Shown: positions 1-64,000 of the stretch, in pieces
Numbering within the stretch: the stretch's first letter is position 1
How the letters are laid out: each line of letters opens with the position of its first letter
Assembly: GCA_002840405.1 (NCBI GenBank)
Contig: PHAR01000004.1
Span: forward strand, 139,936 to 203,935
Source: Deltaproteobacteria bacterium HGW-Deltaproteobacteria-8
GTDB lineage: Bacteria; Desulfobacterota; Desulfovibrionia; Desulfovibrionales; Desulfovibrionaceae
Direction: 5' to 3'
Length of the DNA: 64,000 nucleotides
Notes under the pieces: model-generated
The model's input: only the letters and a program-made list of their open reading frames with translations
The model's database searches: none
Told to the model about the DNA's origin: nothing
Program-made: the position numbers and the translations under genes

Positions 1-190
1 TCTTGTCGAGTTCCTTCTCAGCCTTGACAAGCATCCCGGTCAGCCATTCGGTAAACTCCGGCTGCAGGGAAAACTCCCACCCTTTTGCCGTGCAAGCTTC
101 CCGGACTCCCTTATACTTGTTGTATACCTCCTCGCTGACCTTAATGTTGACCTGCTTCTCCAACCGCCCGGTTTTACGAATAATTCCCAT
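1..190 (-). CDS. Partial small hypothetical protein, cut by window edge
   Basis: An open frame starts at the ATG at 188-190 and runs off the left edge of the window without a stop, giving 63 residues. A GGAG motif sits seven bases upstream of the ATG. The visible protein begins MGIIRKTGRLEKQVNIKVSE and continues with charged, probably helical sequence ending in EFTEWLTGMLVKAEKEL. The strand 'KQVNIKVSEE' followed by a helix could fit a ribbon-helix-helix-like DNA-binding fold, but that is only a guess from pattern. I do not recognise the family. It is the first gene of the accessory island. Confidence 0.6.
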   Translation of the reverse strand, partial: MGIIRKTGRLEKQVNIKVSEEVYNKYKGVREACTAKGWEFSLQPEFTEWLTGMLVKAEKELDK

Positions 191-557
191 GACTTTACTC
201 CTGTTGATGGTTGCGGGCGCGGCCCGATTCCCAAGAAGGCTACGATCGCGCTGGAGGCAAAAGCAAATTTTTCAAGAGGGTCAGCACAATATTCTTCAAC
301 TTGTTTTCATGAGGTGACGGCTAGCGCATTCGTCTGAGCCGAACCTGCTGTCAGGACGGGAGAAGTCATGTCCATATTTGAGGTGGACTGACTGAGACGC
401 CTTTCTCCTCCCGCCGCCTTGACTCCAGCATGGCGCCGAGGTGTATGCTGAAGGCAACCCCGCTCTCTGTGACGTCGACCTCCAAATCGACACGGCCGCC
501 GTGACGTCACAACGTGCCGCAGGAAGGGATGCGCAGAACCCGTACAAAGGAGGATGA
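191..557. other. Non-coding or degraded stretch
   Basis: No convincing gene is visible here on either strand. The short open frames overlap each other, lack ribosome binding sites, and do not resemble known proteins. A palindromic TGACGTC(A) motif occurs twice (around 471 and 502) but its meaning is unknown. Confidence 0.4.
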
Positions 558-713
558 ATGTGTCTTGAGGTGCGCCCCCCGGAAATTCTTGGGCTGCTGC
601 TTGAGCATTTGGTTTGTGGTGAGCCTTGGGCTCGCCGCCGCATGCCGCAGCAGAATCAGGATTGGAGGCCCGTCTCCCCAAATGGATCAGAATCTTTGAA
701 CTGCCTGTTTTGA
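558..713 (+). CDS. Small hypothetical protein, 51 aa
   Basis: A 51-codon frame opens with ATG at 558 directly after AAAGGAGG, a near-perfect ribosome binding site five bases away, and closes with TGA just before the group II intron fragment. The protein begins MCLEVRPPEILGLLLEHLV and contains the run ARRRMPQQNQDW. It matches no family I know. Support is the ribosome binding site and the plausible leucine-rich helix; against it are the small size and the degraded surroundings. It could be the remaining 5' end of a longer gene interrupted by the intron. Confidence 0.35.
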   Translation: MCLEVRPPEILGLLLEHLVCGEPWARRRMPQQNQDWRPVSPNGSESLNCLF

Positions 714-850
714 CCTAGGGCAATGACCGGTAGCCAGCCGGTATCCAACGCCTAGCCAGCTCGGATGTTTCATGTTGCCCGTACTGGAGAGCCGTGTGCG
801 AAGGAAACTCGCCTGCACGGTTCGGGGACCAGTTGCATCAGCTACTCTGG
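714..850 (+). mobile_element. Group II intron 3' fragment (domains V and VI)
   Basis: Positions 789-823 fold as a typical domain V: GAGCCGTGTGCGA pairs with TCGC and TGCACGGTTC around an AGGAAAC loop, with the two-base bulge on the 3' side. It is followed by a short stem CCAG...CTGG at about 829-850 with a GCTACTC segment that looks like domain VI with its bulged branch-point A. The upstream sequence resembles the end of domain IV. No reverse transcriptase gene is present. Domain V is the best conserved part of group II introns, so the recognition is fairly firm; the exact ends are not. Confidence 0.6.
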
Positions 851-862
851 CGGAAGCCTGAG

Positions 863-1540
863 GTGTGAAGTGTAATTGAGTCCATTCGTTTTGATGGTGG
901 TGCGCTTGGATACGTTGAATGCCGCAAACCCCGGAAACCGGGGTCACGGGACGATACCTGCACCCTAACGGGCATGGGTCGTGACGTGGAAGGGACGCAG
1001 TGGCCGCGCGTGACGAAACCAGCTTGGTCGCTGGAGATAAGCACGATGCGGTTAGAGCAATTGCGTTAAAGGGTGAAAGCCCGACCTGTACCGCTATGGC
1101 GACGAGAGGAACTATCGATTTAAAACTCATGCGCTAGCCCTGGAGTAACGACCCGCTGTGACACCTCGGGGTCTGAAAAGAGCGAATACCAAGAGCAGTG
1201 CCTTGGTGGTGAAAGCATGAGCACAGATAGCGCCTAAGGCGGATGAAAACGGCATGTGGGGTAAAAGCCCACGGTGGCGTACTGCAACGTTAGCAGCCCG
1301 GTATTGGCTGGACGAGCAAGTGCCATTTCGACGGAATCGAGGATGAAACCTGTGGGCTACCAAGCCCGCAGGACACAGAGGCATCGTAGTAATCTCCCGC
1401 AAGGGCAACGTCTGCGTCCGACCACAAGTAAAGAGCTTGTGGCAGGTATTGGCTGGCTACCAATCCGTTAGCGAAGGACAGATGGGGCGAGGAAATGCGC
1501 CCGGACGAAGGATGCCAGGTAGGTCAAGGCAGTGATTTTG
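863..1540 (+). mobile_element. Group II intron 5' part (domains I-III-like), ORF-less
   Basis: This begins with GTGTG at 863, fitting the GTGYG 5' end of group II introns, and holds domain I-like pieces such as GGGTGAAAGCCCGACC (around 1070), GGCGACGAGAGGAAC (around 1096) and GGTAAAAGCCCACGGTGGCG (around 1260). Many short hairpins are visible and no open frame is credible. The sequence stops near 1540 before any reverse transcriptase would start. It lies directly 3' of a domain V/VI fragment, so the order is 3' end then 5' end, as in tandem copies. Boundaries are approximate. Confidence 0.5.
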
Positions 1541-1567
1541 AGAAATTTGGCAATAGGGAAACGAAGA

Positions 1568-1595
1568 GAGGGGCCGCAAGGCCCCTCTTAATTTT
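1568..1595 (+). terminator. Intrinsic terminator after intron fragment
   Basis: GAGGGGCC and GGCCCCTC form an 8-bp stem closed by a GCAA tetraloop, followed by TTAATTTT. It would end plus-strand transcripts that leave the intron fragment. Confidence 0.6.
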
Positions 1596-1748
1596 GGTCG
1601 TTTTGGGCGAGCTGCCGATTTCTCGCGGTCGATCTCACCATTTGGGCTGACATCGGGCGGCCCCGGCATCAAGCTTTACGTGGCTGAAGAGCCTCCCGAA
1701 AGCCAATACGCAGCCGGAAGGGGTCGCCCTCTTCGCACACAAATTATG

Positions 1749-1774
1749 AAAGGCTCCCCGAAGGGAGCCTTTTT
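1749..1774 (+). terminator. Intrinsic terminator
   Basis: AAGGCTCCC and GGGAGCCTT pair around a CGAA loop and are followed by TTTTT. The opposite strand also carries an A/T-rich flank, so it may additionally stop minus-strand reading from the small-ORF pair at 1830-2134. Confidence 0.6.
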
Positions 1775-1829
1775 CATGTTGCCGCCAACTGCGGCAGATT
1801 CATTCCCGCAACCAGGGAAATGTAGAATA

Positions 1830-2039
1830 CTACCGGGGCATGTCTATTGTTCCCTCCTTGCTGTCACGCTTTTGCGAGCCCACGAGTTCGCCGTATTCGT
1901 CCCGCAGCTCACCTTCCTCGGCCTGCTTGTAGTCCATAAGGTACTCGAGTTCCTCGAGATCCTTGGTCTGAGACGGCGCCGGGTAGATGGCCTGCACGTT
2001 CTTGCCATTGGCGCACTTGAGCAGTGCAACGTATCTCAT
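1830..2039 (-). CDS. Small hypothetical protein, 69 aa, second gene of a coupled pair
   Basis: The frame starts at ATG 2037-2039 and overlaps the upstream 32-codon ORF by ATGA, so its translation is probably coupled. A longer in-frame version exists, but this start has an AAAGGA motif ten bases upstream. The product begins MRYVALLKCANGKNVQAIYP and then becomes strongly acidic, with DLEELEYLMDYKQAEEGEL. It has no membrane segment or cysteine motif. I do not recognise the family. Its partner is basic, which may suggest a complex, but this is inference only. Confidence 0.5.
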   Translation of the reverse strand: MRYVALLKCANGKNVQAIYPAPSQTKDLEELEYLMDYKQAEEGELRDEYGELVGSQKRDSKEGTIDMPR

Positions 2040-2134
2040 GCTGATTTTCCTTTGCTCATCGCGAGCCTGCGTTTTGCGGCTGAGGCAATTGCCACGGTCG
2101 CAGTCGTCTTGAGTGTTCTTGTGCGTTGCTTCAT
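2036..2134 (-). CDS. Tiny basic peptide, 32 aa, first gene of a coupled pair
   Basis: ATG at 2132-2134 follows AAGGAGG with a four-base gap, the best ribosome binding site in this region. The 32-residue product, MKQRTRTLKTTATVAIASAA then KRRLAMSKGKSA, is rich in Lys, Arg, Thr and Ala. Its stop overlaps the start of the next ORF (ATGA). It may be a real peptide or a leader that sets translation of the following 69-residue protein. No known family is recognised. Confidence 0.45.
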   Translation of the reverse strand: MKQRTRTLKTTATVAIASAAKRRLAMSKGKSA

Positions 2135-2227
2135 GTTCCTCCTTGTCTATAGAACGGGCTGTTTGCATTAAGCAAACCATGCCTCATTTCTTTAAGTCAA
2201 GAGGATCAGTTTAATTTTATTAAAGAT

Positions 2228-2255
2228 TTGACAAGAAATTTGTATTTGATACAGA
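2228..2255 (+). promoter_or_regulatory. Sigma-70-type promoter with extended -10
   Basis: TTGACA at 2228-2233 is a perfect -35 box. After 16 bases comes TACAGA at 2250-2255, preceded by TG one base upstream, as in extended -10 promoters. No protein-coding gene follows within about 700 bases, which points to an RNA product. Confidence 0.5.
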
Positions 2256-2261
2256 GGCGCC

Positions 2262-2455
2262 GAGCAATGTCCTTGGTCGTGGCAAGGTCATGGTCCTCTC
2301 TCGGGCAGATGCGGTGAGGTCATGGGGCTACCTGCCATTGCCGATACTGGTTGTGTTGTCCAGAAAGACATTGTCATGCTGTGTCAAGTTGCGAAGAGAG
2401 GGAATGGTTGTGAAGGGGTAAAGGAGAAGGCCTTCCCGAGGGAAGGCCTTCTTGC
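2262..2455 (+). ncRNA. Candidate small RNA downstream of an orphan promoter
   Basis: A transcript from the promoter at 2228-2255 would start near 2262 and meet a perfect hairpin AAGGCCTTCCC/GGGAAGGCCTT at about 2428-2451, followed by CTTCTT. No convincing reading frame lies between. The segment also repeats AGGTCATGG twice. The U tract is weak, so the 3' end is uncertain, and the transcript could extend into the following hairpins. Confidence 0.25.
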
Positions 2456-2561
2456 AGCCGCCCATAGGGCGGAAAATGAAAGAGAGTCTTGCTGTTGAGT
2501 CCTGAAACGTGAGCGAACTCTTGTTTCTACTCATACTTCTTTTCAGCCGCCCAGAGGGCGG
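2455..2561. repeat. Pair of near-identical short hairpins
   Basis: CAGCCGCCC-ATA-GGGCGG (2455-2472) and CAGCCGCCC-AGA-GGGCGG (2544-2561) are the same 18-base hairpin with one loop change, 89 bases apart. Role unknown; they could be protein-binding sites in RNA or DNA. Confidence 0.6.
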
Positions 2562-2919
2562 AGGTAAATCCCTCTCACCCCAAATATGTATCCCAGGTCG
2601 CAGAACTTTGTCAACACATTTCTGCAGCAAAAGCAGCTGCCTAAGAGATTTCCAATCAGCGTGCGGTATTGACCTGCACGGAGTCATGATCCGCCGTCCC
2701 CAGAGCAACAAAGAACCTAAGTGCTGCCGGATTTATGGGCGCTTGCATATTTCTCATGCCCAGGAAAAAGGAAAGAAGGAAAAAGGAAAGCGGCCCCACC
2801 GTGGCCGCAAAGGAAAGAAGGAAACGTGCAGGTCAGAATCCTATACTGTCATGGGTGTAGGCGTTCCGTCACCAAACAGTGGCGGACATAGGAACAGCGC
2901 ATAGCACTGGCCTCTTAAA
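2562..2919. other. Gene-poor stretch with purine-rich tract
   Basis: No gene is convincing here. A plus-strand frame covers part of it but has no ribosome binding site and low-complexity sequence. A purine-rich run (about 2760-2835) of GGAAAGAAGG-type units is interrupted by the hairpin GCGGCC/GGCCGC at about 2789-2808. Confidence 0.4.
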
Positions 2920-2923
2920 CAAT

Positions 2924-2948
2924 GCTAGAGCCCGTGGGGGGCTCTAGC
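2924..2948 (-). terminator. Hairpin downstream of the 3002-3904 gene
   Basis: GCTAGAGCCC and GGGCTCTAGC form a perfect 10-bp stem with a five-base loop. Read on the minus strand it lies 54 bases after the stop of the unknown paralog gene and is followed by ATTGTTT, so it is probably that gene's terminator. Confidence 0.5.
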
Positions 2949-3001
2949 CGATGGTCATGATGAGTTGCCTCTAGGCGAGGCCTTGAACTTCTTGGCGCGG
3001 G

Positions 3002-3904
3002 CTATCTGTTGGCCGAGTGTGCATGACTGTCTGGGTCGGCTGCCACGAACAAGTGGTTGAATGGCGTGTTTTCATCAACACGGGTCCCGTCACGGCTGAC
3101 GCCATTGCGCCAGATGTGTTGGGCGGATTTGAGCCGCGGCACGTCCACATGCCAGGCTCTCAGGTCAACACTTTCCTTGGTCGACGCTTGCTTGATGAGC
3201 TTAGCGTTAAAAGGGTCCTGCGCCTTGTGCCGTATCCTGCATGCCCTCTCAATGTCCCGCGCGTGGTTGATGCTCCTTTGGTCGATCGGTCCCGGCATCC
3301 ATGACTCTCCCCACCCGCGCGCAAAGTGCTCGAGCACATGATCCGAGATGCTCTGCGGAACCTGTGCCACGAAGACGACCCCGCGTCCTTTAACAAAGGA
3401 TACAACCTCGTCGGAAGCCGATCGCGCGAACTGGCCATTGGACCACAAGTGCCCGGCCACGCGGAACGGCGCAATCACGGGGTCTCCAGCGGGGACAAGC
3501 AGGCCACAGACTTGCTGCATCTGTGCGATGATGTTGCCCTGCGTATCCGCCCAAGCGCCCACTGTCGTAAGCTGATCGTCTTCCACTCCCATTGAGTAGT
3601 AGGCGAAGCGGCTGCCGTCAGTGTTGTAGTCCACGGCGCAGGGCAGCTTGCGCAATGCCCACAGGATCGGGGACGTGAACGGGACCCCACTTGCGCAAGC
3701 GATCATCCCGCGCTGCACGGAGATGACATCGCGCAGGGCAGAGAGATGTGCTCTGCCGCTCCGGTCCAGCATACCGGCTACGCTGAAGCCCTTGCTGGCG
3801 TCCAGGACCAATTCCCTTGTCTTGACTGCGCGGCAAGGGCGTCCAGTTCTGTGGCTGAGAGCAGGGAGCTCAATGCCGTGCCTCAAAGTTGCGAGGATGT
3901 ACAT
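3002..3904 (-). CDS. Unknown protein, paralog A of an island-borne pair, 300 aa
   Basis: The start at 3904 (MYILATLRHG) was chosen because AAGGA lies nine bases upstream and because it aligns with the start of the paralog at 5276; a longer frame would add 15 residues. The two proteins align along their whole length. Shared blocks include RTGxPCRxVxTRxLxL near the N-terminus, LRDVIxVQ, a central GxIxAQMxxVCGLLxP, then IxPFRxxGHLWxxGxFAR, EVVSF, WGExWxPG and a C-terminal IWxNGxxRxG. No signal peptide, membrane segment or familiar catalytic motif is visible. It may be a soluble enzyme, given the conserved Cys, His and Trp positions. I do not recognise the family. It is transcribed towards the candidate RNA region and faces away from its paralog. 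Confidence 0.85.
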   Translation of the reverse strand: MYILATLRHGIELPALSHRTGRPCRAVKTRELVLDASKGFSVAGMLDRSGRAHLSALRDVISVQRGMIACASGVPFTSPILWALRKLPCAVDYNTDGSRFAYYSMGVEDDQLTTVGAWADTQGNIIAQMQQVCGLLVPAGDPVIAPFRVAGHLWSNGQFARSASDEVVSFVKGRGVVFVAQVPQSISDHVLEHFARGWGESWMPGPIDQRSINHARDIERACRIRHKAQDPFNAKLIKQASTKESVDLRAWHVDVPRLKSAQHIWRNGVSRDGTRVDENTPFNHLFVAADPDSHAHSANR

Positions 3905-4051
3905 GTTGTATTGTCCTTGTTGAGGTTGATGAGGAGCCAATCCTGCCACACGGAAAAACAGCGGCGCAAGGTCTAGCCAAAAGAAAAGGTTAACTTATCT
4001 CGTGCGTTGTGTGGATGGTGAGCTGATTTTGAAGCGTCCCGCTAGGGTGGG

Positions 4052-4079
4052 GACGGGGGGGCAGGAAGCCCCCCCCGTC
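4052..4079 (-). terminator. GC-rich hairpin downstream of the 4163-4510 gene
   Basis: GACGGGGGG and its complement CCCCCCGTC pair around a short loop. It sits about 85 bases after the stop of the acidic membrane protein on the minus strand. No U-run follows, so the termination role is likely but not certain. Confidence 0.45.
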
Positions 4080-4162
4080 ATGCGGCACCCGCTATTGCGC
4101 TTTGGCGGCAGCAGACCCGTGAATACCCCTGCAGCCAGAGGGAAGGGGCCTTTAGCGGTGGG

Positions 4163-4510
4163 CTAGTCGTCGTCGAAACTGCTAGACCAGCTGTCGTCGC
4201 AGGCACTGAAGGAATCATCGTCGTCGTTGGATAGCCACGAGTTGTCATCAAGGCTGGAGTCAAACATGTCGTGGTAGATGTTGTATGGAAGGTAGGCGTA
4301 GGTGATGTCTGTGAGCATGCTCGTCAGCATCGATATGCCGCACATACCTATGCCAAAGCCATAGGCGCTGCTGCCACTGTCCAAGTCCCAGTCCTCCTCC
4401 TCCATGCAGGCACGGTCCTCGGAGATCACAGTCTCTTCGGTCTTCTCTCGGGTGCGCAGGTACCAGGCAATTGCCGCAAAAATGATCGCGCTGATGATGA
4501 TTCCGGCCAT
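4163..4510 (-). CDS. Small acidic one-TM protein, 115 aa
   Basis: ATG at 4508-4510 follows AGGAGA. Residues 3-18 (GIIISAIIFAAIAWYL) form one membrane segment, followed by RTREKTEE. The rest is acidic and Ser/Asp-rich, ending in SFDDD, with a middle part (about 48-80) richer in Gly, Ile and Tyr that could form a second, weaker hydrophobic patch. The family is unknown to me. The composition suggests a small inner-membrane protein with an acidic tail. It lies between the two unknown paralogs, so a shared role is possible but unproven. Confidence 0.6.
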   Translation of the reverse strand: MAGIIISAIIFAAIAWYLRTREKTEETVISEDRACMEEEDWDLDSGSSAYGFGIGMCGISMLTSMLTDITYAYLPYNIYHDMFDSSLDDNSWLSNDDDDSFSACDDSWSSSFDDD

Positions 4511-4591
4511 GTTCTTCTCCTGGTTTGTTCCTTTTGACCTGCTGCCAATATAGCAGAAATAGGCAAAAGAGCCCAGGACAAAGTGATCAAT

Positions 4592-4753
4592 TTAGGCATG
4601 TTGAATATCTTTCTGGTAGTGTGTGGCTACTTGGGCGGTAGTTTTTAGGGAGGTGCTTGAGATGCCCATGCCATTTGCCCCGGTGGAGTTGGACCGGGTT
4701 GGTATATGTGGAGGCACCCCGCAAGGTTTTGGAGGTACCGCATAGGAAGCCAT
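4592..4753 (-). CDS. Small hypothetical protein, 53 aa
   Basis: The start MASYAVPPKPCGVPPHIPTR is preceded by GGGAGAA. An upstream in-frame ATG would add eight residues but has no ribosome binding site. The product is rich in Pro, Thr and Ser and ends HYQKDIQHA. No family is recognised. The main support is the ribosome binding site; it may be spurious. Confidence 0.3.
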   Translation of the reverse strand: MASYAVPPKPCGVPPHIPTRSNSTGANGMGISSTSLKTTAQVATHYQKDIQHA

Positions 4754-4863
4754 TGGCTTCTCCCTTTTGCACCGCATTCTGTCGACATAGCGACCTATCA
4801 GCTATCTATGACCGGAGCCCCCCGAAAACATCTCCGACCGTCGCCCGCAGCGAACAGCCAGCG

Positions 4864-4936
4864 CGAGCAAGCGGCACGCCGCAAGGCGCGGCGTAGCCGC
4901 CCCCGGAAGGGGTCGCCTTGCGGCGTGCCGCGCTCG
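4864..4936. repeat. Long interrupted inverted repeat (cruciform-forming)
   Basis: GCGGCACGCCGCAAGGCG at 4871-4888 is exactly inverted at 4914-4931, an 18-bp perfect stem. A further five base pairs (CGAGC/GCTCG) extend it past a two-base bulge. The 25-base centre contains a second small stem CCCC-GGAA-GGGG. The inner segment CCGGAAGGGGTCGCC also occurs at 1713-1727. It ends 25 bases before the minisatellite. Confidence 0.75.
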
Positions 4937-4961
4937 TGCTACCCTGCGGATAGCGATGGTT

Positions 4962-5117
4962 GGCGGAAGGAAACTGGGCGGAAGGAAACTGGGCGGAAGG
5001 AAACTGGGCGGAAGGAAACTGGGCGGAAGGAAACTGGGCGAAACTGGGCGGAAGGAAGCTGGGCGGAAGGAAGCTGGGCGGAAGGAAGCTGGGCGGAAGG
5101 AAGCTGGGCGGAAGGAA
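4962..5117. repeat. 15-bp minisatellite, about 10 units
   Basis: The unit is ACTGGGCGGAAGGAA. The left half holds four full A-type units after a partial one; then comes a shortened unit, then one more A-type unit, and the right half holds four units starting GCTGGG. Because 15 is a multiple of three, several frames on both strands stay open and give apparent repeat proteins, so coding in any of them is doubtful. It lies 160-310 bases upstream of the paralog B gene. Confidence 0.9.
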
Positions 5118-5275
5118 ACAAGGAAGGCTGGGCTATGCTGGAAATTGGCTCGCGATCATATCGACGGCCCATTGGAACAAAATATCCTGAGACGCTCTAA
5201 GGGGGGCTCTCAAAGTGAACCAGGCATGCTAATCGGCTCCGGTCTTTCTCCGAGACCACAACCAAAGGAGCTTTC

Positions 5276-6235
5276 ATGCCGATCGTTTATGTCCTCACTA
5301 CCCTTTCCAGCAGCATTGTCCTCCCCGGCCTGTCACGGCGCACCGGGGAGCCGTGCCGCATCGTTTCGACCCGGCAGTTGATCCTCGCCTGCGACCATGC
5401 CGAGGCAATCAGCCTTGTTGGCTGCCTCGACCCTCGCGGCGAAGTCTTTCGCGTCGCAGTTCGCGACATCATCGCCGTCCAAAAGTGCCTGATCGCCCAC
5501 GCAGAGGAACTACCCAGAGGCGGCAGGGTTATCCAAACCCTTGAGGCGCTTGCTCCGGCCGCGTTCCACTACGACGCTGGCGCAACGCCCTATGCCTACT
5601 GTTCCCTCGGCACGCAAGACTCGGTCGAACTCATTGGCGCCTGGCCGTCACAGCACGGCGACATCACAGCGCAGATGCTGCCCGTGTGCGGCCTCTTGAT
5701 TCCAGTGACAGACTCAATCATACCGCCGTTCCGGCAGATTGGGCACCTCTGGCCACATGGCGACTTCGCCAGGCCTTCCGGCTCAGAAATTGTATCTTTT
5801 ATCAGGGCGCCGGGCGTGATGTTCGCAGCCCGATACCCGCTTGAACTGGCGGCGAGGGTCATTGTGCGTAACGTGCAAACATGGGGAGAGACGTGGGCGC
5901 CGGGCGAAATTTCGGAAGAGGCAAAAAAGGTTGCCGCAGACATCGTGCGGCAGTGCAAGCCGCGCCGACACACCCCCCTGACGCATGACATGCTGCGCAG
6001 CGCCCTTGAGCAGCCGCCGCTGGAGGACATTGGGGATTTGCGGCATGACTATGCGCCGACCTCCCGCGCTGCGCGCATGATTTGGCACAACGGTCGAACG
6101 CGTTCGGGCGTATGTCTTTCGGCCGATAATTGGGCGGTGAACAAGCTCTTCATCACTTCAGACGAGACGTTGGACCAAAAAAGACAGAGGAGGCTCAAGC
6201 TGATCGGCGAAGGGATCACATCTGGAGAACTCTAG
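5276..6235 (+). CDS. Unknown protein, paralog B of an island-borne pair, 319 aa
   Basis: ATG at 5276 follows AAAGGAG at a good distance. The protein begins MPIVYVLTTLSSSIVLPGLS and aligns over nearly its full length with the minus-strand gene at 3002-3904. Shared blocks include RTGEPCR, RDIIAVQ, DITAQMLPVCGLLIP, IGHLWPHGDFAR, EIVSF, WGETWAPGEI and a C-terminal IWHNGRTRSG. It has about 15 extra residues at the C-terminus (KRQRRLKLIGEG). No known domain is recognised. Divergence between the copies is strong, so the duplication is old or the two were acquired separately. The gene converges with the recombinase across the terminator at 6259-6292. Confidence 0.88.
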   Translation: MPIVYVLTTLSSSIVLPGLSRRTGEPCRIVSTRQLILACDHAEAISLVGCLDPRGEVFRVAVRDIIAVQKCLIAHAEELPRGGRVIQTLEALAPAAFHYDAGATPYAYCSLGTQDSVELIGAWPSQHGDITAQMLPVCGLLIPVTDSIIPPFRQIGHLWPHGDFARPSGSEIVSFIRAPGVMFAARYPLELAARVIVRNVQTWGETWAPGEISEEAKKVAADIVRQCKPRRHTPLTHDMLRSALEQPPLEDIGDLRHDYAPTSRAARMIWHNGRTRSGVCLSADNWAVNKLFITSDETLDQKRQRRLKLIGEGITSGEL

Positions 6236-6258
6236 ATTTATCCGACTTGACAATGAGA

Positions 6259-6292
6259 CGTGGGCGAGAGGGCTCCATCCCTTTCGCCCACG
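6259..6292. terminator. Bidirectional hairpin between convergent genes
   Basis: CGTGGGCGAGAGGG pairs with CCCTTTCGCCCACG around a six-base loop, with one G-T wobble. It lies between the convergent paralog B and recombinase genes. Confidence 0.55.
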
Positions 6293-6353
6293 AGGGGCCG
6301 GAAGATTTGCTCTCCGAGTCAAGAGATGCCCGCGTCAGTTCGTCAGCCAGCCG

Positions 6354-8066
6354 CTACTCCTCCTCGTCCTCTTCGGCTCCGAGCTGCATAGTTGCGCGAC
6401 CGACGTAGGTCCGAGCCGTCAGTGTGCCCTTGGCGCCGATACGCTTGTTCTTCTCGATGCGCGTCCATTCCCGGTTCACGAGCTCATACGCCGTGCCCGC
6501 GCGCGTCTTGATGCGGATCAGGTGGTCCTCATGGAACGCCACGTCCTCGATAACCGCACGCATCTGGTTCGCGATGCGCAAGCGGCGGGAGTAGATGGCT
6601 TCGTCGGACATGTCGATGTTCTCTGGTAGCTGCTCGCTATAGGCTTCTTCGACAAGGCGGAACAGGACCGCGGACTGCGCGGCCTCGCGGGCTTCAGCCG
6701 CGCCTGCACGCGCTGCGGAAAGCTGCTTTTCAATCAAGGTACGCCTCGTGTTGGTCTTCTCCAGCTTGCTGATAAGTTCAGGCATGTTCGAGAGATTCTG
6801 ATTCTCCATAGCATCGAGATAGCGCGAGAGGATCGCCTTTTCTCTGGTCAGCTGCGCGTCCAGGTCCTGCACACGCTCCAGATGCTGCTTCTGCCGCTCG
6901 TCATGCACTCCGGCGGCTTCGACGATGTCGATGTCGGACATGACGCCAGACAGGATGAAGTTCTCCATGTGCAGGTAGCTGTAGTACTGCTTGTTCCTGC
7001 ACCCGCCCTTTTTGAGCGAACTTGAGCAAGCCAAGTAGATAGCCCAAGGGCGCAGGCCATTTTTTCGGGTAGAGTCTTTAGTGTGGCTGAGATACCGCAT
7101 CCGGGCACCGCAAACTGCACAGCGAGTCATGCCCTGAAAAAGGTTTGAGTATTTCTTGCCCTTCCGCCCCGCATGGTTTTCTCGCCGAAGCCGAGTCTTG
7201 TCTTGGATCAGTTTGAACGTGTCTTTGTCGATGATCTCTGGGTAGTAATTTTCAATGATACCGGCTGAAGTCCTTTTGCCACTGACGGTCACCTCCGGGT
7301 GATATTCGCCAATTACCGCATGGTTATGCAGCAGCTTGAAGATGTAGCTCTGGTGCCATACCGGCTTGCGCTTGTTCCATGCCGGGACGCCTTGTTCCGC
7401 CAGCATGTCAGCGATCTTTCCCTGCCCCTTGCCTTCGGAGTACCAGTCGAAAATCCGTTTGACGATCTCGACCCGCTCGGGAATCAGCTTGAACTTGCCG
7501 CCTTTCAACTTCATCCAATTTGGACATTGCTTGCTGACGGGTTTTCCAACTTTCGCCTTCGAATGCTTGGTTTTCCAATTTTCAATGGATCGTGTAGACT
7601 TCATTGCGCTTTCTTTGTTCGAACGCGACATGTCATTGAGCAGCTGAAGAAAGTCATCGAAGTTGATCTGGCTGAAGATTTTTTCTTCTGAGATGATGCC
7701 GAGCAAAAGCCCATAGTCGAAGATGTTGAGCAGAAGACGAACGGCTGGTTGCAGCTCATCTCGCGACAGCCTGTCAACGGACTCCACGATCAAGAGCGTT
7801 CCATCCGCAAACGCGCCTTTCTGCGCCATTTTGAGGAACTCGGCCAATTCGCCTTGTAAGGAGTTGGTGCTGCGGAACGCGGATTTGCCGATGTCCTGCA
7901 CGTAGTCGACGATCTCATACCCGTGCTGCGCGGCGAACTGTTGCGCAGTATCGCGCTGCCGACGTTGCCCGTCGCCGGCGGCTTGCGCTTGTGAGGAGAG
8001 GCGGATGTATGCATACGCCTTGGCCATGGGCCGAGGGTCTGGTGCGGGCGCGGTGGGTTTCTTCAT
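6354..8066 (-). CDS. Large serine recombinase (site-specific integrase), 570 aa
   Basis: Likely integrates or excises the island by a serine-linked strand exchange. The N-terminal resolvase domain (about 14-165) has YAYIRLSSQAQ with the catalytic Ser at residue 24 and a RLSRDEL motif near 107. A recombinase domain follows (about 180-290), then a zinc ribbon with CAVCGARM and CSSSLKKGGC, and a coiled-coil stretch around 400-460, the usual layout of large serine integrases. The start chosen (MKKPTAPAP) follows a TATAAT box only seven bases away, which would give a leaderless mRNA; another ATG lies three codons upstream and a third, MAKAYAYIRL, downstream. It is at the right edge of the island, next to nrdD. 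Confidence 0.93.
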   Translation of the reverse strand: MKKPTAPAPDPRPMAKAYAYIRLSSQAQAAGDGQRRQRDTAQQFAAQHGYEIVDYVQDIGKSAFRSTNSLQGELAEFLKMAQKGAFADGTLLIVESVDRLSRDELQPAVRLLLNIFDYGLLLGIISEEKIFSQINFDDFLQLLNDMSRSNKESAMKSTRSIENWKTKHSKAKVGKPVSKQCPNWMKLKGGKFKLIPERVEIVKRIFDWYSEGKGQGKIADMLAEQGVPAWNKRKPVWHQSYIFKLLHNHAVIGEYHPEVTVSGKRTSAGIIENYYPEIIDKDTFKLIQDKTRLRRENHAGRKGKKYSNLFQGMTRCAVCGARMRYLSHTKDSTRKNGLRPWAIYLACSSSLKKGGCRNKQYYSYLHMENFILSGVMSDIDIVEAAGVHDERQKQHLERVQDLDAQLTREKAILSRYLDAMENQNLSNMPELISKLEKTNTRRTLIEKQLSAARAGAAEAREAAQSAVLFRLVEEAYSEQLPENIDMSDEAIYSRRLRIANQMRAVIEDVAFHEDHLIRIKTRAGTAYELVNREWTRIEKNKRIGAKGTLTARTYVGRATMQLGAEEDEEE

Positions 8067-8073
8067 GCTGCGC

Positions 8074-8102
8074 ATTATAGCGCCTGACGCGGCGGGTAGC
8101 CA
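8074..8102 (-). promoter_or_regulatory. Recombinase promoter, probably leaderless
   Basis: A perfect TATAAT (8074-8079 on the minus strand) lies 7 bases upstream of the ATG at 8066, and TGGCTA at a 17-base spacing could serve as a weak -35. The predicted start point falls at or next to the ATG itself. Confidence 0.45.
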
Positions 8103-8180
8103 GGAATATTTTTAGGGTGCCAAAATAGAAACGGTTAAACGGCAAGATGAATTATTTCATACTGTTGGTTGCACATAAAG

Positions 8181-8362
8181 ATATTAATTTAATACATCCC
8201 CAGATCCCGCCAAAGGGCCTGAGGCCCTCTGGACTCCCCATATCAAGCGAAAGGGCTGGGACGCGCGTCGCGCGTCCCAGCCCTTTCGCTTGAATCGAGG
8301 GGGCCCGGGGGAAATCATTTCCCCCGGCGGGGTCCAGGGGCAGAGCCCCTGGCGCCTTGCCC
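8181..8362. repeat. Composite intergenic repeat, copy 1
   Basis: This segment holds AGGGCCTGAGGCCCT, a central long palindrome (8243-8293), GGGGGAAATCATTTCCCCC, and CCAGGGGCAGAGCCCCTGG, all self-complementary. The same building blocks (CCAGGGGCT...CCCCTGGACCCCGCCGGGG) recur at 12,628-12,680 next to another long hairpin. Such elements are frequent between genes in GC-rich Proteobacteria; this is general experience, not a search result. It marks the return to host-like sequence. Confidence 0.6.
8243..8293 (-). terminator. 51-bp near-perfect palindrome after nrdD
   Basis: The 25-base arm begins TCAAGCGAAAGGGCTGGGAC and its exact complement follows after a single central base. It lies about 70 bases past the nrdD stop. 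There is no U-run, so it may act as an mRNA-stabilising hairpin rather than a strict terminator. Confidence 0.5.
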
Positions 8363-10423
8363 CTAGTGGTCGCAGTCGCAGATCCCGGCATAGACCTTGC
8401 GATCCACGTACTCGGCCTGCTTGCCCTTGTTCCAGCGCGACACGGGCCGGTAGTAGCCCACGATGCGCGTGTAGACCTCGGTGTCCGCGCCGCAGGTGGG
8501 ACAGGTCTCGTGCTCGCCGTGGATGTAGCCGTGGTCCTTGCACACCGAGAAGGTCGGCGTGATGGACAGGAACGGCAGCTTGGTGTTGCGGAAGCTCTTG
8601 ATGATGAACTCGCGCAAGCTCGCCAGGTCGGCCACGCTCTCGCCCAGGAAGGTGTGGAACACGGTGCCGCCGGTGTACAGGGGCTGGAGCTGATTCTGGT
8701 GCTCCAGGCAGGCCACCACGTCCTCCGAATGCCCCACGGGCAGGCAGGTGGAGTTGGTGTAGTACGGAGTGCCGTTGCCGGAAGTGATGATGTCGGAATA
8801 GAGGTTCTTGTCGATCTTGGCCAGGCGGTAGCTGGTGCCCTCGGCCGGGGTGGCCTCCAGGTTGTACAGGGTGCCGGTCTCCTCCTGGAACTTCGCGGTG
8901 ATGTCGCGCAGGCGGTTGAGCACGCGGCGCATGAGGCGCATGCCGTTCTCGGTCTCGATGCCCTTGCCGATGAGGTTCAGGCAGGCCTCGTGCCCGCCGA
9001 GCAGGCCGATGGTGGAGAAATGGCCGCGGAAGCCGTTCTTCAGGTAGCGCTTGGTCCAGGGGAACATGCCGCGCTCCAGGTTCTCGGTGATGAACTTGCG
9101 TTTGAACTCCAGGCAGTCCTTGGCCATGGTGGCGTATTCCTCCACCAGGCCCAGGAACTCGTCCTCGCCCTGGGACAGGTACGCCAGCTTGGGCAGGTTC
9201 AGGGTGACCACGCCGATGGAGCCCGTGAGGTCGCCTGCGCCAAACAGCCCGCCGACCTTGTTGCGCAGCTGGCGCAGGTCCATCTGCAGGCGGCAGCACA
9301 TGCTGCGCACGTCTTCCGGAGAAAGGTCGGAGTTGATGAAGTTCTGGAAGTAGGGCGCGCCATACTTGGCCGTGAGCTTGAGCAGAATCTCGCCGATCTC
9401 CGACTCCCAGGGGAAGTCCTCGGTGACGTTGTAGGTGGGGATGGGAAAGGAGAAGATCTGCCCGGCGTAGTCCCCGTCCAGCATGACCTCCAGAAAGGCC
9501 CGGTTGAACATCTCCATCTCGGCCGCATACTCGCCGTAGGTGGAATCCAGCAGCTTGCCACCGATGATGATGGCCTCCCCGGCGATGTGCTTGGGCGGGG
9601 TCAGGTCAAAGGTCAGGTTGGTGAAGGGGCTCTGCCCGCCCCAGCGGCTGGTGGTGTTCAGGTTGAACACGAACTTCTGCACCGCCTGGCGCACCTTCTT
9701 GTAGGGCAGGTTGTCGTGGCGGATGAAGGGCGCGAGGTACGTGTCCACGTTGTTGAAGGCCTGGGCGCCGGCCCACTCGTTCTGCAGGGTGCCCAGGAAA
9801 TTCACCATCTGGCCCAGGGCGGAGTCAAAGTGCCGGGCCGGGCCAGCGCAGGAGCGGCCCTCCAGGTTGAAGCCTTCGAGCAGCAGGTCGCGCAGGCTCC
9901 AGCCCGCGCAGTACCCCGCCAGGCCGAAGGACAGGTCGTGGATGTGGAAGTAGCCGTGCTCGTGGGCCAGGCGGACCTCCTCCGGGTACTTCTCCAGGGC
10001 GTAGCGCGCCTGGACCGTGCCCGAGAGGTGCAGCATGAGCCCCTGGAAGCTGTGGCTCATGTTGGAGTTCTCGGCCACGCGCCAGTCGCTCTTGTCCAGG
10101 TAGTCGTCGATGGTCTCGGTGATGTCCAGGAAGGCCTCGCGCTGGTTGCGCAGGGCCCGGCGCTTCTCGCGGTACAGGATGTACTTCCTGGCCACGCTGA
10201 ACTGGCGCATCTCCATGAGCACCAGCTCGACCATGTCCTGCACGTGCTCCTGCTCCGGGATGTCCACATCCTTGAGCTTGGCCTCGACCTTCAGCGCCAG
10301 GCGGCGCCCAAGAAGCGGATCCTTGATGCCGCTGGCGGAGAGCGCCTTGAAGATGGCCTGGGCAATGCGGTCGTTAGACCATGTTTCCAGCCGTCCGTCG
10401 CGCTTCAGAATCTGCGAGGGCAT
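8363..10423 (-). CDS. nrdD: Anaerobic (class III) ribonucleoside-triphosphate reductase, 686 aa
   Basis: Reduces ribonucleotides to deoxyribonucleotides without oxygen by a glycyl radical. The N-terminal ATP-cone (about 1-95) begins PSQILKRDGRLETWSNDRIA. The C-terminus has a CPTCG motif plus a final pair of Cys (GICDCDH) for zinc, and RIVGYYRPV, which carries the radical glycine. The start at 10,423 was chosen because AAGGAGG lies just upstream; a longer frame would begin at 10,459. The start lies inside the end of the activase gene nrdG, so the two overlap by 50 bases and are probably cotranscribed. The length is normal for the family. Confidence 0.95.
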   Translation of the reverse strand: MPSQILKRDGRLETWSNDRIAQAIFKALSASGIKDPLLGRRLALKVEAKLKDVDIPEQEHVQDMVELVLMEMRQFSVARKYILYREKRRALRNQREAFLDITETIDDYLDKSDWRVAENSNMSHSFQGLMLHLSGTVQARYALEKYPEEVRLAHEHGYFHIHDLSFGLAGYCAGWSLRDLLLEGFNLEGRSCAGPARHFDSALGQMVNFLGTLQNEWAGAQAFNNVDTYLAPFIRHDNLPYKKVRQAVQKFVFNLNTTSRWGGQSPFTNLTFDLTPPKHIAGEAIIIGGKLLDSTYGEYAAEMEMFNRAFLEVMLDGDYAGQIFSFPIPTYNVTEDFPWESEIGEILLKLTAKYGAPYFQNFINSDLSPEDVRSMCCRLQMDLRQLRNKVGGLFGAGDLTGSIGVVTLNLPKLAYLSQGEDEFLGLVEEYATMAKDCLEFKRKFITENLERGMFPWTKRYLKNGFRGHFSTIGLLGGHEACLNLIGKGIETENGMRLMRRVLNRLRDITAKFQEETGTLYNLEATPAEGTSYRLAKIDKNLYSDIITSGNGTPYYTNSTCLPVGHSEDVVACLEHQNQLQPLYTGGTVFHTFLGESVADLASLREFIIKSFRNTKLPFLSITPTFSVCKDHGYIHGEHETCPTCGADTEVYTRIVGYYRPVSRWNKGKQAEYVDRKVYAGICDCDH

Positions 10424-11045
10424 GGGGCCTCCTTGGGGGCTTGTAGTCCTGGGTGGCAAGGGTGAACCCTGCGGGCAGCATGCCGCGCACGGTCGTCATA
10501 TCCGTCTCGGAAAGCTGGGGCACCAGGGTGGTGCGGAACAAAAAGGCCTCGGGCCGGGCCTCGGCCAGGGCGAAGACGCGCGAGAGGCTGCGCCGCGCGC
10601 CTGCCTCGGTCACCGCCCCTCCGGTCAGGCTCGGGTACTGGTCGAACGGGCCTTTGACATCCACGGAAAACTGCTGCGCCAGACCCTCGGCCAGCAGCGC
10701 CTCGACCACATCCGGCAGCATGGCGTTGGTGTCGACCTTGATGGCCAGGCCGCTGGCCGCGATCTCGTGCAGGATCATGCCGATGCCGGGGACCGCCGTG
10801 GGCTCGCCGCCGGTCACCGTGACCCCGGACAGCCAGCGCGCGCGGCTGGACAGGAAGGCTTTCAGGCGGGCCTGCGGCAGCAGCGGCTCGGACTCCATGT
10901 CCCAGGCCAGGCTGGCGTTGTGGCAGGTGGGGCAGCGCAGGTTGCAGCCGCCCAGAAAGACCACGCAGCAGGGCCGCCCGGGCCAGTCGCAGAGGCTTAG
11001 GGGGGTCAGTCCCCGCAGGTGTCGCCAGGCGTTTTCCGGATTCAC
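10374..11045 (-). CDS. nrdG: Anaerobic ribonucleotide reductase activating protein (radical SAM), 223 aa
   Basis: Generates the glycyl radical in NrdD from S-adenosylmethionine. The radical SAM cluster motif is CNLRCPTC, about residue 38 of the chosen protein, and GGEPT follows as the SAM-binding motif. The family start is often hard to place; I chose GTG at 11,043-11,045 (VNPENAWRHLRG) because GGAG lies 11 bases upstream and the usual domain begins here. The reading frame is open for another 50 codons upstream. The last 50 bases overlap nrdD, which is unusual. It is of the type often labelled 'anaerobic ribonucleoside-triphosphate reductase activating protein'. Confidence 0.88.
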   Translation of the reverse strand: MNPENAWRHLRGLTPLSLCDWPGRPCCVVFLGGCNLRCPTCHNASLAWDMESEPLLPQARLKAFLSSRARWLSGVTVTGGEPTAVPGIGMILHEIAASGLAIKVDTNAMLPDVVEALLAEGLAQQFSVDVKGPFDQYPSLTGGAVTEAGARRSLSRVFALAEARPEAFLFRTTLVPQLSETDMTTVRGMLPAGFTLATQDYKPPRRPHALADSEARRTAGNMV

Positions 11046-11503
11046 GTCGCGTGCTGCTCCCTGGTGACAAAAAGTGTGGCATCGGACCGGAACGGCCCCC
11101 TTGGCGGCTCCGAAACACCCCGGAGCCTCAGGTTTGGAAGCTACACCTTCAGTCAACTTCTGTACAGGTCGCCCGGACACGGCAAGACACACCATCCATC
11201 ATTTTCGGCTGTTACAGGCGATTACAGGCGAAAATTTGTATAACTTTCTCGTTTTCAACAACTGCTGCATATTAATTTAGCGGGTATATTCTCAATATTT
11301 TCTAGAGTGGGTTTAGAAGTTTTTCCGGGGCCTCGCGCGTGCGGCGTTTTCGACAGCCGCCCCTTGCTTTCGCAGCCGCGTTGGGGGGTTGGAGAGTTGA
11401 AGGACATCCATGCAGACCAGGCGCTTCCCCCGGCACACCCCTTGCACATTCAGTGGCGCGGGAAGAAATTGCCGCGCCACGTTCACGTTCAGGGGGGGGC
11501 TTC
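11046..11503. promoter_or_regulatory. Divergent intergenic region upstream of nrdG and the SGNH gene
   Basis: No gene is visible. The centre (about 11,225-11,320) is A/T-rich and should hold the nrdGD promoter. An exact tandem repeat TTACAGGCGA lies at 11,212-11,231 and could be an operator. No clear NrdR box or riboswitch was recognised. Confidence 0.4.
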
Positions 11504-12619
11504 ATGCGCGCACAGGTCATGACCACGATCCGTCAATTCGAACTGCTCCAGGGCTGCCTGGGCAGGGCCGCCTGCAGCCAGTCGCCGCAGGACATCCCGC
11601 GCAGCCTCCACGACCCGGTGATGCTGCTGCGCGGCAATCCGGACCACCCGGAGCACGACGCGCTGGGCATGCGCAACCCCGAGGTGCCTGCCCAGGCCGA
11701 GCTCATCATCCTCGGCGATTCCCAGGTCTACGGCTCCTGCGTTTCTGCGGACCAGTGCTGGCCCCGCCGCCTCGAGGCGGAGTCCGGCGCTGTGGTCTAC
11801 AACGCCGGGGTCGAAGGCTGGGGCAGTGTGCAGTACGCCGTGGGCCTGGAGGAACTGCTCAGCCTTGCCCCGCGCCGCGTCGTGGTCTGCCTGCACACAG
11901 GCAACGACATTGCCGAGGCCTTCCAGTGCGCCCGGGCCAGCACCTCGCCCCTGGCCAAAAGTTTCTGGAACCCGGACTGGGCCGCCCTGCCCCTGGCCGA
12001 CCTCTCGGCCAAGGACCGCGCCGAGCGCGCCGTGGCCCGGCTGGCGGCCGAACGCCCGGACCTGGGCCCCGAGGAGATCCTGGCCGAGCTGGGCCTGCGC
12101 GGCGAGATCGACGTGAACCCCTGCGCCATCGAGTCCAGCCGCTTCTACCTGGCCGAGCATTTCCGCCACGCCGTGCAGGACCTCTCGCACCCGGCCATCG
12201 CCGCCGGGCTCATGATCACCCGCAAGGTGCTGGGCCATTTGCGCGACCTGTCCCTGAACTACGGCTTCGCGCTAGGCGTCATGCTCATCCCCACCCGCGA
12301 GTTCCTGGTCTCCACCCGCCTGCACGAGGCCGAGGTGCGCGACCGCGAGACGCTGGAGCAGCTCGGCGCGGCCGAGGCCACCATGCTGGGCGAACTGCGC
12401 CTGGCCTGCGCGGACCTGGACCTGCCCTGCTTTGACCTGTCCGGCTACCTGCGGCACTTCGTGGGCAGCCGCATCTACCCCCAGAACTCGCGCATCGGCC
12501 ACCCCAACGCCAAGGGCTGCGAACTCATCGCCCGCTACGTGCGCGACCGCGTGTTGCCGGGCCTGGACAGCAGCCACCACATCCGCGCCGCCGTGGGCGG
12601 GGTATATCCGATGTACTAG
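11504..12619 (+). CDS. SGNH/GDSL-like hydrolase domain protein, 371 aa
   Basis: The fold is suggested by the block ILGDSQVYG (Gly-Asp-Ser, block I), the block TGNDIAEAF (Asn block) and the C-terminal GHPNAKG with a His that would complete the triad. Proteins of this type are often linked to modification of sugars or exported polymers; the substrate cannot be told. The start at 11,504 follows a G-rich stretch; a second ATG lies five codons on. No signal peptide is visible. The gene stands alone and converges with proB. Confidence 0.65.
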   Translation: MRAQVMTTIRQFELLQGCLGRAACSQSPQDIPRSLHDPVMLLRGNPDHPEHDALGMRNPEVPAQAELIILGDSQVYGSCVSADQCWPRRLEAESGAVVYNAGVEGWGSVQYAVGLEELLSLAPRRVVVCLHTGNDIAEAFQCARASTSPLAKSFWNPDWAALPLADLSAKDRAERAVARLAAERPDLGPEEILAELGLRGEIDVNPCAIESSRFYLAEHFRHAVQDLSHPAIAAGLMITRKVLGHLRDLSLNYGFALGVMLIPTREFLVSTRLHEAEVRDRETLEQLGAAEATMLGELRLACADLDLPCFDLSGYLRHFVGSRIYPQNSRIGHPNAKGCELIARYVRDRVLPGLDSSHHIRAAVGGVYPMY

Positions 12620-12627
12620 GAAAGGCG

Positions 12628-12680
12628 CGCCCAGGGGCTCCGCCCCTGGACCCCGCCGGGGGCAGCGGTCCCCGGACCCC
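12628..12680. repeat. Composite intergenic repeat, copy 2
   Basis: CCAGGGGCTCCGCCCCTGG followed by ACCCCGCCGGGG and GGTCCCCGGACCCCC. The first two blocks match the element at 8181-8362 except for single changes. Confidence 0.6.
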
Positions 12681-12689
12681 CATTTTACG

Positions 12690-12732
12690 CCAAAAGGGCT
12701 GTTTCAGGAGGAACCTGAAACAGCCCTTTTGG
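12690..12732. terminator. Perfect 19-bp hairpin between convergent genes
   Basis: CCAAAAGGGCTGTTTCAGG and its exact complement enclose a five-base loop. The CCCTTTTGG end supplies a short U-run on the plus strand and the mirror on the minus strand, so it can serve the SGNH gene and proB alike. Confidence 0.65.
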
Positions 12733-12826
12733 ATTGAGTGGGGATGCAGGAAAAGCATCCGGGACAGCATCGGGGTTGGGGCCTGTTTCCAACAGATGGA
12801 TTTTGGTTCCTGGCGAGGAGCGGGCA

Positions 12827-12876
12827 GGTCTGGGGCCGGGGATAGTACTCCTGCGGTACAGCCCTGGCCCCAGACC
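12827..12876 (-). repeat. 11-bp inverted repeat downstream of proB
   Basis: GGTCTGGGGCC and GGCCCCAGACC are perfect complements separated by 28 bases. It lies about 50 bases past the proB stop and could be a weak terminator or an RNA end structure. Confidence 0.4.
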
Positions 12877-12927
12877 GGACTGCGACGATGCCCAGGGGGC
12901 AAAAGACGCTTTTGGAGACAGGCCCTG

Positions 12928-14014
12928 CTACAGGGCGGCGTCGAGGAGGAGGTTGTCGCGGTGCACGGCCTCGGGGTACGGGGCCTCGCCCAGCACCTCG
13001 GCCAGATGCGCACCAGCGCGCCGCGCTCGAACCGGCCCTCGACCTTGCGGATGCCCGCAGGCAGCAGGCTCTTGCCGTTCTCGCGCAGGGCTTTCGCGGC
13101 CCCGGCGTCCACGCTCACGGTGCCGGCCGGGTCGTCGTGATAGGCCAGCCAGAACTTGCGGTGCGACACCAGCCGCCCGCAGGGCAGCACCAGGGTGCCC
13201 AGCACCTCCCCGGCGAAGATGCGCTCCAGGGCCAGCTGGCCCTTGCCGGAAACGATGAGCGTGGGCACGCCGAGCTGGGCGGCGCGGCGCGCGGCCCGGA
13301 GCTTGGAGTACATGCCGCCGGAGCCGACCGAAGTCTTGCCGTCGCACATGGCCTCGATGTCCAGGCTCTCGATGTCCTCGATCATGGGTACGCAGACCGC
13401 GCCAGGGTTCTTGTCCGGGTTCTTGTCGAACACCCCGTCGGCGCTGGTCAAATTCACGAACAGGTCCGCGCCCACCAGGTCCACGATGAGGCTCGCCAGC
13501 GTGTCGTTGTCGCCGAACTTGAGTTCGGCCACGGCCACGGTGTCGTTCTCGTTGACGATGGGGATGACACCCCAGTCCAGCAGCCTGCGGATGGTGTTGC
13601 GGGCGTTGCGGAAGCGCGCGCGGCTGCGCAGGTCCTCGCGGGTGAGCAGAATCTGGGCCGTGGTCTTGCCGAAGCGGCTGAAGGCCTCGTCGTACTCGTG
13701 CATCAGGCGGCTCTGGCCGATGGCCGAGGCGGCCTGGCGCGAGGGCAGCTCGGCGAAATCGATGCGGTGGGCTTCCGGCAGGTTCTGGTGGATGCGCATG
13801 CGCCCGGCGGTCACGGCCCCGGAGCTCACGAGCACCACCTCCAGGCCCTGGTCGTGCAGGGCGGAGAGCTGATCCACCAGCCGCCCCACGGCGCGGGCGT
13901 CCAGGCCCTTGTCCGAGGTCAAAACCGCGCTGCCGACCTTGACCACCACACTCTTGGTGCGGCCAAGGATCTCGCGGCGCAGGGCGCCAGCGTCGAGCTG
14001 TCCGGCCCCTCCGG

Positions 14015-14018
<4 letters not shown>
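12928..14018 (-). pseudogene. proB: Glutamate 5-kinase with deletion and frameshift in the PUA domain
   Basis: The kinase domain that makes glutamyl phosphate for proline synthesis looks intact (VVVKVGSAVLTSDKGL, VSSGAVTAGRM, NENDTVAVAEL, DGVFDKNPDKN, GSGGMYSKLRAA). In the C-terminal PUA domain the frame runs FERGALVRI and then shifts; the following frame (+1) resumes with AEVLGEAPYPEAVHRDNLLL and the normal end at 12,928. Relative to typical ProB, about 25-30 residues are missing between these two parts and the length is not a multiple of three. Taken literally, translation would continue to 12,525. It overlaps obgE by four bases. Either an assembly error in GC-rich DNA or a real lesion; PUA-less E. 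coli enzyme is known to keep activity. Confidence 0.85.
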
Positions 14019-15091
<1,073 letters not shown>

Positions 15092-15116
15092 GGGCTGGTT
15101 AACCGCCTGGACCGAA

Positions 15117-15157
15117 GAAAAACGGGCAGGAGCCGCATGGTGCCGCTCCTGCCCGCC
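15117..15157 (-). terminator. Intrinsic terminator after rpmA
   Basis: On the minus strand GCGGGCAGGAGC pairs with GCTCCTGCCCG around GGCACCATGCG, followed by TTTTTC. It lies 40 bases after rpmA and 26 before obgE, so ribosomal protein expression should exceed obgE expression. Confidence 0.8.
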
Positions 15158-15197
15158 GTCCGGATCTTAAAGGATTGGGTGCCGAGAGCCTATTTGT

Positions 15198-15467
15198 CTA
15201 GGCGCTCACGGGCAGAATATGCACCCGGGTCTTGACCCTGTTCTTGCGCATGTACTTCTCGTACTTGACCTCTCCGTCCACCAGGGCGAACAGAGTGAAG
15301 TCCTTGCCCAGGCCGACGTTCTTGCCAGCATGGATCGAGCTGCCGACCTGGCGGACGAGAATGTTGCCGGCCAGGACCTTCTGACCACCGTAACGCTTGA
15401 CGCCCCGGCGCTGGCCGGCGCTGTCGCGGCCGTTTCTGGAGCTGCCGCCCGCTTTCTTGTGAGCCAT
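15198..15467 (-). CDS. rpmA: Large ribosomal subunit protein bL27
   Basis: The 89-residue protein begins [20 protein letters not shown], typical of bL27 near the peptidyl transferase centre, with the basic core [14 protein letters not shown]. The length is normal. The gene lies 20 bases after rplU and shares its promoter. Confidence 0.97.
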
Positions 15468-15487
15468 ATCAGTTCTCCTTCGGGGCC

Positions 15488-15799
15488 TTAAGCCTGGATG
15501 GTTTTGACCTTCAGGCTGGTGTAGTCCTGACGGTGGCCGGTCTTCTTGTGAAAGTCGTTGCGGCGCTTCTTCTTGAACACGAAGATCTTCTCGCCGCGGC
15601 CATGGCCAAGGACTTCACAGGACACTGTGGCGCCTTCCAAATAGGGGGCGCCAATCTTGGTGGCGCCGTCGGCGGACACTAGCAGGACCTTGTCCAGGGC
15701 CAATTCGCTACCGGCCTCAGCCTGGAGCAACTCCACCTTGAACTCGAGTCCCTGTTCCACGCGGTACTGCTTACCGCCGGTCTCGATGATTGCGAACAT
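15488..15799 (-). CDS. rplU: Large ribosomal subunit protein bL21
   Basis: The 103-residue product starts [17 protein letters not shown] and ends [15 protein letters not shown]. The start at 15,799 was preferred over the one five codons upstream because GGAGGT lies seven bases away and the length then matches the family. First gene of the rplU-rpmA-(obgE-proB) operon. Confidence 0.97.
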
Positions 15800-15829
15800 T
15801 GCGAATACCTCCATCGCGTAAGAGGGGAT

Positions 15830-15858
15830 GTCTTAGCTCCAAGACTGGGAATAGTCAA
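15830..15858 (-). promoter_or_regulatory. Sigma-70-type promoter of rplU
   Basis: On the minus strand TTGACT, 17 bases, then TAAGAC, with the predicted start about 25 bases upstream of the rplU ATG. Confidence 0.6.
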
Positions 15859-15898
15859 GCGACGAGTGGTGAATATTTTTCACCCCCGCAAACGGGCC

Positions 15899-16696
15899 TC
15901 AAGCCCTGGCCAGAACCAGCACATGCACCTGTGCGGCACCAGCGGCGCGCATCATGCGCGAACATTCTTCCAATGTCGAGCCCGTTGTCATGATGTCGTC
16001 CACCAAAAGCGCCGTGCGCCCGGCCAGAAGCTCGCGGCTGGCCGCAAAGGCCCCCCGGATGTTCTCCGCGCGCTCGGCCCGGTCCAGCTCCATCTGCGGC
16101 ACTGTGCGCCGCACGCGCAAAAGCGCCTCCTGGCGGATGGGCAGGCCCCTGCGCCGCGCCAGAAGCCGCGCCAGCTCCCGGCTCTGGTTGAAGCCGCGCC
16201 AGGAGAGCCGCCGGGGGTGCAGGGGCACCGGCACCACCAGATCGCAGGCGGCAAGCTCCGGCAGGGCCAGGGCCGAACGCTCGAAGGCCGCGGCCAGGCA
16301 TTCCTGAAGCTGGCGGCCCAGGCCCAGCCGGGCCTCGAACTTGTAGGCCAGGATCAGCTCGCGCAGGCGGCCCTCGTACGGCCCGAAGGACACCAGCCGC
16401 CCCCAGGGGCGCGGCGAGGCCTGGCAGCTCGCGCAGAGCGGCGGCGGAAAAGCGGAAGGAGGCAGATCAGGCGGCAGGACATCCGCCGGAATATCCGGCT
16501 GCCTTCCGAGGGCCTGGCCGCAACCGGGGCAGGCTGTGACCTCCTGCGGGGCCAGGGCCAGGCGGCAGTCCGGGCAAAGGCTGGAGCCCTGGCTCGACGC
16601 GGCCTGGACCACGCGCCCGCAGCCTGGGCAGCGGGCCTCGCCAAGCCCCAGCGGCCGCGCCAGCCCTGCCAGCAGCGCAAGGCCCCGGCGGATCAT
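15899..16696 (-). CDS. comF: ComF-family phosphoribosyltransferase-like protein, 265 aa
   Basis: Proteins of this family help DNA uptake or related DNA work in some bacteria. The N-terminus has two zinc-binding Cys pairs (CPGCG...CPDC, and a second CPGCG...CASC), with a Pro-rich insertion between them. The C-terminus has the phosphoribosyltransferase signature ALLVDDIMTTGST. The start overlaps the stop of the upstream FMN reductase by four bases (ATGA), so the two are coupled. The length is a little above the usual 230-240. Confidence 0.9.
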   Translation of the reverse strand: MIRRGLALLAGLARPLGLGEARCPGCGRVVQAASSQGSSLCPDCRLALAPQEVTACPGCGQALGRQPDIPADVLPPDLPPSAFPPPLCASCQASPRPWGRLVSFGPYEGRLRELILAYKFEARLGLGRQLQECLAAAFERSALALPELAACDLVVPVPLHPRRLSWRGFNQSRELARLLARRRGLPIRQEALLRVRRTVPQMELDRAERAENIRGAFAASRELLAGRTALLVDDIMTTGSTLEECSRMMRAAGAAQVHVLVLARA

Positions 16697-17310
16697 TTCA
16701 AAACGCCCTGCGCCGCTGCCCAGGCCTCGCGCCCCAGGGCCAGGGCGCGGTCCACGGCCAGGGGGTCGGCCAGGAGGTCGCCGCGCTCGTCCTTGCCGCG
16801 CAGGCCCACGGGTTCGGCCAGGGACATGCCGAAGTTCACCAGGAAATATTTGAGGGTCAGGCGCGCGCCGTCAAAGAGCTTCTGGCCCGAGGTCTGCCCG
16901 CCCACCAGGCAGGCGAAGCCCTGGCGCTCCGGGTACTCCAGCAGCCAGGCGTCGCCCTTGCGCCGGGCCTCCCAGAAGCGCTGGGAGCGGTCGATCCAGG
17001 TCTTGCACAGGGACGGCAGGGCGTAAAAGTAGATGGGTGAGCAGAAGACCACACTGGGCGCGGCCAGGAGCAGGGAGAAGAGCTCCTCGGCCTGGTCCTT
17101 TTTGCGCAGCACGCAGGCCGAGTTTACGTCCTTGGCGCAGGACCGGCAGGCCAGGCAGGCCAGCACGTTGTAGTCGCGCAGGGCCACCACCCGGGCCGTA
17201 CCCCCGGCCTCGCGCACGCCGCGCGTCACAAGCTCCGCCGCAGCGTCGGAATTGCCGCCCGCGCGGTGGCTGCACGCAAACACCAGCACAGACTCGCTCA
17301 ACTCAGGCAT
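16693..17310 (-). CDS. NAD(P)H-dependent FMN reductase-like flavodoxin, 205 aa
   Basis: The flavodoxin-type FMN fold is shown by the N-terminal SHRAGGNSD loop, CRSCAKDVNSAC in the middle (as in iron-sulfur flavoproteins that lack the full cluster set), and SPIYFYALPSLCKTWIDRSQ. It probably transfers electrons from NAD(P)H to an acceptor; the partner cannot be read from the sequence. Overlaps comF by four bases and follows a small gene at 17,329. Confidence 0.85.
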   Translation of the reverse strand: MPELSESVLVFACSHRAGGNSDAAAELVTRGVREAGGTARVVALRDYNVLACLACRSCAKDVNSACVLRKKDQAEELFSLLLAAPSVVFCSPIYFYALPSLCKTWIDRSQRFWEARRKGDAWLLEYPERQGFACLVGGQTSGQKLFDGARLTLKYFLVNFGMSLAEPVGLRGKDERGDLLADPLAVDRALALGREAWAAAQGVLK

Positions 17311-17328
17311 GGCTGCCCTCCCTTGGGC

Positions 17329-17526
17329 TCAGGCCCTTGGCTGTTTGCGCGACACCCGCGCCGCGGCATGCTCCGGGTTTTTCGGATTCTCCGGGTCGGG
17401 CTCCCAGGCCAGCAGCCAGTCCCCGCTGATGAACACCGCGTCCTCCACATTGGGCGCAAGGCCCGCGCGCACCAGGAACACCAGCTCGTTCTCGCGGCTC
17501 AAGCGGAGGTGCCACCCGACCTCCAT
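17329..17526 (-). CDS. Small hypothetical protein, 65 aa
   Basis: ATG at 17,526 (MEVGWHLRLSRENELVFLVR) follows GAGGG at a normal distance. The sequence has a compact beginning and a charged tail (EPDPENPKNPEHAAARVSRK). It is spaced 18 bases before the FMN reductase, so the two are probably one operon. I do not recognise the family; the regular amino-acid pattern suggests it is real. Confidence 0.65.
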   Translation of the reverse strand: MEVGWHLRLSRENELVFLVRAGLAPNVEDAVFISGDWLLAWEPDPENPKNPEHAAARVSRKQPRA

Positions 17527-17797
17527 GCCCAACCCTCAACACTTGTCGCGCAGATCAATGGTCGTCATGGATATCCTTGTGGCGCCGTTGGCCCGGAGCG
17601 CCGCCCTTTTTGCCCGGCGCGGACAGCTGGCCTCATCGCGTTTATTGAACGTGCCGGCGCTGCGGCGCGGGCGCATGGCCCACGGCCCTGGTCGTCTCGA
17701 CCATATCCCAGGTCCGCGTTCCGCCGCAAGGCCTTGCGAAGCGGCCCGGCCGGGGCTCACGCCGGATGCAGACGGCCAGGCCGCCCGGCCCGACCGA

Positions 17798-18160
17798 TCA
17801 GAAGGTCAGCACCGTGTAGCCGCGCTCGATGTAAGCGGCCATGCCGGGGTGCCCGTTCATGTCGTCCAGCAGGGGCAGCCCGGCGGCCTGCACAGCTTCC
17901 AGCTCGCCCATCTTTGCCGAGCAGGCCTTGCATGCGCCGAGGATCAGTCCCTGCTCGCTGGCCTTGGCGTACAATTGGCGCAGGGGATGGTCGGGCTGCG
18001 CCAGCACGGTGATGAGCCTGGTGGCCGCGCCCTCCAGCACGATGCCTGTCTCAAGGCCCTTGGCCTTCATGTCCAGCGCGGTGAGCAGCACGTGGACGAA
18101 ACAGGTCTGGTCGTCGCGGAAGGCGAAGAGCACCACTTTGTGCGATGTTTCTTGCTGCAT
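17798..18160 (-). CDS. DsrE/DsrF-like sulfur-relay family protein, 120 aa
   Basis: MQQETSHKVVLFAFRDDQTC begins after GGAGAG. The central part has the DsrE-like pattern (ALDMKAKGLETGIVLEGAA) and a cysteine motif ACKACSAKMG that could carry persulfide. Members of this superfamily bind or relay sulfur. It is the last gene of the minus-strand orp-like cluster, 59 bases after the previous one. The length suits the family. Confidence 0.75.
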   Translation of the reverse strand: MQQETSHKVVLFAFRDDQTCFVHVLLTALDMKAKGLETGIVLEGAATRLITVLAQPDHPLRQLYAKASEQGLILGACKACSAKMGELEAVQAAGLPLLDDMNGHPGMAAYIERGYTVLTF

Positions 18161-18219
18161 GCGTCTCTCCTCTCCAGGCAAGACGGCGCGGTTGCCTGAC
18201 GGCTGCCGCGCCCTTGCGG

Positions 18220-18582
18220 CTACATGAACCTCCGGAACACTTCGGCCAGGGCCTGGCCGTCGGCCTCCGCCGGGTTGACGGGCACCTGGGCCAGGATGCC
18301 CAGGCCCTCGCTGGCCTCGTGGAAGGCCTCGTGCGGCAGCGGGCTGACCACGGCGATGTTGACCATGGCGTTGACCTGGATGAGCTCCTTGGCCAGCTTC
18401 AGCGGCGGCCCGCCGTTCAGGCCCTCATCCAGCACCACAAAGGCCGGAGGCAGGGTCTTCAGCGTGGCCTTGGCGTTGACCCAGCCATTGGTGAAACGCA
18501 GCTGCGCCCCGGTGCCCTTGCCCAGGGCGTCGGCAAAGGGGGCGAGCTCCGGCGCGCGCCGGGTGACGATGAGTATGTGCAT
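18220..18582 (-). CDS. Small Rossmann-like protein of unknown function, 120 aa
   Basis: The protein begins MHILIVTRRAPELAPFADAL and alternates short hydrophobic strands with helices (VVLDEGLNGG, VNIAVVSPLPHEAF), a receiver-like or DsrE-like pattern. The family is not named here. It occupies the position, in the D. vulgaris orp region, of an uncharacterised cluster member; that comparison is from memory. It lies between the DsrE-like gene and NifX-type genes on the same strand and is probably part of the same transcript. Confidence 0.7.
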   Translation of the reverse strand: MHILIVTRRAPELAPFADALGKGTGAQLRFTNGWVNAKATLKTLPPAFVVLDEGLNGGPPLKLAKELIQVNAMVNIAVVSPLPHEAFHEASEGLGILAQVPVNPAEADGQALAEVFRRFM

Positions 18583-18604
18583 CCGTTCCTCCTGGGGGGC
18601 GGGG

Positions 18605-18982
18605 CTACTTGCCGCCGCCGCAGGTGAACTCCGTGCTGAAGGCGGGCAGCGAGCCCATGAGGAAGGCCTGCACCGCGTGGCCCACCGTGGGCGCGTTCGA
18701 GCCGTGGTACACCTGCACGCCCACCTGCTGGAAGCCCATGAGCGGCCGCATGCCCATGCCTCCGGCGATGAGCACCTGCACGCCGTTGCTGGCCAGGTGG
18801 TTCACCGGGGCCATGCAGCCGCCCTGCTGGTGCGGCACGTTGGGCAGGGTGCGAACTTCCAGAACCTTGCCATCCTGGGCCTCCACGATGGTGTAGATGT
18901 CGCAGTGGCCGAAGTGCTGGCCCAGGGCCACGTCCAGGCCGCCGGGATTTTCGGAGGGGATAGCGATGATGATCTTTTCCAT
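18605..18982 (-). CDS. NifX/NifB-type dinitrogenase-cofactor-like protein, 125 aa
   Basis: Family PF02579 proteins bind metal-sulfur clusters. The hallmarks here are LDVALGQHFGHCDIYTIVE, NHLASNGVQVLIAGGMGMRP and a conserved His/Cys set, including PHQQGGC. In Desulfovibrio the orange protein (ORP), a Mo-Cu-S cluster protein, is of this type, but which of the three NifX genes in this cluster corresponds to ORP cannot be settled from sequence alone. The C-terminus ends in CGGGK. Ribosome binding site GGAGACAAG lies upstream. Confidence 0.8.
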   Translation of the reverse strand: MEKIIIAIPSENPGGLDVALGQHFGHCDIYTIVEAQDGKVLEVRTLPNVPHQQGGCMAPVNHLASNGVQVLIAGGMGMRPLMGFQQVGVQVYHGSNAPTVGHAVQAFLMGSLPAFSTEFTCGGGK

Positions 18983-18994
18983 GAGGCTTGTCTC

Positions 18995-19918
18995 CTATGC
19001 TGATGGTGTTGGTTGAAAAAGCGCAGGACGGGCGGCCCTGGGCTCAAGGCTGGCGAGCTGCTCCCAGATTAAGCACAGGGCCTGGGAAAACGGGGTGTCC
19101 GGCAGTTCGGTGACGCACTTGGCCTGGACCATGGCCCGCACCACCACCTCGTCGTGGGGCAAGAGGCCGAGCACGGTGTGGCCCTGGTCAAGGCAGTAGC
19201 GTTGGATGTCCGCGCTGTTCTGCAGGTTCAGGTCGAACTTGTTGATGATGACCGCCACCGGGATGCGGAAATGGCGGCACAAATCGGCCACGCGCTCCAG
19301 GTCGTGGCGGCCCGAGGGTGTGGGCTCGGTGACGATGGCTGCCTGGCTGGCGCCCGAGAGCGAGCTGATGACCGGACAGCCGATGCCCGGCGCGCCGTCG
19401 CAGAGGATGAGCGGGAGCCCCTGGGCCTTGGCCCGGGTGCGCGCCTCCTTTTTCAGCAGGGCCACCAGCCGCCCGGAGTTCTCCTCGCCGGGGAAGAGCT
19501 GGGCGTGGATCATGGGCCCGAAGCGCGTGCTCGACGCGTACCACTGGCCGCAGTGCTTCTCCGTGAAGCCGATGGCCCCGGCCGGGCAGAACTGCACGCA
19601 GACCTTGCAGCCCTCGCAGCGCAGGGGGTCGACGCTGTAGCCCGCGAAGTCGTCCCACGAGGGCTTGCGCACCGCGCCGTAGCGGCAGAGGTCGACGCAC
19701 ATGCTGCAGGCCACGCAGGTCTCCTGGTCGATGACGGCCTCGAAGCCGGAGTGGAACTCGTGCTCCTCGAGGTGCTCTGGCCGAAGCAGCAGGTGCAGGT
19801 CCGGGGCATCCACGTCCAGGTCGCAGAGCATGGCGTTCTGCGCCAAGTGCGCAAAGGCCGCGGTGATGCTGGTCTTGCCCGTGCCACCCTTGCCGCTGAT
19901 GACGACGATCTCACGCAT
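18995..19918 (-). CDS. MinD/ParA-type ATPase with two [4Fe-4S] ferredoxin motifs, 307 aa
   Basis: Begins MREIVVISGKGGTGKTSITA: deviant Walker A. An inserted ferredoxin module at about 65-110 has CVACSMCVDLC and CEGCKVCVQFC. ILCDGAPGIG acts as the Walker B-type region. The fold suggests an ATP-driven scaffold that moves or assembles metal clusters. It overlaps the following (upstream) homologue by eight bases and is similar to it throughout. In D. vulgaris, similar proteins belong to the orp complex, linked to cell division positioning. Confidence 0.92.
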   Translation of the reverse strand: MREIVVISGKGGTGKTSITAAFAHLAQNAMLCDLDVDAPDLHLLLRPEHLEEHEFHSGFEAVIDQETCVACSMCVDLCRYGAVRKPSWDDFAGYSVDPLRCEGCKVCVQFCPAGAIGFTEKHCGQWYASSTRFGPMIHAQLFPGEENSGRLVALLKKEARTRAKAQGLPLILCDGAPGIGCPVISSLSGASQAAIVTEPTPSGRHDLERVADLCRHFRIPVAVIINKFDLNLQNSADIQRYCLDQGHTVLGLLPHDEVVVRAMVQAKCVTELPDTPFSQALCLIWEQLASLEPRAARPALFQPTPSA

Positions 19919-20831
19919 GGTCTGCCTCCTCCGGTTTGGAGGCGGCGGCCGCGCCCTGCATGTGCGCCATGAGCGCCAGTATCACGGCGCGCAGTTCCGG
20001 CACGGCGCGGGCCACCACCTCGCCGCGCGAGTAGGCCTCGGCCACGGCGCGGTTGAAAGGGATCTCCGCCCAGACCGGGATGCCCTCGGCGCGGCAGAAG
20101 TCCTGCACGCCGGTGTCGCTGATGCCCGCGCGCCGGTTGATGTCCGCGCGGTTGATCACCGCGCCCAGCGGCTTGCCCAGGGGCCGGAAGGCCTCCACAG
20201 CCAGCCGGAAGTCGTGCAGGCCAAAGGGAGTCGGCTCGGTGACGAGGACGATGACGTCCGCGTCCATGACCGCGTTCACGGCCGGGCAGCTCACCCCCGG
20301 GGGGGAGTCGATGAGGATGTCGGTGGCGCCGGACTCGGGCAGCCGGGCCTTGACCTGGCGCATGAGCGGCGGGCTCATGGCCTCGCCCACGCGCAGGCGG
20401 CCCATGAGAAACGGTGCGTCCTCCGGGCGCCCAGAGCTCAAATGATCCGTCCGGAAACTGCCGGAGACGATCTGCCCCAGCTCCCGCCCGCCCGGACTGA
20501 GTGCCTTTTCCGGGCACAGGAGCAGGCAGCCGCCGCAGCCGTGGCACATCTCCGGGAAGATGAGCAATTTCTTGCCCATGACCGAGAGCGCCTTGAACTG
20601 GCAAAAGGCCGCGCACTGGCCGCAGAGGGTGCAGCGCGTGGTGTCCACCTCCGGGACCTCCATGAGCGCGGGCTCCTCGCCTGTCAGCTCCGGGTGCAGG
20701 AACAGGTGCAGGTTCGGCTCCTCCACGTCCAGGTCCACGGCCATGACGGGCCGGTCCCACAGGGCGGCGAGCGAGGCCGTCACCGTGGTCTTGCCTGTGC
20801 CGCCCTTGCCGCTGGCGATGGCGTAGATCAT
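19911..20831 (-). CDS. MinD/ParA-type ATPase with two [4Fe-4S] ferredoxin motifs, second copy, 306 aa
   Basis: Starts MIYAIASGKGGTGKTTVTAS with the Walker A loop; the ferredoxin insertion (about 65-110) has CTLCGQCAAFCQ and CHGCGGCLLLC; IDSPPGVSCP is the switch II region. It is a tandem paralog of the gene at 18,995 and overlaps it by eight bases, which suggests a heterodimer. The start is six bases from the stop of the preceding gene at 20,837. Confidence 0.92.
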   Translation of the reverse strand: MIYAIASGKGGTGKTTVTASLAALWDRPVMAVDLDVEEPNLHLFLHPELTGEEPALMEVPEVDTTRCTLCGQCAAFCQFKALSVMGKKLLIFPEMCHGCGGCLLLCPEKALSPGGRELGQIVSGSFRTDHLSSGRPEDAPFLMGRLRVGEAMSPPLMRQVKARLPESGATDILIDSPPGVSCPAVNAVMDADVIVLVTEPTPFGLHDFRLAVEAFRPLGKPLGAVINRADINRRAGISDTGVQDFCRAEGIPVWAEIPFNRAVAEAYSRGEVVARAVPELRAVILALMAHMQGAAAASKPEEADHA

Positions 20832-20836
20832 GCGCG

Positions 20837-21478
20837 CTAGCCCTTGCTCCCGCCCCCCGGATGTCCTCCGGCGGGCGCGTTGGGCGCGTCGGCTATGGTG
20901 AGCTCGCCGCGCTTGTACTTGTCCACGGCCTGGCCCACGGTCATGCCCTCCACGTCCTGGATGACCCGGATGTCCCCGGCGGCGAGGGCCTGGAAGGCCT
21001 TGGGGCCGACAAAGCCGCTCAGGACCACGCCCGCGCCCGCCCTGGCGACGTTCTCCGCCGCCTGGATGCCCGCGCCCTGGGCCATGGCCTGGGAGCCGCC
21101 GTTGTCCACGTAGCTGATTTCCATCGTCGCCAGATCGACCACCACGAACCCTGCGGCCCGGCCGAAGCGCGGGTCGACCATGCTCTCCATTCCCGGACTT
21201 TCGCTGGTCACCGCGATGATTCCTGTCATGTCCACTCCTGATGCTGGTGCATTGCTTTCGCTCGTTCCTGTAACTGGGGGCTGCGCGCCCTGGCCCATGC
21301 CACGGCCACCGCCGCCCATGCCACGGCCACCGCCGCCCATGCCGCGACCTCCGCCGCCCATGCCGCGACCTCCGCCGCCGGTTCCTGTTCCGGTCCCGTC
21401 ACCCTGGGTGCAACGCCCACGGCCGCCGCCGGACATGGGGCCTGCGCCCCTTGGTCCTTTTCCATTCATGCCAGGCAT
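20837..21478 (-). CDS. DUF5320-like head fused to a NifX-type domain, 213 aa
   Basis: The start MPGMNGKGPRGAGPMSGGGR follows AAGGAGC at 21,478; the longer open frame upstream is not used. Residues 1-30 look like the GPMTGRGRGxC head of small DUF5320 proteins. A flexible stretch (about 31-60) has four copies of GMGGGGR. The second half (about 90-190) is NifX-type, with ESMVDPRFGRAAGFVVVDL and a cofactor-binding-like loop QDVEGMTVGQAVDKY. Such a fusion points to joint action of the DUF5320-type protein and the cluster carrier. Lies between Mrp and the second MinD gene. Confidence 0.8.
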   Translation of the reverse strand: MPGMNGKGPRGAGPMSGGGRGRCTQGDGTGTGTGGGGRGMGGGGRGMGGGGRGMGGGGRGMGQGAQPPVTGTSESNAPASGVDMTGIIAVTSESPGMESMVDPRFGRAAGFVVVDLATMEISYVDNGGSQAMAQGAGIQAAENVARAGAGVVLSGFVGPKAFQALAAGDIRVIQDVEGMTVGQAVDKYKRGELTIADAPNAPAGGHPGGGSKG

Positions 21479-21506
21479 GATTGTGCTCCTTGCGTTGTCT
21501 GTTGCG

Positions 21507-22382
21507 TTACGCGGGCCGCGCCGGCCTGTTCTGCAGGGCCAGGCCGCCGGAATACAGGCGGGTGCGCTCCACCATGTGCGCAAGGGCCCGCGCCACCGGA
21601 TGCTCCGGGGGCAGGTCGGCCAGGGCCGCGCCCGCCTCGCCCGAGGCCATGACCTCCTGGGCCAGGGGGATGCGCCCCAAAAAGGGGATGCCCACCTCGG
21701 CGGCCAGGGCCTCGCCCCCGCCGCTGCCGAAAACATCGCTCACCGTGCTGCACGTGGGGCAGGTGAACCCGCTCATGTTCTCCACGAGCCCGAGCACAGG
21801 GTTGCCCAGGGTCGTGCAGAACCCCACGGAGCGGCGCACGTCGTCGATGGCCACGGCCTGGGGCGAGGTCACGATGACCGCAGCCGCGTCCGGACCGAGG
21901 AGCTGCATGACAGACAAGGGCTCGTCGCCCGTGCCCGGGGGGCAGTCCACCACCAGATAGTCCAAGGCGCCCCACTCCACATCCTGCAGAAACTGCCGGA
22001 TGACCCCGGCCTTGGCCGGGCCGCGCCAGATGGTGGCGGCGTACTTGTCGTTGAGCAGAAAGCCCAGGGACATGACCTTGAGGGTGTCGCTCCAGGGCAC
22101 GGGCAGCATGACGCCGAGGTCCATGTCCGGGGTCTTGCCGTCGAGTCCCAGCAGACGGGGAATGCTTGGCCCGTGGACGTCCACGTCCATGAGCCCCACC
22201 GTATTCCCGGCCCTGGCCAGGGCCACGGCCAGGGCGGCCGAAACCGTGCTTTTGCCTACGCCGCCCTTGCCGGAGAGCACCACGATCTTCTGTCCGATGC
22301 GCGCCATGCGGCTGTTCAAGAGCGCGTCTTCCGCCTGTTTCTGGGCCTCGGGGTCGCGGCCGAAATCTGTCGATCCAGTCAT
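21507..22382 (-). CDS. mrp: Mrp/NBP35-type iron-sulfur carrier ATPase, 291 aa
   Basis: A P-loop ATPase that carries or assembles Fe-S clusters. It has VVLSGKGGVGKSTVSA (deviant Walker A), VGLMDVDVHGPSIPRLLG, VVDCPPGTGDEPLSV and the cluster-binding CPTC motif in GFTCPTCSTVSDVFG. The start overlaps the upstream NifX-type gene by four bases (ATGA), so they are coupled. The length fits the family. In D. vulgaris an Mrp homologue is the third member of one orp operon. Confidence 0.93.
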   Translation of the reverse strand: MTGSTDFGRDPEAQKQAEDALLNSRMARIGQKIVVLSGKGGVGKSTVSAALAVALARAGNTVGLMDVDVHGPSIPRLLGLDGKTPDMDLGVMLPVPWSDTLKVMSLGFLLNDKYAATIWRGPAKAGVIRQFLQDVEWGALDYLVVDCPPGTGDEPLSVMQLLGPDAAAVIVTSPQAVAIDDVRRSVGFCTTLGNPVLGLVENMSGFTCPTCSTVSDVFGSGGGEALAAEVGIPFLGRIPLAQEVMASGEAGAALADLPPEHPVARALAHMVERTRLYSGGLALQNRPARPA

Positions 22383-22822
22383 GAGGATTTCTCCACTTTC
22401 GCTGTTTGCATTGGTGTGCGCAGCGCTGCCCGCGTCGGTGAACAGCGGTGGCCGTGGCCGGCGCGGCCGCGGCCGCAGCCCCTCAGGGCGCAGCCCGGCA
22501 GGCGCAGCCGGTTCACGGCCTCCGCGCCGCCAGCAGCCCAGGCCGTGGCCACCTCTTCCGCCGTGCCGCCGATCCAGGGCACCACAGGCACCCCGGACTG
22601 CTGCAGGGCCGCCAGGGTGCAGCCGCTCAGCCCGCCGCAGATGAGGACGTCGATGCCCAGGCCCGCGAGCAGGTCGATCATGGCGACCACGCCAGTGCCG
22701 GGAGCGGGGGTGGTGCCGCTGGGGACCGGGACGTTCTGCTCCACGCCATAGAAGCGCAGTTCCGTCGCGCTCTCCATCAGCGTCGCCAGGCGGTCACCGT
22801 AGCAGGCCAGGCAGATGAGCAT
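22379..22822 (-). CDS. NifX/NifB-type cluster protein, first gene of the minus operon, 147 aa
   Basis: Begins MLICLACYGDRLATLMESAT after GGAGG; the longer frame upstream crosses a sigma-54 promoter and was rejected. The domain has MIDLLAGLGIDVLICGGLSG and a Cys-rich tail (LPGCALRGCGRGR). It is the first gene after the sigma-54 promoter at 22,883 and overlaps mrp by four bases. Its position next to Mrp makes it the most likely partner of that ATPase. Confidence 0.8.
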   Translation of the reverse strand: MLICLACYGDRLATLMESATELRFYGVEQNVPVPSGTTPAPGTGVVAMIDLLAGLGIDVLICGGLSGCTLAALQQSGVPVVPWIGGTAEEVATAWAAGGAEAVNRLRLPGCALRGCGRGRAGHGHRCSPTRAALRTPMQTAKVEKSS

Positions 22823-22882
22823 CGTCTCTTTCCTCCAGTTGTTGCCGCAGGGCGCGCACAGACGTACCCAGCCCTTTGCTTC

Positions 22883-22897
22883 GCAGGAAGCGTGCCA
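22883..22897 (-). promoter_or_regulatory. Sigma-54 promoter of the mrp/NifX operon
   Basis: On the minus strand TGGCACGCTTCCTGC matches TGGCACG-N4-(T)TGC, with GG and GC exactly 12 bases apart. The predicted start is about 12 bases further on and 50 bases upstream of the gene at 22,822. Confidence 0.88.
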
Positions 22898-22959
22898 CAA
22901 ATGGAAGCACTGCAATTCCGAAGAGTTGTGATTTTGTGGCCAGGAGCCGTGGAGGAGGT

Positions 22960-22976
22960 GGGCGCGTTTTGCGCCC
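22960..22976. promoter_or_regulatory. 17-bp palindromic operator, copy 3
   Basis: GGGCGCGTTTTGCGCCC (minus strand GGGCGCAAAACGCGCCC) lies about 70 bases upstream of the sigma-54 promoter at 22,883-22,897. It matches two sites near 24.4 kb. Probable enhancer for the sigma-54 activator. Confidence 0.8.
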
Positions 22977-23029
22977 AGTCCATGGCCGACGCGTGAGGCA
23001 GAGAGGGGCCGAGGCGGGGAGGAGAGCGG

Positions 23030-24364
<1,335 letters not shown>

Positions 24365-24388
24365 GCTTGCCCCTCGTCCGTCGGCTCC

Positions 24389-24405
24389 GGGCGCGAAATG
24401 CGCCC
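24389..24405. promoter_or_regulatory. 17-bp palindromic operator, copy 1
   Basis: GGGCGCGAAATGCGCCC, 24 bases upstream of the activator start codon. Consensus of the three sites is GGGCGCRAAAYRCGCCC. Confidence 0.8.
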
Positions 24406-24418
24406 TCTTCCGGATTGT

Positions 24419-24435
24419 GGGCGCGAAACACGCCC
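24419..24435. promoter_or_regulatory. 17-bp palindromic operator, copy 2
   Basis: GGGCGCGAAACACGCCC, 30 bases (about three helical turns) from copy 1 and about 65 bases upstream of the sigma-54 promoter at 24,500. Confidence 0.8.
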
Positions 24436-24499
24436 TCAAGAAGATCTACGCCGCCTGTCAGGAATGTCAACCACCCTGGATATGCAGGACATTTCCATT

Positions 24500-24514
24500 C
24501 GGCACGCAAGATGC
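24500..24514 (+). promoter_or_regulatory. Sigma-54 promoter of the 24,557 gene
   Basis: CGGCACGCAAGATGC has GG and GC exactly 12 bases apart and matches TGGCACG-N4-TTGC except for two bases. The ATG lies about 30 bases past the predicted start point. Confidence 0.75.
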
Positions 24515-24556
24515 TATTCTCAGGGCAAATCCGCGCAGGCGGCAAAGGAGTCGATC

Positions 24557-24778
24557 ATGCCGAATCAGGACGGAACAGGGCCAAAGGGCCAGGGCAGAGG
24601 CCAAGGTGGCCAGGGCAAGGGGCGCGGTCAATGTGGACAGGGCGGCGGCCAGGGTGGCGGCGGCGGCGGTCAGGGTGGTGGCGGCGGCCAGGGCGGCGGC
24701 GGCAACCGCAACCGTAATCGCCAGGGCCAGGGCCAAAACCCCGGCGCGCAGCCGACCAAGCCAAGCGGCGCGGAGTAG
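24557..24778 (+). CDS. DUF5320-like glycine-rich protein, 73 aa
   Basis: ATG at 24,557 follows AAAGGAG. The protein begins MPNQDGTGPKGQGRGQGGQG, like the DUF5320 family, then has a Gly/Gln repeat (GQGGG-type units) and ends NPGAQPTKPSGAE. It has one Cys (GQCGQG). The same head is fused to the NifX-type gene at 20,837. The gene is alone on its strand, controlled by a sigma-54 promoter, and divergent from the activator. The role is unknown; the link to the cluster ATPases comes from gene order and shared regulation. Confidence 0.75.
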   Translation: MPNQDGTGPKGQGRGQGGQGKGRGQCGQGGGQGGGGGGQGGGGGQGGGGNRNRNRQGQGQNPGAQPTKPSGAE

Positions 24779-25004
24779 CCCCAGGCGGCAGGCCCGACAT
24801 CGACAGGCCGACGGCGGCTTTCCGCAAACACGCTCCTGGGCGGAGCAGGCCTGGATTCCGGCCGTGGAGCATGACCATTGTGGTCGGAATACCCGGCGCG
24901 GCGCATGATGCTGGACTGCGCGCGCCGTCCGGTGCTATGCGTGGGGAGCAGGCCTTGACCTGCGAATACCCCCCAACCCCGAGCCACAGCAGAGGATACC
25001 CGCA

Positions 25005-26729
25005 ATGCAGAAACATGTCGTCATCATCGGGGCCGTGGCCCTTGGCCCCAAAGCCGCCGCCCGCTTCAAACGCCTGGAGCCGGACAGCCGCGTGACCATG
25101 ATCGACCGGGAGAAGCTCATCTCCTACGGCGGCTGCGGCATCCCCTATTTCGTCTCCGGCGACGTGAGCGACGCCGTGGAGCTCCAGAAGACCGCCTTCC
25201 ACATGGTGCGCGACGTGGAGTTCTTCCGCGCCACCAAGGGCGTGGACGTGCGCACCGAGACCGAGGCCGTGGCCATCGACCGCGCGGCCAAGACCGTTAC
25301 CGTGCGCCACCTGCCCACGGGCCGCGAGGAGACGCTCACGTACGACAAGCTGGTGCTGGCCACGGGCAGCACGCCCAGCGCCCTGCCCGTTCCGGGCGCG
25401 CAGTTGGGGGGCATCCACGCCGTCAACGGCCTGGACGCGGCCCAGCGCATCCGCGCCCTGGTCTCCGGCGGCAAGGTTTCGCGCGCGGTTGTGGTCGGCG
25501 CGGGCTTCATCGGCCTGGAACTGGCCGTGGCCCTGGCCGACATGTGGGGCGTGGAGACCACCGTGGTCGAGTTCCGCGACCAGATCCTGCCCGGCGTCAT
25601 CGGCGGCAACCTGGCGCGCATGGCGCAGAAGCACATGGAGGAGAAGGGCGTCGTGTTCCGCCTGGGCGAGCAGGTGCGCACCTTTGCCAACGCCGATGGC
25701 GGCATCGACGAAGGCCAGGTGGCGCGCGTGGTCACGGACAAGGCTGAGCTTGAGGCCGACCTGGTCATCGTGGCCATCGGCGTGCGGCCCAACTCCGGGC
25801 TGGCGCGCGGCGCCGGGCTGGACGTCTCCGAACGCGGCGGCATCAAGGTGGACGACCAGCTGCGCACCTCGGACCCGGACATCTATGCCGGGGGCGACTG
25901 CGTGGAGCTCAAGCACCTCATCACCGGCGGCGTGGCCTACCTGCCCCTGGGCTCCCTGGCCAACCGCCAGGGCCGGGTCATCGGCACCAACCTGGCGGGC
26001 GGCGCGAGCACCTTCGCGGGCGCGGTGGGCTCCTGGTGCGTTAAGCTCTTCGATCTTTCCGCCGCTGGCACGGGCCTGACCCTTGCGGCGGCAAAGGCGG
26101 CAGGCTTCGACGCCCTGAACGTCCACGTGAGCCAGCTGGACCGCGCGCACTTCTACCCGGACAAGGGGCTCATGAGCCTGGAGCTGGTGGTGGAGCGCAA
26201 AAGCGGCCGGGTGCTCGGCATGCAGGGCCTGGCCGTCATGGGCGACGCCCTGGTGGGCAAGGTGGACGTGGTGGCGGCGCTGCTGCACTCCAGCCCCACG
26301 GTGGAGGACCTAAGCGGGCTCGAAATGGCCTATTCCCCGCCCTTTGCCGCTGCGCTCGACATCCTGAACGTGCTGGGCAACGCCACGGAGAACATTTTGT
26401 CCGGCCGCAACAAGGGCATCCAGGTGGACGAGTTCGCCAAGCTCTGGGCCGGGCGCACCGCCCAGGAGCCGTACATCCTGGACTGCCGCGAGCACGCCAA
26501 CGTGGAGGAGCTGCTGCAGAAGCACCCCGGCCACTGGCACAATATTCCCCAGGGCCAGCTGCGCGAGCGTCTGGCCGAAATCCCCCGCGACACGGGCGTG
26601 GTGCTGGTCTGCAACACCGGCGCGCGCTCGTATGAAGCCTTCATCACCCTGGCCCATGCCGGATTCGGGGACGTGGTCAGCGTGGAGGGCGGCATGACCG
26701 CCGTGCTGGCCGCAGGAGTGGAGGTGTAG
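25005..26729 (+). CDS. CoA-disulfide reductase-like flavoprotein with rhodanese domain, 574 aa
   Basis: An FAD/NAD(P)H oxidoreductase acting on CoA disulfide, persulfide or sulfur. MQKHVVIIGAVALGPKAAAR binds FAD; the active-site Cys is in ISYGGCGIPYFVSG (about residue 46); VVVGAGFIGLELAVAL binds NAD(P)H; DIYAGGDCVELKH is the second FAD motif. A dimerisation domain follows, then a C-terminal rhodanese domain (about 480-574) with active Cys in VCNTGARSYEA. That architecture is called CoADR-Rhd or Npsr-like. The gene seems monocistronic, with AGAGGA upstream. Confidence 0.9.
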   Translation: MQKHVVIIGAVALGPKAAARFKRLEPDSRVTMIDREKLISYGGCGIPYFVSGDVSDAVELQKTAFHMVRDVEFFRATKGVDVRTETEAVAIDRAAKTVTVRHLPTGREETLTYDKLVLATGSTPSALPVPGAQLGGIHAVNGLDAAQRIRALVSGGKVSRAVVVGAGFIGLELAVALADMWGVETTVVEFRDQILPGVIGGNLARMAQKHMEEKGVVFRLGEQVRTFANADGGIDEGQVARVVTDKAELEADLVIVAIGVRPNSGLARGAGLDVSERGGIKVDDQLRTSDPDIYAGGDCVELKHLITGGVAYLPLGSLANRQGRVIGTNLAGGASTFAGAVGSWCVKLFDLSAAGTGLTLAAAKAAGFDALNVHVSQLDRAHFYPDKGLMSLELVVERKSGRVLGMQGLAVMGDALVGKVDVVAALLHSSPTVEDLSGLEMAYSPPFAAALDILNVLGNATENILSGRNKGIQVDEFAKLWAGRTAQEPYILDCREHANVEELLQKHPGHWHNIPQGQLRERLAEIPRDTGVVLVCNTGARSYEAFITLAHAGFGDVVSVEGGMTAVLAAGVEV

Positions 26730-26806
26730 GAGCAGGGCATCTCGCGGCGGGGGCCGTCTGCGGCGGGATCGCCCGCGCGCAGGACCATGAACAGGAGGAC
26801 AAGCGC

Positions 26807-27574
26807 ATGAAAACTGTGACGGTTTCGTTGTGTGTCCTGGCGCTGTTGGCGTTGAGCATCCCCGCGCTGGCGGGCGCTCCGGGCAAGGACTGGAGCGACC
26901 CGGTGACGAGCATGGACTTCCTGTGGGTCCCTGGCGGCTGCTTTCAGATGGGCGACACCTTCGGCGACAGCAACCCCGACGAGAAGCCGGTGCACGAGGC
27001 CTGCGTGGACGGCTTCTGGCTGGGCAAGTTCGCCGTGACCCAGAAGCAGTGGACCCAGGTCATGGGCACAAACCCGTCCAAGCCCCCCAAGGGCGGCGAC
27101 TTTCCTGTGGACTCCATCAGCTGGCAGCAGGCCAAGGCCTTTGCAGCCCGGCTGAATTCCCTGAACAAGGAGGGCGTGCGCTACCGCCTGCCCACCGAGG
27201 CCGAGTGGGAATACGCCTGCCGCAGCGGGGGCAAGGCCGAGATGTTCGCCGGCGGGGCCGACCTGGAGCGCCTGGGCTGGTATGCCGACAACAGCGGAGG
27301 CGGCTCGCACGCCGTGGGCCAGAAGGCCCCCAACGGCCTGGGGCTCTACGACATGAGCGGCAACGTGTTCCAGTGGACCGAGGACGTGTACGAGAAGACG
27401 GCCTACGCCAACCACACCCGCAACAACCCGCTGCACACTGCGGGCTGGGGCCGCGTGGCGCGCGGCGGCCACTGGGGCGGGGGGGCCACCTGTGCCCGCT
27501 GCACCTTCCGCTGCTACGTTTCGGACCGCTGCAAGGCCGCCAGCACGGGCCTGCGCCTCGTCCGCCTGCCGTAA
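26807..27574 (+). CDS. Secreted FGE/sulfatase-modifying-factor-like protein, 255 aa
   Basis: The protein has a signal peptide (residues 1-23, ending ALAGA) and an SUMF1/FGE-sulfatase domain from about 33, with FLWVPGGCFQMGD, FWLGKFAVTQKQWTQVMG, YRLPTEAEWEYACRSG, GLGLYDMSGNVFQWTEDVY and a final CTFRCYVSDRC. The fold is often used outside true formylglycine synthesis, and the Cys pair of that enzyme is not clearly present, so the substrate is unknown. The AGGAGG ribosome binding site is excellent. A terminator follows the stop closely, so it is probably monocistronic. Confidence 0.85.
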   Translation: MKTVTVSLCVLALLALSIPALAGAPGKDWSDPVTSMDFLWVPGGCFQMGDTFGDSNPDEKPVHEACVDGFWLGKFAVTQKQWTQVMGTNPSKPPKGGDFPVDSISWQQAKAFAARLNSLNKEGVRYRLPTEAEWEYACRSGGKAEMFAGGADLERLGWYADNSGGGSHAVGQKAPNGLGLYDMSGNVFQWTEDVYEKTAYANHTRNNPLHTAGWGRVARGGHWGGGATCARCTFRCYVSDRCKAASTGLRLVRLP

Positions 27575-27595
27575 TCAACAGACCTTCCGACGCAA

Positions 27596-27633
27596 AAACA
27601 AAAGCCCCGGCCTGAACCGGGGCTTTTGTTTTT
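27596..27633. terminator. Strong intrinsic terminator
   Basis: AAAAGCCCCGG pairs with CCGGGGCTTTT around CCTGAA, with T-runs at 3' on both strands. It serves the FGE-like gene and could stop minus-strand transcripts from the MBL gene. Confidence 0.88.
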
Positions 27634-27836
27634 GCTCACGCTCTTTCGGGCGGCTGCGCCATGGCAAGCACTCCAGCCCGCCCTCTTCCAGATCCTTCAG
27701 GCGCGACCTGGACGCTTCGCAGGAGCACGGGGCCGCCGGCCCGACCGTTCTCCAGCAGGGCCGCCCGCGCCCGGTTCTGCGAAAGGCAGGCCAGTCTGGT
27801 GGTCCACGGTCTACAAAGAGGAAGACGCGGCCCTGG

Positions 27837-28463
27837 CTACAGCATCTCGTGCAGAAAGAACGGATTGTGGGTGCGCTCGGAGTCCACGGAGGTCTCCAGG
27901 CCGTGGCCGGAATAGAGCACGGTTTCGCCCGGCAGGGTGAAGATCTTCTCCTCCACGGACCTTTTCAGCGTGGCCGAGCTGCCGCCGGGGAAATCCGTGC
28001 GGCCCACGGAGCGGTAGAAGATGAGGTCGCCCACAAAGGCCGCGTTGGCCTGGGGGAAGTAGTAGCTCACGCTGCCCGGCGAATGGCCGGGCGTGGCCAG
28101 GCACAGGCACTCCAACCCGGCAAAGGTGGCCGGGCCTTCGGGCGCGGGGGAGCTCTCAAAGGGCTCCACCCTGGGGAAGCCGAACATGCCGCCTGCGCCC
28201 AGTTCGCTGCGCATGAGGGCGGCGTCTCCCGCCGGGGTGAGCACGGGCGCGCCGGTGGCGCGGGCCAGGGCTGCGCAGCCGTAGATGTGGTCGAAGTGCA
28301 GGTGCGTCACCAGGATGTGCGTGCAGGTGAGCTTTTGGGCGCGCAGGTGCTCCAGCACCTCGGAGGGCTCGCCGCCGGGGTCCACCACCACGGCCTGCCC
28401 CAGGTGCGAGAGCACATGGCAGTTGGTCTCCAGCGGACCCAGGTTGAACGATTCGATGTGCAT
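27837..28463 (-). CDS. Metallo-beta-lactamase-fold hydrolase, 208 aa
   Basis: The start MHIESFNLGPLETNCHVLSH follows GGAGG and is normal for the glyoxalase II-like group; upstream codons of the open frame are not used. The metal motif is HLHFDH (about residue 56), with other ligands in TPGHSPGSVSYYF and SGHGLETS. It hydrolyses thioesters or related compounds in the cytoplasm. The neighbours do not narrow the substrate. Confidence 0.88.
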   Translation of the reverse strand: MHIESFNLGPLETNCHVLSHLGQAVVVDPGGEPSEVLEHLRAQKLTCTHILVTHLHFDHIYGCAALARATGAPVLTPAGDAALMRSELGAGGMFGFPRVEPFESSPAPEGPATFAGLECLCLATPGHSPGSVSYYFPQANAAFVGDLIFYRSVGRTDFPGGSSATLKRSVEEKIFTLPGETVLYSGHGLETSVDSERTHNPFFLHEML

Positions 28464-28660
28464 GAAGATGGCCTCCGGGGTGATTCTGCGGGTGTTTCCG
28501 CGGGCAGAGTAGCCGCGCCGCGCCCGCATGGCAAGACCTCGCGGCCAGCCCCCCCCGAGCCTGCCCGAAGCCTGACCCGCAACCTCGTCCGGCCGCGCAC
28601 GCCCCTTCACAAGAACCAGCGCCGGACTTATGCTTCAAGAAGCAGCCCAAGGAGTCCGCC

Positions 28661-29431
28661 ATGCCCAGAGCACCCATCCCCCCAGCCCCCACGACCGAGC
28701 CGCGCACGCGCCTGACCCGGCGCGGCTTTCTCGGCGTTCTGGCCGCCCTGGCCGTCACCGCCGGGACCTCTGCCTGGGGGCTTCTGCCCGCGCGCGCCCG
28801 TGCCGCCTTTGCCACTCGCTTCCCCACGCGCACCGTGGAACTGCCGGAGTTCCGCTTCGACCCGGCTCGCGGCGAGGTGGTCTGGGCCGACGGCCGACGC
28901 GAGGCCTACGCCCTGACCCTGGACGGACTGGTCAAGGAGCCGGTGTCCCTGAGCTACCCGGACCTGCGCGCCCTGCCCCAGGTCCGGCGCACGCTGGACT
29001 TTCATTGCGTGGAGGGCTGGAGCGTCACGGATGCGCCCTGGGGCGGCGTGGAGTTCCGCGAGCTCTTCGCCAAGGTGTCGATTCTACCCGAGGCCAGGCA
29101 CGCCGTGTTCCACTCCCTGGGCCGTACGGACGACGCGGGCGGGCTCACGCACTACGTGGAGTCCCTGCCCCTGGCCGACCTGCTGGACCCGAAGCTTTCC
29201 GCCCTGCTGGCCCTGGACCTGGAGGGGGCGCCCCTGCCGGACAAGCGCGGCGCTCCAGCCCGTGTGGTCAGCCCCTTTGACCTGGCCTACAAGAGCATCA
29301 AGTTCGTCCACCGCGTGGAGTTCACGGCCGAGGCCGTGCCCGGCTGGTGGACCCGGGCCAACCCCGTGTACCCCGTGCATGCGCCGGTGGAGAAGGACCG
29401 CCTGCGCACCCCGGACCCCCGCCGCAGCTAG
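28661..29431 (+). CDS. Tat-exported molybdopterin-dependent oxidoreductase (sulfite oxidase-like), 256 aa
   Basis: The N-terminus has a twin-arginine signal, TRRGFLGVLAALAVTA, so it should be moved to the periplasm folded. The oxidoreductase domain has FHCVEGWSV with the Mo-ligand Cys, and VSPFDLAYKSIKFVHRVEF near the end, which fits the YedY/MsrP-like group of the sulfite oxidase fold. It lies downstream of the MBL gene on the other strand. No membrane partner is adjacent, so the electron donor is unknown. Confidence 0.85.
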   Translation: MPRAPIPPAPTTEPRTRLTRRGFLGVLAALAVTAGTSAWGLLPARARAAFATRFPTRTVELPEFRFDPARGEVVWADGRREAYALTLDGLVKEPVSLSYPDLRALPQVRRTLDFHCVEGWSVTDAPWGGVEFRELFAKVSILPEARHAVFHSLGRTDDAGGLTHYVESLPLADLLDPKLSALLALDLEGAPLPDKRGAPARVVSPFDLAYKSIKFVHRVEFTAEAVPGWWTRANPVYPVHAPVEKDRLRTPDPRRS

Positions 29432-29601
29432 CCAGGGACATGGCCCGGCGCCGTGACCGAGCAAGCCTTTACTTTCCGACATGTATTGCAAACCTGGATG
29501 GAGTATTTTTTCTGTTCATACCCTTCCCAATTTGGTAGGAGAGCTACACGACAGTCCCCCTCCGCTTTTCGGCGGGGCCAATTTGCTGCACGCGAGGCCC
29601 C

Positions 29602-32600
29602 ATGACACTGCGCAAGGCAACGCTACTCCTTACAGGGTTTGGAACCCTGGCCTTGCTTGCGGTGCTGTATCTGTCCACACACTCCATCATCGACACCAGC
29701 TTCCTGATCCTGGAGCAGGCGCAGACACGCAGGAACGTGGAGCGCGCCAAGAACGCGGTCAATGACGAACTGCAGAAGCTCGACGAGTTGCTGGTGGACT
29801 GGGCCGTGTGGGATGACACGGTGCTGTTCATGCACGGCAAGGACAAGAGCTATGCCAGCTCCAACCTGAACGACCGCACCCTGGCCTCCCTGCGCCTCTC
29901 GGCCATCGTCTTCCTGGACACCAGGGGGCGCGTGGTGCTGGCCCTGGGTGTGGACCCGGGCAAGGGCACCAGGGCTCCCCTGCCCGAGGGGCTGCTGGAC
30001 CGCCTCCAGCCCGGCTCCTCGCTTTTGGTCGCGCGGCAGGCCGAGGACCGGCTCAAGGGCCTGGTCCAGCTTACCCACGAGGTCGTGCTCATGGCCTCCT
30101 GCCCCATCCTCTCCAGCGAGGCCACCGGCCTGTCTGCAGGAACGATGGTCATGGTGCGCCCGCTGGGCAGCCGGGAGGCTGCCGCCATCTCCGAGCGCAT
30201 CCTCCTGCCGCTGACCCTGGAGCCCGCCGACAGCCCGCTGCCGACCGACCTGGCGGGCCACGGCCGCCTCGCCCTGGGCCAGACCCGCGTGCAGCCGCTG
30301 AACCAGGATATCGTGGCCGGGGCCGCCGTCATGTCGGACATCTGGGGCCAGCCCGCCCTGCGGCTCGTCGTGCGCCAGCAGCGCGAGATCATGGCCCAGG
30401 GCAACCAGGCCTTGCGGCAGAGCCAGCTATGGCTGATCGCCTGCGGTCTCTTGTTCCTGGCCGCCCTGTTCGCCTTCCTGGAGCGCCGCGTGCTCTCGCG
30501 CGTGCTGCGCTTAAGCGGGCAGGTGGAGGCCGTCAACGTCAGCGGAGCGGAGCTGGGCCAGGTGGACATGCCCGGCACCGACGAGCTCTCGACCCTGGCC
30601 GGGCGCATCAACTCCATGCTGAACGAGCTGCAGCGCTCCCGCCAGAGCCTGGCCGTCCAGTACGCGGCCACCGAGGCTCAGGAGCAGTACCTCCAGCGCA
30701 TCCTCGACTCCATCCAGGCCGGGGTCATGCTGGTGGACCCGGAGACCCGGCGCATCATGGAGGTCAACGCCTTTGCCGCCACTCTGGCCGGACGCACACG
30801 CGAGGAGATCATCGGCAGCATGTGCCACGGCTTCGTCTGCCCCAGCGCCCAGGGCCAGTGCCCAGTCCTGGACCTTGAGCAGGAGGGGGAGCAGGCCGTG
30901 CGCAAGCTCATGCGCGCCGACGGCAGCACCCGCTCCATCCTGAAAAGCGTCTCGCGCATCGATCGCGGCGGCAAGCCCATCCTGCTTGAGACCTTCATCG
31001 ACGTGGACGACCTGCTCAAGGCCCAGGAGGCCCTGGCCCGCTCGGAGGAGACCTACCGCACCCTGTTCATGAACACCGGCACGGCCACCATCCTCATCAA
31101 GGAGGACACCACCATCTCGCTTGTGAACCAGGAGTTTGAGAAGCTCTCCGGCCTCCCGCGCGAGCAGGTCGAGGGCCGCATGAGCTGGACCGAGTTCTTC
31201 TCGTCCGAGATAGTGGAGGGCATGCTGCGCCACCATGTGAAGCGCCGCGTCTCCCCGGAGCTGGCCCCGCGCAACTACGAGGCCGAGTTCATCAACGCCG
31301 CAGGCGAACGCCGGCTCGTGCGCCTCACCGTGGCCATGCTGCCTGGCACCACCACCAGCGTGGCCGCCCTGGAGGACATTACCGAGCAGAAGCAGGCCGA
31401 GGAGCAACTGCGCCACCAGGCCTTCCACGATGCTCTCACTGGCCTGCCCAACCGCCTGCTGCTGCACGACCGCATGGAGCGCTCGCTGGAGTCCGCCCGG
31501 CGCGAGGGGGTCGAGATCGGCGTGCTGCTCATGGACCTGGACCGCTTCAAGGATGTCAACGACACCCTGGGCCACTCCATGGGCGACAAGCTGCTGCAGA
31601 TGGTGGCCCAGCGCCTGAACAGCGTGGTGCGCCGCAGCGACACCGTGGCCCGCCTGGGCGGCGACGAGTTCGTGGTGGTCATGGACGGCCCCACCAGCGC
31701 CGAGGCCGTGGCCCGCGTGGCCGGGCACATCCTGGACACCTTCGCCGAGCCCTTCGTGCTGGAGAACCACAGCCTGCACATGGGCCTGTCCATCGGCCTG
31801 GCCATGTTCCCGGCCCACGGCGACACCCCCGAGGTCCTGCTGAAAAACGTCGACCTGGCCATGTACCGGGCCAAGGAGCGCGGCCGCAACACCTTCGACT
31901 TCTTCACCGACGAGCTGAACGACCAGGTGGTGCACAGGCTCATGGTGGCCACGGGCTTGCGCCGCGCCCTGGCCTCAGACGGCATCGAGGTATTCTACCA
32001 GCCCAAGATTATGGAGCCGGGCCGCCGCATCACAGGGGCCGAGGCGCTGGTGCGCTGGCGGCGCGAGGACGGGACCCTGGTCCAGCCGGACCAGTTCATC
32101 TCCGTGGCCGAGGACACCGGGCTCATCATGCCCCTGTCGGACATCGTGCTGCGCATCGCGTGCACCCAGGCCCAGGCCTGGCGGCAGGCCGGGCGCAAGA
32201 ACTTCACCCTGGCCGTGAACCTCTCCCCGCGTCAGTTCCAGCACCCGGACCTCGCCGCGCGCATCCGGGCCATCGTCGAGGAGACCGGACTGCCAGCGGA
32301 CGCCCTTGAGTTCGAAATCACCGAAAGCACCCTCATGAACAACCAGCCGGAGACCATGGAGACGCTCAAAGCCCTGGTCGGCATGGGCGCAGCCATCGTG
32401 CTCGACGACTTCGGCAAGGAGTACTCATCGCTGGGCTACATCAAGAAGATGCCCATCCAGGCCATCAAGATCGACCGCTCCTTCGTCAGCGACCTGCCCA
32501 ACGATGAGGACGACGCGGCCATCGTCCAGAGCATCCTGACCATGGCCCGGAGCCTGGAGCTGCGCGTGGTGGCCGAGGGCGTGGAGACCGCCGGGCAGCT

Positions 32601-32736
32601 CTGGTTCCTGACCAACCTGGGCTGCCGGGAGTTCCAGGGCTACTATTTCAGCCCCCCGGTGCCCACGGAGGAGATGACCAGGCTGCTTCTGTCGCCGGAC
32701 CCCTTCGCCAGACTTGACGCAACTCCCCAGGCGTGA
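29602..32736 (+). CDS. CHASE4-PAS-PAS-GGDEF-EAL signalling protein, 1044 aa
   Basis: A membrane sensor that makes or breaks c-di-GMP. A TM segment (8-26) leads into a periplasmic CHASE4-type domain with VDWAVWDDTV; a second TM (about 275-295) and a HAMP-like linker follow. The first PAS domain (about 370-440) has the unusual Cys cluster CHGFVCPSAQGQC; a second PAS follows (about 475-595). GGDEF is intact (LGGDEFVV, about 685). The EAL domain has EALVRW (about 814) but the usual DDFGTGYSSL is DDFGKEYSSL; both Asp residues are kept. It may be bifunctional. The stop is 12 bases before the next gene. Confidence 0.92.
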   Translation: MTLRKATLLLTGFGTLALLAVLYLSTHSIIDTSFLILEQAQTRRNVERAKNAVNDELQKLDELLVDWAVWDDTVLFMHGKDKSYASSNLNDRTLASLRLSAIVFLDTRGRVVLALGVDPGKGTRAPLPEGLLDRLQPGSSLLVARQAEDRLKGLVQLTHEVVLMASCPILSSEATGLSAGTMVMVRPLGSREAAAISERILLPLTLEPADSPLPTDLAGHGRLALGQTRVQPLNQDIVAGAAVMSDIWGQPALRLVVRQQREIMAQGNQALRQSQLWLIACGLLFLAALFAFLERRVLSRVLRLSGQVEAVNVSGAELGQVDMPGTDELSTLAGRINSMLNELQRSRQSLAVQYAATEAQEQYLQRILDSIQAGVMLVDPETRRIMEVNAFAATLAGRTREEIIGSMCHGFVCPSAQGQCPVLDLEQEGEQAVRKLMRADGSTRSILKSVSRIDRGGKPILLETFIDVDDLLKAQEALARSEETYRTLFMNTGTATILIKEDTTISLVNQEFEKLSGLPREQVEGRMSWTEFFSSEIVEGMLRHHVKRRVSPELAPRNYEAEFINAAGERRLVRLTVAMLPGTTTSVAALEDITEQKQAEEQLRHQAFHDALTGLPNRLLLHDRMERSLESARREGVEIGVLLMDLDRFKDVNDTLGHSMGDKLLQMVAQRLNSVVRRSDTVARLGGDEFVVVMDGPTSAEAVARVAGHILDTFAEPFVLENHSLHMGLSIGLAMFPAHGDTPEVLLKNVDLAMYRAKERGRNTFDFFTDELNDQVVHRLMVATGLRRALASDGIEVFYQPKIMEPGRRITGAEALVRWRREDGTLVQPDQFISVAEDTGLIMPLSDIVLRIACTQAQAWRQAGRKNFTLAVNLSPRQFQHPDLAARIRAIVEETGLPADALEFEITESTLMNNQPETMETLKALVGMGAAIVLDDFGKEYSSLGYIKKMPIQAIKIDRSFVSDLPNDEDDAAIVQSILTMARSLELRVVAEGVETAGQLWFLTNLGCREFQGYYFSPPVPTEEMTRLLLSPDPFARLDATPQA

Positions 32737-32748
32737 TTCACCTCGCCC

Positions 32749-33963
32749 ATGCATAATCCAGCCGAACAGCGCCCCATCCTCGTCACCTGCCCCAAGGCCC
32801 TGCCGCCCTTTTTGCGCGCCGAACTGGAGGGCCTGGGCCTGCCCGCCCGCGAGCTCACCGCCGGAGTCGAGACCCTTGGCAACATGGCCACCTGCATGCG
32901 CCTGAACTTATGCCTGCGCACCGGGCACCGCGTTCTGCTCGAACTGGCGCGCCTGCGCGCCGACGATCCCCTGGCCCTGGGCCGGGAGCTGTTCCGGCTG
33001 CCCTGGGAGGACATCATCCCGGTGGACGGATACCTGACCGTGGACTCCTCGGTGCAGAACGACTTCGTGCGCGATGGCCGCTTCGCCAACCAGAAGGCCA
33101 AGGACGCCATCGTGGACCGCATCCTGGAGCAGGAGGGCCGCCGGCCCAACTCCGGCCCGGAGGCCACCGGCGCGTGCGTGTTCCTGCACTGGCGCGGGCC
33201 GGACGTCACCGTGTACATCGACACCACCGGCGCGCCCCTGCCCCGCCGGGGCTACCGCAAGATGCCGCACAAGGCCCCCCTGCAGGAAACCCTGGCCGCC
33301 GGTATCATCCTGGCCACGCGCTTTGACGCGGCGACCGAGCACTTCCTCTCGCCCATGTGCGGCAGCGGCACCCTGGCCATCGAGGCCGCGCTCCTGGGCC
33401 TTGGCCGCGCACCGGGGCTGCTGCGCTCGGACTTCGCCTTCCGGCACCTCATCGACTTCGACGAGGCGGCCTACGAGGCCCTGCGCCGAGAGCTGCACGC
33501 CCAGGCCAGGAAGACCCTGCCCCGGCGCATCCTGGCCAGCGACAACGACCCCGAGGCCGTGGAGGCCGCGCGCCAGAACGCCCGCACCGCCGGGGTCGAG
33601 GACCACATCGAGTTCTCCGTGGCCGACTTCCGCGAGACGGAAGTGCCCGAGGGGCCGGAGGGATCAGAAGAGACGGGGGTCTGCGTGCTGAACCCGGAAT
33701 ACGGCGAGCGCATGGGCGACAATGACGAATTGCCCGGCACCTACGCGGCCATCGGCGACTTCTTTAAAAAGCGCCTGTCCGGCTGGCGCGGCTATGTCTT
33801 CACGGGCAACAGCGAACTGGCCAAGCGCGTGGGCCTCAAGCCCAGGCGGCGCACCCCCTTCTACAACGCCAAGATCGAGTGCCGCCTGCTGGAATATGAG
33901 ATGTACTCCGGCTCCAGGCGGCAGCCCAAGGACAATGGCGAGGCAGAGCCGGCGCTGCGCTAA
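32749..33963 (+). CDS. RlmL/RlmK-like rRNA (guanine-N2) methyltransferase, 404 aa
   Basis: A THUMP domain lies in the first 170 residues, followed by a Rossmann methyltransferase with MCGSGTLAIEAA (SAM motif I) and NPEYGERMG (motif IV; most relatives have NPPY). RNA substrates are 23S rRNA guanines in the E. coli homologues, which is family knowledge. It starts at MHNPAEQRPILVTCPKALPP, 12 bases after the GGDEF-EAL gene, so the two may be cotranscribed. The NPEY variant is known in this subgroup as far as I recall, so it may still be active. Confidence 0.85.
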   Translation: MHNPAEQRPILVTCPKALPPFLRAELEGLGLPARELTAGVETLGNMATCMRLNLCLRTGHRVLLELARLRADDPLALGRELFRLPWEDIIPVDGYLTVDSSVQNDFVRDGRFANQKAKDAIVDRILEQEGRRPNSGPEATGACVFLHWRGPDVTVYIDTTGAPLPRRGYRKMPHKAPLQETLAAGIILATRFDAATEHFLSPMCGSGTLAIEAALLGLGRAPGLLRSDFAFRHLIDFDEAAYEALRRELHAQARKTLPRRILASDNDPEAVEAARQNARTAGVEDHIEFSVADFRETEVPEGPEGSEETGVCVLNPEYGERMGDNDELPGTYAAIGDFFKKRLSGWRGYVFTGNSELAKRVGLKPRRRTPFYNAKIECRLLEYEMYSGSRRQPKDNGEAEPALR

Positions 33964-33982
33964 CCGCCCGGTTCCGCGCGCG

Positions 33983-34011
33983 TTGACAGGCGTTTTAGGC
34001 GCGTGTAGTTC
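33983..34011 (+). promoter_or_regulatory. Possible sigma-70 promoter of the response regulator
   Basis: TTGACA, 17 bases, TAGTTC. The -35 is perfect, the -10 is weak. It lies about 75 bases upstream of the LytTR gene. Confidence 0.45.
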
Positions 34012-34085
34012 TTCAGCCTGACGATCCCAGTACGGATACCGCCCGACTGTCCGCACTGCCTTCCAGACCGGGCCCAGGGACTGCC

Positions 34086-34871
34086 ATGTCCATACGCGCG
34101 CTCATCGTGGACGACGAAGCCCCGGCCAGGGATGAACTGGCCTACCTGCTCCAGGCACACCGGGATGTCGACGCCATCCAGGCGGCCACAGCTGATGAGG
34201 CCCTGGACCATATCGCCCTTGGACACGTCAACCTCGTCTTCCAGGACATCCAGATGCCGGGCGAGGACGGCTTCCATGTCCTGGCCGAGGCGCAGCAAGT
34301 GGAGCACGCCCCGCTCTTCGTCTTCGTCACCGCCTTTGACACCCATGCCATCCGCGCCTTCGAAGAAAACGCCACCGACTACCTGCTCAAGCCCGTCTCA
34401 CCGGACCGGCTGGCCAAGAGCCTGGAGCGGGTCCGCCGACTGCTGGCCGAGCCGCCCAGAGCGGACGAGCCGCAATTGAACAGCGCCATCGAGCGGCTGC
34501 TCTCCTCGGTGGGCCAGGCCGGCGCAAGACCGCTGTGTCGGCTGGCCGTGGAGCAAGGCGGGCGCATAGCCCTCATCCCCACCGCCAGTGTGGTGCTCAT
34601 CGAGGCCGACGAGAAACACGTCATGGCCGTCACCGACACCGGCAGGCTGACCTGCCATGGCCTGTCCACCCTGTCCAAGGCCTGCGACCGCCTGGCCGGG
34701 CTGCCGTTCTTCCAGGCCAACCGCTCCCAGCTCATCAACCTGGAGCGCATCAGCGAATTCGCGCCCTGGTTTGGCGGCAAGTACTGCGTGGTCATGGCCG
34801 ACGAGGGCCGCACCGAGGTCACCGTGAGCCGCAACCGGGCCCGCGCGTTCAAGGAGCGGCTCGGCATATGA
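34086..34871 (+). CDS. LytTR-family response regulator, 261 aa
   Basis: The receiver domain (1-120) has VDDEAPARDEL and the phospho-acceptor Asp54 in VFQDIQMPGEDG. The C-terminal LytTR domain (about 160-258) has FFQANRSQLINLERISEF, which contacts DNA in this family. The stop overlaps the start of the kinase gene by four bases (ATGA). With the kinase and the transporter behind it, the module resembles BtsSR with its CstA/BtsT-type target. The DNA targets cannot be seen clearly in the intergenic region. Confidence 0.93.
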   Translation: MSIRALIVDDEAPARDELAYLLQAHRDVDAIQAATADEALDHIALGHVNLVFQDIQMPGEDGFHVLAEAQQVEHAPLFVFVTAFDTHAIRAFEENATDYLLKPVSPDRLAKSLERVRRLLAEPPRADEPQLNSAIERLLSSVGQAGARPLCRLAVEQGGRIALIPTASVVLIEADEKHVMAVTDTGRLTCHGLSTLSKACDRLAGLPFFQANRSQLINLERISEFAPWFGGKYCVVMADEGRTEVTVSRNRARAFKERLGI

Positions 34872-36580
34872 ACAACTTCCTGAACCCCCAGGTCCCGGAA
34901 CTTTTCCTGAACCTCTCCCAGCGCTTCGGCCTGCTCCTGGCGGGCGGCTTCGCCATCATGACCTTCACCTCCATCGACAAGCTCGGGACCCGCCGCGACC
35001 GCCCGCTCTGGGCCACGGCGCTGCTGGTGATCATGTTCGGGCTGTTCGGGGCGCTCGGCACCTATACGGGCAACGTAGTCTTCAAATCCTACGCCAACCT
35101 GCGCGGCATGGTGGTCATCACCGCTGGGCTGTTCGGCGGCCCGGTGGTGGGCTTCGGGGTCGGGCTCATCGCCGGGGGCCACCGCTACCTTATCGACATC
35201 GGCGGGTTCTCGGCCCTGCCCTGCGCCCTGGCCACCCTGCTGGAGGGCACTGCGGCCGGCCTGGTGGCCCGGCGCTTTGCCGGCAACAGCCTGGACTGGC
35301 GACTGGCCATGGGCCTGTGCCTTGTGGGGGAGACCCTGCACCAGGGGCTGGTGCTGGTGCTCTCCCATTCCTATGCCGAGGCCCTGGCCCTGGTGGAGGT
35401 CATCGCCCTGCCCATGATCGTGTTCAACTCCCTGGGCGCGGGGCTCTTCGTCAAGGCCCTGAGCCTGCAGACGAGCTTCCGCCAGGCACACAACCGCGAT
35501 CTGGCCCGGCAGATCCTGTCCATCGCCAACCAGACCCTGGCGCACCTGCGCGCCGGGCTCACCGCCACCTCGGCCCGGGCCACGGCCGCCATCATCATGC
35601 GCGAGGCCCAGGTCGCGGCGGTGGCCGTGACCAGCGGCCAGACCATCCTGGCCCACCTGGGCGCCGGGGAGGAGCACCACATCAGCGGCGGCGAGGTGCT
35701 CACCAGGGCCACCCAGCGCGTCATCGAATCCGGCGAGCCCCTGTTCGTGCGCGACAGGCTCGACATCTCCTGCCCGGAGCCGGGCTGCCCGCTGACCGAG
35801 GCCATCATCGTGCCCCTGCGCAAGGGCGACACCATCCTCGGCTGCCTGAAGCTTTACGGCACCCGCCGCCGCCACCTGGACGAGACCCTGTTCGAGCTGG
35901 CCAAGGGCCTGGCCGACCTCTTTGCCACGCAGCTCGAGTTGGAGAACATCGGCATCAAGAACCAGCTCCTGGCCCACGCCGAGATCAGGCGCCTGCAGGC
36001 CCAGATCAACCCGCACTTCCTGTTCAACTCGCTGAACACCATCGCCAGTTTCTGCCGCACCGCCCCGGCCCAGGCCAGAGTGCTGATCCTGGACCTCTCG
36101 CGCTACATGCGCCGCAACCTGGACTCCAGCCGGGGCCTCATCCGCTTCTCCGACGAGATTGACCAGACAAGCGCCTACCTGGCTATCGAACAGGCCCGCT
36201 TCGGCAAACGCATCAGCACCGAGCTGGATATGGGGCCGGACGTGGGAAACTGCATCACCCCGCCGCTGATCATTCAACCCCTGGTGGAAAACGCCGTGCG
36301 CCACGGCATCCTGCCCAAGCCCGAGGGCGGCCTGGTGCGGCTTACCGCCTGGCGCGAAAGCAACCATCTGCTGGTGGAGATCCACGACGACGGCGTGGGC
36401 ATGCTCCCGGATCAGGTCAGGGCCATCAACTCCTCCGTGGAGCTGGAGTCGCTCACCGAGGGCATCGGCGCGCGCAACTCCAACCAGCGCCTGGTGCAGC
36501 TCTTCGGCCCGGACTACGGACTCAAGGTGTCCAGCGCGCCCGGAGAGGGCACGAGCATCACCCTGCGCATCCCGCAATAG
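34868..36580 (+). CDS. LytS-type sensor histidine kinase, 570 aa
   Basis: The start at 34,868 overlaps the regulator stop; the longer open frame upstream is not used. Five to six membrane segments (5TMR-LYT domain, about 15-200) come first, then a GAF domain (about 225-370) and a histidine kinase with QINPHFLFNSLNTI (His about 388) and an ATPase domain with NAVRHGI and DDGVGM. Kinases of this type sense small molecules outside the cell. Proposed partner of the LytTR regulator just upstream; pyruvate is a likely signal by analogy with BtsS. Confidence 0.92.
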   Translation: MNNFLNPQVPELFLNLSQRFGLLLAGGFAIMTFTSIDKLGTRRDRPLWATALLVIMFGLFGALGTYTGNVVFKSYANLRGMVVITAGLFGGPVVGFGVGLIAGGHRYLIDIGGFSALPCALATLLEGTAAGLVARRFAGNSLDWRLAMGLCLVGETLHQGLVLVLSHSYAEALALVEVIALPMIVFNSLGAGLFVKALSLQTSFRQAHNRDLARQILSIANQTLAHLRAGLTATSARATAAIIMREAQVAAVAVTSGQTILAHLGAGEEHHISGGEVLTRATQRVIESGEPLFVRDRLDISCPEPGCPLTEAIIVPLRKGDTILGCLKLYGTRRRHLDETLFELAKGLADLFATQLELENIGIKNQLLAHAEIRRLQAQINPHFLFNSLNTIASFCRTAPAQARVLILDLSRYMRRNLDSSRGLIRFSDEIDQTSAYLAIEQARFGKRISTELDMGPDVGNCITPPLIIQPLVENAVRHGILPKPEGGLVRLTAWRESNHLLVEIHDDGVGMLPDQVRAINSSVELESLTEGIGARNSNQRLVQLFGPDYGLKVSSAPGEGTSITLRIPQ

Positions 36581-36748
36581 AAAAAGCCCCGTCCCAAGAT
36601 GAGGAGACCCTGTTCGTCCGAGGCGGCATTTCGCCCCACGGATACGTCGCTTCGCCCCCCTTATCCGCCTTTTCGCGCGGCGGGCATTGCACCCAGGACA
36701 TAATTATAGCTAGAAGTGTTCATCATTCCTAACGCATAGGAGGACTGC

Positions 36749-38566
36749 ATGAACGCGTTGACCCTGGTATTCGTCTCACTCTGCGTCTTTGCCATCGCCT
36801 ACCGCTTCTACGGTCTTTTTCTGGCTGACAAGGTTCTTGAACTCAAGTCCGAACGCATCACCCCGGCCGTGAAGCTGGCCGACGGCCGCGACTACGTCAA
36901 GACCAACAAGTTCGTGCTCTTTGGCCACCACTTCGCGGCCATCGCCGCGGCCGGGCCGTTGCTCGGGCCGGTGCTGGCCGCGCAGTTCGGCTACCTGCCG
37001 GGCGCCCTGTGGATCATCATCGGCTGCGTGCTGGCCGGGGCCGTGCACGACATGGTGGTGCTCTTCGCCTCCGTGCGCCACAAGGGGCACAGCCTGGGCA
37101 AGATCGCCGAGAGCGAGATCGGCAAGACCGTGGGGCACGTGGCCTCCTGGGCGGTGCTGTTCATCCTCATCCTGACGCTGGCTGGCCTGTCCATCGCTGT
37201 GGTCAACGCCATGGCCGAAAGCGCCTGGGGCACCTTCACCGTCTTCGCCACCATCCCCATCGCGCTGCTCATGGGCGTGTACCTGCACGTCTGGCGCGAC
37301 GGCGACGTCAAGGGCGCGAGCATCATCGGCGTGGTGCTGCTGTTCCTGGCCGTCATCGCCGGTCCCTACGTGGTGGCCGACCCGACCCTGGGCCCCCTGT
37401 TCAAGATGAGCAAGAACACCGTCGCCCTGACCATCCCGGTTTACGGCTTCATCGCCTCGGTGCTGCCGGTGTGGCTGCTGCTCTGCCCGCGCGACTACCT
37501 GTCCACCTACCTCAAGATCGGCACCATCGCCATGCTGGCGGCGGGCATCCTCTTTGTGCAGCCCACACTGCTCATGGAGCCCGTCACCAAGTTCATCGCC
37601 GGCGGCGGCCCGGTCATCGCCGGCCCCGTGTTCCCCTTCATCTTCATCACCATCGCCTGCGGAGCCATCTCGGGCTTCCACGCCATCATCGGCACGGGCA
37701 CCACGCCCAAGATGATCGGCAACGAACGCGACGTGCTCTTCGTGGGCTACGGGGCCATGCTCGTGGAAGGCTTCGTGGCCATCATGGCCCTCATCGCCGC
37801 CTGCGTGCTCGTCCCGGCCGACTACTACGCCATCAACTCCGCCCCGGCCGTGTTCGCCAGCCTGAACATGCCGGTGGTCAACCTGCCCGACCTGGCCACC
37901 CAGGTGCAGGAGAACATCCAGGGCCGTCCCGGCGGCGCGGTGAGCCTCGCCGTGGGCATGGCCTACATCTTCTCGGCAGTGCCCTTCATGAAGGGGCTCA
38001 TGGGCTACTGGTACCACTTCGCCATCATGTTCGAGGCCGTGTTCATCCTGACCGCAGTCGACACCGGCACCCGCGTGGGCCGCTTCTTCCTGCAGGAGAT
38101 GATCGGCGCATTCATTCCCAAGTTCGACGACAAGCGCTGGTGGCCCGGCGTCATCATCACCAGCGGCATCTTCACGGCCTCCTGGGGCTACCTGGTCTAC
38201 ACCGGAGACATCCGCTCCATCTGGCCGCTGTTCGGCATGAGCAACCAGCTGCTCGCCGCCAGCGGGCTGATCATCGGCACCACCATGCTCATCCGCATGA
38301 ACAAGGCCAAGTACGCCTGGCTGACCGCAGTGCCCGGCATCATCATGGCCTTCATCACCATGTACGCGGGCTACCTGCAACTGACGAACGGCTACCTCAA
38401 GCCCGGCAAGGAGAACTACCTCCTGGCCACCCTGGCGGTCATCATCATGATCCTCATGGTGATTGTCTTCGCTGGCGCGTTCATGCGCTGGCGTGAACTC
38501 CTGGCCATCAAGACCACCCAGAAGGACGAGTACGGCATGACCGTGGTCGCCCTGGCCGAAGAATAG
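36749..38566 (+). CDS. cstA: CstA/BtsT-type carbon starvation transporter, 605 aa
   Basis: An inner-membrane protein with roughly 15-16 membrane segments, starting MNALTLVFVSLCVFAIAYRF and containing GHHFAAIAAAGPLLGPVLAA and HAIIGTGTTPKMIGNE. In E. coli, CstA and BtsT take up pyruvate (and peptides were once proposed). The gene has a strong AGGAGG site and comes 168 bases after the kinase gene, with a terminator 26 bases after its stop. Position behind a LytS/LytTR pair predicts control by that pair. The length is that of a short CstA type. Confidence 0.93.
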   Translation: MNALTLVFVSLCVFAIAYRFYGLFLADKVLELKSERITPAVKLADGRDYVKTNKFVLFGHHFAAIAAAGPLLGPVLAAQFGYLPGALWIIIGCVLAGAVHDMVVLFASVRHKGHSLGKIAESEIGKTVGHVASWAVLFILILTLAGLSIAVVNAMAESAWGTFTVFATIPIALLMGVYLHVWRDGDVKGASIIGVVLLFLAVIAGPYVVADPTLGPLFKMSKNTVALTIPVYGFIASVLPVWLLLCPRDYLSTYLKIGTIAMLAAGILFVQPTLLMEPVTKFIAGGGPVIAGPVFPFIFITIACGAISGFHAIIGTGTTPKMIGNERDVLFVGYGAMLVEGFVAIMALIAACVLVPADYYAINSAPAVFASLNMPVVNLPDLATQVQENIQGRPGGAVSLAVGMAYIFSAVPFMKGLMGYWYHFAIMFEAVFILTAVDTGTRVGRFFLQEMIGAFIPKFDDKRWWPGVIITSGIFTASWGYLVYTGDIRSIWPLFGMSNQLLAASGLIIGTTMLIRMNKAKYAWLTAVPGIIMAFITMYAGYLQLTNGYLKPGKENYLLATLAVIIMILMVIVFAGAFMRWRELLAIKTTQKDEYGMTVVALAEE

Positions 38567-38592
38567 CCCCAACCCCGTTCAGCGATCACACG

Positions 38593-38623
38593 GCCCCCGG
38601 ATTTCGGTCCGGGGGCTTTTTTG
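38593..38623 (+). terminator. Intrinsic terminator of cstA
   Basis: GCCCCCGG pairs with CCGGGGGC around ATTTCGGT, followed by TTTTTTG. Confidence 0.88.
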
Positions 38624-38685
38624 TGCCTCGCTCCCTTTGACCAGCGTCCGGCAAACGGGTAAAGACATGAACAACGGAGGCTACC

Positions 38686-38970
38686 ATGACCAACGCAATC
38701 GTACTGCTGCACGTTCAGCCCGACGCCATCAACGTGGTGGCCCAGAAGCTCGTCGAGATCCGGGGCATCAGCGAAGTCCATTCCGTGGGCGGACGCTTCG
38801 ACCTGGTGGCCATCATCCGCGCCCGCGACAACGACGACCTGGCCTCCATCGTCACCGAACACATGCTCAAGATCCTGGGCATCACCAGCTCGGAGACGCT
38901 GATCTCCTACCGGGTCATCTCCAGCTACGACATGGAGAGCACCTTCTCCCTCGGCGCGGAAGGGGCCTAG
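38686..38970 (+). CDS. Stand-alone Lrp/AsnC effector-binding domain, 94 aa
   Basis: The protein MTNAIVLLHVQPDAINVVAQ has only the C-terminal (RAM) domain of Lrp/AsnC regulators and no helix-turn-helix. The typical pattern VHSVGGRFDLVAIIRA is present. Such small proteins bind amino acids and form ring-shaped oligomers; their partners are often unknown. AGGAGG-like site precedes it. It lies 12 bases before nagZ, so they are probably cotranscribed. Confidence 0.9.
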   Translation: MTNAIVLLHVQPDAINVVAQKLVEIRGISEVHSVGGRFDLVAIIRARDNDDLASIVTEHMLKILGITSSETLISYRVISSYDMESTFSLGAEGA

Positions 38971-38982
38971 CGGACCAAGGCC

Positions 38983-40209
38983 ATGCCCATCCTCGCGCAC
39001 ACCCTGCGCCGGACGTCCCCCCTTGGAGACGCCCGGAACTGCCTGCTGTCGGCCCTGTCCGCCTGCCTGCTCAGCGGACTGCTCCTGCTGGGCGGCTGCG
39101 CGGGCCTGCGCCCGCACGAGCCCACGCCGGAGCTCAAGCGCATGGCCGGGCAGATGCTGCTGGTGGGCTTCCGGGGCGCGGAGCCCGCGCCGGACCTGCC
39201 CATTCTGGGCCAGATAGCGGCCCTGAACCTGGGCGGGGTCATTCTCTTCGACCGCGACGTGGCGCTGGGCAGCCAGGACCGCAACATCGAGAGCCCGGCG
39301 CAGCTGCTCCGGCTCACCACCGCGCTGCAGACAGCGGCTCACGCCGCCGGATCGCCGCCGCTGTTCATCGCCGTGGACCAGGAGGGGGGGCGCGTGCAAC
39401 GCCTCAAGGCCGCGCGCGGCTTTGCCGAGACGCCCGCCGCCGCCGACCTGTGCCCCGGCGGCTCGCCCACGCCAGACTTGGCGCCAGCCTTTGCCGCTGG
39501 CGAAACCGTGGGCCGGACCCTGGCGGGCGTGGGCATCAACCTGGATTTCGCGCCCGTGGCCGACGTCAACGTGAACCCGCAGAACCCGGTCATCGGCGCG
39601 CTGGGGCGCAGCTTCTCCAGTGACCCGCAACAGGCGGCCGCCTGCGCCGGGGCCTTTGCCCAGGGCCTGCACGCCAACAGCGTGCTCACGGCGGCCAAGC
39701 ATTTCCCCGGCCACGGCTCAAGCACCACGGACAGCCACCTGGGCTTCACCGACGTCACGGCCACCTGGACCGAGACCGAGCTCCTCCCCTTCCGCGAGCT
39801 GACGCGCGCAGGCCTGGCGGACATGGTCATGACCGCGCACGTGTTCGACGCGCGACTGGACCCGGACTATCCGGCCACCCTGTCGAAGAAGGTCATCGAC
39901 GGCATCCTGCGCGGGCGGCTGGGCTTTGCGGGGGTGGTGGTGACCGACGACCTGCAGATGCGCGCCGTGGCCGGACGCTATGGGCTCAAGGAGGCGGTGC
40001 GGCGCATCGTCAATGCCGGGGCGGACGTGCTGCTCATCGGCAACAACCTGGACTTTGACCCGGACATCGCGGAGAAGACCCTCGACGCGCTCATGGAGCT
40101 GGTGGCCGAGGGCTCGGTGAGCCCGGAGCGCATCGCCCAGTCCTGCGCGCGCATCCAAAAGCTGAAAACGAAACTGCCTGCGCCGCAACGCACTCTTGCG
40201 ACGCAGTAA
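38983..40209 (+). CDS. nagZ: Beta-N-acetylhexosaminidase-type lipoprotein (glycoside hydrolase 3), 408 aa
   Basis: A lipobox LLGGC (Cys at about 39) shows attachment to the membrane, unlike the usual cytoplasmic NagZ. The catalytic region has VDQEGGRVQRLK, the KHFPGHGSSTTDSH motif (His/Asp pair) and VVTDDLQMRA with the nucleophile Asp. It probably removes GlcNAc from peptidoglycan fragments in the periplasm. Starts 12 bases after the Lrp-like gene; YciI-like gene follows by 18 bases. Confidence 0.88.
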   Translation: MPILAHTLRRTSPLGDARNCLLSALSACLLSGLLLLGGCAGLRPHEPTPELKRMAGQMLLVGFRGAEPAPDLPILGQIAALNLGGVILFDRDVALGSQDRNIESPAQLLRLTTALQTAAHAAGSPPLFIAVDQEGGRVQRLKAARGFAETPAAADLCPGGSPTPDLAPAFAAGETVGRTLAGVGINLDFAPVADVNVNPQNPVIGALGRSFSSDPQQAAACAGAFAQGLHANSVLTAAKHFPGHGSSTTDSHLGFTDVTATWTETELLPFRELTRAGLADMVMTAHVFDARLDPDYPATLSKKVIDGILRGRLGFAGVVVTDDLQMRAVAGRYGLKEAVRRIVNAGADVLLIGNNLDFDPDIAEKTLDALMELVAEGSVSPERIAQSCARIQKLKTKLPAPQRTLATQ

Positions 40210-40227
40210 AGCCCCAAGGAGACTTGA

Positions 40228-40524
40228 ATGTACATCGTGCTCGTGAACTACGTGAAGCCCATGTCCGTCATCGACGAACTGCTGCCCGCCCACCGGAAAT
40301 TCCTGGAGGCCTACTACCGCGACGGGATCTTCCTCGTCTCCGGCCCGCGCGAGCCGCGCGACGGCGGGATCATCCTGGCCCGCTGCGGCAGCCGCGAGGA
40401 GTTGCTCGGAATCCTGGAGCAGGACCCCTTTGTCCAGCAGGGCGCGGCCAAATGCGAGATCATCGAGTTCAAGGCCACCCGCGCGGGCAAGGCCCTGGCC
40501 ATCCTGCTCGACGGCGAGTGCTAG
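40228..40524 (+). CDS. YciI-like protein, 98 aa
   Basis: MYIVLVNYVKPMSVIDELLP is followed by HRKFLEAYYRDGIFLVSGP, the His and Asp residues typical for the ferredoxin-like YciI fold. These are small enzymes or binding proteins of unclear substrate. AAGGAG lies upstream and the gene follows nagZ by 18 bases, so it is probably in the same transcript. Confidence 0.85.
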   Translation: MYIVLVNYVKPMSVIDELLPAHRKFLEAYYRDGIFLVSGPREPRDGGIILARCGSREELLGILEQDPFVQQGAAKCEIIEFKATRAGKALAILLDGEC

Positions 40525-40638
40525 AGGCGAGCGGCCAGGACGGGGAACCAGGCCGCCGAAACCCGGCAGGTTCCTGGAAGCACACCCAAGGCACGCGAAG
40601 CCTGACCGGGCCTTTCGTGATGGCCCTTTGCAATGGTT

Positions 40639-40674
40639 TTTCGCGATGATCTTTCGCGATGATTTTTCGCGATG
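40639..40674. repeat. 13-bp tandem repeat, about 2.8 units
   Basis: The unit TTTCGCGATGATN is repeated at 40,639, 40,652 and 40,665, between the yciI-like gene and the SulP terminator. CGCGATG may be a binding site, but no gene is near enough to judge. Confidence 0.6.
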
Positions 40675-40694
40675 GAGCGCCGGGCGCTCGACGT

Positions 40695-40720
40695 AAAAAG
40701 GGGGGCTTTTGCCCCCCTTT
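40695..40720 (-). terminator. Intrinsic terminator of the SulP gene
   Basis: On the minus strand GGGGGGC, loop AAAA, GCCCCCC is followed by TTTTT. Confidence 0.85.
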
Positions 40721-40747
40721 CTGCTTTCCGATGCGCGGCCGGACGGC

Positions 40748-42454
40748 CTAGGCTGCGGCCGGAGGCGACTTGCAGGAGGGGCAGATGGTCCACAGGTCGC
40801 GGACGTTGGCGATGATGTTCTCCCGGCCCACCAGGTCCAGGATGCCGCCCTTGTTGAACTTGTCGAACACGTAGGGCTGCATGTTGCACAGGACCACGCG
40901 CTTGCCGTTCTTCTCCAGGCTCTTGATGATGTTGCGGAAGACGTTGACGCCCGTGGCGTCCACAAAGGGCACGTTGCCGAAACGCAGCACCACCGTGGTG
41001 AAGGGCACGTTGATGGACGTGATGATGCTCTCGATGCGCTCTGCCGCGCCGAAGAAGAACGGCCCGCTGATGGTGTAGACCATGACGTCAGTCTCGCAGC
41101 AGGTGTCGAACGCGGCGATCTGCTCAGGCGTGTGCACGTAGCCGTTGGCCTGCGCCTTGCTCTCGTCCACCCCGTAGATGATGCGCGTGGCGGCGTCGTC
41201 CTCCTCCACATGCACGCTGTTGGCCATGCGGCCCATGAAGATGAGCGAGGCCATGCCCACGCCCACGTTCACCGCCACCACCAGGTCCGTGAACACGGTG
41301 AGCCCAAAGGTCATGAGCAGGATGAAGATGTCGGCCTTGGGGCCGGTGCGCACCAGGTCAATGAAATGCCGGGCCTCGCACATGTTGTACGAGACCACGA
41401 AGAGAATGGCCGCCAGCGCGCAGAGCGGGATGTTCGAGGCCAGGGGCGCCAGGGCCACCACGGTCAGCAGCACCACGGCCGAGTGCACGATGCCGGACAG
41501 GGGGCTGGTGGCGCCGTTCTTGATGTTCGTGGCCGTGCGGGCGATGGCCCCGGTGGCCGCGAAGCCGCCGAAGAACGGGCAGAGGATGTTGGCGATGCCC
41601 TGGCCGATGAGCTCCTGGTTGGAGTTGTGGCGGGTTCCGGCCATGCCGTCGGCCACCACAGCCGAGAGCAGGGACTCGATGGCCCCGAGAAAGGCGATGG
41701 TGAAGGCCGGGCCGATGAGCTGGACCACCTGGTGCATGCTGGTGCTGGGCAGGCTGGGCATGGGCAGCGTGGAGGGGATGCCGCCGAAGGCCGTGCCGAT
41801 GGTGGCCACGCCCTCGAAGTGAAAGGCCGCCTGCAGCGCCGTGACCAGCACCATGGCCACCAGGGGCGAGGGGATGCGCTTGAACACCTTGGGGCTTGCC
41901 AGCAGCACGAACAGGCTCAGCAGGCCCAGCATGGTCGTGTACGGGCTCAGCTGGCCAAAGGAAGAGACCAGGGCCAGAAACTTCTCGTGGAAGAGCTCGC
42001 CGTGCGGCGCGGGCAGGCCGAAGAAGTCCTTCCACTGGCCCACCCAGATGATCACCGCGATGCCGCTGGTGAAGCCGACGATGACCGGCCTGGGGATGAA
42101 CTTGAGCACCGCGCCCAGGCGCATGACGCCGAGCAGCACCAGGATGACGCCGGCCATGAGGGTGGAGACCATGAGCCCGCTGATGCCGAACTTGGCCGTG
42201 ATGGCGGCCAGGATGACGATGAAGGCGCCTGTGGGCCCGGCGATCTGCAGGCGGCAGCCGCCGAAGACGGCCACGGCCACGCCGGACACGATGGCTGTGT
42301 ACAGGCCCATCTCCGGCTTGGCCCCGGAGGCTATGGCAAAGGCCATGGCCAGGGGAATGGCCACGATGCCGACCACGAAGCCGGAGAGGATGTTGTTGGT
42401 GATGTTCTTGCTGTTGAAAAGTCCGGCCTGTTTGGCCTCTATCCAGGCGATCAT
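40748..42454 (-). CDS. SulP-family anion transporter with STAS domain, 568 aa
   Basis: A membrane transporter of the SLC26/SulP type, likely for sulfate, bicarbonate or carboxylates. Begins MIAWIEAKQAGLFNSKNITN and has about 10-14 membrane segments, with the motif GVAVAVFGGCRLQIAGPTGA and IGQGIANILCPFFGGFAATG. The cytoplasmic STAS domain (about 440-550) has VVLRFGNVPFVDATGVNVF. The start follows AGGAGAG. In a sulfate reducer sulfate uptake is a natural guess but cannot be decided from sequence. Confidence 0.92.
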   Translation of the reverse strand: MIAWIEAKQAGLFNSKNITNNILSGFVVGIVAIPLAMAFAIASGAKPEMGLYTAIVSGVAVAVFGGCRLQIAGPTGAFIVILAAITAKFGISGLMVSTLMAGVILVLLGVMRLGAVLKFIPRPVIVGFTSGIAVIIWVGQWKDFFGLPAPHGELFHEKFLALVSSFGQLSPYTTMLGLLSLFVLLASPKVFKRIPSPLVAMVLVTALQAAFHFEGVATIGTAFGGIPSTLPMPSLPSTSMHQVVQLIGPAFTIAFLGAIESLLSAVVADGMAGTRHNSNQELIGQGIANILCPFFGGFAATGAIARTATNIKNGATSPLSGIVHSAVVLLTVVALAPLASNIPLCALAAILFVVSYNMCEARHFIDLVRTGPKADIFILLMTFGLTVFTDLVVAVNVGVGMASLIFMGRMANSVHVEEDDAATRIIYGVDESKAQANGYVHTPEQIAAFDTCCETDVMVYTISGPFFFGAAERIESIITSINVPFTTVVLRFGNVPFVDATGVNVFRNIIKSLEKNGKRVVLCNMQPYVFDKFNKGGILDLVGRENIIANVRDLWTICPSCKSPPAAA

Positions 42455-42534
42455 TTAGCGCTCTCCTCTGCCGGACGCGGTGCGCAACGGCGGGACAATG
42501 CAGGATGCGGCCGGGTATTCACGACCGGGTGCGC

Positions 42535-42563
42535 ATGTTGTCCACAGCAGGGGGGTGTGTCAA
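42535..42563 (-). promoter_or_regulatory. Sigma-70-type promoter of the SulP gene
   Basis: TTGACA, 17 bases, CAACAT on the minus strand, about 75 bases upstream of the start codon. Perfect -35, weak -10. Confidence 0.5.
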
Positions 42564-42642
42564 GAAAGAATTTTAGATATTTCGCGCCAAACGAGGAGGA
42601 ATTGTTTCGCCAGCCCCGGCCATGCGCCACGGCAGGGCAGAA

Positions 42643-42672
42643 CGAAAAAAAAGGGGCCTGCGCGGCCCCCTT
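42643..42672 (-). terminator. Intrinsic terminator of hisA
   Basis: On the minus strand GGGGCC, GCGCA, GGCCCC is followed by eight T. It lies about 30 bases past the hisA stop. Confidence 0.88.
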
Positions 42673-42700
42673 CGTTATCAACAAGGTATTCGTCGTGTGT

Positions 42701-43438
42701 TTACGCCGCGCGGCACTCCTTGGTGAAGGCCAGGCCGTCGATGAAATTGAGCGTACCCGCGTAGATGGCCCGGCCCGTGATGGCCCCTTCAAGGCCCTTG
42801 GCGCACAGCGGCGCGAGGTTCTTCAGGTCCTGCAGGTTGGTCACGCCGCCAGCCGCCACCACAGGCAGCGAAGTCGCCTCGCACAGCGTGGTCAGCGCCG
42901 GAATGTTCACCCCGCTCTGCATGCCGTCGCGGGAAATGTCCGTGTAGATGATGAAGGCGGCTCCGGCGGCCTCGACGCGCGGCAGCACGTCGAACACGGT
43001 CAGGCCGGCGTCCGCCACCCAGCCCCGGCTCTTGAGCTGCCCGTCCACCGCATCAAGCGAGACGCCGACCTTGCCCGGCAGCGCGGCGCAAAGCTCGGCA
43101 AAGAGCTCCGGCTGCTCGAGGGCGATGGTGCCGATGATCAGCCGGGTCACCCCGGCTTTGATGTAGGCCCTGGCCGTGGCCAGGTCGCGCACGCCGCCGC
43201 CCAGCTGCACCGGAACCCCGGCCTCTGCGCAGATGCGCCCCACCAGGTCGAAATTGTGCGCCGTGCCGCTGAAGGCCCCGTTCAGGTCCACGATGTGCAG
43301 CCATTCCGCGCCAAGGGCCACCCAGTGCATGGCGCTGGCCGCCGGGTCCTCGCCGAACACCGTGACGGCGTCGGCGCGGCCCTGTTCCAGGCGCACGCAG
43401 CGCCCGTCCTTGATGTCGACAGCCGGGAATAGGATCAC
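42701..43438 (-). CDS. hisA: Phosphoribosylformimino-5-aminoimidazole carboxamide ribotide isomerase, 245 aa
   Basis: The TIM-barrel enzyme of histidine synthesis. GTG at 43,438 (VILFPAVDIKDGRCVRLEQG) is the expected start; it overlaps the stop of the lipoprotein gene (GTGA). Motifs: the Asp in PAVDIKDG, QLGGGVRD and YTDISRDGM with the second catalytic Asp. The length equals the family norm. Confidence 0.95.
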   Translation of the reverse strand: MILFPAVDIKDGRCVRLEQGRADAVTVFGEDPAASAMHWVALGAEWLHIVDLNGAFSGTAHNFDLVGRICAEAGVPVQLGGGVRDLATARAYIKAGVTRLIIGTIALEQPELFAELCAALPGKVGVSLDAVDGQLKSRGWVADAGLTVFDVLPRVEAAGAAFIIYTDISRDGMQSGVNIPALTTLCEATSLPVVAAGGVTNLQDLKNLAPLCAKGLEGAITGRAIYAGTLNFIDGLAFTKECRAA

Positions 43439-44070
43439 AAACCCATCTCCCGCAGGCCCGCCTCGATGCCTTCCTTGGCCAACGCGTCCGCGCTGATCCA
43501 CTCGCCCTTGCGGCGCATGAACTTGCCCATGTCCAGCAGGTTGTCCGTCAGCGCCTTCTGGGTCTCGTCGAAATGATAGCGGTTGACCACGCGCTCGGCC
43601 TTCACGTCCAGCAGGAACAGGTCCATGACCACCGAGGCCGGGTTGCCGCCGCCCCCAAGCTCCTTCCAGTAGAGTACCTGGGGCACCAGGATGAAGTCCG
43701 CAGGCAGGCACTTGCCCACGTTCAGCCAGTAGGCCCAGGCCGACTCGCGGGACTTGCCAGCGCGCTCGAAGACCACGATCTCCTGGCACTGGCGCGTGGC
43801 TGCGGGAGAAGAGGCGACCTTGACCCCGTGGCTGCGCAGGGTCTGGTCCAGGTCGGAATCCAGCCTGGCCAGGATCTCCGGCTTCACGCCCTTGCCCTCC
43901 TCGGGCAGGTATCCGGCCAGAAGCTCCCAGTTGTGCTTGGGCGCAGTGAAGGCGGCCACGGCGATGTTGCCCAGCGGCCTCGGCTGCGGGGCAATGGCCT
44001 TGGGCGCGCAGGCGCCAAGGGCCAAGACGCAGAGGATCGCAAGGACATTCAAAACAGTGCGCTTATGCAT
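43435..44070 (-). CDS. Uncharacterised lipoprotein inside the his operon, 211 aa
   Basis: A signal sequence with lipobox LGAC (Cys about 20), then a soluble domain with VPQVLYWKELGGGGNPASVV and two further Cys, at RQCQEIV and VGKCLPAD. The domain is unknown to me. It starts at the hisB stop (TGATG) and ends inside the hisA start (GTGA), so it is translated with both. Such tight coupling suggests coordinated expression rather than a histidine-related function. The start and lipobox are convincing. Confidence 0.85.
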   Translation of the reverse strand: MHKRTVLNVLAILCVLALGACAPKAIAPQPRPLGNIAVAAFTAPKHNWELLAGYLPEEGKGVKPEILARLDSDLDQTLRSHGVKVASSPAATRQCQEIVVFERAGKSRESAWAYWLNVGKCLPADFILVPQVLYWKELGGGGNPASVVMDLFLLDVKAERVVNRYHFDETQKALTDNLLDMGKFMRRKGEWISADALAKEGIEAGLREMGL

Positions 44071-44657
44071 CAGTCGACGCTCCCCTTGGTGCTCGGCGCG
44101 CCCGATCGGCAGACCTGAACGGCCTGGCGCAGCGCCAGACCCAGGGCCTTGAAGGCGGCCTCCAGCAGATGGTGGCCATTTTGTCCGTATTCATAGCGAA
44201 TGTGCAGATTCATCCCGGCCCGCTGCGCCAGGGACTTGAAAAACTCGCGCCAGACGTCCTTTTCCTCGCCCGCGATGAGGGCCGGAAGCAGGTCGTCGCA
44301 ATACACCAGATAGGGCCGCCCGGAGAGGTCCAACACCACCGAGGCCAGGGCCTCGTCCATGGGAACCTTGGCGTCGGCCACCCGCGCTATGCCCGCCTTG
44401 TCGCCCAGGGCCTCGGCCAGGGCCTGGCCGAGCGTGAGCCCGATGTCCTCCAGGCTGTGGTGGGCGTCGATGTGCAGGTCGCCCTTGCAGGAGACCGTCA
44501 GGTCGAAACCGGCCCAGAAGGCCATGAGGGTCAGCATGTGGTCGGCAAAGCCGATGCCGGTCTGGATGTCGCAGACGCCAGCGCCATCCAGGGCGATGGC
44601 CACCCGGATGTCGGTTTCCCTGGTCGTCCGCGAAAGGCTGGACGCGCGTTGTGCCAC
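44070..44657 (-). CDS. hisB: Imidazoleglycerol-phosphate dehydratase, 195 aa
   Basis: The GTG start at 44,657 follows AAAGGAG and gives [20 protein letters not shown]; the longer open frame is not used. Metal-binding motifs are [27 protein letters not shown] and [14 protein letters not shown]. The typical single-domain IGPD length. Overlaps the lipoprotein start by one base. Confidence 0.95.
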
Positions 44658-44902
44658 GGGTGAATCTCCTTTGCGCCGCAAATAGCCGTCATGCATTTCA
44701 GAAGGTTGCGGCGCTCCACACCCAAGACCAGAGGCGGCGTCTGTTGTCAAGACGCAGCGCGCCGTTCTCCAACCTCGTTCCGCCGTTCCGCTCTCCCGCC
44801 CAAGACCCTCTCACCGGCCTCTCTACAGCCGTCAGCGGCCGGTCAGCGGCCCGCCCTGCGGGGACTGCTTCCCGACCGGGGCCGGGCGCTTCCAGCATTC
44901 CC

Positions 44903-46363
44903 TTAGGCAGCAGCCTCGCCCGGCGGCGTCGCGGACTCGTCAGCCGGAGCTTCCTTCTTCTTTTTGCCGAAGAAGTACGCGCCCCAGATGCCCACCTCAT
45001 ACAACAGGCACAGGGGCAGGGCCATCATGGTCTGGCTGATGGCGTCCGGCGGGGTCAGCGCTGCGGAGACGATGAAGGCCCCGAGCACCGCGTACTTGCG
45101 CTTGGCGCGCAGGCCCACGTGGCTCACAATGCCAAGCCTGGCCAGGAAGAACATGAACAGCGGCAGCTCGAACACGATGCCAAAGGCGAACAGCAACTTG
45201 AGCACAAAGCCCAGGTACTCGTCGAGCTTGGGCGTGAAGAACAGGATGTCGCTGGCGTAGCTGGCGAAGAACTCAAACCCGAAGGGGAAGACCACGAAGT
45301 AGCCGAACAGCGCGCCAAAGACGAAGAACAGGGCCGAGCAGATGGCGATGGGGATGATCCAGCGCCGCTCGTGGGAATACAGCCCCGGCGTGACGAAGCC
45401 CCAGATCTGGAAGAAAATGTACGGGCTGGCCAGGAACATGCCGGCCACAAAGGCTATCCACATCTCAGCGAAGAAGGCCTCGGTGGGCAGGGTGTAGATG
45501 AAGTGGCTCTGCTTGAGCACATGAAGCATGGGCATCATCAGGATCTTGAGCATCTGCCCGGCAAAGGCGTAGCACACCAGGAAGCCCACCAGGATGGCCA
45601 ACAGGCTGCGGGTCACGCCTTTGCGCAGGTCCTGCAGGTGCCCGATGAGGGTCATGCGGCCGCTCTGCCCCTCGCCCACGGCGTCGTCGCCCGCAGGCGG
45701 CGGAGGCGGCGGAGGCGGCGCGGCCTCGGCAGGGGCCTGCGCGGGCTCGAACTCTGCGGGCGGCCCGGCCTCGGTCACCGGTGCAGGCACAGGGGCAGGC
45801 TCCACCGGCGCGGGCACAGGGGCGGCCTCGGCGACGGGTTCGGCAGCAGCTTCGGCGACAGGCCCAGCGACAACAGCGGCGTCAGGCTCGACGCTTCCAG
45901 CGCCCGGCCCGGCTGCGGGTTTAACTGCGGGTTCGGCTGCAGCGGCAGATTCAGAGACGGGCTCGACCACGGATTCGGCAGCGGGCTCGGCAAGGCTTTC
46001 AGCGTCCGGCTCGGCCGCGACAACGGCTTCGGCGCCAGGCTCGGTCACGACTTCGGCGTCAGGCTCGGTTTCGGCGGCCAGGGCCTCCTCGGCCTCAGTC
46101 GGCGGCTCCATGGTCTCGATGGGCGACTCGTCCTCGGCCTGGGCCGACTTCTCGCCGTAGAGCTGCTCGTGGGCCTCGGCCTTGCGCTTCTCGAAGTCGG
46201 CCATCTCGGTTTCGCGCTCAAAGGTGCGCTTGACGTCGCCGCTCATCTGCTTGAACTCCGCCAAGGCCCTGCCCAGGCCCTTCATCAGGTCCGGCAGCTT
46301 CTTGGGGTCCACAACAATGAGCCCCACAATGGCGACGACAAGCAATTCCGTGGTTCCGAGCAT
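44903..46363 (-). CDS. tatC: TatB-TatC fusion protein, 486 aa
   Basis: Twin-arginine translocase component. Residues 1-75 are a TatA/B-type segment (MLGTTELLVVAIVGLIVVDP with the hinge Pro, then an amphipathic helix LMKGLGRALAEFKQM). Residues about 80-232 are a disordered linker rich in Ala, Glu, Pro and Val (e.g. PVAEAAPVPAPVEPAPVP). From about 235 the TatC domain follows, starting LIGHLQDLRKGVTRSLLAIL, with six membrane segments and a C-terminal lysine cluster. The fusion is continuous with no stop. Usually tatB and tatC are separate genes, so the link sets a 1:1 ratio. Tat cargo nearby: the molybdopterin protein at 28,661. Confidence 0.9.
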   Translation of the reverse strand: MLGTTELLVVAIVGLIVVDPKKLPDLMKGLGRALAEFKQMSGDVKRTFERETEMADFEKRKAEAHEQLYGEKSAQAEDESPIETMEPPTEAEEALAAETEPDAEVVTEPGAEAVVAAEPDAESLAEPAAESVVEPVSESAAAAEPAVKPAAGPGAGSVEPDAAVVAGPVAEAAAEPVAEAAPVPAPVEPAPVPAPVTEAGPPAEFEPAQAPAEAAPPPPPPPPAGDDAVGEGQSGRMTLIGHLQDLRKGVTRSLLAILVGFLVCYAFAGQMLKILMMPMLHVLKQSHFIYTLPTEAFFAEMWIAFVAGMFLASPYIFFQIWGFVTPGLYSHERRWIIPIAICSALFFVFGALFGYFVVFPFGFEFFASYASDILFFTPKLDEYLGFVLKLLFAFGIVFELPLFMFFLARLGIVSHVGLRAKRKYAVLGAFIVSAALTPPDAISQTMMALPLCLLYEVGIWGAYFFGKKKKEAPADESATPPGEAAA

Positions 46364-46404
46364 ACCCTTGGTTCCCTTAGTATAAGCGCGTATTCGTCAC
46401 GCAG

Positions 46405-47952
46405 CTATTCCCATTCAATCGTGCTGGGCGGCTTGCTGGAGATGTCCAGCACCACGCGGTTGACGCCCTTGACCTCATTGATGATGCGGTTGCTCATGCG
46501 CGCCAGGATCTCGGTGGGCAGGCGCGACCAGTCTGCGGTCATGGCATCCAGGCTGTCCACGATGCGCAGGGCGATGACATGCTCGTACGTGCGGTCGTCG
46601 CCCATGACGCCCACGGTCTTGAGCGGCAGCAGCACGGCGAAGCCCTGCCAGACCTTGCGGTACCAGCCGGAGGCCACCAGTTCGTGCTGCACGATCTTGT
46701 CCGCCTGGCGCAGGATCTCCAGGCGCTCATCGGTGACCTCGCCCAGGATGCGGATGGCCAGGCCCGGACCCGGGAAGGGCTGGCGCCAGATGATGTTCTC
46801 GGGCATGCCGAGCTCGTAGGCGACCTTGCGGACCTCATCCTTGAACAGCTCGCGCAGGGGCTCCACCAGCTTCAGGTTCATCTTCTCCGGCAGGCCGCCC
46901 ACGTTGTGGTGGCTCTTGATGACCGCGCTGGGGCCCTTGAAGGACACGGACTCGATGACATCCGGGTAGAGCGTGCCCTGGGCCAGGAACTTCACGTCCT
47001 CTATGGCCTTGGCCTCGCGGTCGAACACGTCGATGAAGGTGTAGCCGATGATCTTGCGCTTCTGCTCGGGGTCTTCGACGCCCTTGAGCTTGTCCAGGAA
47101 CTCGCGGCGGGCGTCCACGCACTTGACGTTCAGGTCGAAGTGCTCCTCCAGAAAGCCGATGACCTCCTGGCGCTCGCCCATGCGCAAGAGGCCGTTGTCC
47201 ACGAAGATGCAGTACAGGCGCTTGCCGATGGCCCGGTGCAGCAGCACCGCCGCCACGGTGGAATCAATGCCGCCGGACAGGCCGAGGACCACCTTGCCCT
47301 CGCCCACCTGGTCGCTCATGATCTTGATGCTGGAGTCCACGAAGGAGGCCATGGTCCAGCTGGGGTGGCAGCCCGCCACCTTGAACAGGAAGTTTGCGAG
47401 GATGCGCTCGCCCTGTTCGGTGTGGGCCACCTCGGGGTGGAATTGCACAGCGTAGATCTTGCGCGCCGGGTCGCACATGGCGGCGTTTTCCAGGCTTCCG
47501 GTCTTGCCCATGCGGGTGAAGCCCGTGGGCAGCTTGCCCACGTGGTCGCCGTGGCTCATCCAGACCGTGAGCTTCTCCTTGCCCTCCACGTCAGCGAAGA
47601 GCGGGCTGTCGCCCACGGCCTCGAACTCGGCCCGGCCGTACTCGCGGTCCTGTGAGCGGGTCACCTCGCCGTCAAGCGTGTGCGCCAAAATCTGCATGCC
47701 GTAGCAGATGCCGAGGATGGGCAGGCCCCACTCCAGGTACTCCTTGGGCAGCGGGGGCGCGCCCACGTCATGCACGCTGGACGGCCCGCCGGAGAGCACC
47801 AGGGCCTTGGGGTTCAGGGCCTTGATGACCGCAGGATCGCTGGTGCAGGGGTGGATCTCCGAATACACGCCGGCCTCGCGGATTCTTCTCGCGATGAGCT
47901 GGGTGACCTGGGACCCGAAGTCGATGATGATGACTTTTTCTTCGTGCTGCAT
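46405..47952 (-). CDS. guaA: GMP synthase (glutamine-hydrolysing), 515 aa
   Basis: Makes GMP from XMP. The glutaminase domain has the catalytic Cys in LGICYGMQ and [10 protein letters not shown]. The ATP-PPase domain has [14 protein letters not shown]. The dimer domain ends [13 protein letters not shown]. It is 21 bases after guaB, so they form an operon. Confidence 0.97.
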
Positions 47953-47973
47953 GGGGGTCTCTCTGCCGCGGCT

Positions 47974-49431
47974 CTAGGATTCCACGCGGTAGTTGGGTGC
48001 TTCCTTGGTGATGATGACGTCGTGCACATGGCTCTCGCGCAGGCCGGCGGAAGAGATCTGCATGAACCGGGCCTTGACCTTGAGCTCGTCGATGGTGCCG
48101 CAGCCGAGGTAGCCCATGCCGGAGCGCAGGCCGCCCACCAGCTGGTGGATGCTCTCCGTGACCTGGCCCCGGAAGGGCACGCGGCCGACGATGCCCTCGG
48201 GCACGAGCTTGCTGGTCTTGTCCTGGAAATAGCGGTCCGCGCTGCCCTTGCTCATGGCGTCGAGCGAGCCCATGCCGCGATAGATCTTGTAGGTGCGGCC
48301 CTGGTACAGGATGGTCTCACCGGGGCTTTCCTCGGTGCCCGCGAACAGCGAGCCCATCATGCAGGTGTCGGCCCCGGCGGCCAGGGCTTTCACCACGTCG
48401 CCGGAGAACTTGATGCCGCCGTCGGCAATGATGCACTTGCCGGCCTCGCGGCAGGCTCTTCCCGCCTCCAGGATGGCCGTGATCTGCGGCACGCCAACCC
48501 CGGCCACGATGCGCGTGGTGCAGATGGAGCCCGGCCCGATGCCGACCTTGACCGTGTCCACGCCGGAGGCGATGAGGGCCTTGGCGCCCTCGTAGGTGGC
48601 CACGTTGCCGCCGATGAGCTGGGCCTCGGGGAAGGTCTCGCGCAGGATGCGCGCGGCGTCCAGGATGCCCTTGGAATGTCCGTGGGCCGAGTCGAGCACC
48701 AAAAAGTCGCACCCGGCGCGCAGCAGCGCCTCGGCCCGGGCGATGCCGTCCTGGCCCACGCCCACGGCCGCGCCCACGCGCAGGCGGCCCAGCTCGTCCT
48801 TGCAGGCGTTGGGATACTTCTTGACCTTCTCGATATCCTTGATGGTGATGAGCCCCATGAGCTTGTCGTCTTCGTCCACCACCAGGAGCTTCTCGATGCG
48901 GTTCTGGTGCAGGTGGCGCTTGGCGTCCTCGTCGTTTATGCCCACGGGCACGGTGATGAGGTTGCGGCTGGTCATGACCTCGGACACCGGGGTATTGGGG
49001 TCGGTGACGAAGCGCACGTCGCGGTTGGTGACGATGCCCACGAGCTTGTCGCCGCGAACCACGGGCAGGCCCGAGATGCGGTACTCGCCCATGAGGTCGA
49101 GGACCTTGCCCACGTTGTCGTCCGGGTGCACGGTCACCGGATCGGTGATCATGCCCGACTCGCTCTTCTTGACCTTGTCCACCTCGCGCACCTGGTCGCG
49201 GATGCTCATGTTCTTGTGGATGACGCCCACCCCGCCGTGCCGGGCCATGCTGATGGCCATGCGCGACTCGGTGACGGTATCCATGGCAGCGGACAGAAGC
49301 GGGATGTTCAGCCGGATGGAAGGCGTGAGCATGGTGCCAACGTCCACAGCGTCCGGCAGGACCTCCGAATAGTCCGGCATGAGCAGCACGTCGTCGAAAG
49401 TGAGCGCCTTGCCGATGATTTTGTCCTGCAT
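47974..49431 (-). CDS. guaB: Inosine-5'-monophosphate dehydrogenase, 485 aa
   Basis: Oxidises IMP to XMP. Begins [20 protein letters not shown]. Two CBS domains (about 95-205) precede the IMP motif [17 protein letters not shown] with the catalytic Cys. The start at 49,431 was chosen because GGGAGA lies 12 bases upstream. It follows livF by 60 bases, with no terminator in between, so transcription from the liv genes may continue into guaBA. Confidence 0.97.
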
Positions 49432-49491
49432 GTTCGTCATCTCCCGTTTTACGGCCCTGTCGCCGGGTTGCGAATACGGCCCTGGGCTCAT

Positions 49492-50199
49492 CTAGAGACC
49501 CAGATATGCCTTCTTGACCTCGTCATTGGCAAGGAGCTTGTCGCAGGCGTCTTCGAGCGTTATGCGCCCGTTCTCCATGACATAGCCCCGATGCGCCACC
49601 TTGAGCGCCTGGTTGGCGTTCTGCTCCACGAGAAAGATCGTGGTGTTGGACTCTTTGTTGATCTGCTTGATGATGTCGAAAATCTGCCGGATGATGAGCG
49701 GGGCAAGGCCCAAGGACGGCTCGTCGAGCAAAAGCAGCGTGGGCCGGGCCATGAGCGCGCGGCTGATGGCCAGCATCTGCTGCTCCCCGCCGGAGAGGGT
49801 GCCGCCGAGCTGGCCGCGCCGCTCCAACAGGATCGGGAACAGCTCGAAGACCTGGTCCAGGTCTGTCCTGATGCCGGCCTTGTCCGAGCGCAGAAACGCG
49901 CCCATGTCCAGGTTCTCCTGCACGGTCAGGTCCGGGAAGATGAGCCGGCCCTCGGGCACCTGGCAGATGCCGCGCGCCACGACCTTGTCCGGGGAGACGC
50001 CCTTCAAGCTCTGGCCCTGGAAGAGCACCTCGCCGCGCCGGGGGGGCACCACGCCGCAAATGGTCATGAGCGTGGTGGTCTTGCCCGCGCCATTGGCCCC
50101 GATGAGGGTGATGATCTCGCCCCGGCCGATGGTGATGTTCACATCCCGCAGGGCCTGGATGTTGCCGTAGTAGGCGTCGATATTTTTCAGCTCAAGCAT
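49492..50199 (-). CDS. livF: Branched-chain amino acid ABC transporter ATPase LivF, 235 aa
   Basis: MLELKNIDAYYGNIQALRDV with Walker A GANGAGKTTTLM, signature LSGGEQQMLAISRAL and Walker B LLLLDEPSLGLAP. It energises the LivHM channel. Overlaps livG by eight bases. Confidence 0.96.
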   Translation of the reverse strand: MLELKNIDAYYGNIQALRDVNITIGRGEIITLIGANGAGKTTTLMTICGVVPPRRGEVLFQGQSLKGVSPDKVVARGICQVPEGRLIFPDLTVQENLDMGAFLRSDKAGIRTDLDQVFELFPILLERRGQLGGTLSGGEQQMLAISRALMARPTLLLLDEPSLGLAPLIIRQIFDIIKQINKESNTTIFLVEQNANQALKVAHRGYVMENGRITLEDACDKLLANDEVKKAYLGL

Positions 50200-51019
50200 C
50201 GCTGTCCTCGCCCAGGTAGGCCCGGATGACCTGCGGGTCTTCGCTCACTTCCTTCGGGGTTCCTGTCGAGATGATGCGCCCGTACTCCATGACGTAGATG
50301 CGGTCGGACAGGCTCATGACCATCTTCATGTCGTGCTCGATCAGGAGCACGGACACCTTGAACTCCTCGCGGATGCGGATGACCATCTGCTTGAGTTCCT
50401 CGGTCTCCTGCGGGTTCATGCCCGCCGCGGGCTCGTCCAGCAGCAGCAGGAAAGGCTCGGTGGCCAGCGCGCGGGCGATCTCCAGCCTGCGCTGCGCGCC
50501 GTAGGGCAGGTTGCGCGAGTACTCGTTGGCCAGCTTCTCCAGGCCAACCTTGGTCAGCATCTCAAAGCTCTTGTCCACCACCTCCTGCTCCTCGCGCCGC
50601 GTTCCCGGGCCGCGCAGCACCGCGCCCAGAATGCCGGTCTTGGTGCGGCAGTGCCGCCCGATCATGACGTTCTCAAGCGCCGTCATGGACGGAAAGAGCC
50701 GGATGTTCTGGAAGGTCCGGGCCATGCCCAGCTCGCACACGAGGTTGGTGCGCATGCCGTTGATACGTTTCGGCTTGCCGTTCTTGGGGTAGGCCGTCAC
50801 CTCGCCCTCGCTCGGGGTGTAGATGCCGGTGATGCAGTTGAAGAAGGTGGTCTTGCCCGCGCCGTTGGGGCCGATCAAGGCCACAACCTCGCCGGGCAGC
50901 ACGTCCAGGTTCACCTCGGAGAGCGCGCGCAGGCCGCCGAAGTTCATGCCCACGTTGCGCACGGAGAGCACCGGCTGCACGGCCTGGGCCGCGTTCTGGT
51001 TGGTCATTTCCTGCGCCAT
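50192..51019 (-). CDS. livG: Branched-chain amino acid ABC transporter ATPase LivG, 275 aa
   Basis: Walker A is IGPNGAGKTTFFN, the signature region LPYGAQRRLEIARAL and Walker B LLLLDEPAAGMNP. A second ATG four codons on (MTNQNAAQAV) could be used. LivG and LivF form the ATPase pair. Starts four bases after the livM stop. Confidence 0.96.
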   Translation of the reverse strand: MAQEMTNQNAAQAVQPVLSVRNVGMNFGGLRALSEVNLDVLPGEVVALIGPNGAGKTTFFNCITGIYTPSEGEVTAYPKNGKPKRINGMRTNLVCELGMARTFQNIRLFPSMTALENVMIGRHCRTKTGILGAVLRGPGTRREEQEVVDKSFEMLTKVGLEKLANEYSRNLPYGAQRRLEIARALATEPFLLLLDEPAAGMNPQETEELKQMVIRIREEFKVSVLLIEHDMKMVMSLSDRIYVMEYGRIISTGTPKEVSEDPQVIRAYLGEDSDA

Positions 51020-51022
51020 GCC

Positions 51023-52246
51023 CTAGCCCGCCGCTTCCACGTTGATTTTGTAGACCTTGCGCTTGGCGCGCACCAGGCCCTCGGGCCGGAAGACCATGAC
51101 CAGGACCATGGTGGCCCCGAAGATGAGCATGCGATACTCCGAGAAGGCGCGCAGGTATTCGGGCAGCAGCATGAGCAGAAACGCGCCCAGGATGACGCCG
51201 AGCACCGAGCCCATGCCGCCCAGCACCACAATGGCCAGGATCATGGCCGACTCCATGAAGGTGAAGCTGGCCGGGTTGATGAAGGTCGTCTTGGCCGCGA
51301 AGACCACGCCCATGAGGGCGGCCAGCGTCGCGCCAAGGGAGAAGGCCATGAGCTTGGCCCGGGTGTTGTCGATGCCCATGGCCTGGCAGGCGATCTCGTC
51401 CTCGCGCAGGGCCAGCCAGGCCCGCCCGATGCGCGAGTCCTTGAGCCGGGCCGTGACGAAGATGGTCAGGAGCACCAGCACCACCATAATGTAGTACATG
51501 TAGGTGGTGGCCTGCTCCACCGAGTAGCTGATGCCGAAGAGCCCCGGCCGGTCGATGTTGGAGATGCCGCTGGGGCCGTAGGAGAAGCTGCCCCAGTTCT
51601 CCAGCACCAGGCGAACGATCTGCCCAAAGCCGAGCGTCACGATGGCCAGGTAGTCTCCGCGCAGGCGCAGCACCGGGAAGCCGAGCAGGATGCCGAAGAA
51701 CGCGCCCATGACCGCGCCCAGGGGCAGCACGGCCCAGAAGCCCAGGTGGAAGTGGTGGTTCAAAAGCGCGTAGGTGTAAGCGCCAACGGCGTAGAAGGCC
51801 ACGTAGCCCAGATCGAGCAGGCCGGCCAGGCCCACCGTGATGTTGAGCCCCAGGCCCAGCACCACGTAGATCAGGGCGCTGATCAGAATGTTCGTCTGGT
51901 AGAGCGAGAAGAACCAGGGGAAGGCCACGGCCACCAGCAGGCCGAAGGCCATGAGCGGCCGGGCGAAGCGCGGGTCGGACAAGAAGCGCATCAGGGCCGA
52001 GTCGCGCTCCACGGTCTCCAGTTCCCTCTTGGCCTGGCTGAGGTCCCGGCGCTCCATCATGATGTACCAGATCAGGGCGAGCACGAAGCTGCCCCCGGCC
52101 ATGTAGGCCAGGTGCATCCAGCGCCAGGTCACGGTCTGCTCCACCGTGTCCACGCGGATGACCATGATGGGCAGGGTCAGGAACGACAGCCAGAGGGAGG
52201 CCACCAGCGCCTGCTTGAGATATCGGAGGATGTTCGCACGTGACAT
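51023..52246 (-). CDS. livM: Branched-chain amino acid ABC transporter permease LivM, 407 aa
   Basis: The start MSRANILRYLKQALVASLWL was chosen after AAGGTG; upstream codons overlap livH. About ten membrane segments, GLGLNITVGLAGLLDLGYVA and the EAA-like region ARAKLMAFSLGATLAALMGV. It is longer than many LivM proteins because of an N-terminal extension with extra hydrophobic segments (about 10-110). Confidence 0.93.
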   Translation of the reverse strand: MSRANILRYLKQALVASLWLSFLTLPIMVIRVDTVEQTVTWRWMHLAYMAGGSFVLALIWYIMMERRDLSQAKRELETVERDSALMRFLSDPRFARPLMAFGLLVAVAFPWFFSLYQTNILISALIYVVLGLGLNITVGLAGLLDLGYVAFYAVGAYTYALLNHHFHLGFWAVLPLGAVMGAFFGILLGFPVLRLRGDYLAIVTLGFGQIVRLVLENWGSFSYGPSGISNIDRPGLFGISYSVEQATTYMYYIMVVLVLLTIFVTARLKDSRIGRAWLALREDEIACQAMGIDNTRAKLMAFSLGATLAALMGVVFAAKTTFINPASFTFMESAMILAIVVLGGMGSVLGVILGAFLLMLLPEYLRAFSEYRMLIFGATMVLVMVFRPEGLVRAKRKVYKINVEAAG

Positions 52247-52250
52247 GGGG

Positions 52251-53153
52251 CTACACCTTTTGCGCCCGCTGCTTGCCAAGCAGCCCGGCGGGCCGGAAAA
52301 TCAGAATGACCACGAGCAGCAGGAAGGCGAAGACGTCCTCGTAGTCGCTGGAGATGTACCCTGTGGCGAAGCTCTCGGCCCAGCCCAGGACCAGGCCGCC
52401 CAGCATGGCGCCGGGGATGCTGCCGATGCCGCCCAGGACAGCGGCAGTGAAGGCCTTGATGCCCGCCAGAAAGCCGATGGCGAAATTGATCTGCCCGACG
52501 TGCGCACCGATGAGCACCCCGCCCACGGCCGCCAGGCTCGAGCCGATGATGAAGGTGACGCTGATGACCTGGTCAACGTTGACGCCGACAAGCATGGCCA
52601 TCTTCCTGTTCTGGGCGGTGGCGCGCATGGCCTTGCCCATGCGCGTGAACTTGATGAACAGGGTCAGGGCCACCATGACCACAAACGAGGTGACGATGAT
52701 GAACATGTCCGAGGTGCCCAGGTAGTTGCTGAACCGCTCCATGAAGGCCAGCTCCGGGATGAGGCGCGGGAAGGGCAGAAAGTCCGGGGTCTGGGCGAGC
52801 ATGATGTAGTTCTGGAGCAGGATCGACATGCCGATGGCCGAGATGAGCGGGGCCAGGCGCGGGGCGTTGCGCAGGGGCTTGTAGGCGATCTTCTCCACCG
52901 TGTAGCCGTAGGCTGCGGAATAGAGCACCGAAATGACCAGCGCGATGGCCAGGACGGACAGCGCGGGCCAGCCGAGCGAGGTGAGCAACCCGGCCACGAT
53001 GAGGCCCATGAAGGCGCCGATCATGTAGATCTCGCCGTGGGCAAAATTGATGAGCTCGATGATGCCGTAGACCATGGTGTAGCCCAGCGCGATGAGGGCG
53101 TACACGCTGCCACGGCTTAGGCCCCCGAAAAACAGCTGGAGAAAATATTCCAT
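52251..53153 (-). CDS. livH: Branched-chain amino acid ABC transporter permease LivH, 300 aa
   Basis: Inner-membrane permease: MEYFLQLFFGGLSRGSVYAL, GIIELINFAHGEIYMIGAFM, and RKMAMLVGVNVDQVISVTFI with the coupling region. Start ATG at 53,153. It ends five bases before livM starts, so the two are coupled. A hairpin separates it from livK. Confidence 0.95.
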   Translation of the reverse strand: MEYFLQLFFGGLSRGSVYALIALGYTMVYGIIELINFAHGEIYMIGAFMGLIVAGLLTSLGWPALSVLAIALVISVLYSAAYGYTVEKIAYKPLRNAPRLAPLISAIGMSILLQNYIMLAQTPDFLPFPRLIPELAFMERFSNYLGTSDMFIIVTSFVVMVALTLFIKFTRMGKAMRATAQNRKMAMLVGVNVDQVISVTFIIGSSLAAVGGVLIGAHVGQINFAIGFLAGIKAFTAAVLGGIGSIPGAMLGGLVLGWAESFATGYISSDYEDVFAFLLLVVILIFRPAGLLGKQRAQKV

Positions 53154-53203
53154 TATCAAACCACCCGGCCAATCGGGATTACTCCAGGATCGGCCTTACA
53201 GAA

Positions 53204-53240
53204 CCAGGGGACGGGCGCATGAAACGCCCCCGCCCCCTGG
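53204..53240 (-). promoter_or_regulatory. Stem-loop between livK and livH
   Basis: CCAGGGG and CCCCTGG close a GC-rich hairpin whose inner part pairs GACGGGCG-like bases with CGCCCCCG. It sits between the binding-protein gene and the permease genes, a common place for attenuators or stabilising hairpins that raise livK output over the rest. Confidence 0.5.
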
Positions 53241-53276
53241 CAAATTATCGCACGCCCGGCAGCCGGGCGGCGGAGG

Positions 53277-54449
53277 CTACTTCACCAGTACGTACTTGCC
53301 GTCTTTCACCTGGTAGACGGAGAAGCTTACGCCCTCGGCGTCGCCCTTGGCGTCGAACTTGATCTTGCCGACCGGGGTCTCGACATACTCGCTGTGCAGG
53401 GCGGCCACGATCTTGTCGTAGTCGGTGCCGCCGGCCTTGGCCACGGCGTTCAGCAGGGTCTGGGCAGCGGCATAGCCCTGGGAGAAGAACGAGCCGGGCT
53501 CGGAGCCGAACTCCTTCACATGGTCGGCCACGGCCTTCTTGAAGACCGGATTGTCGGCCAGGATCTGCGGGCCGGTGGCGTACACGCCCTCGGCGTCAAC
53601 GCCGGCGAGCTTGATGAAGGTGTCGTCCTTCACGCCGTCGTCGGTGATGAAGGCGATCTTGAGGCCCTTCTTGTGCATCTGCACGACGATCTTGGAGGCT
53701 TCGGGGTAGTAGCCGCCGAAGAGCACGCAATCCGCGCCAGAGGCCTTGATCTTCTGGATGACGGCGGAGTAATCCACGCCAGCCGGGGTGATGCCTTCAA
53801 ACATCGCGACCTTGGCGACCTTGCCGTCCTCGATGGCCTTCTTGGCGCTCTCGGCAAAGCCCTTGCCGTAGTCGCCCTTGTCATGGATGACGGCGACCTT
53901 CTTGACCTTCAGCGCGCCCGTGGCGAACTCGGCGGCGGCCTTGCCCTGGATCAGGTCATAGGAAATGGTGCGGAAAAAGTTGGAGTACTCGCCGTTCTGG
54001 GTCAGCTCGGTGCTGGTGGCAGAGGGCGACATGACCACGACCTTGGCGTCCTTGTAGATAGGCAGGGCGGCCTTGGTGGCGCCGGAACAGATGTGGCCGA
54101 TGACGATGGAGACCTTCTCACTCACGAGCTTGGTGGCGGCGTTGGTGGCCAGCTCAGGCTTGCACTGGTCGTCCATGGGCAGCACTTCGACCTGCATGCC
54201 GTTGACGCCGCCCTTGGCGTTCCATTCCTTGGCCACCAGCTTGGCGGCGTTGACAGAGGGCAGGCCGTAGGAGGCCAGGTCGCCCGACTGGGCGCCGGCC
54301 ACGCCGAGCACCAGCTTCTTGGCGGGAGCAGCGGCCTCCTGCTTGGGGGCTTCGGCCTTCTTGTCGTCCTTTTTCTCGCCGCCGCAACCCACGGCGAGCA
54401 TTCCCGCCAGGGCGACACCCAGAACCGTCACGATCCATTTCGACTTCAT
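53277..54449 (-). CDS. livK: Branched-chain amino acid ABC transporter substrate-binding lipoprotein, 390 aa
   Basis: The start MKSKWIVTVLGVALAGMLAV follows GGAGG; a lipobox with Cys at about 22 (VGCGGEKK) shows a membrane-anchored periplasmic protein. The two-lobe receptor domain has LKIAFITDDGVKD and ATGPQILADNP. Ligands are presumably Leu, Ile, Val or similar. First gene of the liv operon, behind a near-consensus promoter. Confidence 0.95.
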   Translation of the reverse strand: MKSKWIVTVLGVALAGMLAVGCGGEKKDDKKAEAPKQEAAAPAKKLVLGVAGAQSGDLASYGLPSVNAAKLVAKEWNAKGGVNGMQVEVLPMDDQCKPELATNAATKLVSEKVSIVIGHICSGATKAALPIYKDAKVVVMSPSATSTELTQNGEYSNFFRTISYDLIQGKAAAEFATGALKVKKVAVIHDKGDYGKGFAESAKKAIEDGKVAKVAMFEGITPAGVDYSAVIQKIKASGADCVLFGGYYPEASKIVVQMHKKGLKIAFITDDGVKDDTFIKLAGVDAEGVYATGPQILADNPVFKKAVADHVKEFGSEPGSFFSQGYAAAQTLLNAVAKAGGTDYDKIVAALHSEYVETPVGKIKFDAKGDAEGVSFSVYQVKDGKYVLVK

Positions 54450-54549
54450 TGCGAGTCCCTCCAGCTGAGTTCTGTCAACAACATTCGCCACATATGACAA
54501 CTGCGCAAAGGCTGCGTCTTTCCCCGTCACAAGAACCTTGAAGCCGGGT

Positions 54550-54577
54550 ATTTTAGAGAGATATCCGGCCATGTCAA
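54550..54577 (-). promoter_or_regulatory. Sigma-70 promoter of livK
   Basis: TTGACA, 16 bases, TAAAAT on the minus strand: perfect -35 and one mismatch in -10. About 90 bases upstream of the livK ATG, just after the TPR gene of the ccm cluster. Confidence 0.8.
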
Positions 54578-54603
54578 GGCAGAGCCGCCCACGCCCTGAT
54601 TGC

Positions 54604-55242
54604 CTACTTCTTGCCGCCGGGCACCAGCTCCTCCTCGGCGCTCTTGAGGATCTCCGGATCGCTAGAGCCGCCCAGCTGAACCACCTTGCGGAAGTGCACA
54701 TCGCCCTCGGCAGGCAGCTTCATGTAATGTTTGAGCAGGATGCCCATGTTGTAATGGGCCAGCACGTCGCCGGGCTCCTTCTTGAGCACGCGCTCGAAGG
54801 ACTTGCGGGCCAGCGGGTACTCCTTGCGCTCAAAGCGCACCATGCCCAGCGCCCGCTGCACCTGGAGGTCCTCCGGGCTCAGCTTCGCGGCCTTGTCCAG
54901 ATACTCCAGGGCCTTGTCCCAGGCCTGCATCATCATGAAGGTGTTGCCCAGCTCAAAAAGCACTTTGGGATCGTTGGGGTTTTTCTCGATGGTGGTCATG
55001 AGCTCGCGCAGGTGCGTCATGTCGATGCCACCCATGGCGCCCCCCATCGGACCGCCTGGGCCGCCCGGACCGCCAGCGCCCATGCCGCCACGCTCCGGCT
55101 TAATCTCCACGGCCAGACCGCCACCCATCATACGGTAGGCGAAGGAGCCCGCGAACATGGCCAGCAGCGCCGCAAGCAGGGCCACCAGCACCAGTTTTCT
55201 ACCGCCGCCAAGGGGCAGGGAATGATCAGTTGTCGCGCTCAC
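54604..55242 (-). CDS. Membrane-anchored TPR protein of the ccm operon, 212 aa
   Basis: The GTG start at 55,240-55,242 overlaps the ccmD stop (GTGA), which fixes it. One TM segment (about 15-36, LVLVALLAALLAMFAGSFAY) is followed by a Gly-rich linker (GGPGGPGGPM-type) and three TPR units (KVLFELGNTFMMMQAWDKAL and following). Position and architecture resemble the TPR half of CcmH/CycH, which binds apocytochromes. No CcmH-type thiol motif (CxxC) is seen in it. Confidence 0.85.
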   Translation of the reverse strand: MSATTDHSLPLGGGRKLVLVALLAALLAMFAGSFAYRMMGGGLAVEIKPERGGMGAGGPGGPGGPMGGAMGGIDMTHLRELMTTIEKNPNDPKVLFELGNTFMMMQAWDKALEYLDKAAKLSPEDLQVQRALGMVRFERKEYPLARKSFERVLKKEPGDVLAHYNMGILLKHYMKLPAEGDVHFRKVVQLGGSSDPEILKSAEEELVPGGKK

Positions 55243-55364
55243 TTAAGCATCTCCAATTGTTTGAGGCGTCTCTCAAGAGCCTGGCCGCGCAGGACCAGCC
55301 AGGTCCCGTAAGCCGCCAGGGAAAACCACACGGCGACATTGGCCGCCACAAGATATCCATTCAT
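55239..55364 (-). CDS. ccmD: CcmD-like small haem-exporter subunit, 41 aa
   Basis: The short frame encodes MNGYLVAANVAVWFSLAAYG followed by TWLVLRGQALERRLK, a TM helix with a basic cytoplasmic tail, the known shape of CcmD. The position after ccmC and before the TPR gene confirms it. Starts four bases after the ccmC stop and overlaps the next gene. Too short for most automatic calls. Confidence 0.88.
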   Translation of the reverse strand: MNGYLVAANVAVWFSLAAYGTWLVLRGQALERRLKQLEMLK

Positions 55365-55367
55365 ACG

Positions 55368-56048
55368 CTAACCCTCCCGACCTTGCAGCATCAGCGCCCG
55401 GGCACGCTCCTCGGCCCGGCCCACGCCAAAGCGCAGCACGAGCAGCGTCAGCCACAAGAGGCCGAAGGCCAGCAGATTCACCAAGACCGTGTGCCACATC
55501 TCCGGCTCCATGCCGCCGCCCTGGCTGGCCAAAACCGCCGGGTGCACGCTGCGCCAGATGCGCGCGGAGTAGAACACCAGCGGCACGTCGAGAAAGGCCA
55601 CCACGCCCAGCACCGCGCAGACCATGGCCCGGCGTTCGCCGCCCATGTTCGCCCCGCGCAGCACCAGGTACCCGGCGTAGACGAACCACATGATCAGCGT
55701 GGTGGTCAGCCGTGGGTCCCAGGTCCACCAGACGTTCCAGGCAGCCCGTCCCCAGACCGAGCCGGAGATCAGCGCCAGGCCGGAGAACAGCACGCCCAGC
55801 TCTGCGGCAGAGCCTGCCAGGATGTCCGAGCCCGAGCTGCGCGTCATGAGGTGGCGGATGCTGGCGCAGAAAACCACGAAAAAGCTCACAAGCGCCCACC
55901 AGGCGAGCGGCATGTGGATGTAGAAAATTTTCTGCACCAGGCCCATGGTCTCCTCGATGGGCGCGTAGACCCAGATGAACCACTGGCCCGCGATCAGGGC
56001 GATCAGGGCCGCCAGGGCCAGGATCGACAGATTCCGGTTGCTCGACAT
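55368..56048 (-). CDS. ccmC: Haem exporter CcmC, 226 aa
   Basis: Six membrane segments with the WWD haem motif VWWTWDPRLTTTLIMWF and conserved His residues in FYIHMPLAWW and SVHPAVL. Start ATG at 56,048 with GGAGAG upstream. It binds haem and helps load it on CcmE. Confidence 0.95.
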   Translation of the reverse strand: MSSNRNLSILALAALIALIAGQWFIWVYAPIEETMGLVQKIFYIHMPLAWWALVSFFVVFCASIRHLMTRSSGSDILAGSAAELGVLFSGLALISGSVWGRAAWNVWWTWDPRLTTTLIMWFVYAGYLVLRGANMGGERRAMVCAVLGVVAFLDVPLVFYSARIWRSVHPAVLASQGGGMEPEMWHTVLVNLLAFGLLWLTLLVLRFGVGRAEERARALMLQGREG

Positions 56049-56077
56049 GCTCACTCTCCACGCGGCCTTGTCAGCCG

Positions 56078-56755
56078 CTACTCTTCACCCGTGTACAGGA
56101 AAGGAAAGAGAAACGCACCCGCAGCGGTGAAAACCGCGTCGAAAGCCACGATGATGCCCGCCCACAGGTTCTGGTCCTGGGCCACGTCGCCGGAAAAGAC
56201 CCCGGCGAAGATGCGGATGCCGCCCAGCAGCACCGGCAGAAGCAGCGGGAACAGGATCACGGAGAACAGCGACTCCCGCGCGCCCTGCCCCTGGGCCAGC
56301 GCGCCCAAGAGCGCGCCCAGGGCCGCCAGGCCCCAGTCCACGCCGATGAGCGCAAGCACCAGCACGCCCCAGGAGCCTTTTATGTCCTGTCCCAGAAATA
56401 CTGCGGCGGCGGGCAGGAAAACTGCCTGGGACAGCAGCAGCAGCGCGAACCCGGCCAGGCCCTTGCCCAGCCACACGGAGTGTTCCGGCACGGGCGAGGA
56501 CAGCAAGCCCAGGCGGCAGCCCTGGTGTTCCTCCAGGCTGAACAGGTCGTTGAACACCAGCACCAGCCCAAAGGCCGAGGCCAGCCAGAAGATGGCCCCG
56601 GCAGCCTGGCCCGAGACCAGCTCGCCCGTGGGCCGCGAAAGGGAAAAGAGGAAAATCAGCAGCAGGCCCAGCAGCATGGCCTGCACCAGGCCCTGGCCGC
56701 CGCCCACGGAAAGCCGCAGGTCCTTGGCCGCGATGTGCCCGGCGCGCCTCAGCAC
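56078..56755 (-). CDS. ccmB: Haem exporter membrane subunit CcmB, 225 aa
   Basis: Six membrane segments; MLRRAGHIAAKDLRLSVGGG is the family start. LGALLGALAQGQGARESLFS and VILFPLLLPVLLGGIRIFAG are typical. Overlaps ccmA by seven bases, which couples ATPase and permease. Confidence 0.94.
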   Translation of the reverse strand: MLRRAGHIAAKDLRLSVGGGQGLVQAMLLGLLLIFLFSLSRPTGELVSGQAAGAIFWLASAFGLVLVFNDLFSLEEHQGCRLGLLSSPVPEHSVWLGKGLAGFALLLLSQAVFLPAAAVFLGQDIKGSWGVLVLALIGVDWGLAALGALLGALAQGQGARESLFSVILFPLLLPVLLGGIRIFAGVFSGDVAQDQNLWAGIIVAFDAVFTAAGAFLFPFLYTGEE

Positions 56756-57477
56756 GTCAGCCCCCCATTGGAGCCGGGGTCGAACCCGCTGGCCGGGCCG
56801 AAATAGGCCACGCCCGCGTCCTTCAAAAAGAGCACGCTCTCGGCAAAGGGCAGGTCCGCCGCCAAGTGGTGGCTTACCCAGACCACGCCCGCGCCAGCCC
56901 CTTTCAGGGTTTCAATTTCGCGGCGCAAGAGTTCCTGCGACGCTGGGTCCAGGCCCGTGCCCGGCTCGTCCAGGAATACCAGCTTGGGGTTGATGAGAAA
57001 CACCCGGGCCAGGTTCAGGCGCTGGGCCATACCGCGCGAGAAGGTCCCGGCGGGTTCATCGATGACGCGGGAAAGACCCACCCGTTCCAGCACCGCCTCA
57101 AGGTCCTCACGCGATGGCGACTGCCCATACATGCGGCCCCAGAAGGTCAGGTTGGCGCACGCGCTCAGGCGCGGATAGAGAAAGGTGGCGTGCCCCAGGT
57201 AGGCGCAGTCCTCGGGGGCCACGCGCAGGTCGACCTCGCCCGCCGTGGGCAGGCACAGGCCCGCCATGATCTTGAGCAGGGTGGTCTTGCCCGCGCCGTT
57301 GCCGCCCACCACGAGCAGGGCCTCGCCTGCGCGAACCTGGGCCGAGACATCGCGCAGCACCAGCCTGGAGCCAAAGAACTTGCCCACGTGGCGGACGTCC
57401 GCCCGCAACCCGGCCTGCCGGGGGGCGTCCCCGCCGCCGGGGACATCGCTGGCGACTCTGCTGGCGCTGGCGCTCAC
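56749..57477 (-). CDS. ccmA: Haem exporter ATPase CcmA, 242 aa
   Basis: ATPase of the CcmAB complex. Walker A is VGGNGAGKTTLLK, the signature FSRGMAQRLNLARVF and Walker B LVFLDEPGTGLDP. The GTG at 57,477 was chosen after AAGGAG; a TTG one codon earlier is also possible. The N-terminus has about 25 extra residues before the core (LRADVRHVGKFFG). Confidence 0.93.
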   Translation of the reverse strand: MSASASRVASDVPGGGDAPRQAGLRADVRHVGKFFGSRLVLRDVSAQVRAGEALLVVGGNGAGKTTLLKIMAGLCLPTAGEVDLRVAPEDCAYLGHATFLYPRLSACANLTFWGRMYGQSPSREDLEAVLERVGLSRVIDEPAGTFSRGMAQRLNLARVFLINPKLVFLDEPGTGLDPASQELLRREIETLKGAGAGVVWVSHHLAADLPFAESVLFLKDAGVAYFGPASGFDPGSNGGLTC

Positions 57478-57482
57478 CAAGC

Positions 57483-59366
<1,884 letters not shown>

Positions 59367-59431
59367 GGCGCGATACTCCGGTAAAGGCGGCGTGCGGCGG
59401 CGGGTCGGGAGCTGTCCCCCTGCCCGTCAGC

Positions 59432-59845
59432 CTAGCCCCTGTTCTGCTTCTGGTACTTGGAGGGACACTTTGTGATGAGCGTGCTGGCCTGGAACACTCC
59501 GCTGGCCGCGTCCATCCCGCCCTCGACAATGACCTCGGACCCGGCCTTGAAGGTGTCGGGCACCGCGCCGCGATAACTTACGCGCAGGGTCTTGCCGGGG
59601 GCCTCCTTGTCCAGGAGCACGAAGCTCACGCCGGGACCGGGCTTCACGAACTCGATGTCCTCGGCCGCGACGTTTCCGAACAGGCGGGCCTGCTTGAGCT
59701 GGCTGGCGTCAGTGGTCAGCGCCTCGCCCACATTGAGGAAATAGACGCTGTCCTTGGTCACGCCGGAGGCCACGAGGTAGCCCACCCCGGCCAGAAACAG
59801 CACAAGGGCTGCGATGTAGATGCCTTTTCCACCTTTGGTGGCCAT
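59432..59845 (-). CDS. ccmE: Haem chaperone CcmE, CxxxY type, 137 aa
   Basis: The start MATKGGKGIYIAALVLFLAG follows GGGAAG; the longer frame is not needed. One N-terminal TM anchor (8-27) and the OB-fold domain (SYRGAVPDTFKAGSEVIVEG) are present. The haem-binding His of standard CcmE (HxxxY) is replaced by Cys: TKCPSKY near the C-terminus. This CxxxY type is described for Desulfovibrio and archaea as part of a System I variant without CcmH. First gene of the ccm operon. Confidence 0.94.
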   Translation of the reverse strand: MATKGGKGIYIAALVLFLAGVGYLVASGVTKDSVYFLNVGEALTTDASQLKQARLFGNVAAEDIEFVKPGPGVSFVLLDKEAPGKTLRVSYRGAVPDTFKAGSEVIVEGGMDAASGVFQASTLITKCPSKYQKQNRG

Positions 59846-59911
59846 ATTCTTCCCGTTTCTCTTGCGTTGTTGGCTCTTCACTTCCGGACAACGGCCAGAG
59901 ACTCTTACGTG

Positions 59912-61024
59912 TTACCGCCCGGATTGTCCACCCGAACCGCTTGTCGGGCCATCAGCAGGGCTCCCGGCCGGACTGTCGGCGGGGCTCGGCCGCGCGCCGG
60001 GCACCAGCTCGCTGCGGCGCATCCGGGCCAGCTCGCGCATGTCCACCACCTGGTCGGTCTCGTCCACGATCTCGCTGCCGAGCATCTCCTCGAGCACATC
60101 CTCCAGGCTCACCACCCCGGCCATGCCGCCGTATTCGTCGAGCACCACAAAGAGGTGCATGCGGCTCTCCAAAAATTTGCGCAGCAGCCGGTCGAGCGTC
60201 AGGTTCTCCAGGACGAAGCGCACCGGCCGCATGAGGTCCGACAGGCGCAGCTCCAGGTGGTCGTTGGCCGCGGCCTCGAAGACCTGCCTGCGGTAGACCA
60301 CGCCCACGATCTCCTCCGCGTCCTCGCCCTCGAAGACCGGGATGCGCGTGTGCGGCCAGGTCTTGGTGAGCTCCAGGGCCGCGCCCACGGTCATGCTTGA
60401 GGGCAGCGAGAAGACCACGGTGCGCGGGGTCATTATCTGGTCCACGCGCTTGTCGTCCAACGCCAGGATGTTGCGGATGGCCGACTCCTCGTAGGGCTTG
60501 AGGATGCCCTGGCGGCGGGTCAGGGTCACCAGCGCGCGGATGTCGTCCTCGTCGGCGTCGGGCTCTGTCTGGCGGCTGCGGATGAGCCGCACCAGGCGGC
60601 CGAAAAGCCAGATCACAGGCAGGCTGACAAAGACCATGGCCAAGAGCGGCTTGGCCAGGGCCGGGGCCAACTGCCGGGCGTAGGCCACGCCCGTGGTCTT
60701 GGGCACGATCTCGCCCACCAGCAAAATGAGCAGGGTGAAGCCCGCCGTGAACAGCACCAGGTGCTGGTCGCCGAAGACGCGCACGGCAGCAGCGCCAGCC
60801 ACGGCGGCGCCCGCTGTGGCGGCGATGGTGTTCAGCGTCAGGATGGCCGTGATGGGCTTCTCCACGTCCATGCGCAGGGCGTAGAGAATTTCGCCAGCCT
60901 TCCTGCCCTCCTTGCGCATGCGCTCGATGCGGCTCAAGGGGATGGAATAGAAGGCGGCCTCGGTGATGGAGCAGAGAAAGGACACCGCTGTGGCCAGCGC
61001 AACCGCGAGGATGAGTTCGAACAT
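59912..61024 (-). CDS. CNNM/CorC-type transport protein (DUF21 and CBS domains), 370 aa
   Basis: The DUF21 domain (1-180, four membrane segments) begins MFELILAVALATAVSFLCSI with EAAFYSIPLSRIERM, and IVPKTTGVAYARQ is the conserved motif. Two CBS domains (about 200-330) follow, ending in a Pro/Ser-rich tail (GARPSPADSPAGSPADGP). Proteins of this family are linked to Mg2+ or other metal transport. It is not adjacent to an obvious operon partner; the ccm operon starts after it on the same strand. Confidence 0.9.
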   Translation of the reverse strand: MFELILAVALATAVSFLCSITEAAFYSIPLSRIERMRKEGRKAGEILYALRMDVEKPITAILTLNTIAATAGAAVAGAAAVRVFGDQHLVLFTAGFTLLILLVGEIVPKTTGVAYARQLAPALAKPLLAMVFVSLPVIWLFGRLVRLIRSRQTEPDADEDDIRALVTLTRRQGILKPYEESAIRNILALDDKRVDQIMTPRTVVFSLPSSMTVGAALELTKTWPHTRIPVFEGEDAEEIVGVVYRRQVFEAAANDHLELRLSDLMRPVRFVLENLTLDRLLRKFLESRMHLFVVLDEYGGMAGVVSLEDVLEEMLGSEIVDETDQVVDMRELARMRRSELVPGARPSPADSPAGSPADGPTSGSGGQSGR

Positions 61025-61194
61025 AGTTTTTGTGACCGCTCCAGGCAGATGTGCCCTTGGTCGGCCTGATCAATTCCTACCAGCTTCCCAGCAACAGCGC
61101 AACAGCCATACTTCTTGACTTGGCATGCGTTCGCGGCCATGATTTTTAATTAGGGCGCTGTGCCCATCCTCGGTTTTGACTGGAGTTTTCGCGA

Positions 61195-62235
61195 ATGGGC
61201 AGGGATTTTCCGGACAGATGGGCAGTGTTCCGCGCCAGCGCCCTGGGTGACGTCACCCTGACCACGGGCGTGCTGGACTGGTGGCATCGCACCCAGGGCC
61301 TTCGCTTCACCTTCATCACCAGAAGCGCCCTGGCGCCGCTCTTGGCCGGGCACCCCGCCGTGGACGAAGTCATCTCCGTGGCCCTGGACGAGATCGACGG
61401 GCACGACTGGTGGCGCAAGGCCCGGCGCATCGCTGCGGACTGCTCGGGCATGGGCTACATCGACCTGCACCGCTCCCTGCGCTCCATGGCGCTCAACCTG
61501 CACTGGGAAGGCCAGACCAGGGACTACCCCAAGTTCGGCCTGACCCGGCGCCTGTATCGCCGCTTCCCCGTGGGCTTTCTGGAGCGCCGCTTGAGCGCGC
61601 TTAACGTGCCGCAGCGCTATGCCCTGGCCCTGGACGCCACCCCGCCCCCGGTGGAGGAGGTGCGGCCGGTCATCCACCTGTTCGAGGCAGAGATGCTGGG
61701 CGCGCGGGCGCATCTGTCGCACATCGGTCTCTCCCGGCCCTTCGTGGCCCTGCACCCCTTTGCCACGCACCCGGACAAGGCCTGGCCCATGGGCTACTGG
61801 CTTTCCCTCATCCCGCTCATTGAAAGGCAGGGGCTGGACTGGATCATCGTGGGCAAGAACCCGGACCACCTGGACGCCCTGGACGACCCGCGCAACCTGA
61901 CCGGCCGCACGGCCCTGCGCGAAACCTGCGCGCTTCTGGCCCAGGCCCAGGCCCTCGTCACGGCAGACTCCGGCCCCATGCACCTGGCCACGGCCGTGGG
62001 CACGCCCGTGGTGGCACTGTTCGGGCCGACCTCAAAGGTCTGGGGCTTCCACCCCAGCGGGCAGTTCGACACCGTCATGGAGCAGCAGCTGAGCTGCCGT
62101 CCATGCTCGCTGCACGGCAGCACCACCTGCAGCCGCGGCCGCGAATGTCTCACGTCCATCGAGCCCGACGAGGTGGCAGCCAGGCTCTTCCAAACCCTGG
62201 AGCGCTCCGCCGGGTCCAAGCCCCTCGTCCCGTAG
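61195..62235 (+). CDS. Glycosyltransferase family 9 (heptosyltransferase-like), 346 aa
   Basis: The protein MGRDFPDRWAVFRASALGDV has the GT-B N-terminal loop, followed by RPFVALHPFATHPDKAWPMG and the donor-site region ADSGPMHLATAVGTPVVALFG. It should add heptose or a related sugar to lipopolysaccharide core. The C-terminal part has CRPCSLHGSTTCSRGRECL, a Cys-rich tail seen in other family members. Starts divergent from the CNNM gene. Confidence 0.9.
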   Translation: MGRDFPDRWAVFRASALGDVTLTTGVLDWWHRTQGLRFTFITRSALAPLLAGHPAVDEVISVALDEIDGHDWWRKARRIAADCSGMGYIDLHRSLRSMALNLHWEGQTRDYPKFGLTRRLYRRFPVGFLERRLSALNVPQRYALALDATPPPVEEVRPVIHLFEAEMLGARAHLSHIGLSRPFVALHPFATHPDKAWPMGYWLSLIPLIERQGLDWIIVGKNPDHLDALDDPRNLTGRTALRETCALLAQAQALVTADSGPMHLATAVGTPVVALFGPTSKVWGFHPSGQFDTVMEQQLSCRPCSLHGSTTCSRGRECLTSIEPDEVAARLFQTLERSAGSKPLVP

Positions 62236-62389
62236 CCCCTGACCTCCCACAGCCTCTGGACCGGACCGTAGCCTTTGGGGCAACCCACAGTTCCGAGGTC
62301 TGCGGCGGCACGCCCGCCAGAGGAACGTCTGGAAGCGATTCCGGGCGATTCTGCGCAATTCGAGACACTCTGGGACAGGCCGTGGCAGG

Positions 62390-64000
62390 CTATTCGGCGG
62401 CCTCGTCCTTGACTGCGGGCTTGCCCTTGGCGGCCTCCGCGTCCATCGGGCAGGAGCCGTCCAGGACGTAGCGCCCGGACAGGAAGCAGTCGGCCATGGC
62501 GCGCACGCTCTTCTCGCTCACCATGAGCATGTCCGTCTGGCGGGTGAACTGCAGCAGCTTGCCCATGAGCCAGAGCTTCTCCAGCGTCTCCTTGGTGTCG
62601 CGCTTGTGCAGGCGCCCCACCACGCGGTCGCCGGTGACCTCCACAAAGAACCCGAGCCCCTCCAGGATGAGCCCGATGGCCCGCGCCCGGCGCTCGCGCT
62701 TCACGTCGCTGGCTGCGCCGCCCTTGAAGGAAAAGGTGATGTAGTTCTTGCTCTCGGTGCGGCCGCAGTAGCAGTCCAGCACGCCGTAGTGGTAGCCCAC
62801 GCGCGAGCTGAAGTTCAGGTACTTGTCGGAGATGATGGCGTAGCTGCGGTCGCCGAAACGCTGGCCATCGGAGCTGGGGTTGTTGACCATCTGCTGGCCC
62901 ATGACCGAGAGCAGGCCGCGCATCTGCACGGGCCTTGGCGTTGTCAGCTGGTCCTGGTCCAGCACCAGCCCGCCGAGCAGCGCGGCAAAGGGCTTGGAGA
63001 TCACGTTCTCGGGCCGCAGCACGTTGCCCTTGAGCGCCTCGGGGTCCACCCCGCCGCCCAGGTCGATGACGTACAGGTCGAGCCCGGTCTGGGCGCGCAG
63101 ACGCATGGCCAGCCCGGACTCGCCCGAGGCCATGTCGCTCAAGGTGAACATCTCGGTGTAGGAGCGCTCATGCAGCAAGCGCATGAGATCGTGCAGGGTG
63201 GCGCAGCCGCGCACCCGGAAATCCGGTGACTTGGGGTCGGTGAGGCGCAGGGGCACGATGTGCCGGGCCACGCGGGAGAGCACGTCAAACACGGGCGTCC
63301 CGGCCATGAGGGTGACCTTTTCGGCCTTGAAGGCCAGCAGTTCCTCCACGATTCCGGCATAGACCTTGCCTGAGTACGCGTCGACCGTGACCATGGCCCC
63401 GGTTTGGATGTCCCGGGTGACGCTGCCCAGCCCCAGGATGGTGGGCACCCCGAACTCGCGCGAGAGCGAGGCCATGTGCCCGGTGATGCTGCCCAGGTCC
63501 GTGAGGATGGCCTGGGCCTTCTGCATGACCACCATGAACTTGGGCGAGGAGTGCGCCGCCACCAGCACGCCGCCCTCGGGGAAGCCGCTCAGGTCGTCCT
63601 CGCTGACCACCACGAATGCCGGGCCGGAGCCAACGCCAGGCTGGGCCACCTCGCCGCCCTGGGCCAGGATCTCGCGGCCCTCGACTGTCGGCATGCCCGC
63701 CGGGACGCCCTGGGAGCCGGGCACCACCCCCAGCGGACGGGACTGCAACACCAAAAGCTCGCCACCCGGAGTCAGCGCCCACTCGATGTCCTGGGCCACA
63801 CCGTAGTGTTTCTCCAGCCGCAGGGCATACCCGGCCAGGATATCAACCTGCTCGCCGGTCAGGCAGGGCTGCCCCTGCTGGGCCTGCGGGACCTTCTCCT
63901 CCACCAGCGTGCCACCAGGCGCGCAGACCAGGCGCACCGGCTTCTCCGCCACGCGCCAGTCCATGACGGCCCTGTCCTCGCGGGCCACGGACAGGGTGTC
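62390..64000 (-). CDS. PEP synthase/PPDK-like protein, N-terminus beyond the window, at least 536 aa
   Basis: The frame is open to the window edge, so the ATP-grasp start is missing. The end of the ATP-grasp part shows DIEWALTPGGELLVLQSRPL. Then comes the phosphohistidine swivel domain with the phosphorylated His in SITGHMASLSREFGVPTILG. The usual C-terminal PEP-binding TIM barrel is not seen; instead about 300 residues of unknown type follow, with SRVGYHYGVLDCYCGRTESK and a conserved GVDPEALKG region. The protein may transfer phosphate to an unknown acceptor. The end is Glu/Lys-rich (KGKPAVKDEAAE). Confidence 0.85.
   Translation of the reverse strand, partial: DTLSVAREDRAVMDWRVAEKPVRLVCAPGGTLVEEKVPQAQQGQPCLTGEQVDILAGYALRLEKHYGVAQDIEWALTPGGELLVLQSRPLGVVPGSQGVPAGMPTVEGREILAQGGEVAQPGVGSGPAFVVVSEDDLSGFPEGGVLVAAHSSPKFMVVMQKAQAILTDLGSITGHMASLSREFGVPTILGLGSVTRDIQTGAMVTVDAYSGKVYAGIVEELLAFKAEKVTLMAGTPVFDVLSRVARHIVPLRLTDPKSPDFRVRGCATLHDLMRLLHERSYTEMFTLSDMASGESGLAMRLRAQTGLDLYVIDLGGGVDPEALKGNVLRPENVISKPFAALLGGLVLDQDQLTTPRPVQMRGLLSVMGQQMVNNPSSDGQRFGDRSYAIISDKYLNFSSRVGYHYGVLDCYCGRTESKNYITFSFKGGAASDVKRERRARAIGLILEGLGFFVEVTGDRVVGRLHKRDTKETLEKLWLMGKLLQFTRQTDMLMVSEKSVRAMADCFLSGRYVLDGSCPMDAEAAKGKPAVKDEAAE

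Follow-up and report, generated by a model that had tools for sequence, protein, structure and literature searches.

Two proteins of about 300 residues, encoded in opposite directions on either side of a small acidic protein, an inverted repeat and a short tandem repeat, raise the question of what such a locus does for the DNA that carries it. The locus lies in a stretch of 64,000 nt, here called the window, and its protein-coding features are listed below.

3002..3904, minus strand: P0001, paralog in family F00, 300 aa from its ATG (ORF, BLASTP, family alignment)
4163..4510, minus strand: acidic protein, N-terminal stretch hydrophobic, motif YAYxxxNIYH
5276..6235, plus strand: P0002, family F00, 319 aa (ORF, BLASTP, family alignment)

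The F00 family and its neighbours

The initial annotation had described the two larger proteins as full-length paralogs of no recognised family, and the analysis bore this out. Their open reading frames lie on opposite strands, the proteins share 39% identity over 298 columns (BLASTP, E 4e-69), and the blocks CGLLxP, GHLWxxGxFAR and WGExWxPG are present in both. By the family alignment, P0001 begins with the ATG at 3904 and not with the GTG at 3949. Searches of Pfam, PHROGs, NCBIfam, PADLOC, a PDB profile database and Foldseek (PDB, BFVD) gave nothing significant for either protein. The family was carried by 11 of the 15 genomes of Humidesulfovibrio, the genus of the window, and by none of 44 relatives outside it. 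By title, the literature on Humidesulfovibrio includes groundwater viromes and no integrative elements. F00 was not found in phages or plasmids, nor in IMG/VR by a pattern scan with one protein, which detects close relatives only. Genomes with F00 hold many divergent copies (up to 11 matches, fragments counted), and P0002 had a dN/dS of 0.16-0.22 against its 7 closest other aligned copies (77-93% identity). The set of 41 copies used below leaves out three loci with broken pieces (L098, L099, L100) and includes near-identical copies from different genomes (L011/L065, L074/L075).

F00 prefers a slot beside a recombinase gene. In 32 of the 41 copies a recombinase or transposase gene lies less than 700 nt from the 3' end of F00, and four kinds occur, as assigned by Pfam on representatives: serine (19, convergent), tyrosine (6, convergent), another tyrosine type (3, tandem) and IS1595-type (4, tandem). 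That the recombinase type changes while F00 stays speaks for a job of F00 that is independent of any one recombinase. The other nine copies comprise three second copies of divergent pairs, three with less than 1.2 kb of downstream sequence (L085 and both of L088), and L071, L086 (integrase at 1,513 nt) and L087; there is no recombinase at the 3' end of P0001 itself. A divergently encoded acidic protein with the YAYxxxNIYH motif accompanies 12 of the 41 copies. The linkage proposed initially thus stood for the recombinase and the acidic protein, but not for the divergent pair as a unit, which is uncommon (3 loci): most F00 copies are single, yet their neighbours are common to several loci. The small protein is indeed acidic, and its single transmembrane segment is our reading of the N-terminus. 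F04, which lies upstream of F03 and F00, was also considered as a relative of an Integrase_1 protein that follows the fold described below in another genus; this was unsupported, both alignments being shallow.

Foldseek found nothing significant in the PDB for the AlphaFold2 model of P0002 (pLDDT 85.9, pTM 0.85), and the best Z-score of the whole F00 model in VIA was 2.2. Folding by part covered the N-terminal domain alone, which is predicted to be five-stranded. Its best VIA match was weak (4f7u_G, Z 4.2, rmsd 3.2 Å, 57 aligned residues), the 50 VIA matches shown were mostly Sm/LSm proteins by title, and Foldseek gave no match for it at E ≤ 0.001. A WYL domain, suggested by eye, found no support: hhalign against seven WYL domains gave 0.1% probability (E 0.67), a control comparison with an unrelated family found as little support, and PF13280 was not among the five families listed in a Pfam scan of 35 F00 members at E up to 1. 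The predicted N-terminal domain resembles the small barrels of Sm/LSm and WYL proteins in its five strands but differs from both in having no sequence support, and the structural match to Sm is weak. A weak or absent structural match does not in itself establish a new fold.

The folded element at the F00 loci

Two noncoding features lie between the acidic protein and P0002.

4827..4972, plus strand: conserved structured element (models R1 and R2), 147 positions, 39 pairs
4962..5119, plus strand: tandem array of GGCGGAAGGAAACTG (TRF: period 15, 10.9 copies, score 253)

The repeat of 18-bp arms, at first taken for a cruciform, is a perfect inverted repeat (4871-4888 / 4914-4931); of the 15 pairs listed for 2500-7000, no other is complementary throughout. 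It is not just a cruciform: it forms the main stem of the larger structured element, hereafter the fold. The 15-bp minisatellite also noted there is apparently a variable tandem expansion of the 3' motif of the fold.

The fold is conserved at F00 loci. With matches counted up to E 0.018 on whichever strand scored better, and with one match at L099 as well as weaker opposite-strand mirror matches at the same places left out, 23 of the 41 F00 copies had it upstream in the same orientation. The distance to F00 is 143-308 nt in 16 of these and ∼2.6 kb in 7, where two more genes lie between; two of the seven more distant matches are weak (E 0.003 and 0.018). The 18 copies at which it was not found include five with less than 600 nt of upstream sequence, three second divergent copies and ten that simply have none.

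Paired positions covary. In alignment A5, 28 of the 39 pairs changed on both sides against 15.1 ± 2.1 after shuffling (0/500), a test that does not take the tree into account, and 93.8% of cells were paired; because A5 follows the model, its pair counts are biased in favour of the structure, and both A5 and R2 hold one wrong-strand row (L084 minus) that is in the A5 counts and was later dropped. In alignment A3, made by MAFFT without structure and itself the source of the predicted structure, G-U occupied 33 cells and A-C none. Rfam 15 at gathering thresholds gave no match to the fold in L011, L009, L070, L065 or 12 loci outside the genus, the latter yielding tRNAs only, and a permissive search of window positions 4600-5300 returned only E 1.3 or worse. 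Between 2400 and 6400 no sigma-70 promoters were found, and there were 7 terminator-like sites against 4.2 ± 2.2 in shuffles.

In L067 and L069, F00 is 86% and 83% identical to P0002 and the fold only 77%; in L070 and L009 the protein is 83% and 82% identical and the fold 97%. By these identities the fold and F00 evolve out of step with each other and reassort.

The fold in different mobile elements

The stretch at 3002-6235 had been placed in an otherwise decayed island. Instead it forms part of the recombinase end of an apparently integrative element of ∼10.3 kb with conserved relatives, which has the following further features.

701..1585, plus strand: conserved noncoding region of the same element
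1830..2039, minus strand: small conserved protein (MRYVALLKCANGK...) of the same element
6354..8075, minus strand: P0004, large serine recombinase of 573 aa, convergent with P0002
8188..8199, plus strand: TTTAATACATCC, right end, common to 7 other loci

P0004 carries Resolvase, Recombinase and Zn_ribbon_recom domains, all above the Pfam cut-offs, and matches PHROG 95 (integrase); this N-terminal resolvase, recombinase and zinc ribbon series is that of a large serine recombinase. The putative right end TTTAATACATCC was placed from eight loci that have it and from comparison with other copies of the terminator-like host hairpin that follows it at 8206-8232; no sequence matching a left attachment half was found. 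In the noncoding region, group II intron domains 5-6 lie at 787-885 (RF00029, 49.7 bits, above gathering) and conserved noncoding sequence runs on 3' of them, a predicted layout of circularly permuted group II RNA. In plasmids the region had a single 45-nt match only. Family F10 was considered as a group II maturase and set aside, the Pfam GIIM match being below the cut-off (17.4 bits against 23); F10 was not found in plasmids. P0001-P0005, the element's own F05 and relatives of F10 and F15 had no Pfam match to relaxases or to proteins of mobilization, transfer or replication; a 125-aa ORF near the left end lies outside this set.

The fold extends well beyond the genus. Of 348 Desulfovibrionales genomes, 60 carried a match to model R2; the model finds its own training loci by construction, and of the 14 genera with the fold 4 hold such loci and 10 do not. 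Elsewhere in the order the fold sits in mobilizable elements with relaxase, MobC and integrase genes, in an IS21-type element, in small units flanked by terminal inverted repeats, and next to a gene for an Integrase_1 protein. The terminal repeats of the small units presumably resemble ISL3 ends, a likeness on which we do not rely. At eight outside loci (L194, L195, L201, L202, L205, L206, L208, L211) the fold has an integrase gene on its 3' side, encoded on the other strand and no more than 2.6 kb away, and in five of them (L195, L201, L202, L205, L211) relaxase and MobC-like genes lie 5' of it, both transcribed away (Pfam above cut-off in L195 and L211, below in L202). At L200 the integrase relative sits elsewhere. 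The F00 profile had no match in 34 fold loci. The fold recurs without F00 in different mobile elements, so its role is bound neither to F00 nor to any one downstream gene. Blastn at E 0.01 found the fold neither in plasmids (query L205) nor in phages (query from the window), and combined literature searches found nothing on Desulfovibrio with a structured RNA or mobilizable element. As far as is known, each type of mobile element usually carries its own sites and RNAs; a strongly covarying fold without an Rfam match across elements with different modes of movement is unusual.

Candidate roles and known systems

We read the locus as an element-borne maintenance or transfer module in which the strand-specific fold is widely common and F00 is a lineage-specific partner or cargo (probability about 0.5). 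The fold, as RNA or as folded single-stranded DNA that is produced or uncovered while the element moves, would be the part of general use and would assist the transfer, copying or upkeep of the element; the acidic membrane-type protein and F00 would serve this task as accessory proteins peculiar to the genus. We infer that the fold works for the element as a whole, not for a gene beside it, and that F00 is its partner in this; for F00, element maintenance is a possible role. Against this reading stand the unequal identities of fold and F00 between loci, the ten copies that simply have no fold, the acidic motif at no more than 12 of the 41 copies, and the absence of Pfam matches to relaxase, transfer or replication genes in the window's own element. 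A bolder version, in which serine, tyrosine, IS21-type and terminal-repeat elements each acquired the fold as a portable mobility module acting as RNA or folded single-stranded DNA, and Humidesulfovibrio added a new Sm-like-barrel protein family, is in our view speculative and unlikely to hold in full.

A possible alternative, towards which we lean less, takes the fold for a single-strand origin or an oriT-like site, folded on the transferred DNA strand for second-strand synthesis in the recipient or mobilisation in trans. Single-strand origins are described as orientation-specific stem-loop regions, one of them in an ICE (PMC4595007). The eight outside loci with a 3' integrase on the opposite strand, and the five with relaxase and MobC-like genes on the other side, fit this, but the G-U cells and absence of A-C cells in A3 suit RNA at least as well, and L200 departs from the arrangement. 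The fold also occurs in the IS21-type element and the small terminal-repeat units, and to our knowledge neither kind moves as conjugative single strands. If such a site is present, it would help to explain the spread of Desulfovibrionales elements without transfer genes. Compensatory changes with G-U pairs suit an RNA, and it is conceivable, though unlikely, that this is a small RNA directed by mobile elements against host or rival elements (immunity or anti-defence) and bound by F00. The weak Sm/LSm likeness of the N-terminal model would suit an RNA-binding partner, but a Z-score of 4.2 alone means little when Foldseek has no match, and fold and protein reassort. The defence role suggested initially was also unsupported, as PADLOC gave 0 matches for 10 proteins from the elements described here. 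Should the fold be an RNA, the question becomes a simple one, that of its binding partner, and F00 offers a genus-specific candidate with an AlphaFold model (pLDDT 86).

Two further readings concern F00 itself. It is doubtful that F00 is cargo, with an accessory role for the host and only a chance place in the slot adjoining the recombinase: the many divergent copies per genome and the lack of a link to one recombinase type are in favour, but 32 of 41 copies adjoin a recombinase or transposase and only L071, L086 and L087 are left unexplained by second copies or short flanks. The fold as a cis-regulatory leader at the head of F00 transcripts would match the 16 copies with the fold closely upstream on the same strand; this is very improbable given the two genes that intervene in seven copies and the other genes, often on the opposite strand, that lie downstream outside the genus.

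The maintenance or transfer module preferred here has partial counterparts among known systems. Like an integrative mobilizable element (IME), the window's element is small, apparently integrated and equipped with its own recombinase at one end, and relatives of its fold sit with relaxase, MobC and integrase genes; it differs in that neither relaxase nor MobC is among its scanned proteins. The 701-1585 region resembles circularly permuted group II RNA (PMC8637638), with domains 5-6 at the 5' side of ∼0.9 kb of noncoding sequence; it is a neighbour of the fold and F00, known here from domains 5-6. The fold itself can be set beside sso1 of ICEBs1, which is likewise an orientation-specific noncoding stem-loop region on a mobile element (PMC4595007). 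This is a likeness of arrangement, and the fold has the wider range of carriers, IS-like units included.

The F00 proteins and their distribution

The divergent pair of genes described in the initial annotation was recovered in place, together with the ORF of the acidic protein, the inverted repeat (18-bp arms) and the array of 15-bp units:

3002..3904, minus strand: P0001, protein family F00
4163..4510, minus strand: acidic gene, recognized by the motif YAYxxxNIYH
4827..4972, plus strand: structured element of ∼147 nt (the fold), with the 18-bp inverted repeat as its main stem
4962..5119: tandem array, period 15
5276..6235, plus strand: P0002, family F00
6354..8075, minus strand: serine recombinase

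The paralogy of P0001 and P0002 was confirmed (E 4e-69, 298 columns, 39% identity). Since the family alignment starts at 3904, the ATG at this position is most likely the start codon of P0001, not the GTG at 3949. Close F00 copies were under purifying selection, with a dN/dS of 0.16-0.22 between P0002 and seven other copies of 77-93% identity. An AlphaFold2 model of F00, based on 35 sequences, had a pLDDT of 85.9 and a pTM of 0.85; in this prediction the N-terminal two thirds are beta-rich and the end is helical. Foldseek returned no match at E <= 0.001 for the model in PDB and BFVD, and again none in PDB for the N-terminal domain folded by itself (pLDDT 88.1). The VIA matches of this domain were mostly weak ones to Sm/LSm barrels (Z up to 4.2), a predicted likeness that may reflect merely a common arrangement. 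A relation of the N-terminus to WYL, suspected by eye, found no support on comparison.

The window's own genome contained four F00 copies. A search of 59 genomes with P0002 gave matches in 11, all within the same genus (11/15, vs. 0/44 outside), and P0001 as query likewise matched 11 of the 15 genomes of the genus. In a scan of GTDB species genomes, the matches fell in Humidesulfovibrio (the window's genus), Desulfovibrio or unclassified bins. F00 relatives were also present on the contigs L124 and L128 (3.0 and 3.4 kb), from bins labeled Patescibacteria and Verrucomicrobia, which is possibly a case of mis-binning. Phage records, plasmid records and a pattern scan of IMG/VR gave no F00 match.

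Recombinases next to F00 and the ends of the element

The gene neighborhood of F00 copies was surveyed over as much as 20 kb of sequence, in which ORFs were called and clustered, followed by profile searches on 41 copies, a set that leaves out three loci with broken F00 copies. At 32 of the 41 copies, a gene for a recombinase or transposase was located 700 nt or less from the 3′ end of F00. Of these enzymes, 19 large serine recombinases and six tyrosine integrases were convergent with F00, at distances of 70-182 nt as counted to the profile's aligned part; three tyrosine integrases of another type and four IS1595-type transposases were in tandem with it. The acidic gene, identified by its motif, was divergent to F00 at 12 of 41. 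The nine copies without such an enzyme nearby were the second copies of L011 (the window's locus), L065 and L069, those of L071, L085 (919 nt from the contig end), L086 (nearest integrase at 1,513 nt) and L087, and both L088 copies (with 1,169 and 48 nt left before the contig end). A divergent F00 pair occurred only at L011, at L065, which is nearly identical to it, and at L069; with three such loci among the 41 copies surveyed, this arrangement is therefore not the rule.

At six loci (L089, L091, L092, L093, L095, L096) the serine recombinase had a form of ∼750 aa whose gene, on the opposite strand, overlapped the F00 3′ end by ∼390 nt, with similarity between loci kept in both frames (identity over the last 128 residues 59-95% for the recombinase and 77-95% for F00). 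Another layout was observed at L010, L081, L083 and L091-L096, where two genes, F04 (weakly integrase-like) and F03, were situated upstream of F00; at seven of the loci they separated the fold from F00.

Between the window's genome and another (L011 vs. L065), the right-hand 8 kb of the element were 97-99.6% identical, with different genes beyond the right end. The right end, TTTAATACATCC, was common to eight serine-recombinase loci that diverged after it, and was absent from others, e.g., L010. Beyond it lies a host sequence:

8206-8232: terminator-like hairpin, CCCGCCARAGGGC...GCCCTYTGG

This pattern occurred 17 times in the genome, here and at 16 other places; a reversed control pattern gave 0. 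A second hairpin, in some cases imperfect, preceded 14 of the 15 copies away from F00 elements (counted by eye) and was missing at both copies adjoining F00 elements (L011, L010). The probable insertion site of the serine recombinase is therefore the interval between the tandem hairpins of a gene-end terminator. On the left side, homology to other elements stopped ∼10.3 kb from the right end, beyond the window, and the left half of the target, expected at the element's left end, was not found there.

The fold and its occurrence beyond the genus

A query of 190 nt spanning the inverted repeat matched 16 loci. The alignment of 14 of these showed a single long stem interrupted by an internal loop, together with a closing stem and two apical hairpins. 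In the MAFFT alignment A3, from which the structure itself was predicted, 98.0% of 506 cells were paired, and both-side changes were present at 8 pairs vs. 2.8 ± 1.3 in shuffles (1/500). In the wider alignment A5, fitted to the model and including one wrong-strand row (L084 minus) in its pair counts, both-side changes were present at 28 of 39 pairs vs. 15.1 ± 2.1 in shuffles (0/500), and, with that row dropped, 979 cells included 64 G-U vs. 17 A-C. A3 held 33 G-U cells and no A-C among its non-standard cells, which points to one particular strand, either as RNA or as single-stranded DNA, and away from a double-stranded cruciform. No Rfam family matched the fold at its gathering score, and below gathering none had E < 1.

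The purine-rich repeats 3′ of the fold varied in unit and copy number by locus: 15-mers at L011, L070 and L009, 8-9-nt units around GGAAAC or GGAATC at L073, L082, L084, L067 and L069, and nearly no repeats at L074, L085, L087 and L089. The array thus appears to be an expansion, variable in length, of a motif located at the fold's 3′ end.

With the first model of the fold (R1), 17 strong copies were found in the genus; the copy G008:C15, which ends a contig, had an acidic gene alongside and no F00 in view. Among 149 relatives, R1 located the fold in 16, seven of them outside the genus. The second model (R2) gave matches in 60 of 348 genomes of the order (E <= 0.001), spread over 14 of 59 genera, four of the 14 with and ten without R2 training loci; in a phylum sample it matched eight of 395 genomes (E <= 1e-4), four belonging to other families outside the order sample. 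The F00 profile had no match in 34 loci fetched around fold matches, two of which (L192, L212) belong to the window's genus and are shortened by contig ends.

At eight fold loci, a relative of the L195 integrase was encoded on the opposite strand, 3′ of the fold, and five of these loci had a relaxase and a MobC-like gene on its other side; at L200 the integrase relative was placed elsewhere. Pfam matches were relaxase, MobC/NikA and integrase (L195), relaxase and integrase (L211), integrase with a relaxase below the cut-off (L202), integrase (L208), and IS21-type IstB plus transposase (L204). In other genera, the fold was inside ∼265-bp units with terminal inverted repeats of 23-29 nt (L179, L183, L186, L191); the arms reported at L181 were longer and differed more from each other. 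Five loci of one other genus had a unit in common, from 25-30 nt before the fold to about +1,500, whose protein at L196 was Integrase_1 (Pfam). L207 kept both ends of this unit with ∼0.65 kb absent between them, and L197 and L199 shared an additional 1.3 kb upstream.

Possible role and the group II-like region

The place of F00 beside four kinds of recombinase, and of the fold in varied elements with other neighbors, argues for a function that serves the element as a whole. The reading we favor, at roughly even odds (about 0.5), is a maintenance or transfer module. The fold and F00 have evolved out of step, which counts against a tight RNA-protein pair. A role in defense, also raised initially, gained no support from PADLOC. 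The same element contains a further conserved region:

701-1585: group II-like region, with RF00029 (group II intron domains 5-6) at 787-885, then ∼700 nt of conserved noncoding sequence

The genus contained 14 domain 5-6 matches (permuted layout checked for part of them): seven within 7 kb of F00, three at 11-25 kb on the same contig, and four on contigs without F00. A shorter second copy of the noncoding region, without the domain 5 part, was present at L089:4071-4739. PMC8637638 describes a circularly permuted group II RNA with domains 5-6 at the 5′ side and calls its biological role unknown, so the frequent place of such a layout in a mobile element is worth noting. The region at 701-1585 resembles that RNA in having its domain 5-6 match 5′ of conserved noncoding sequence.
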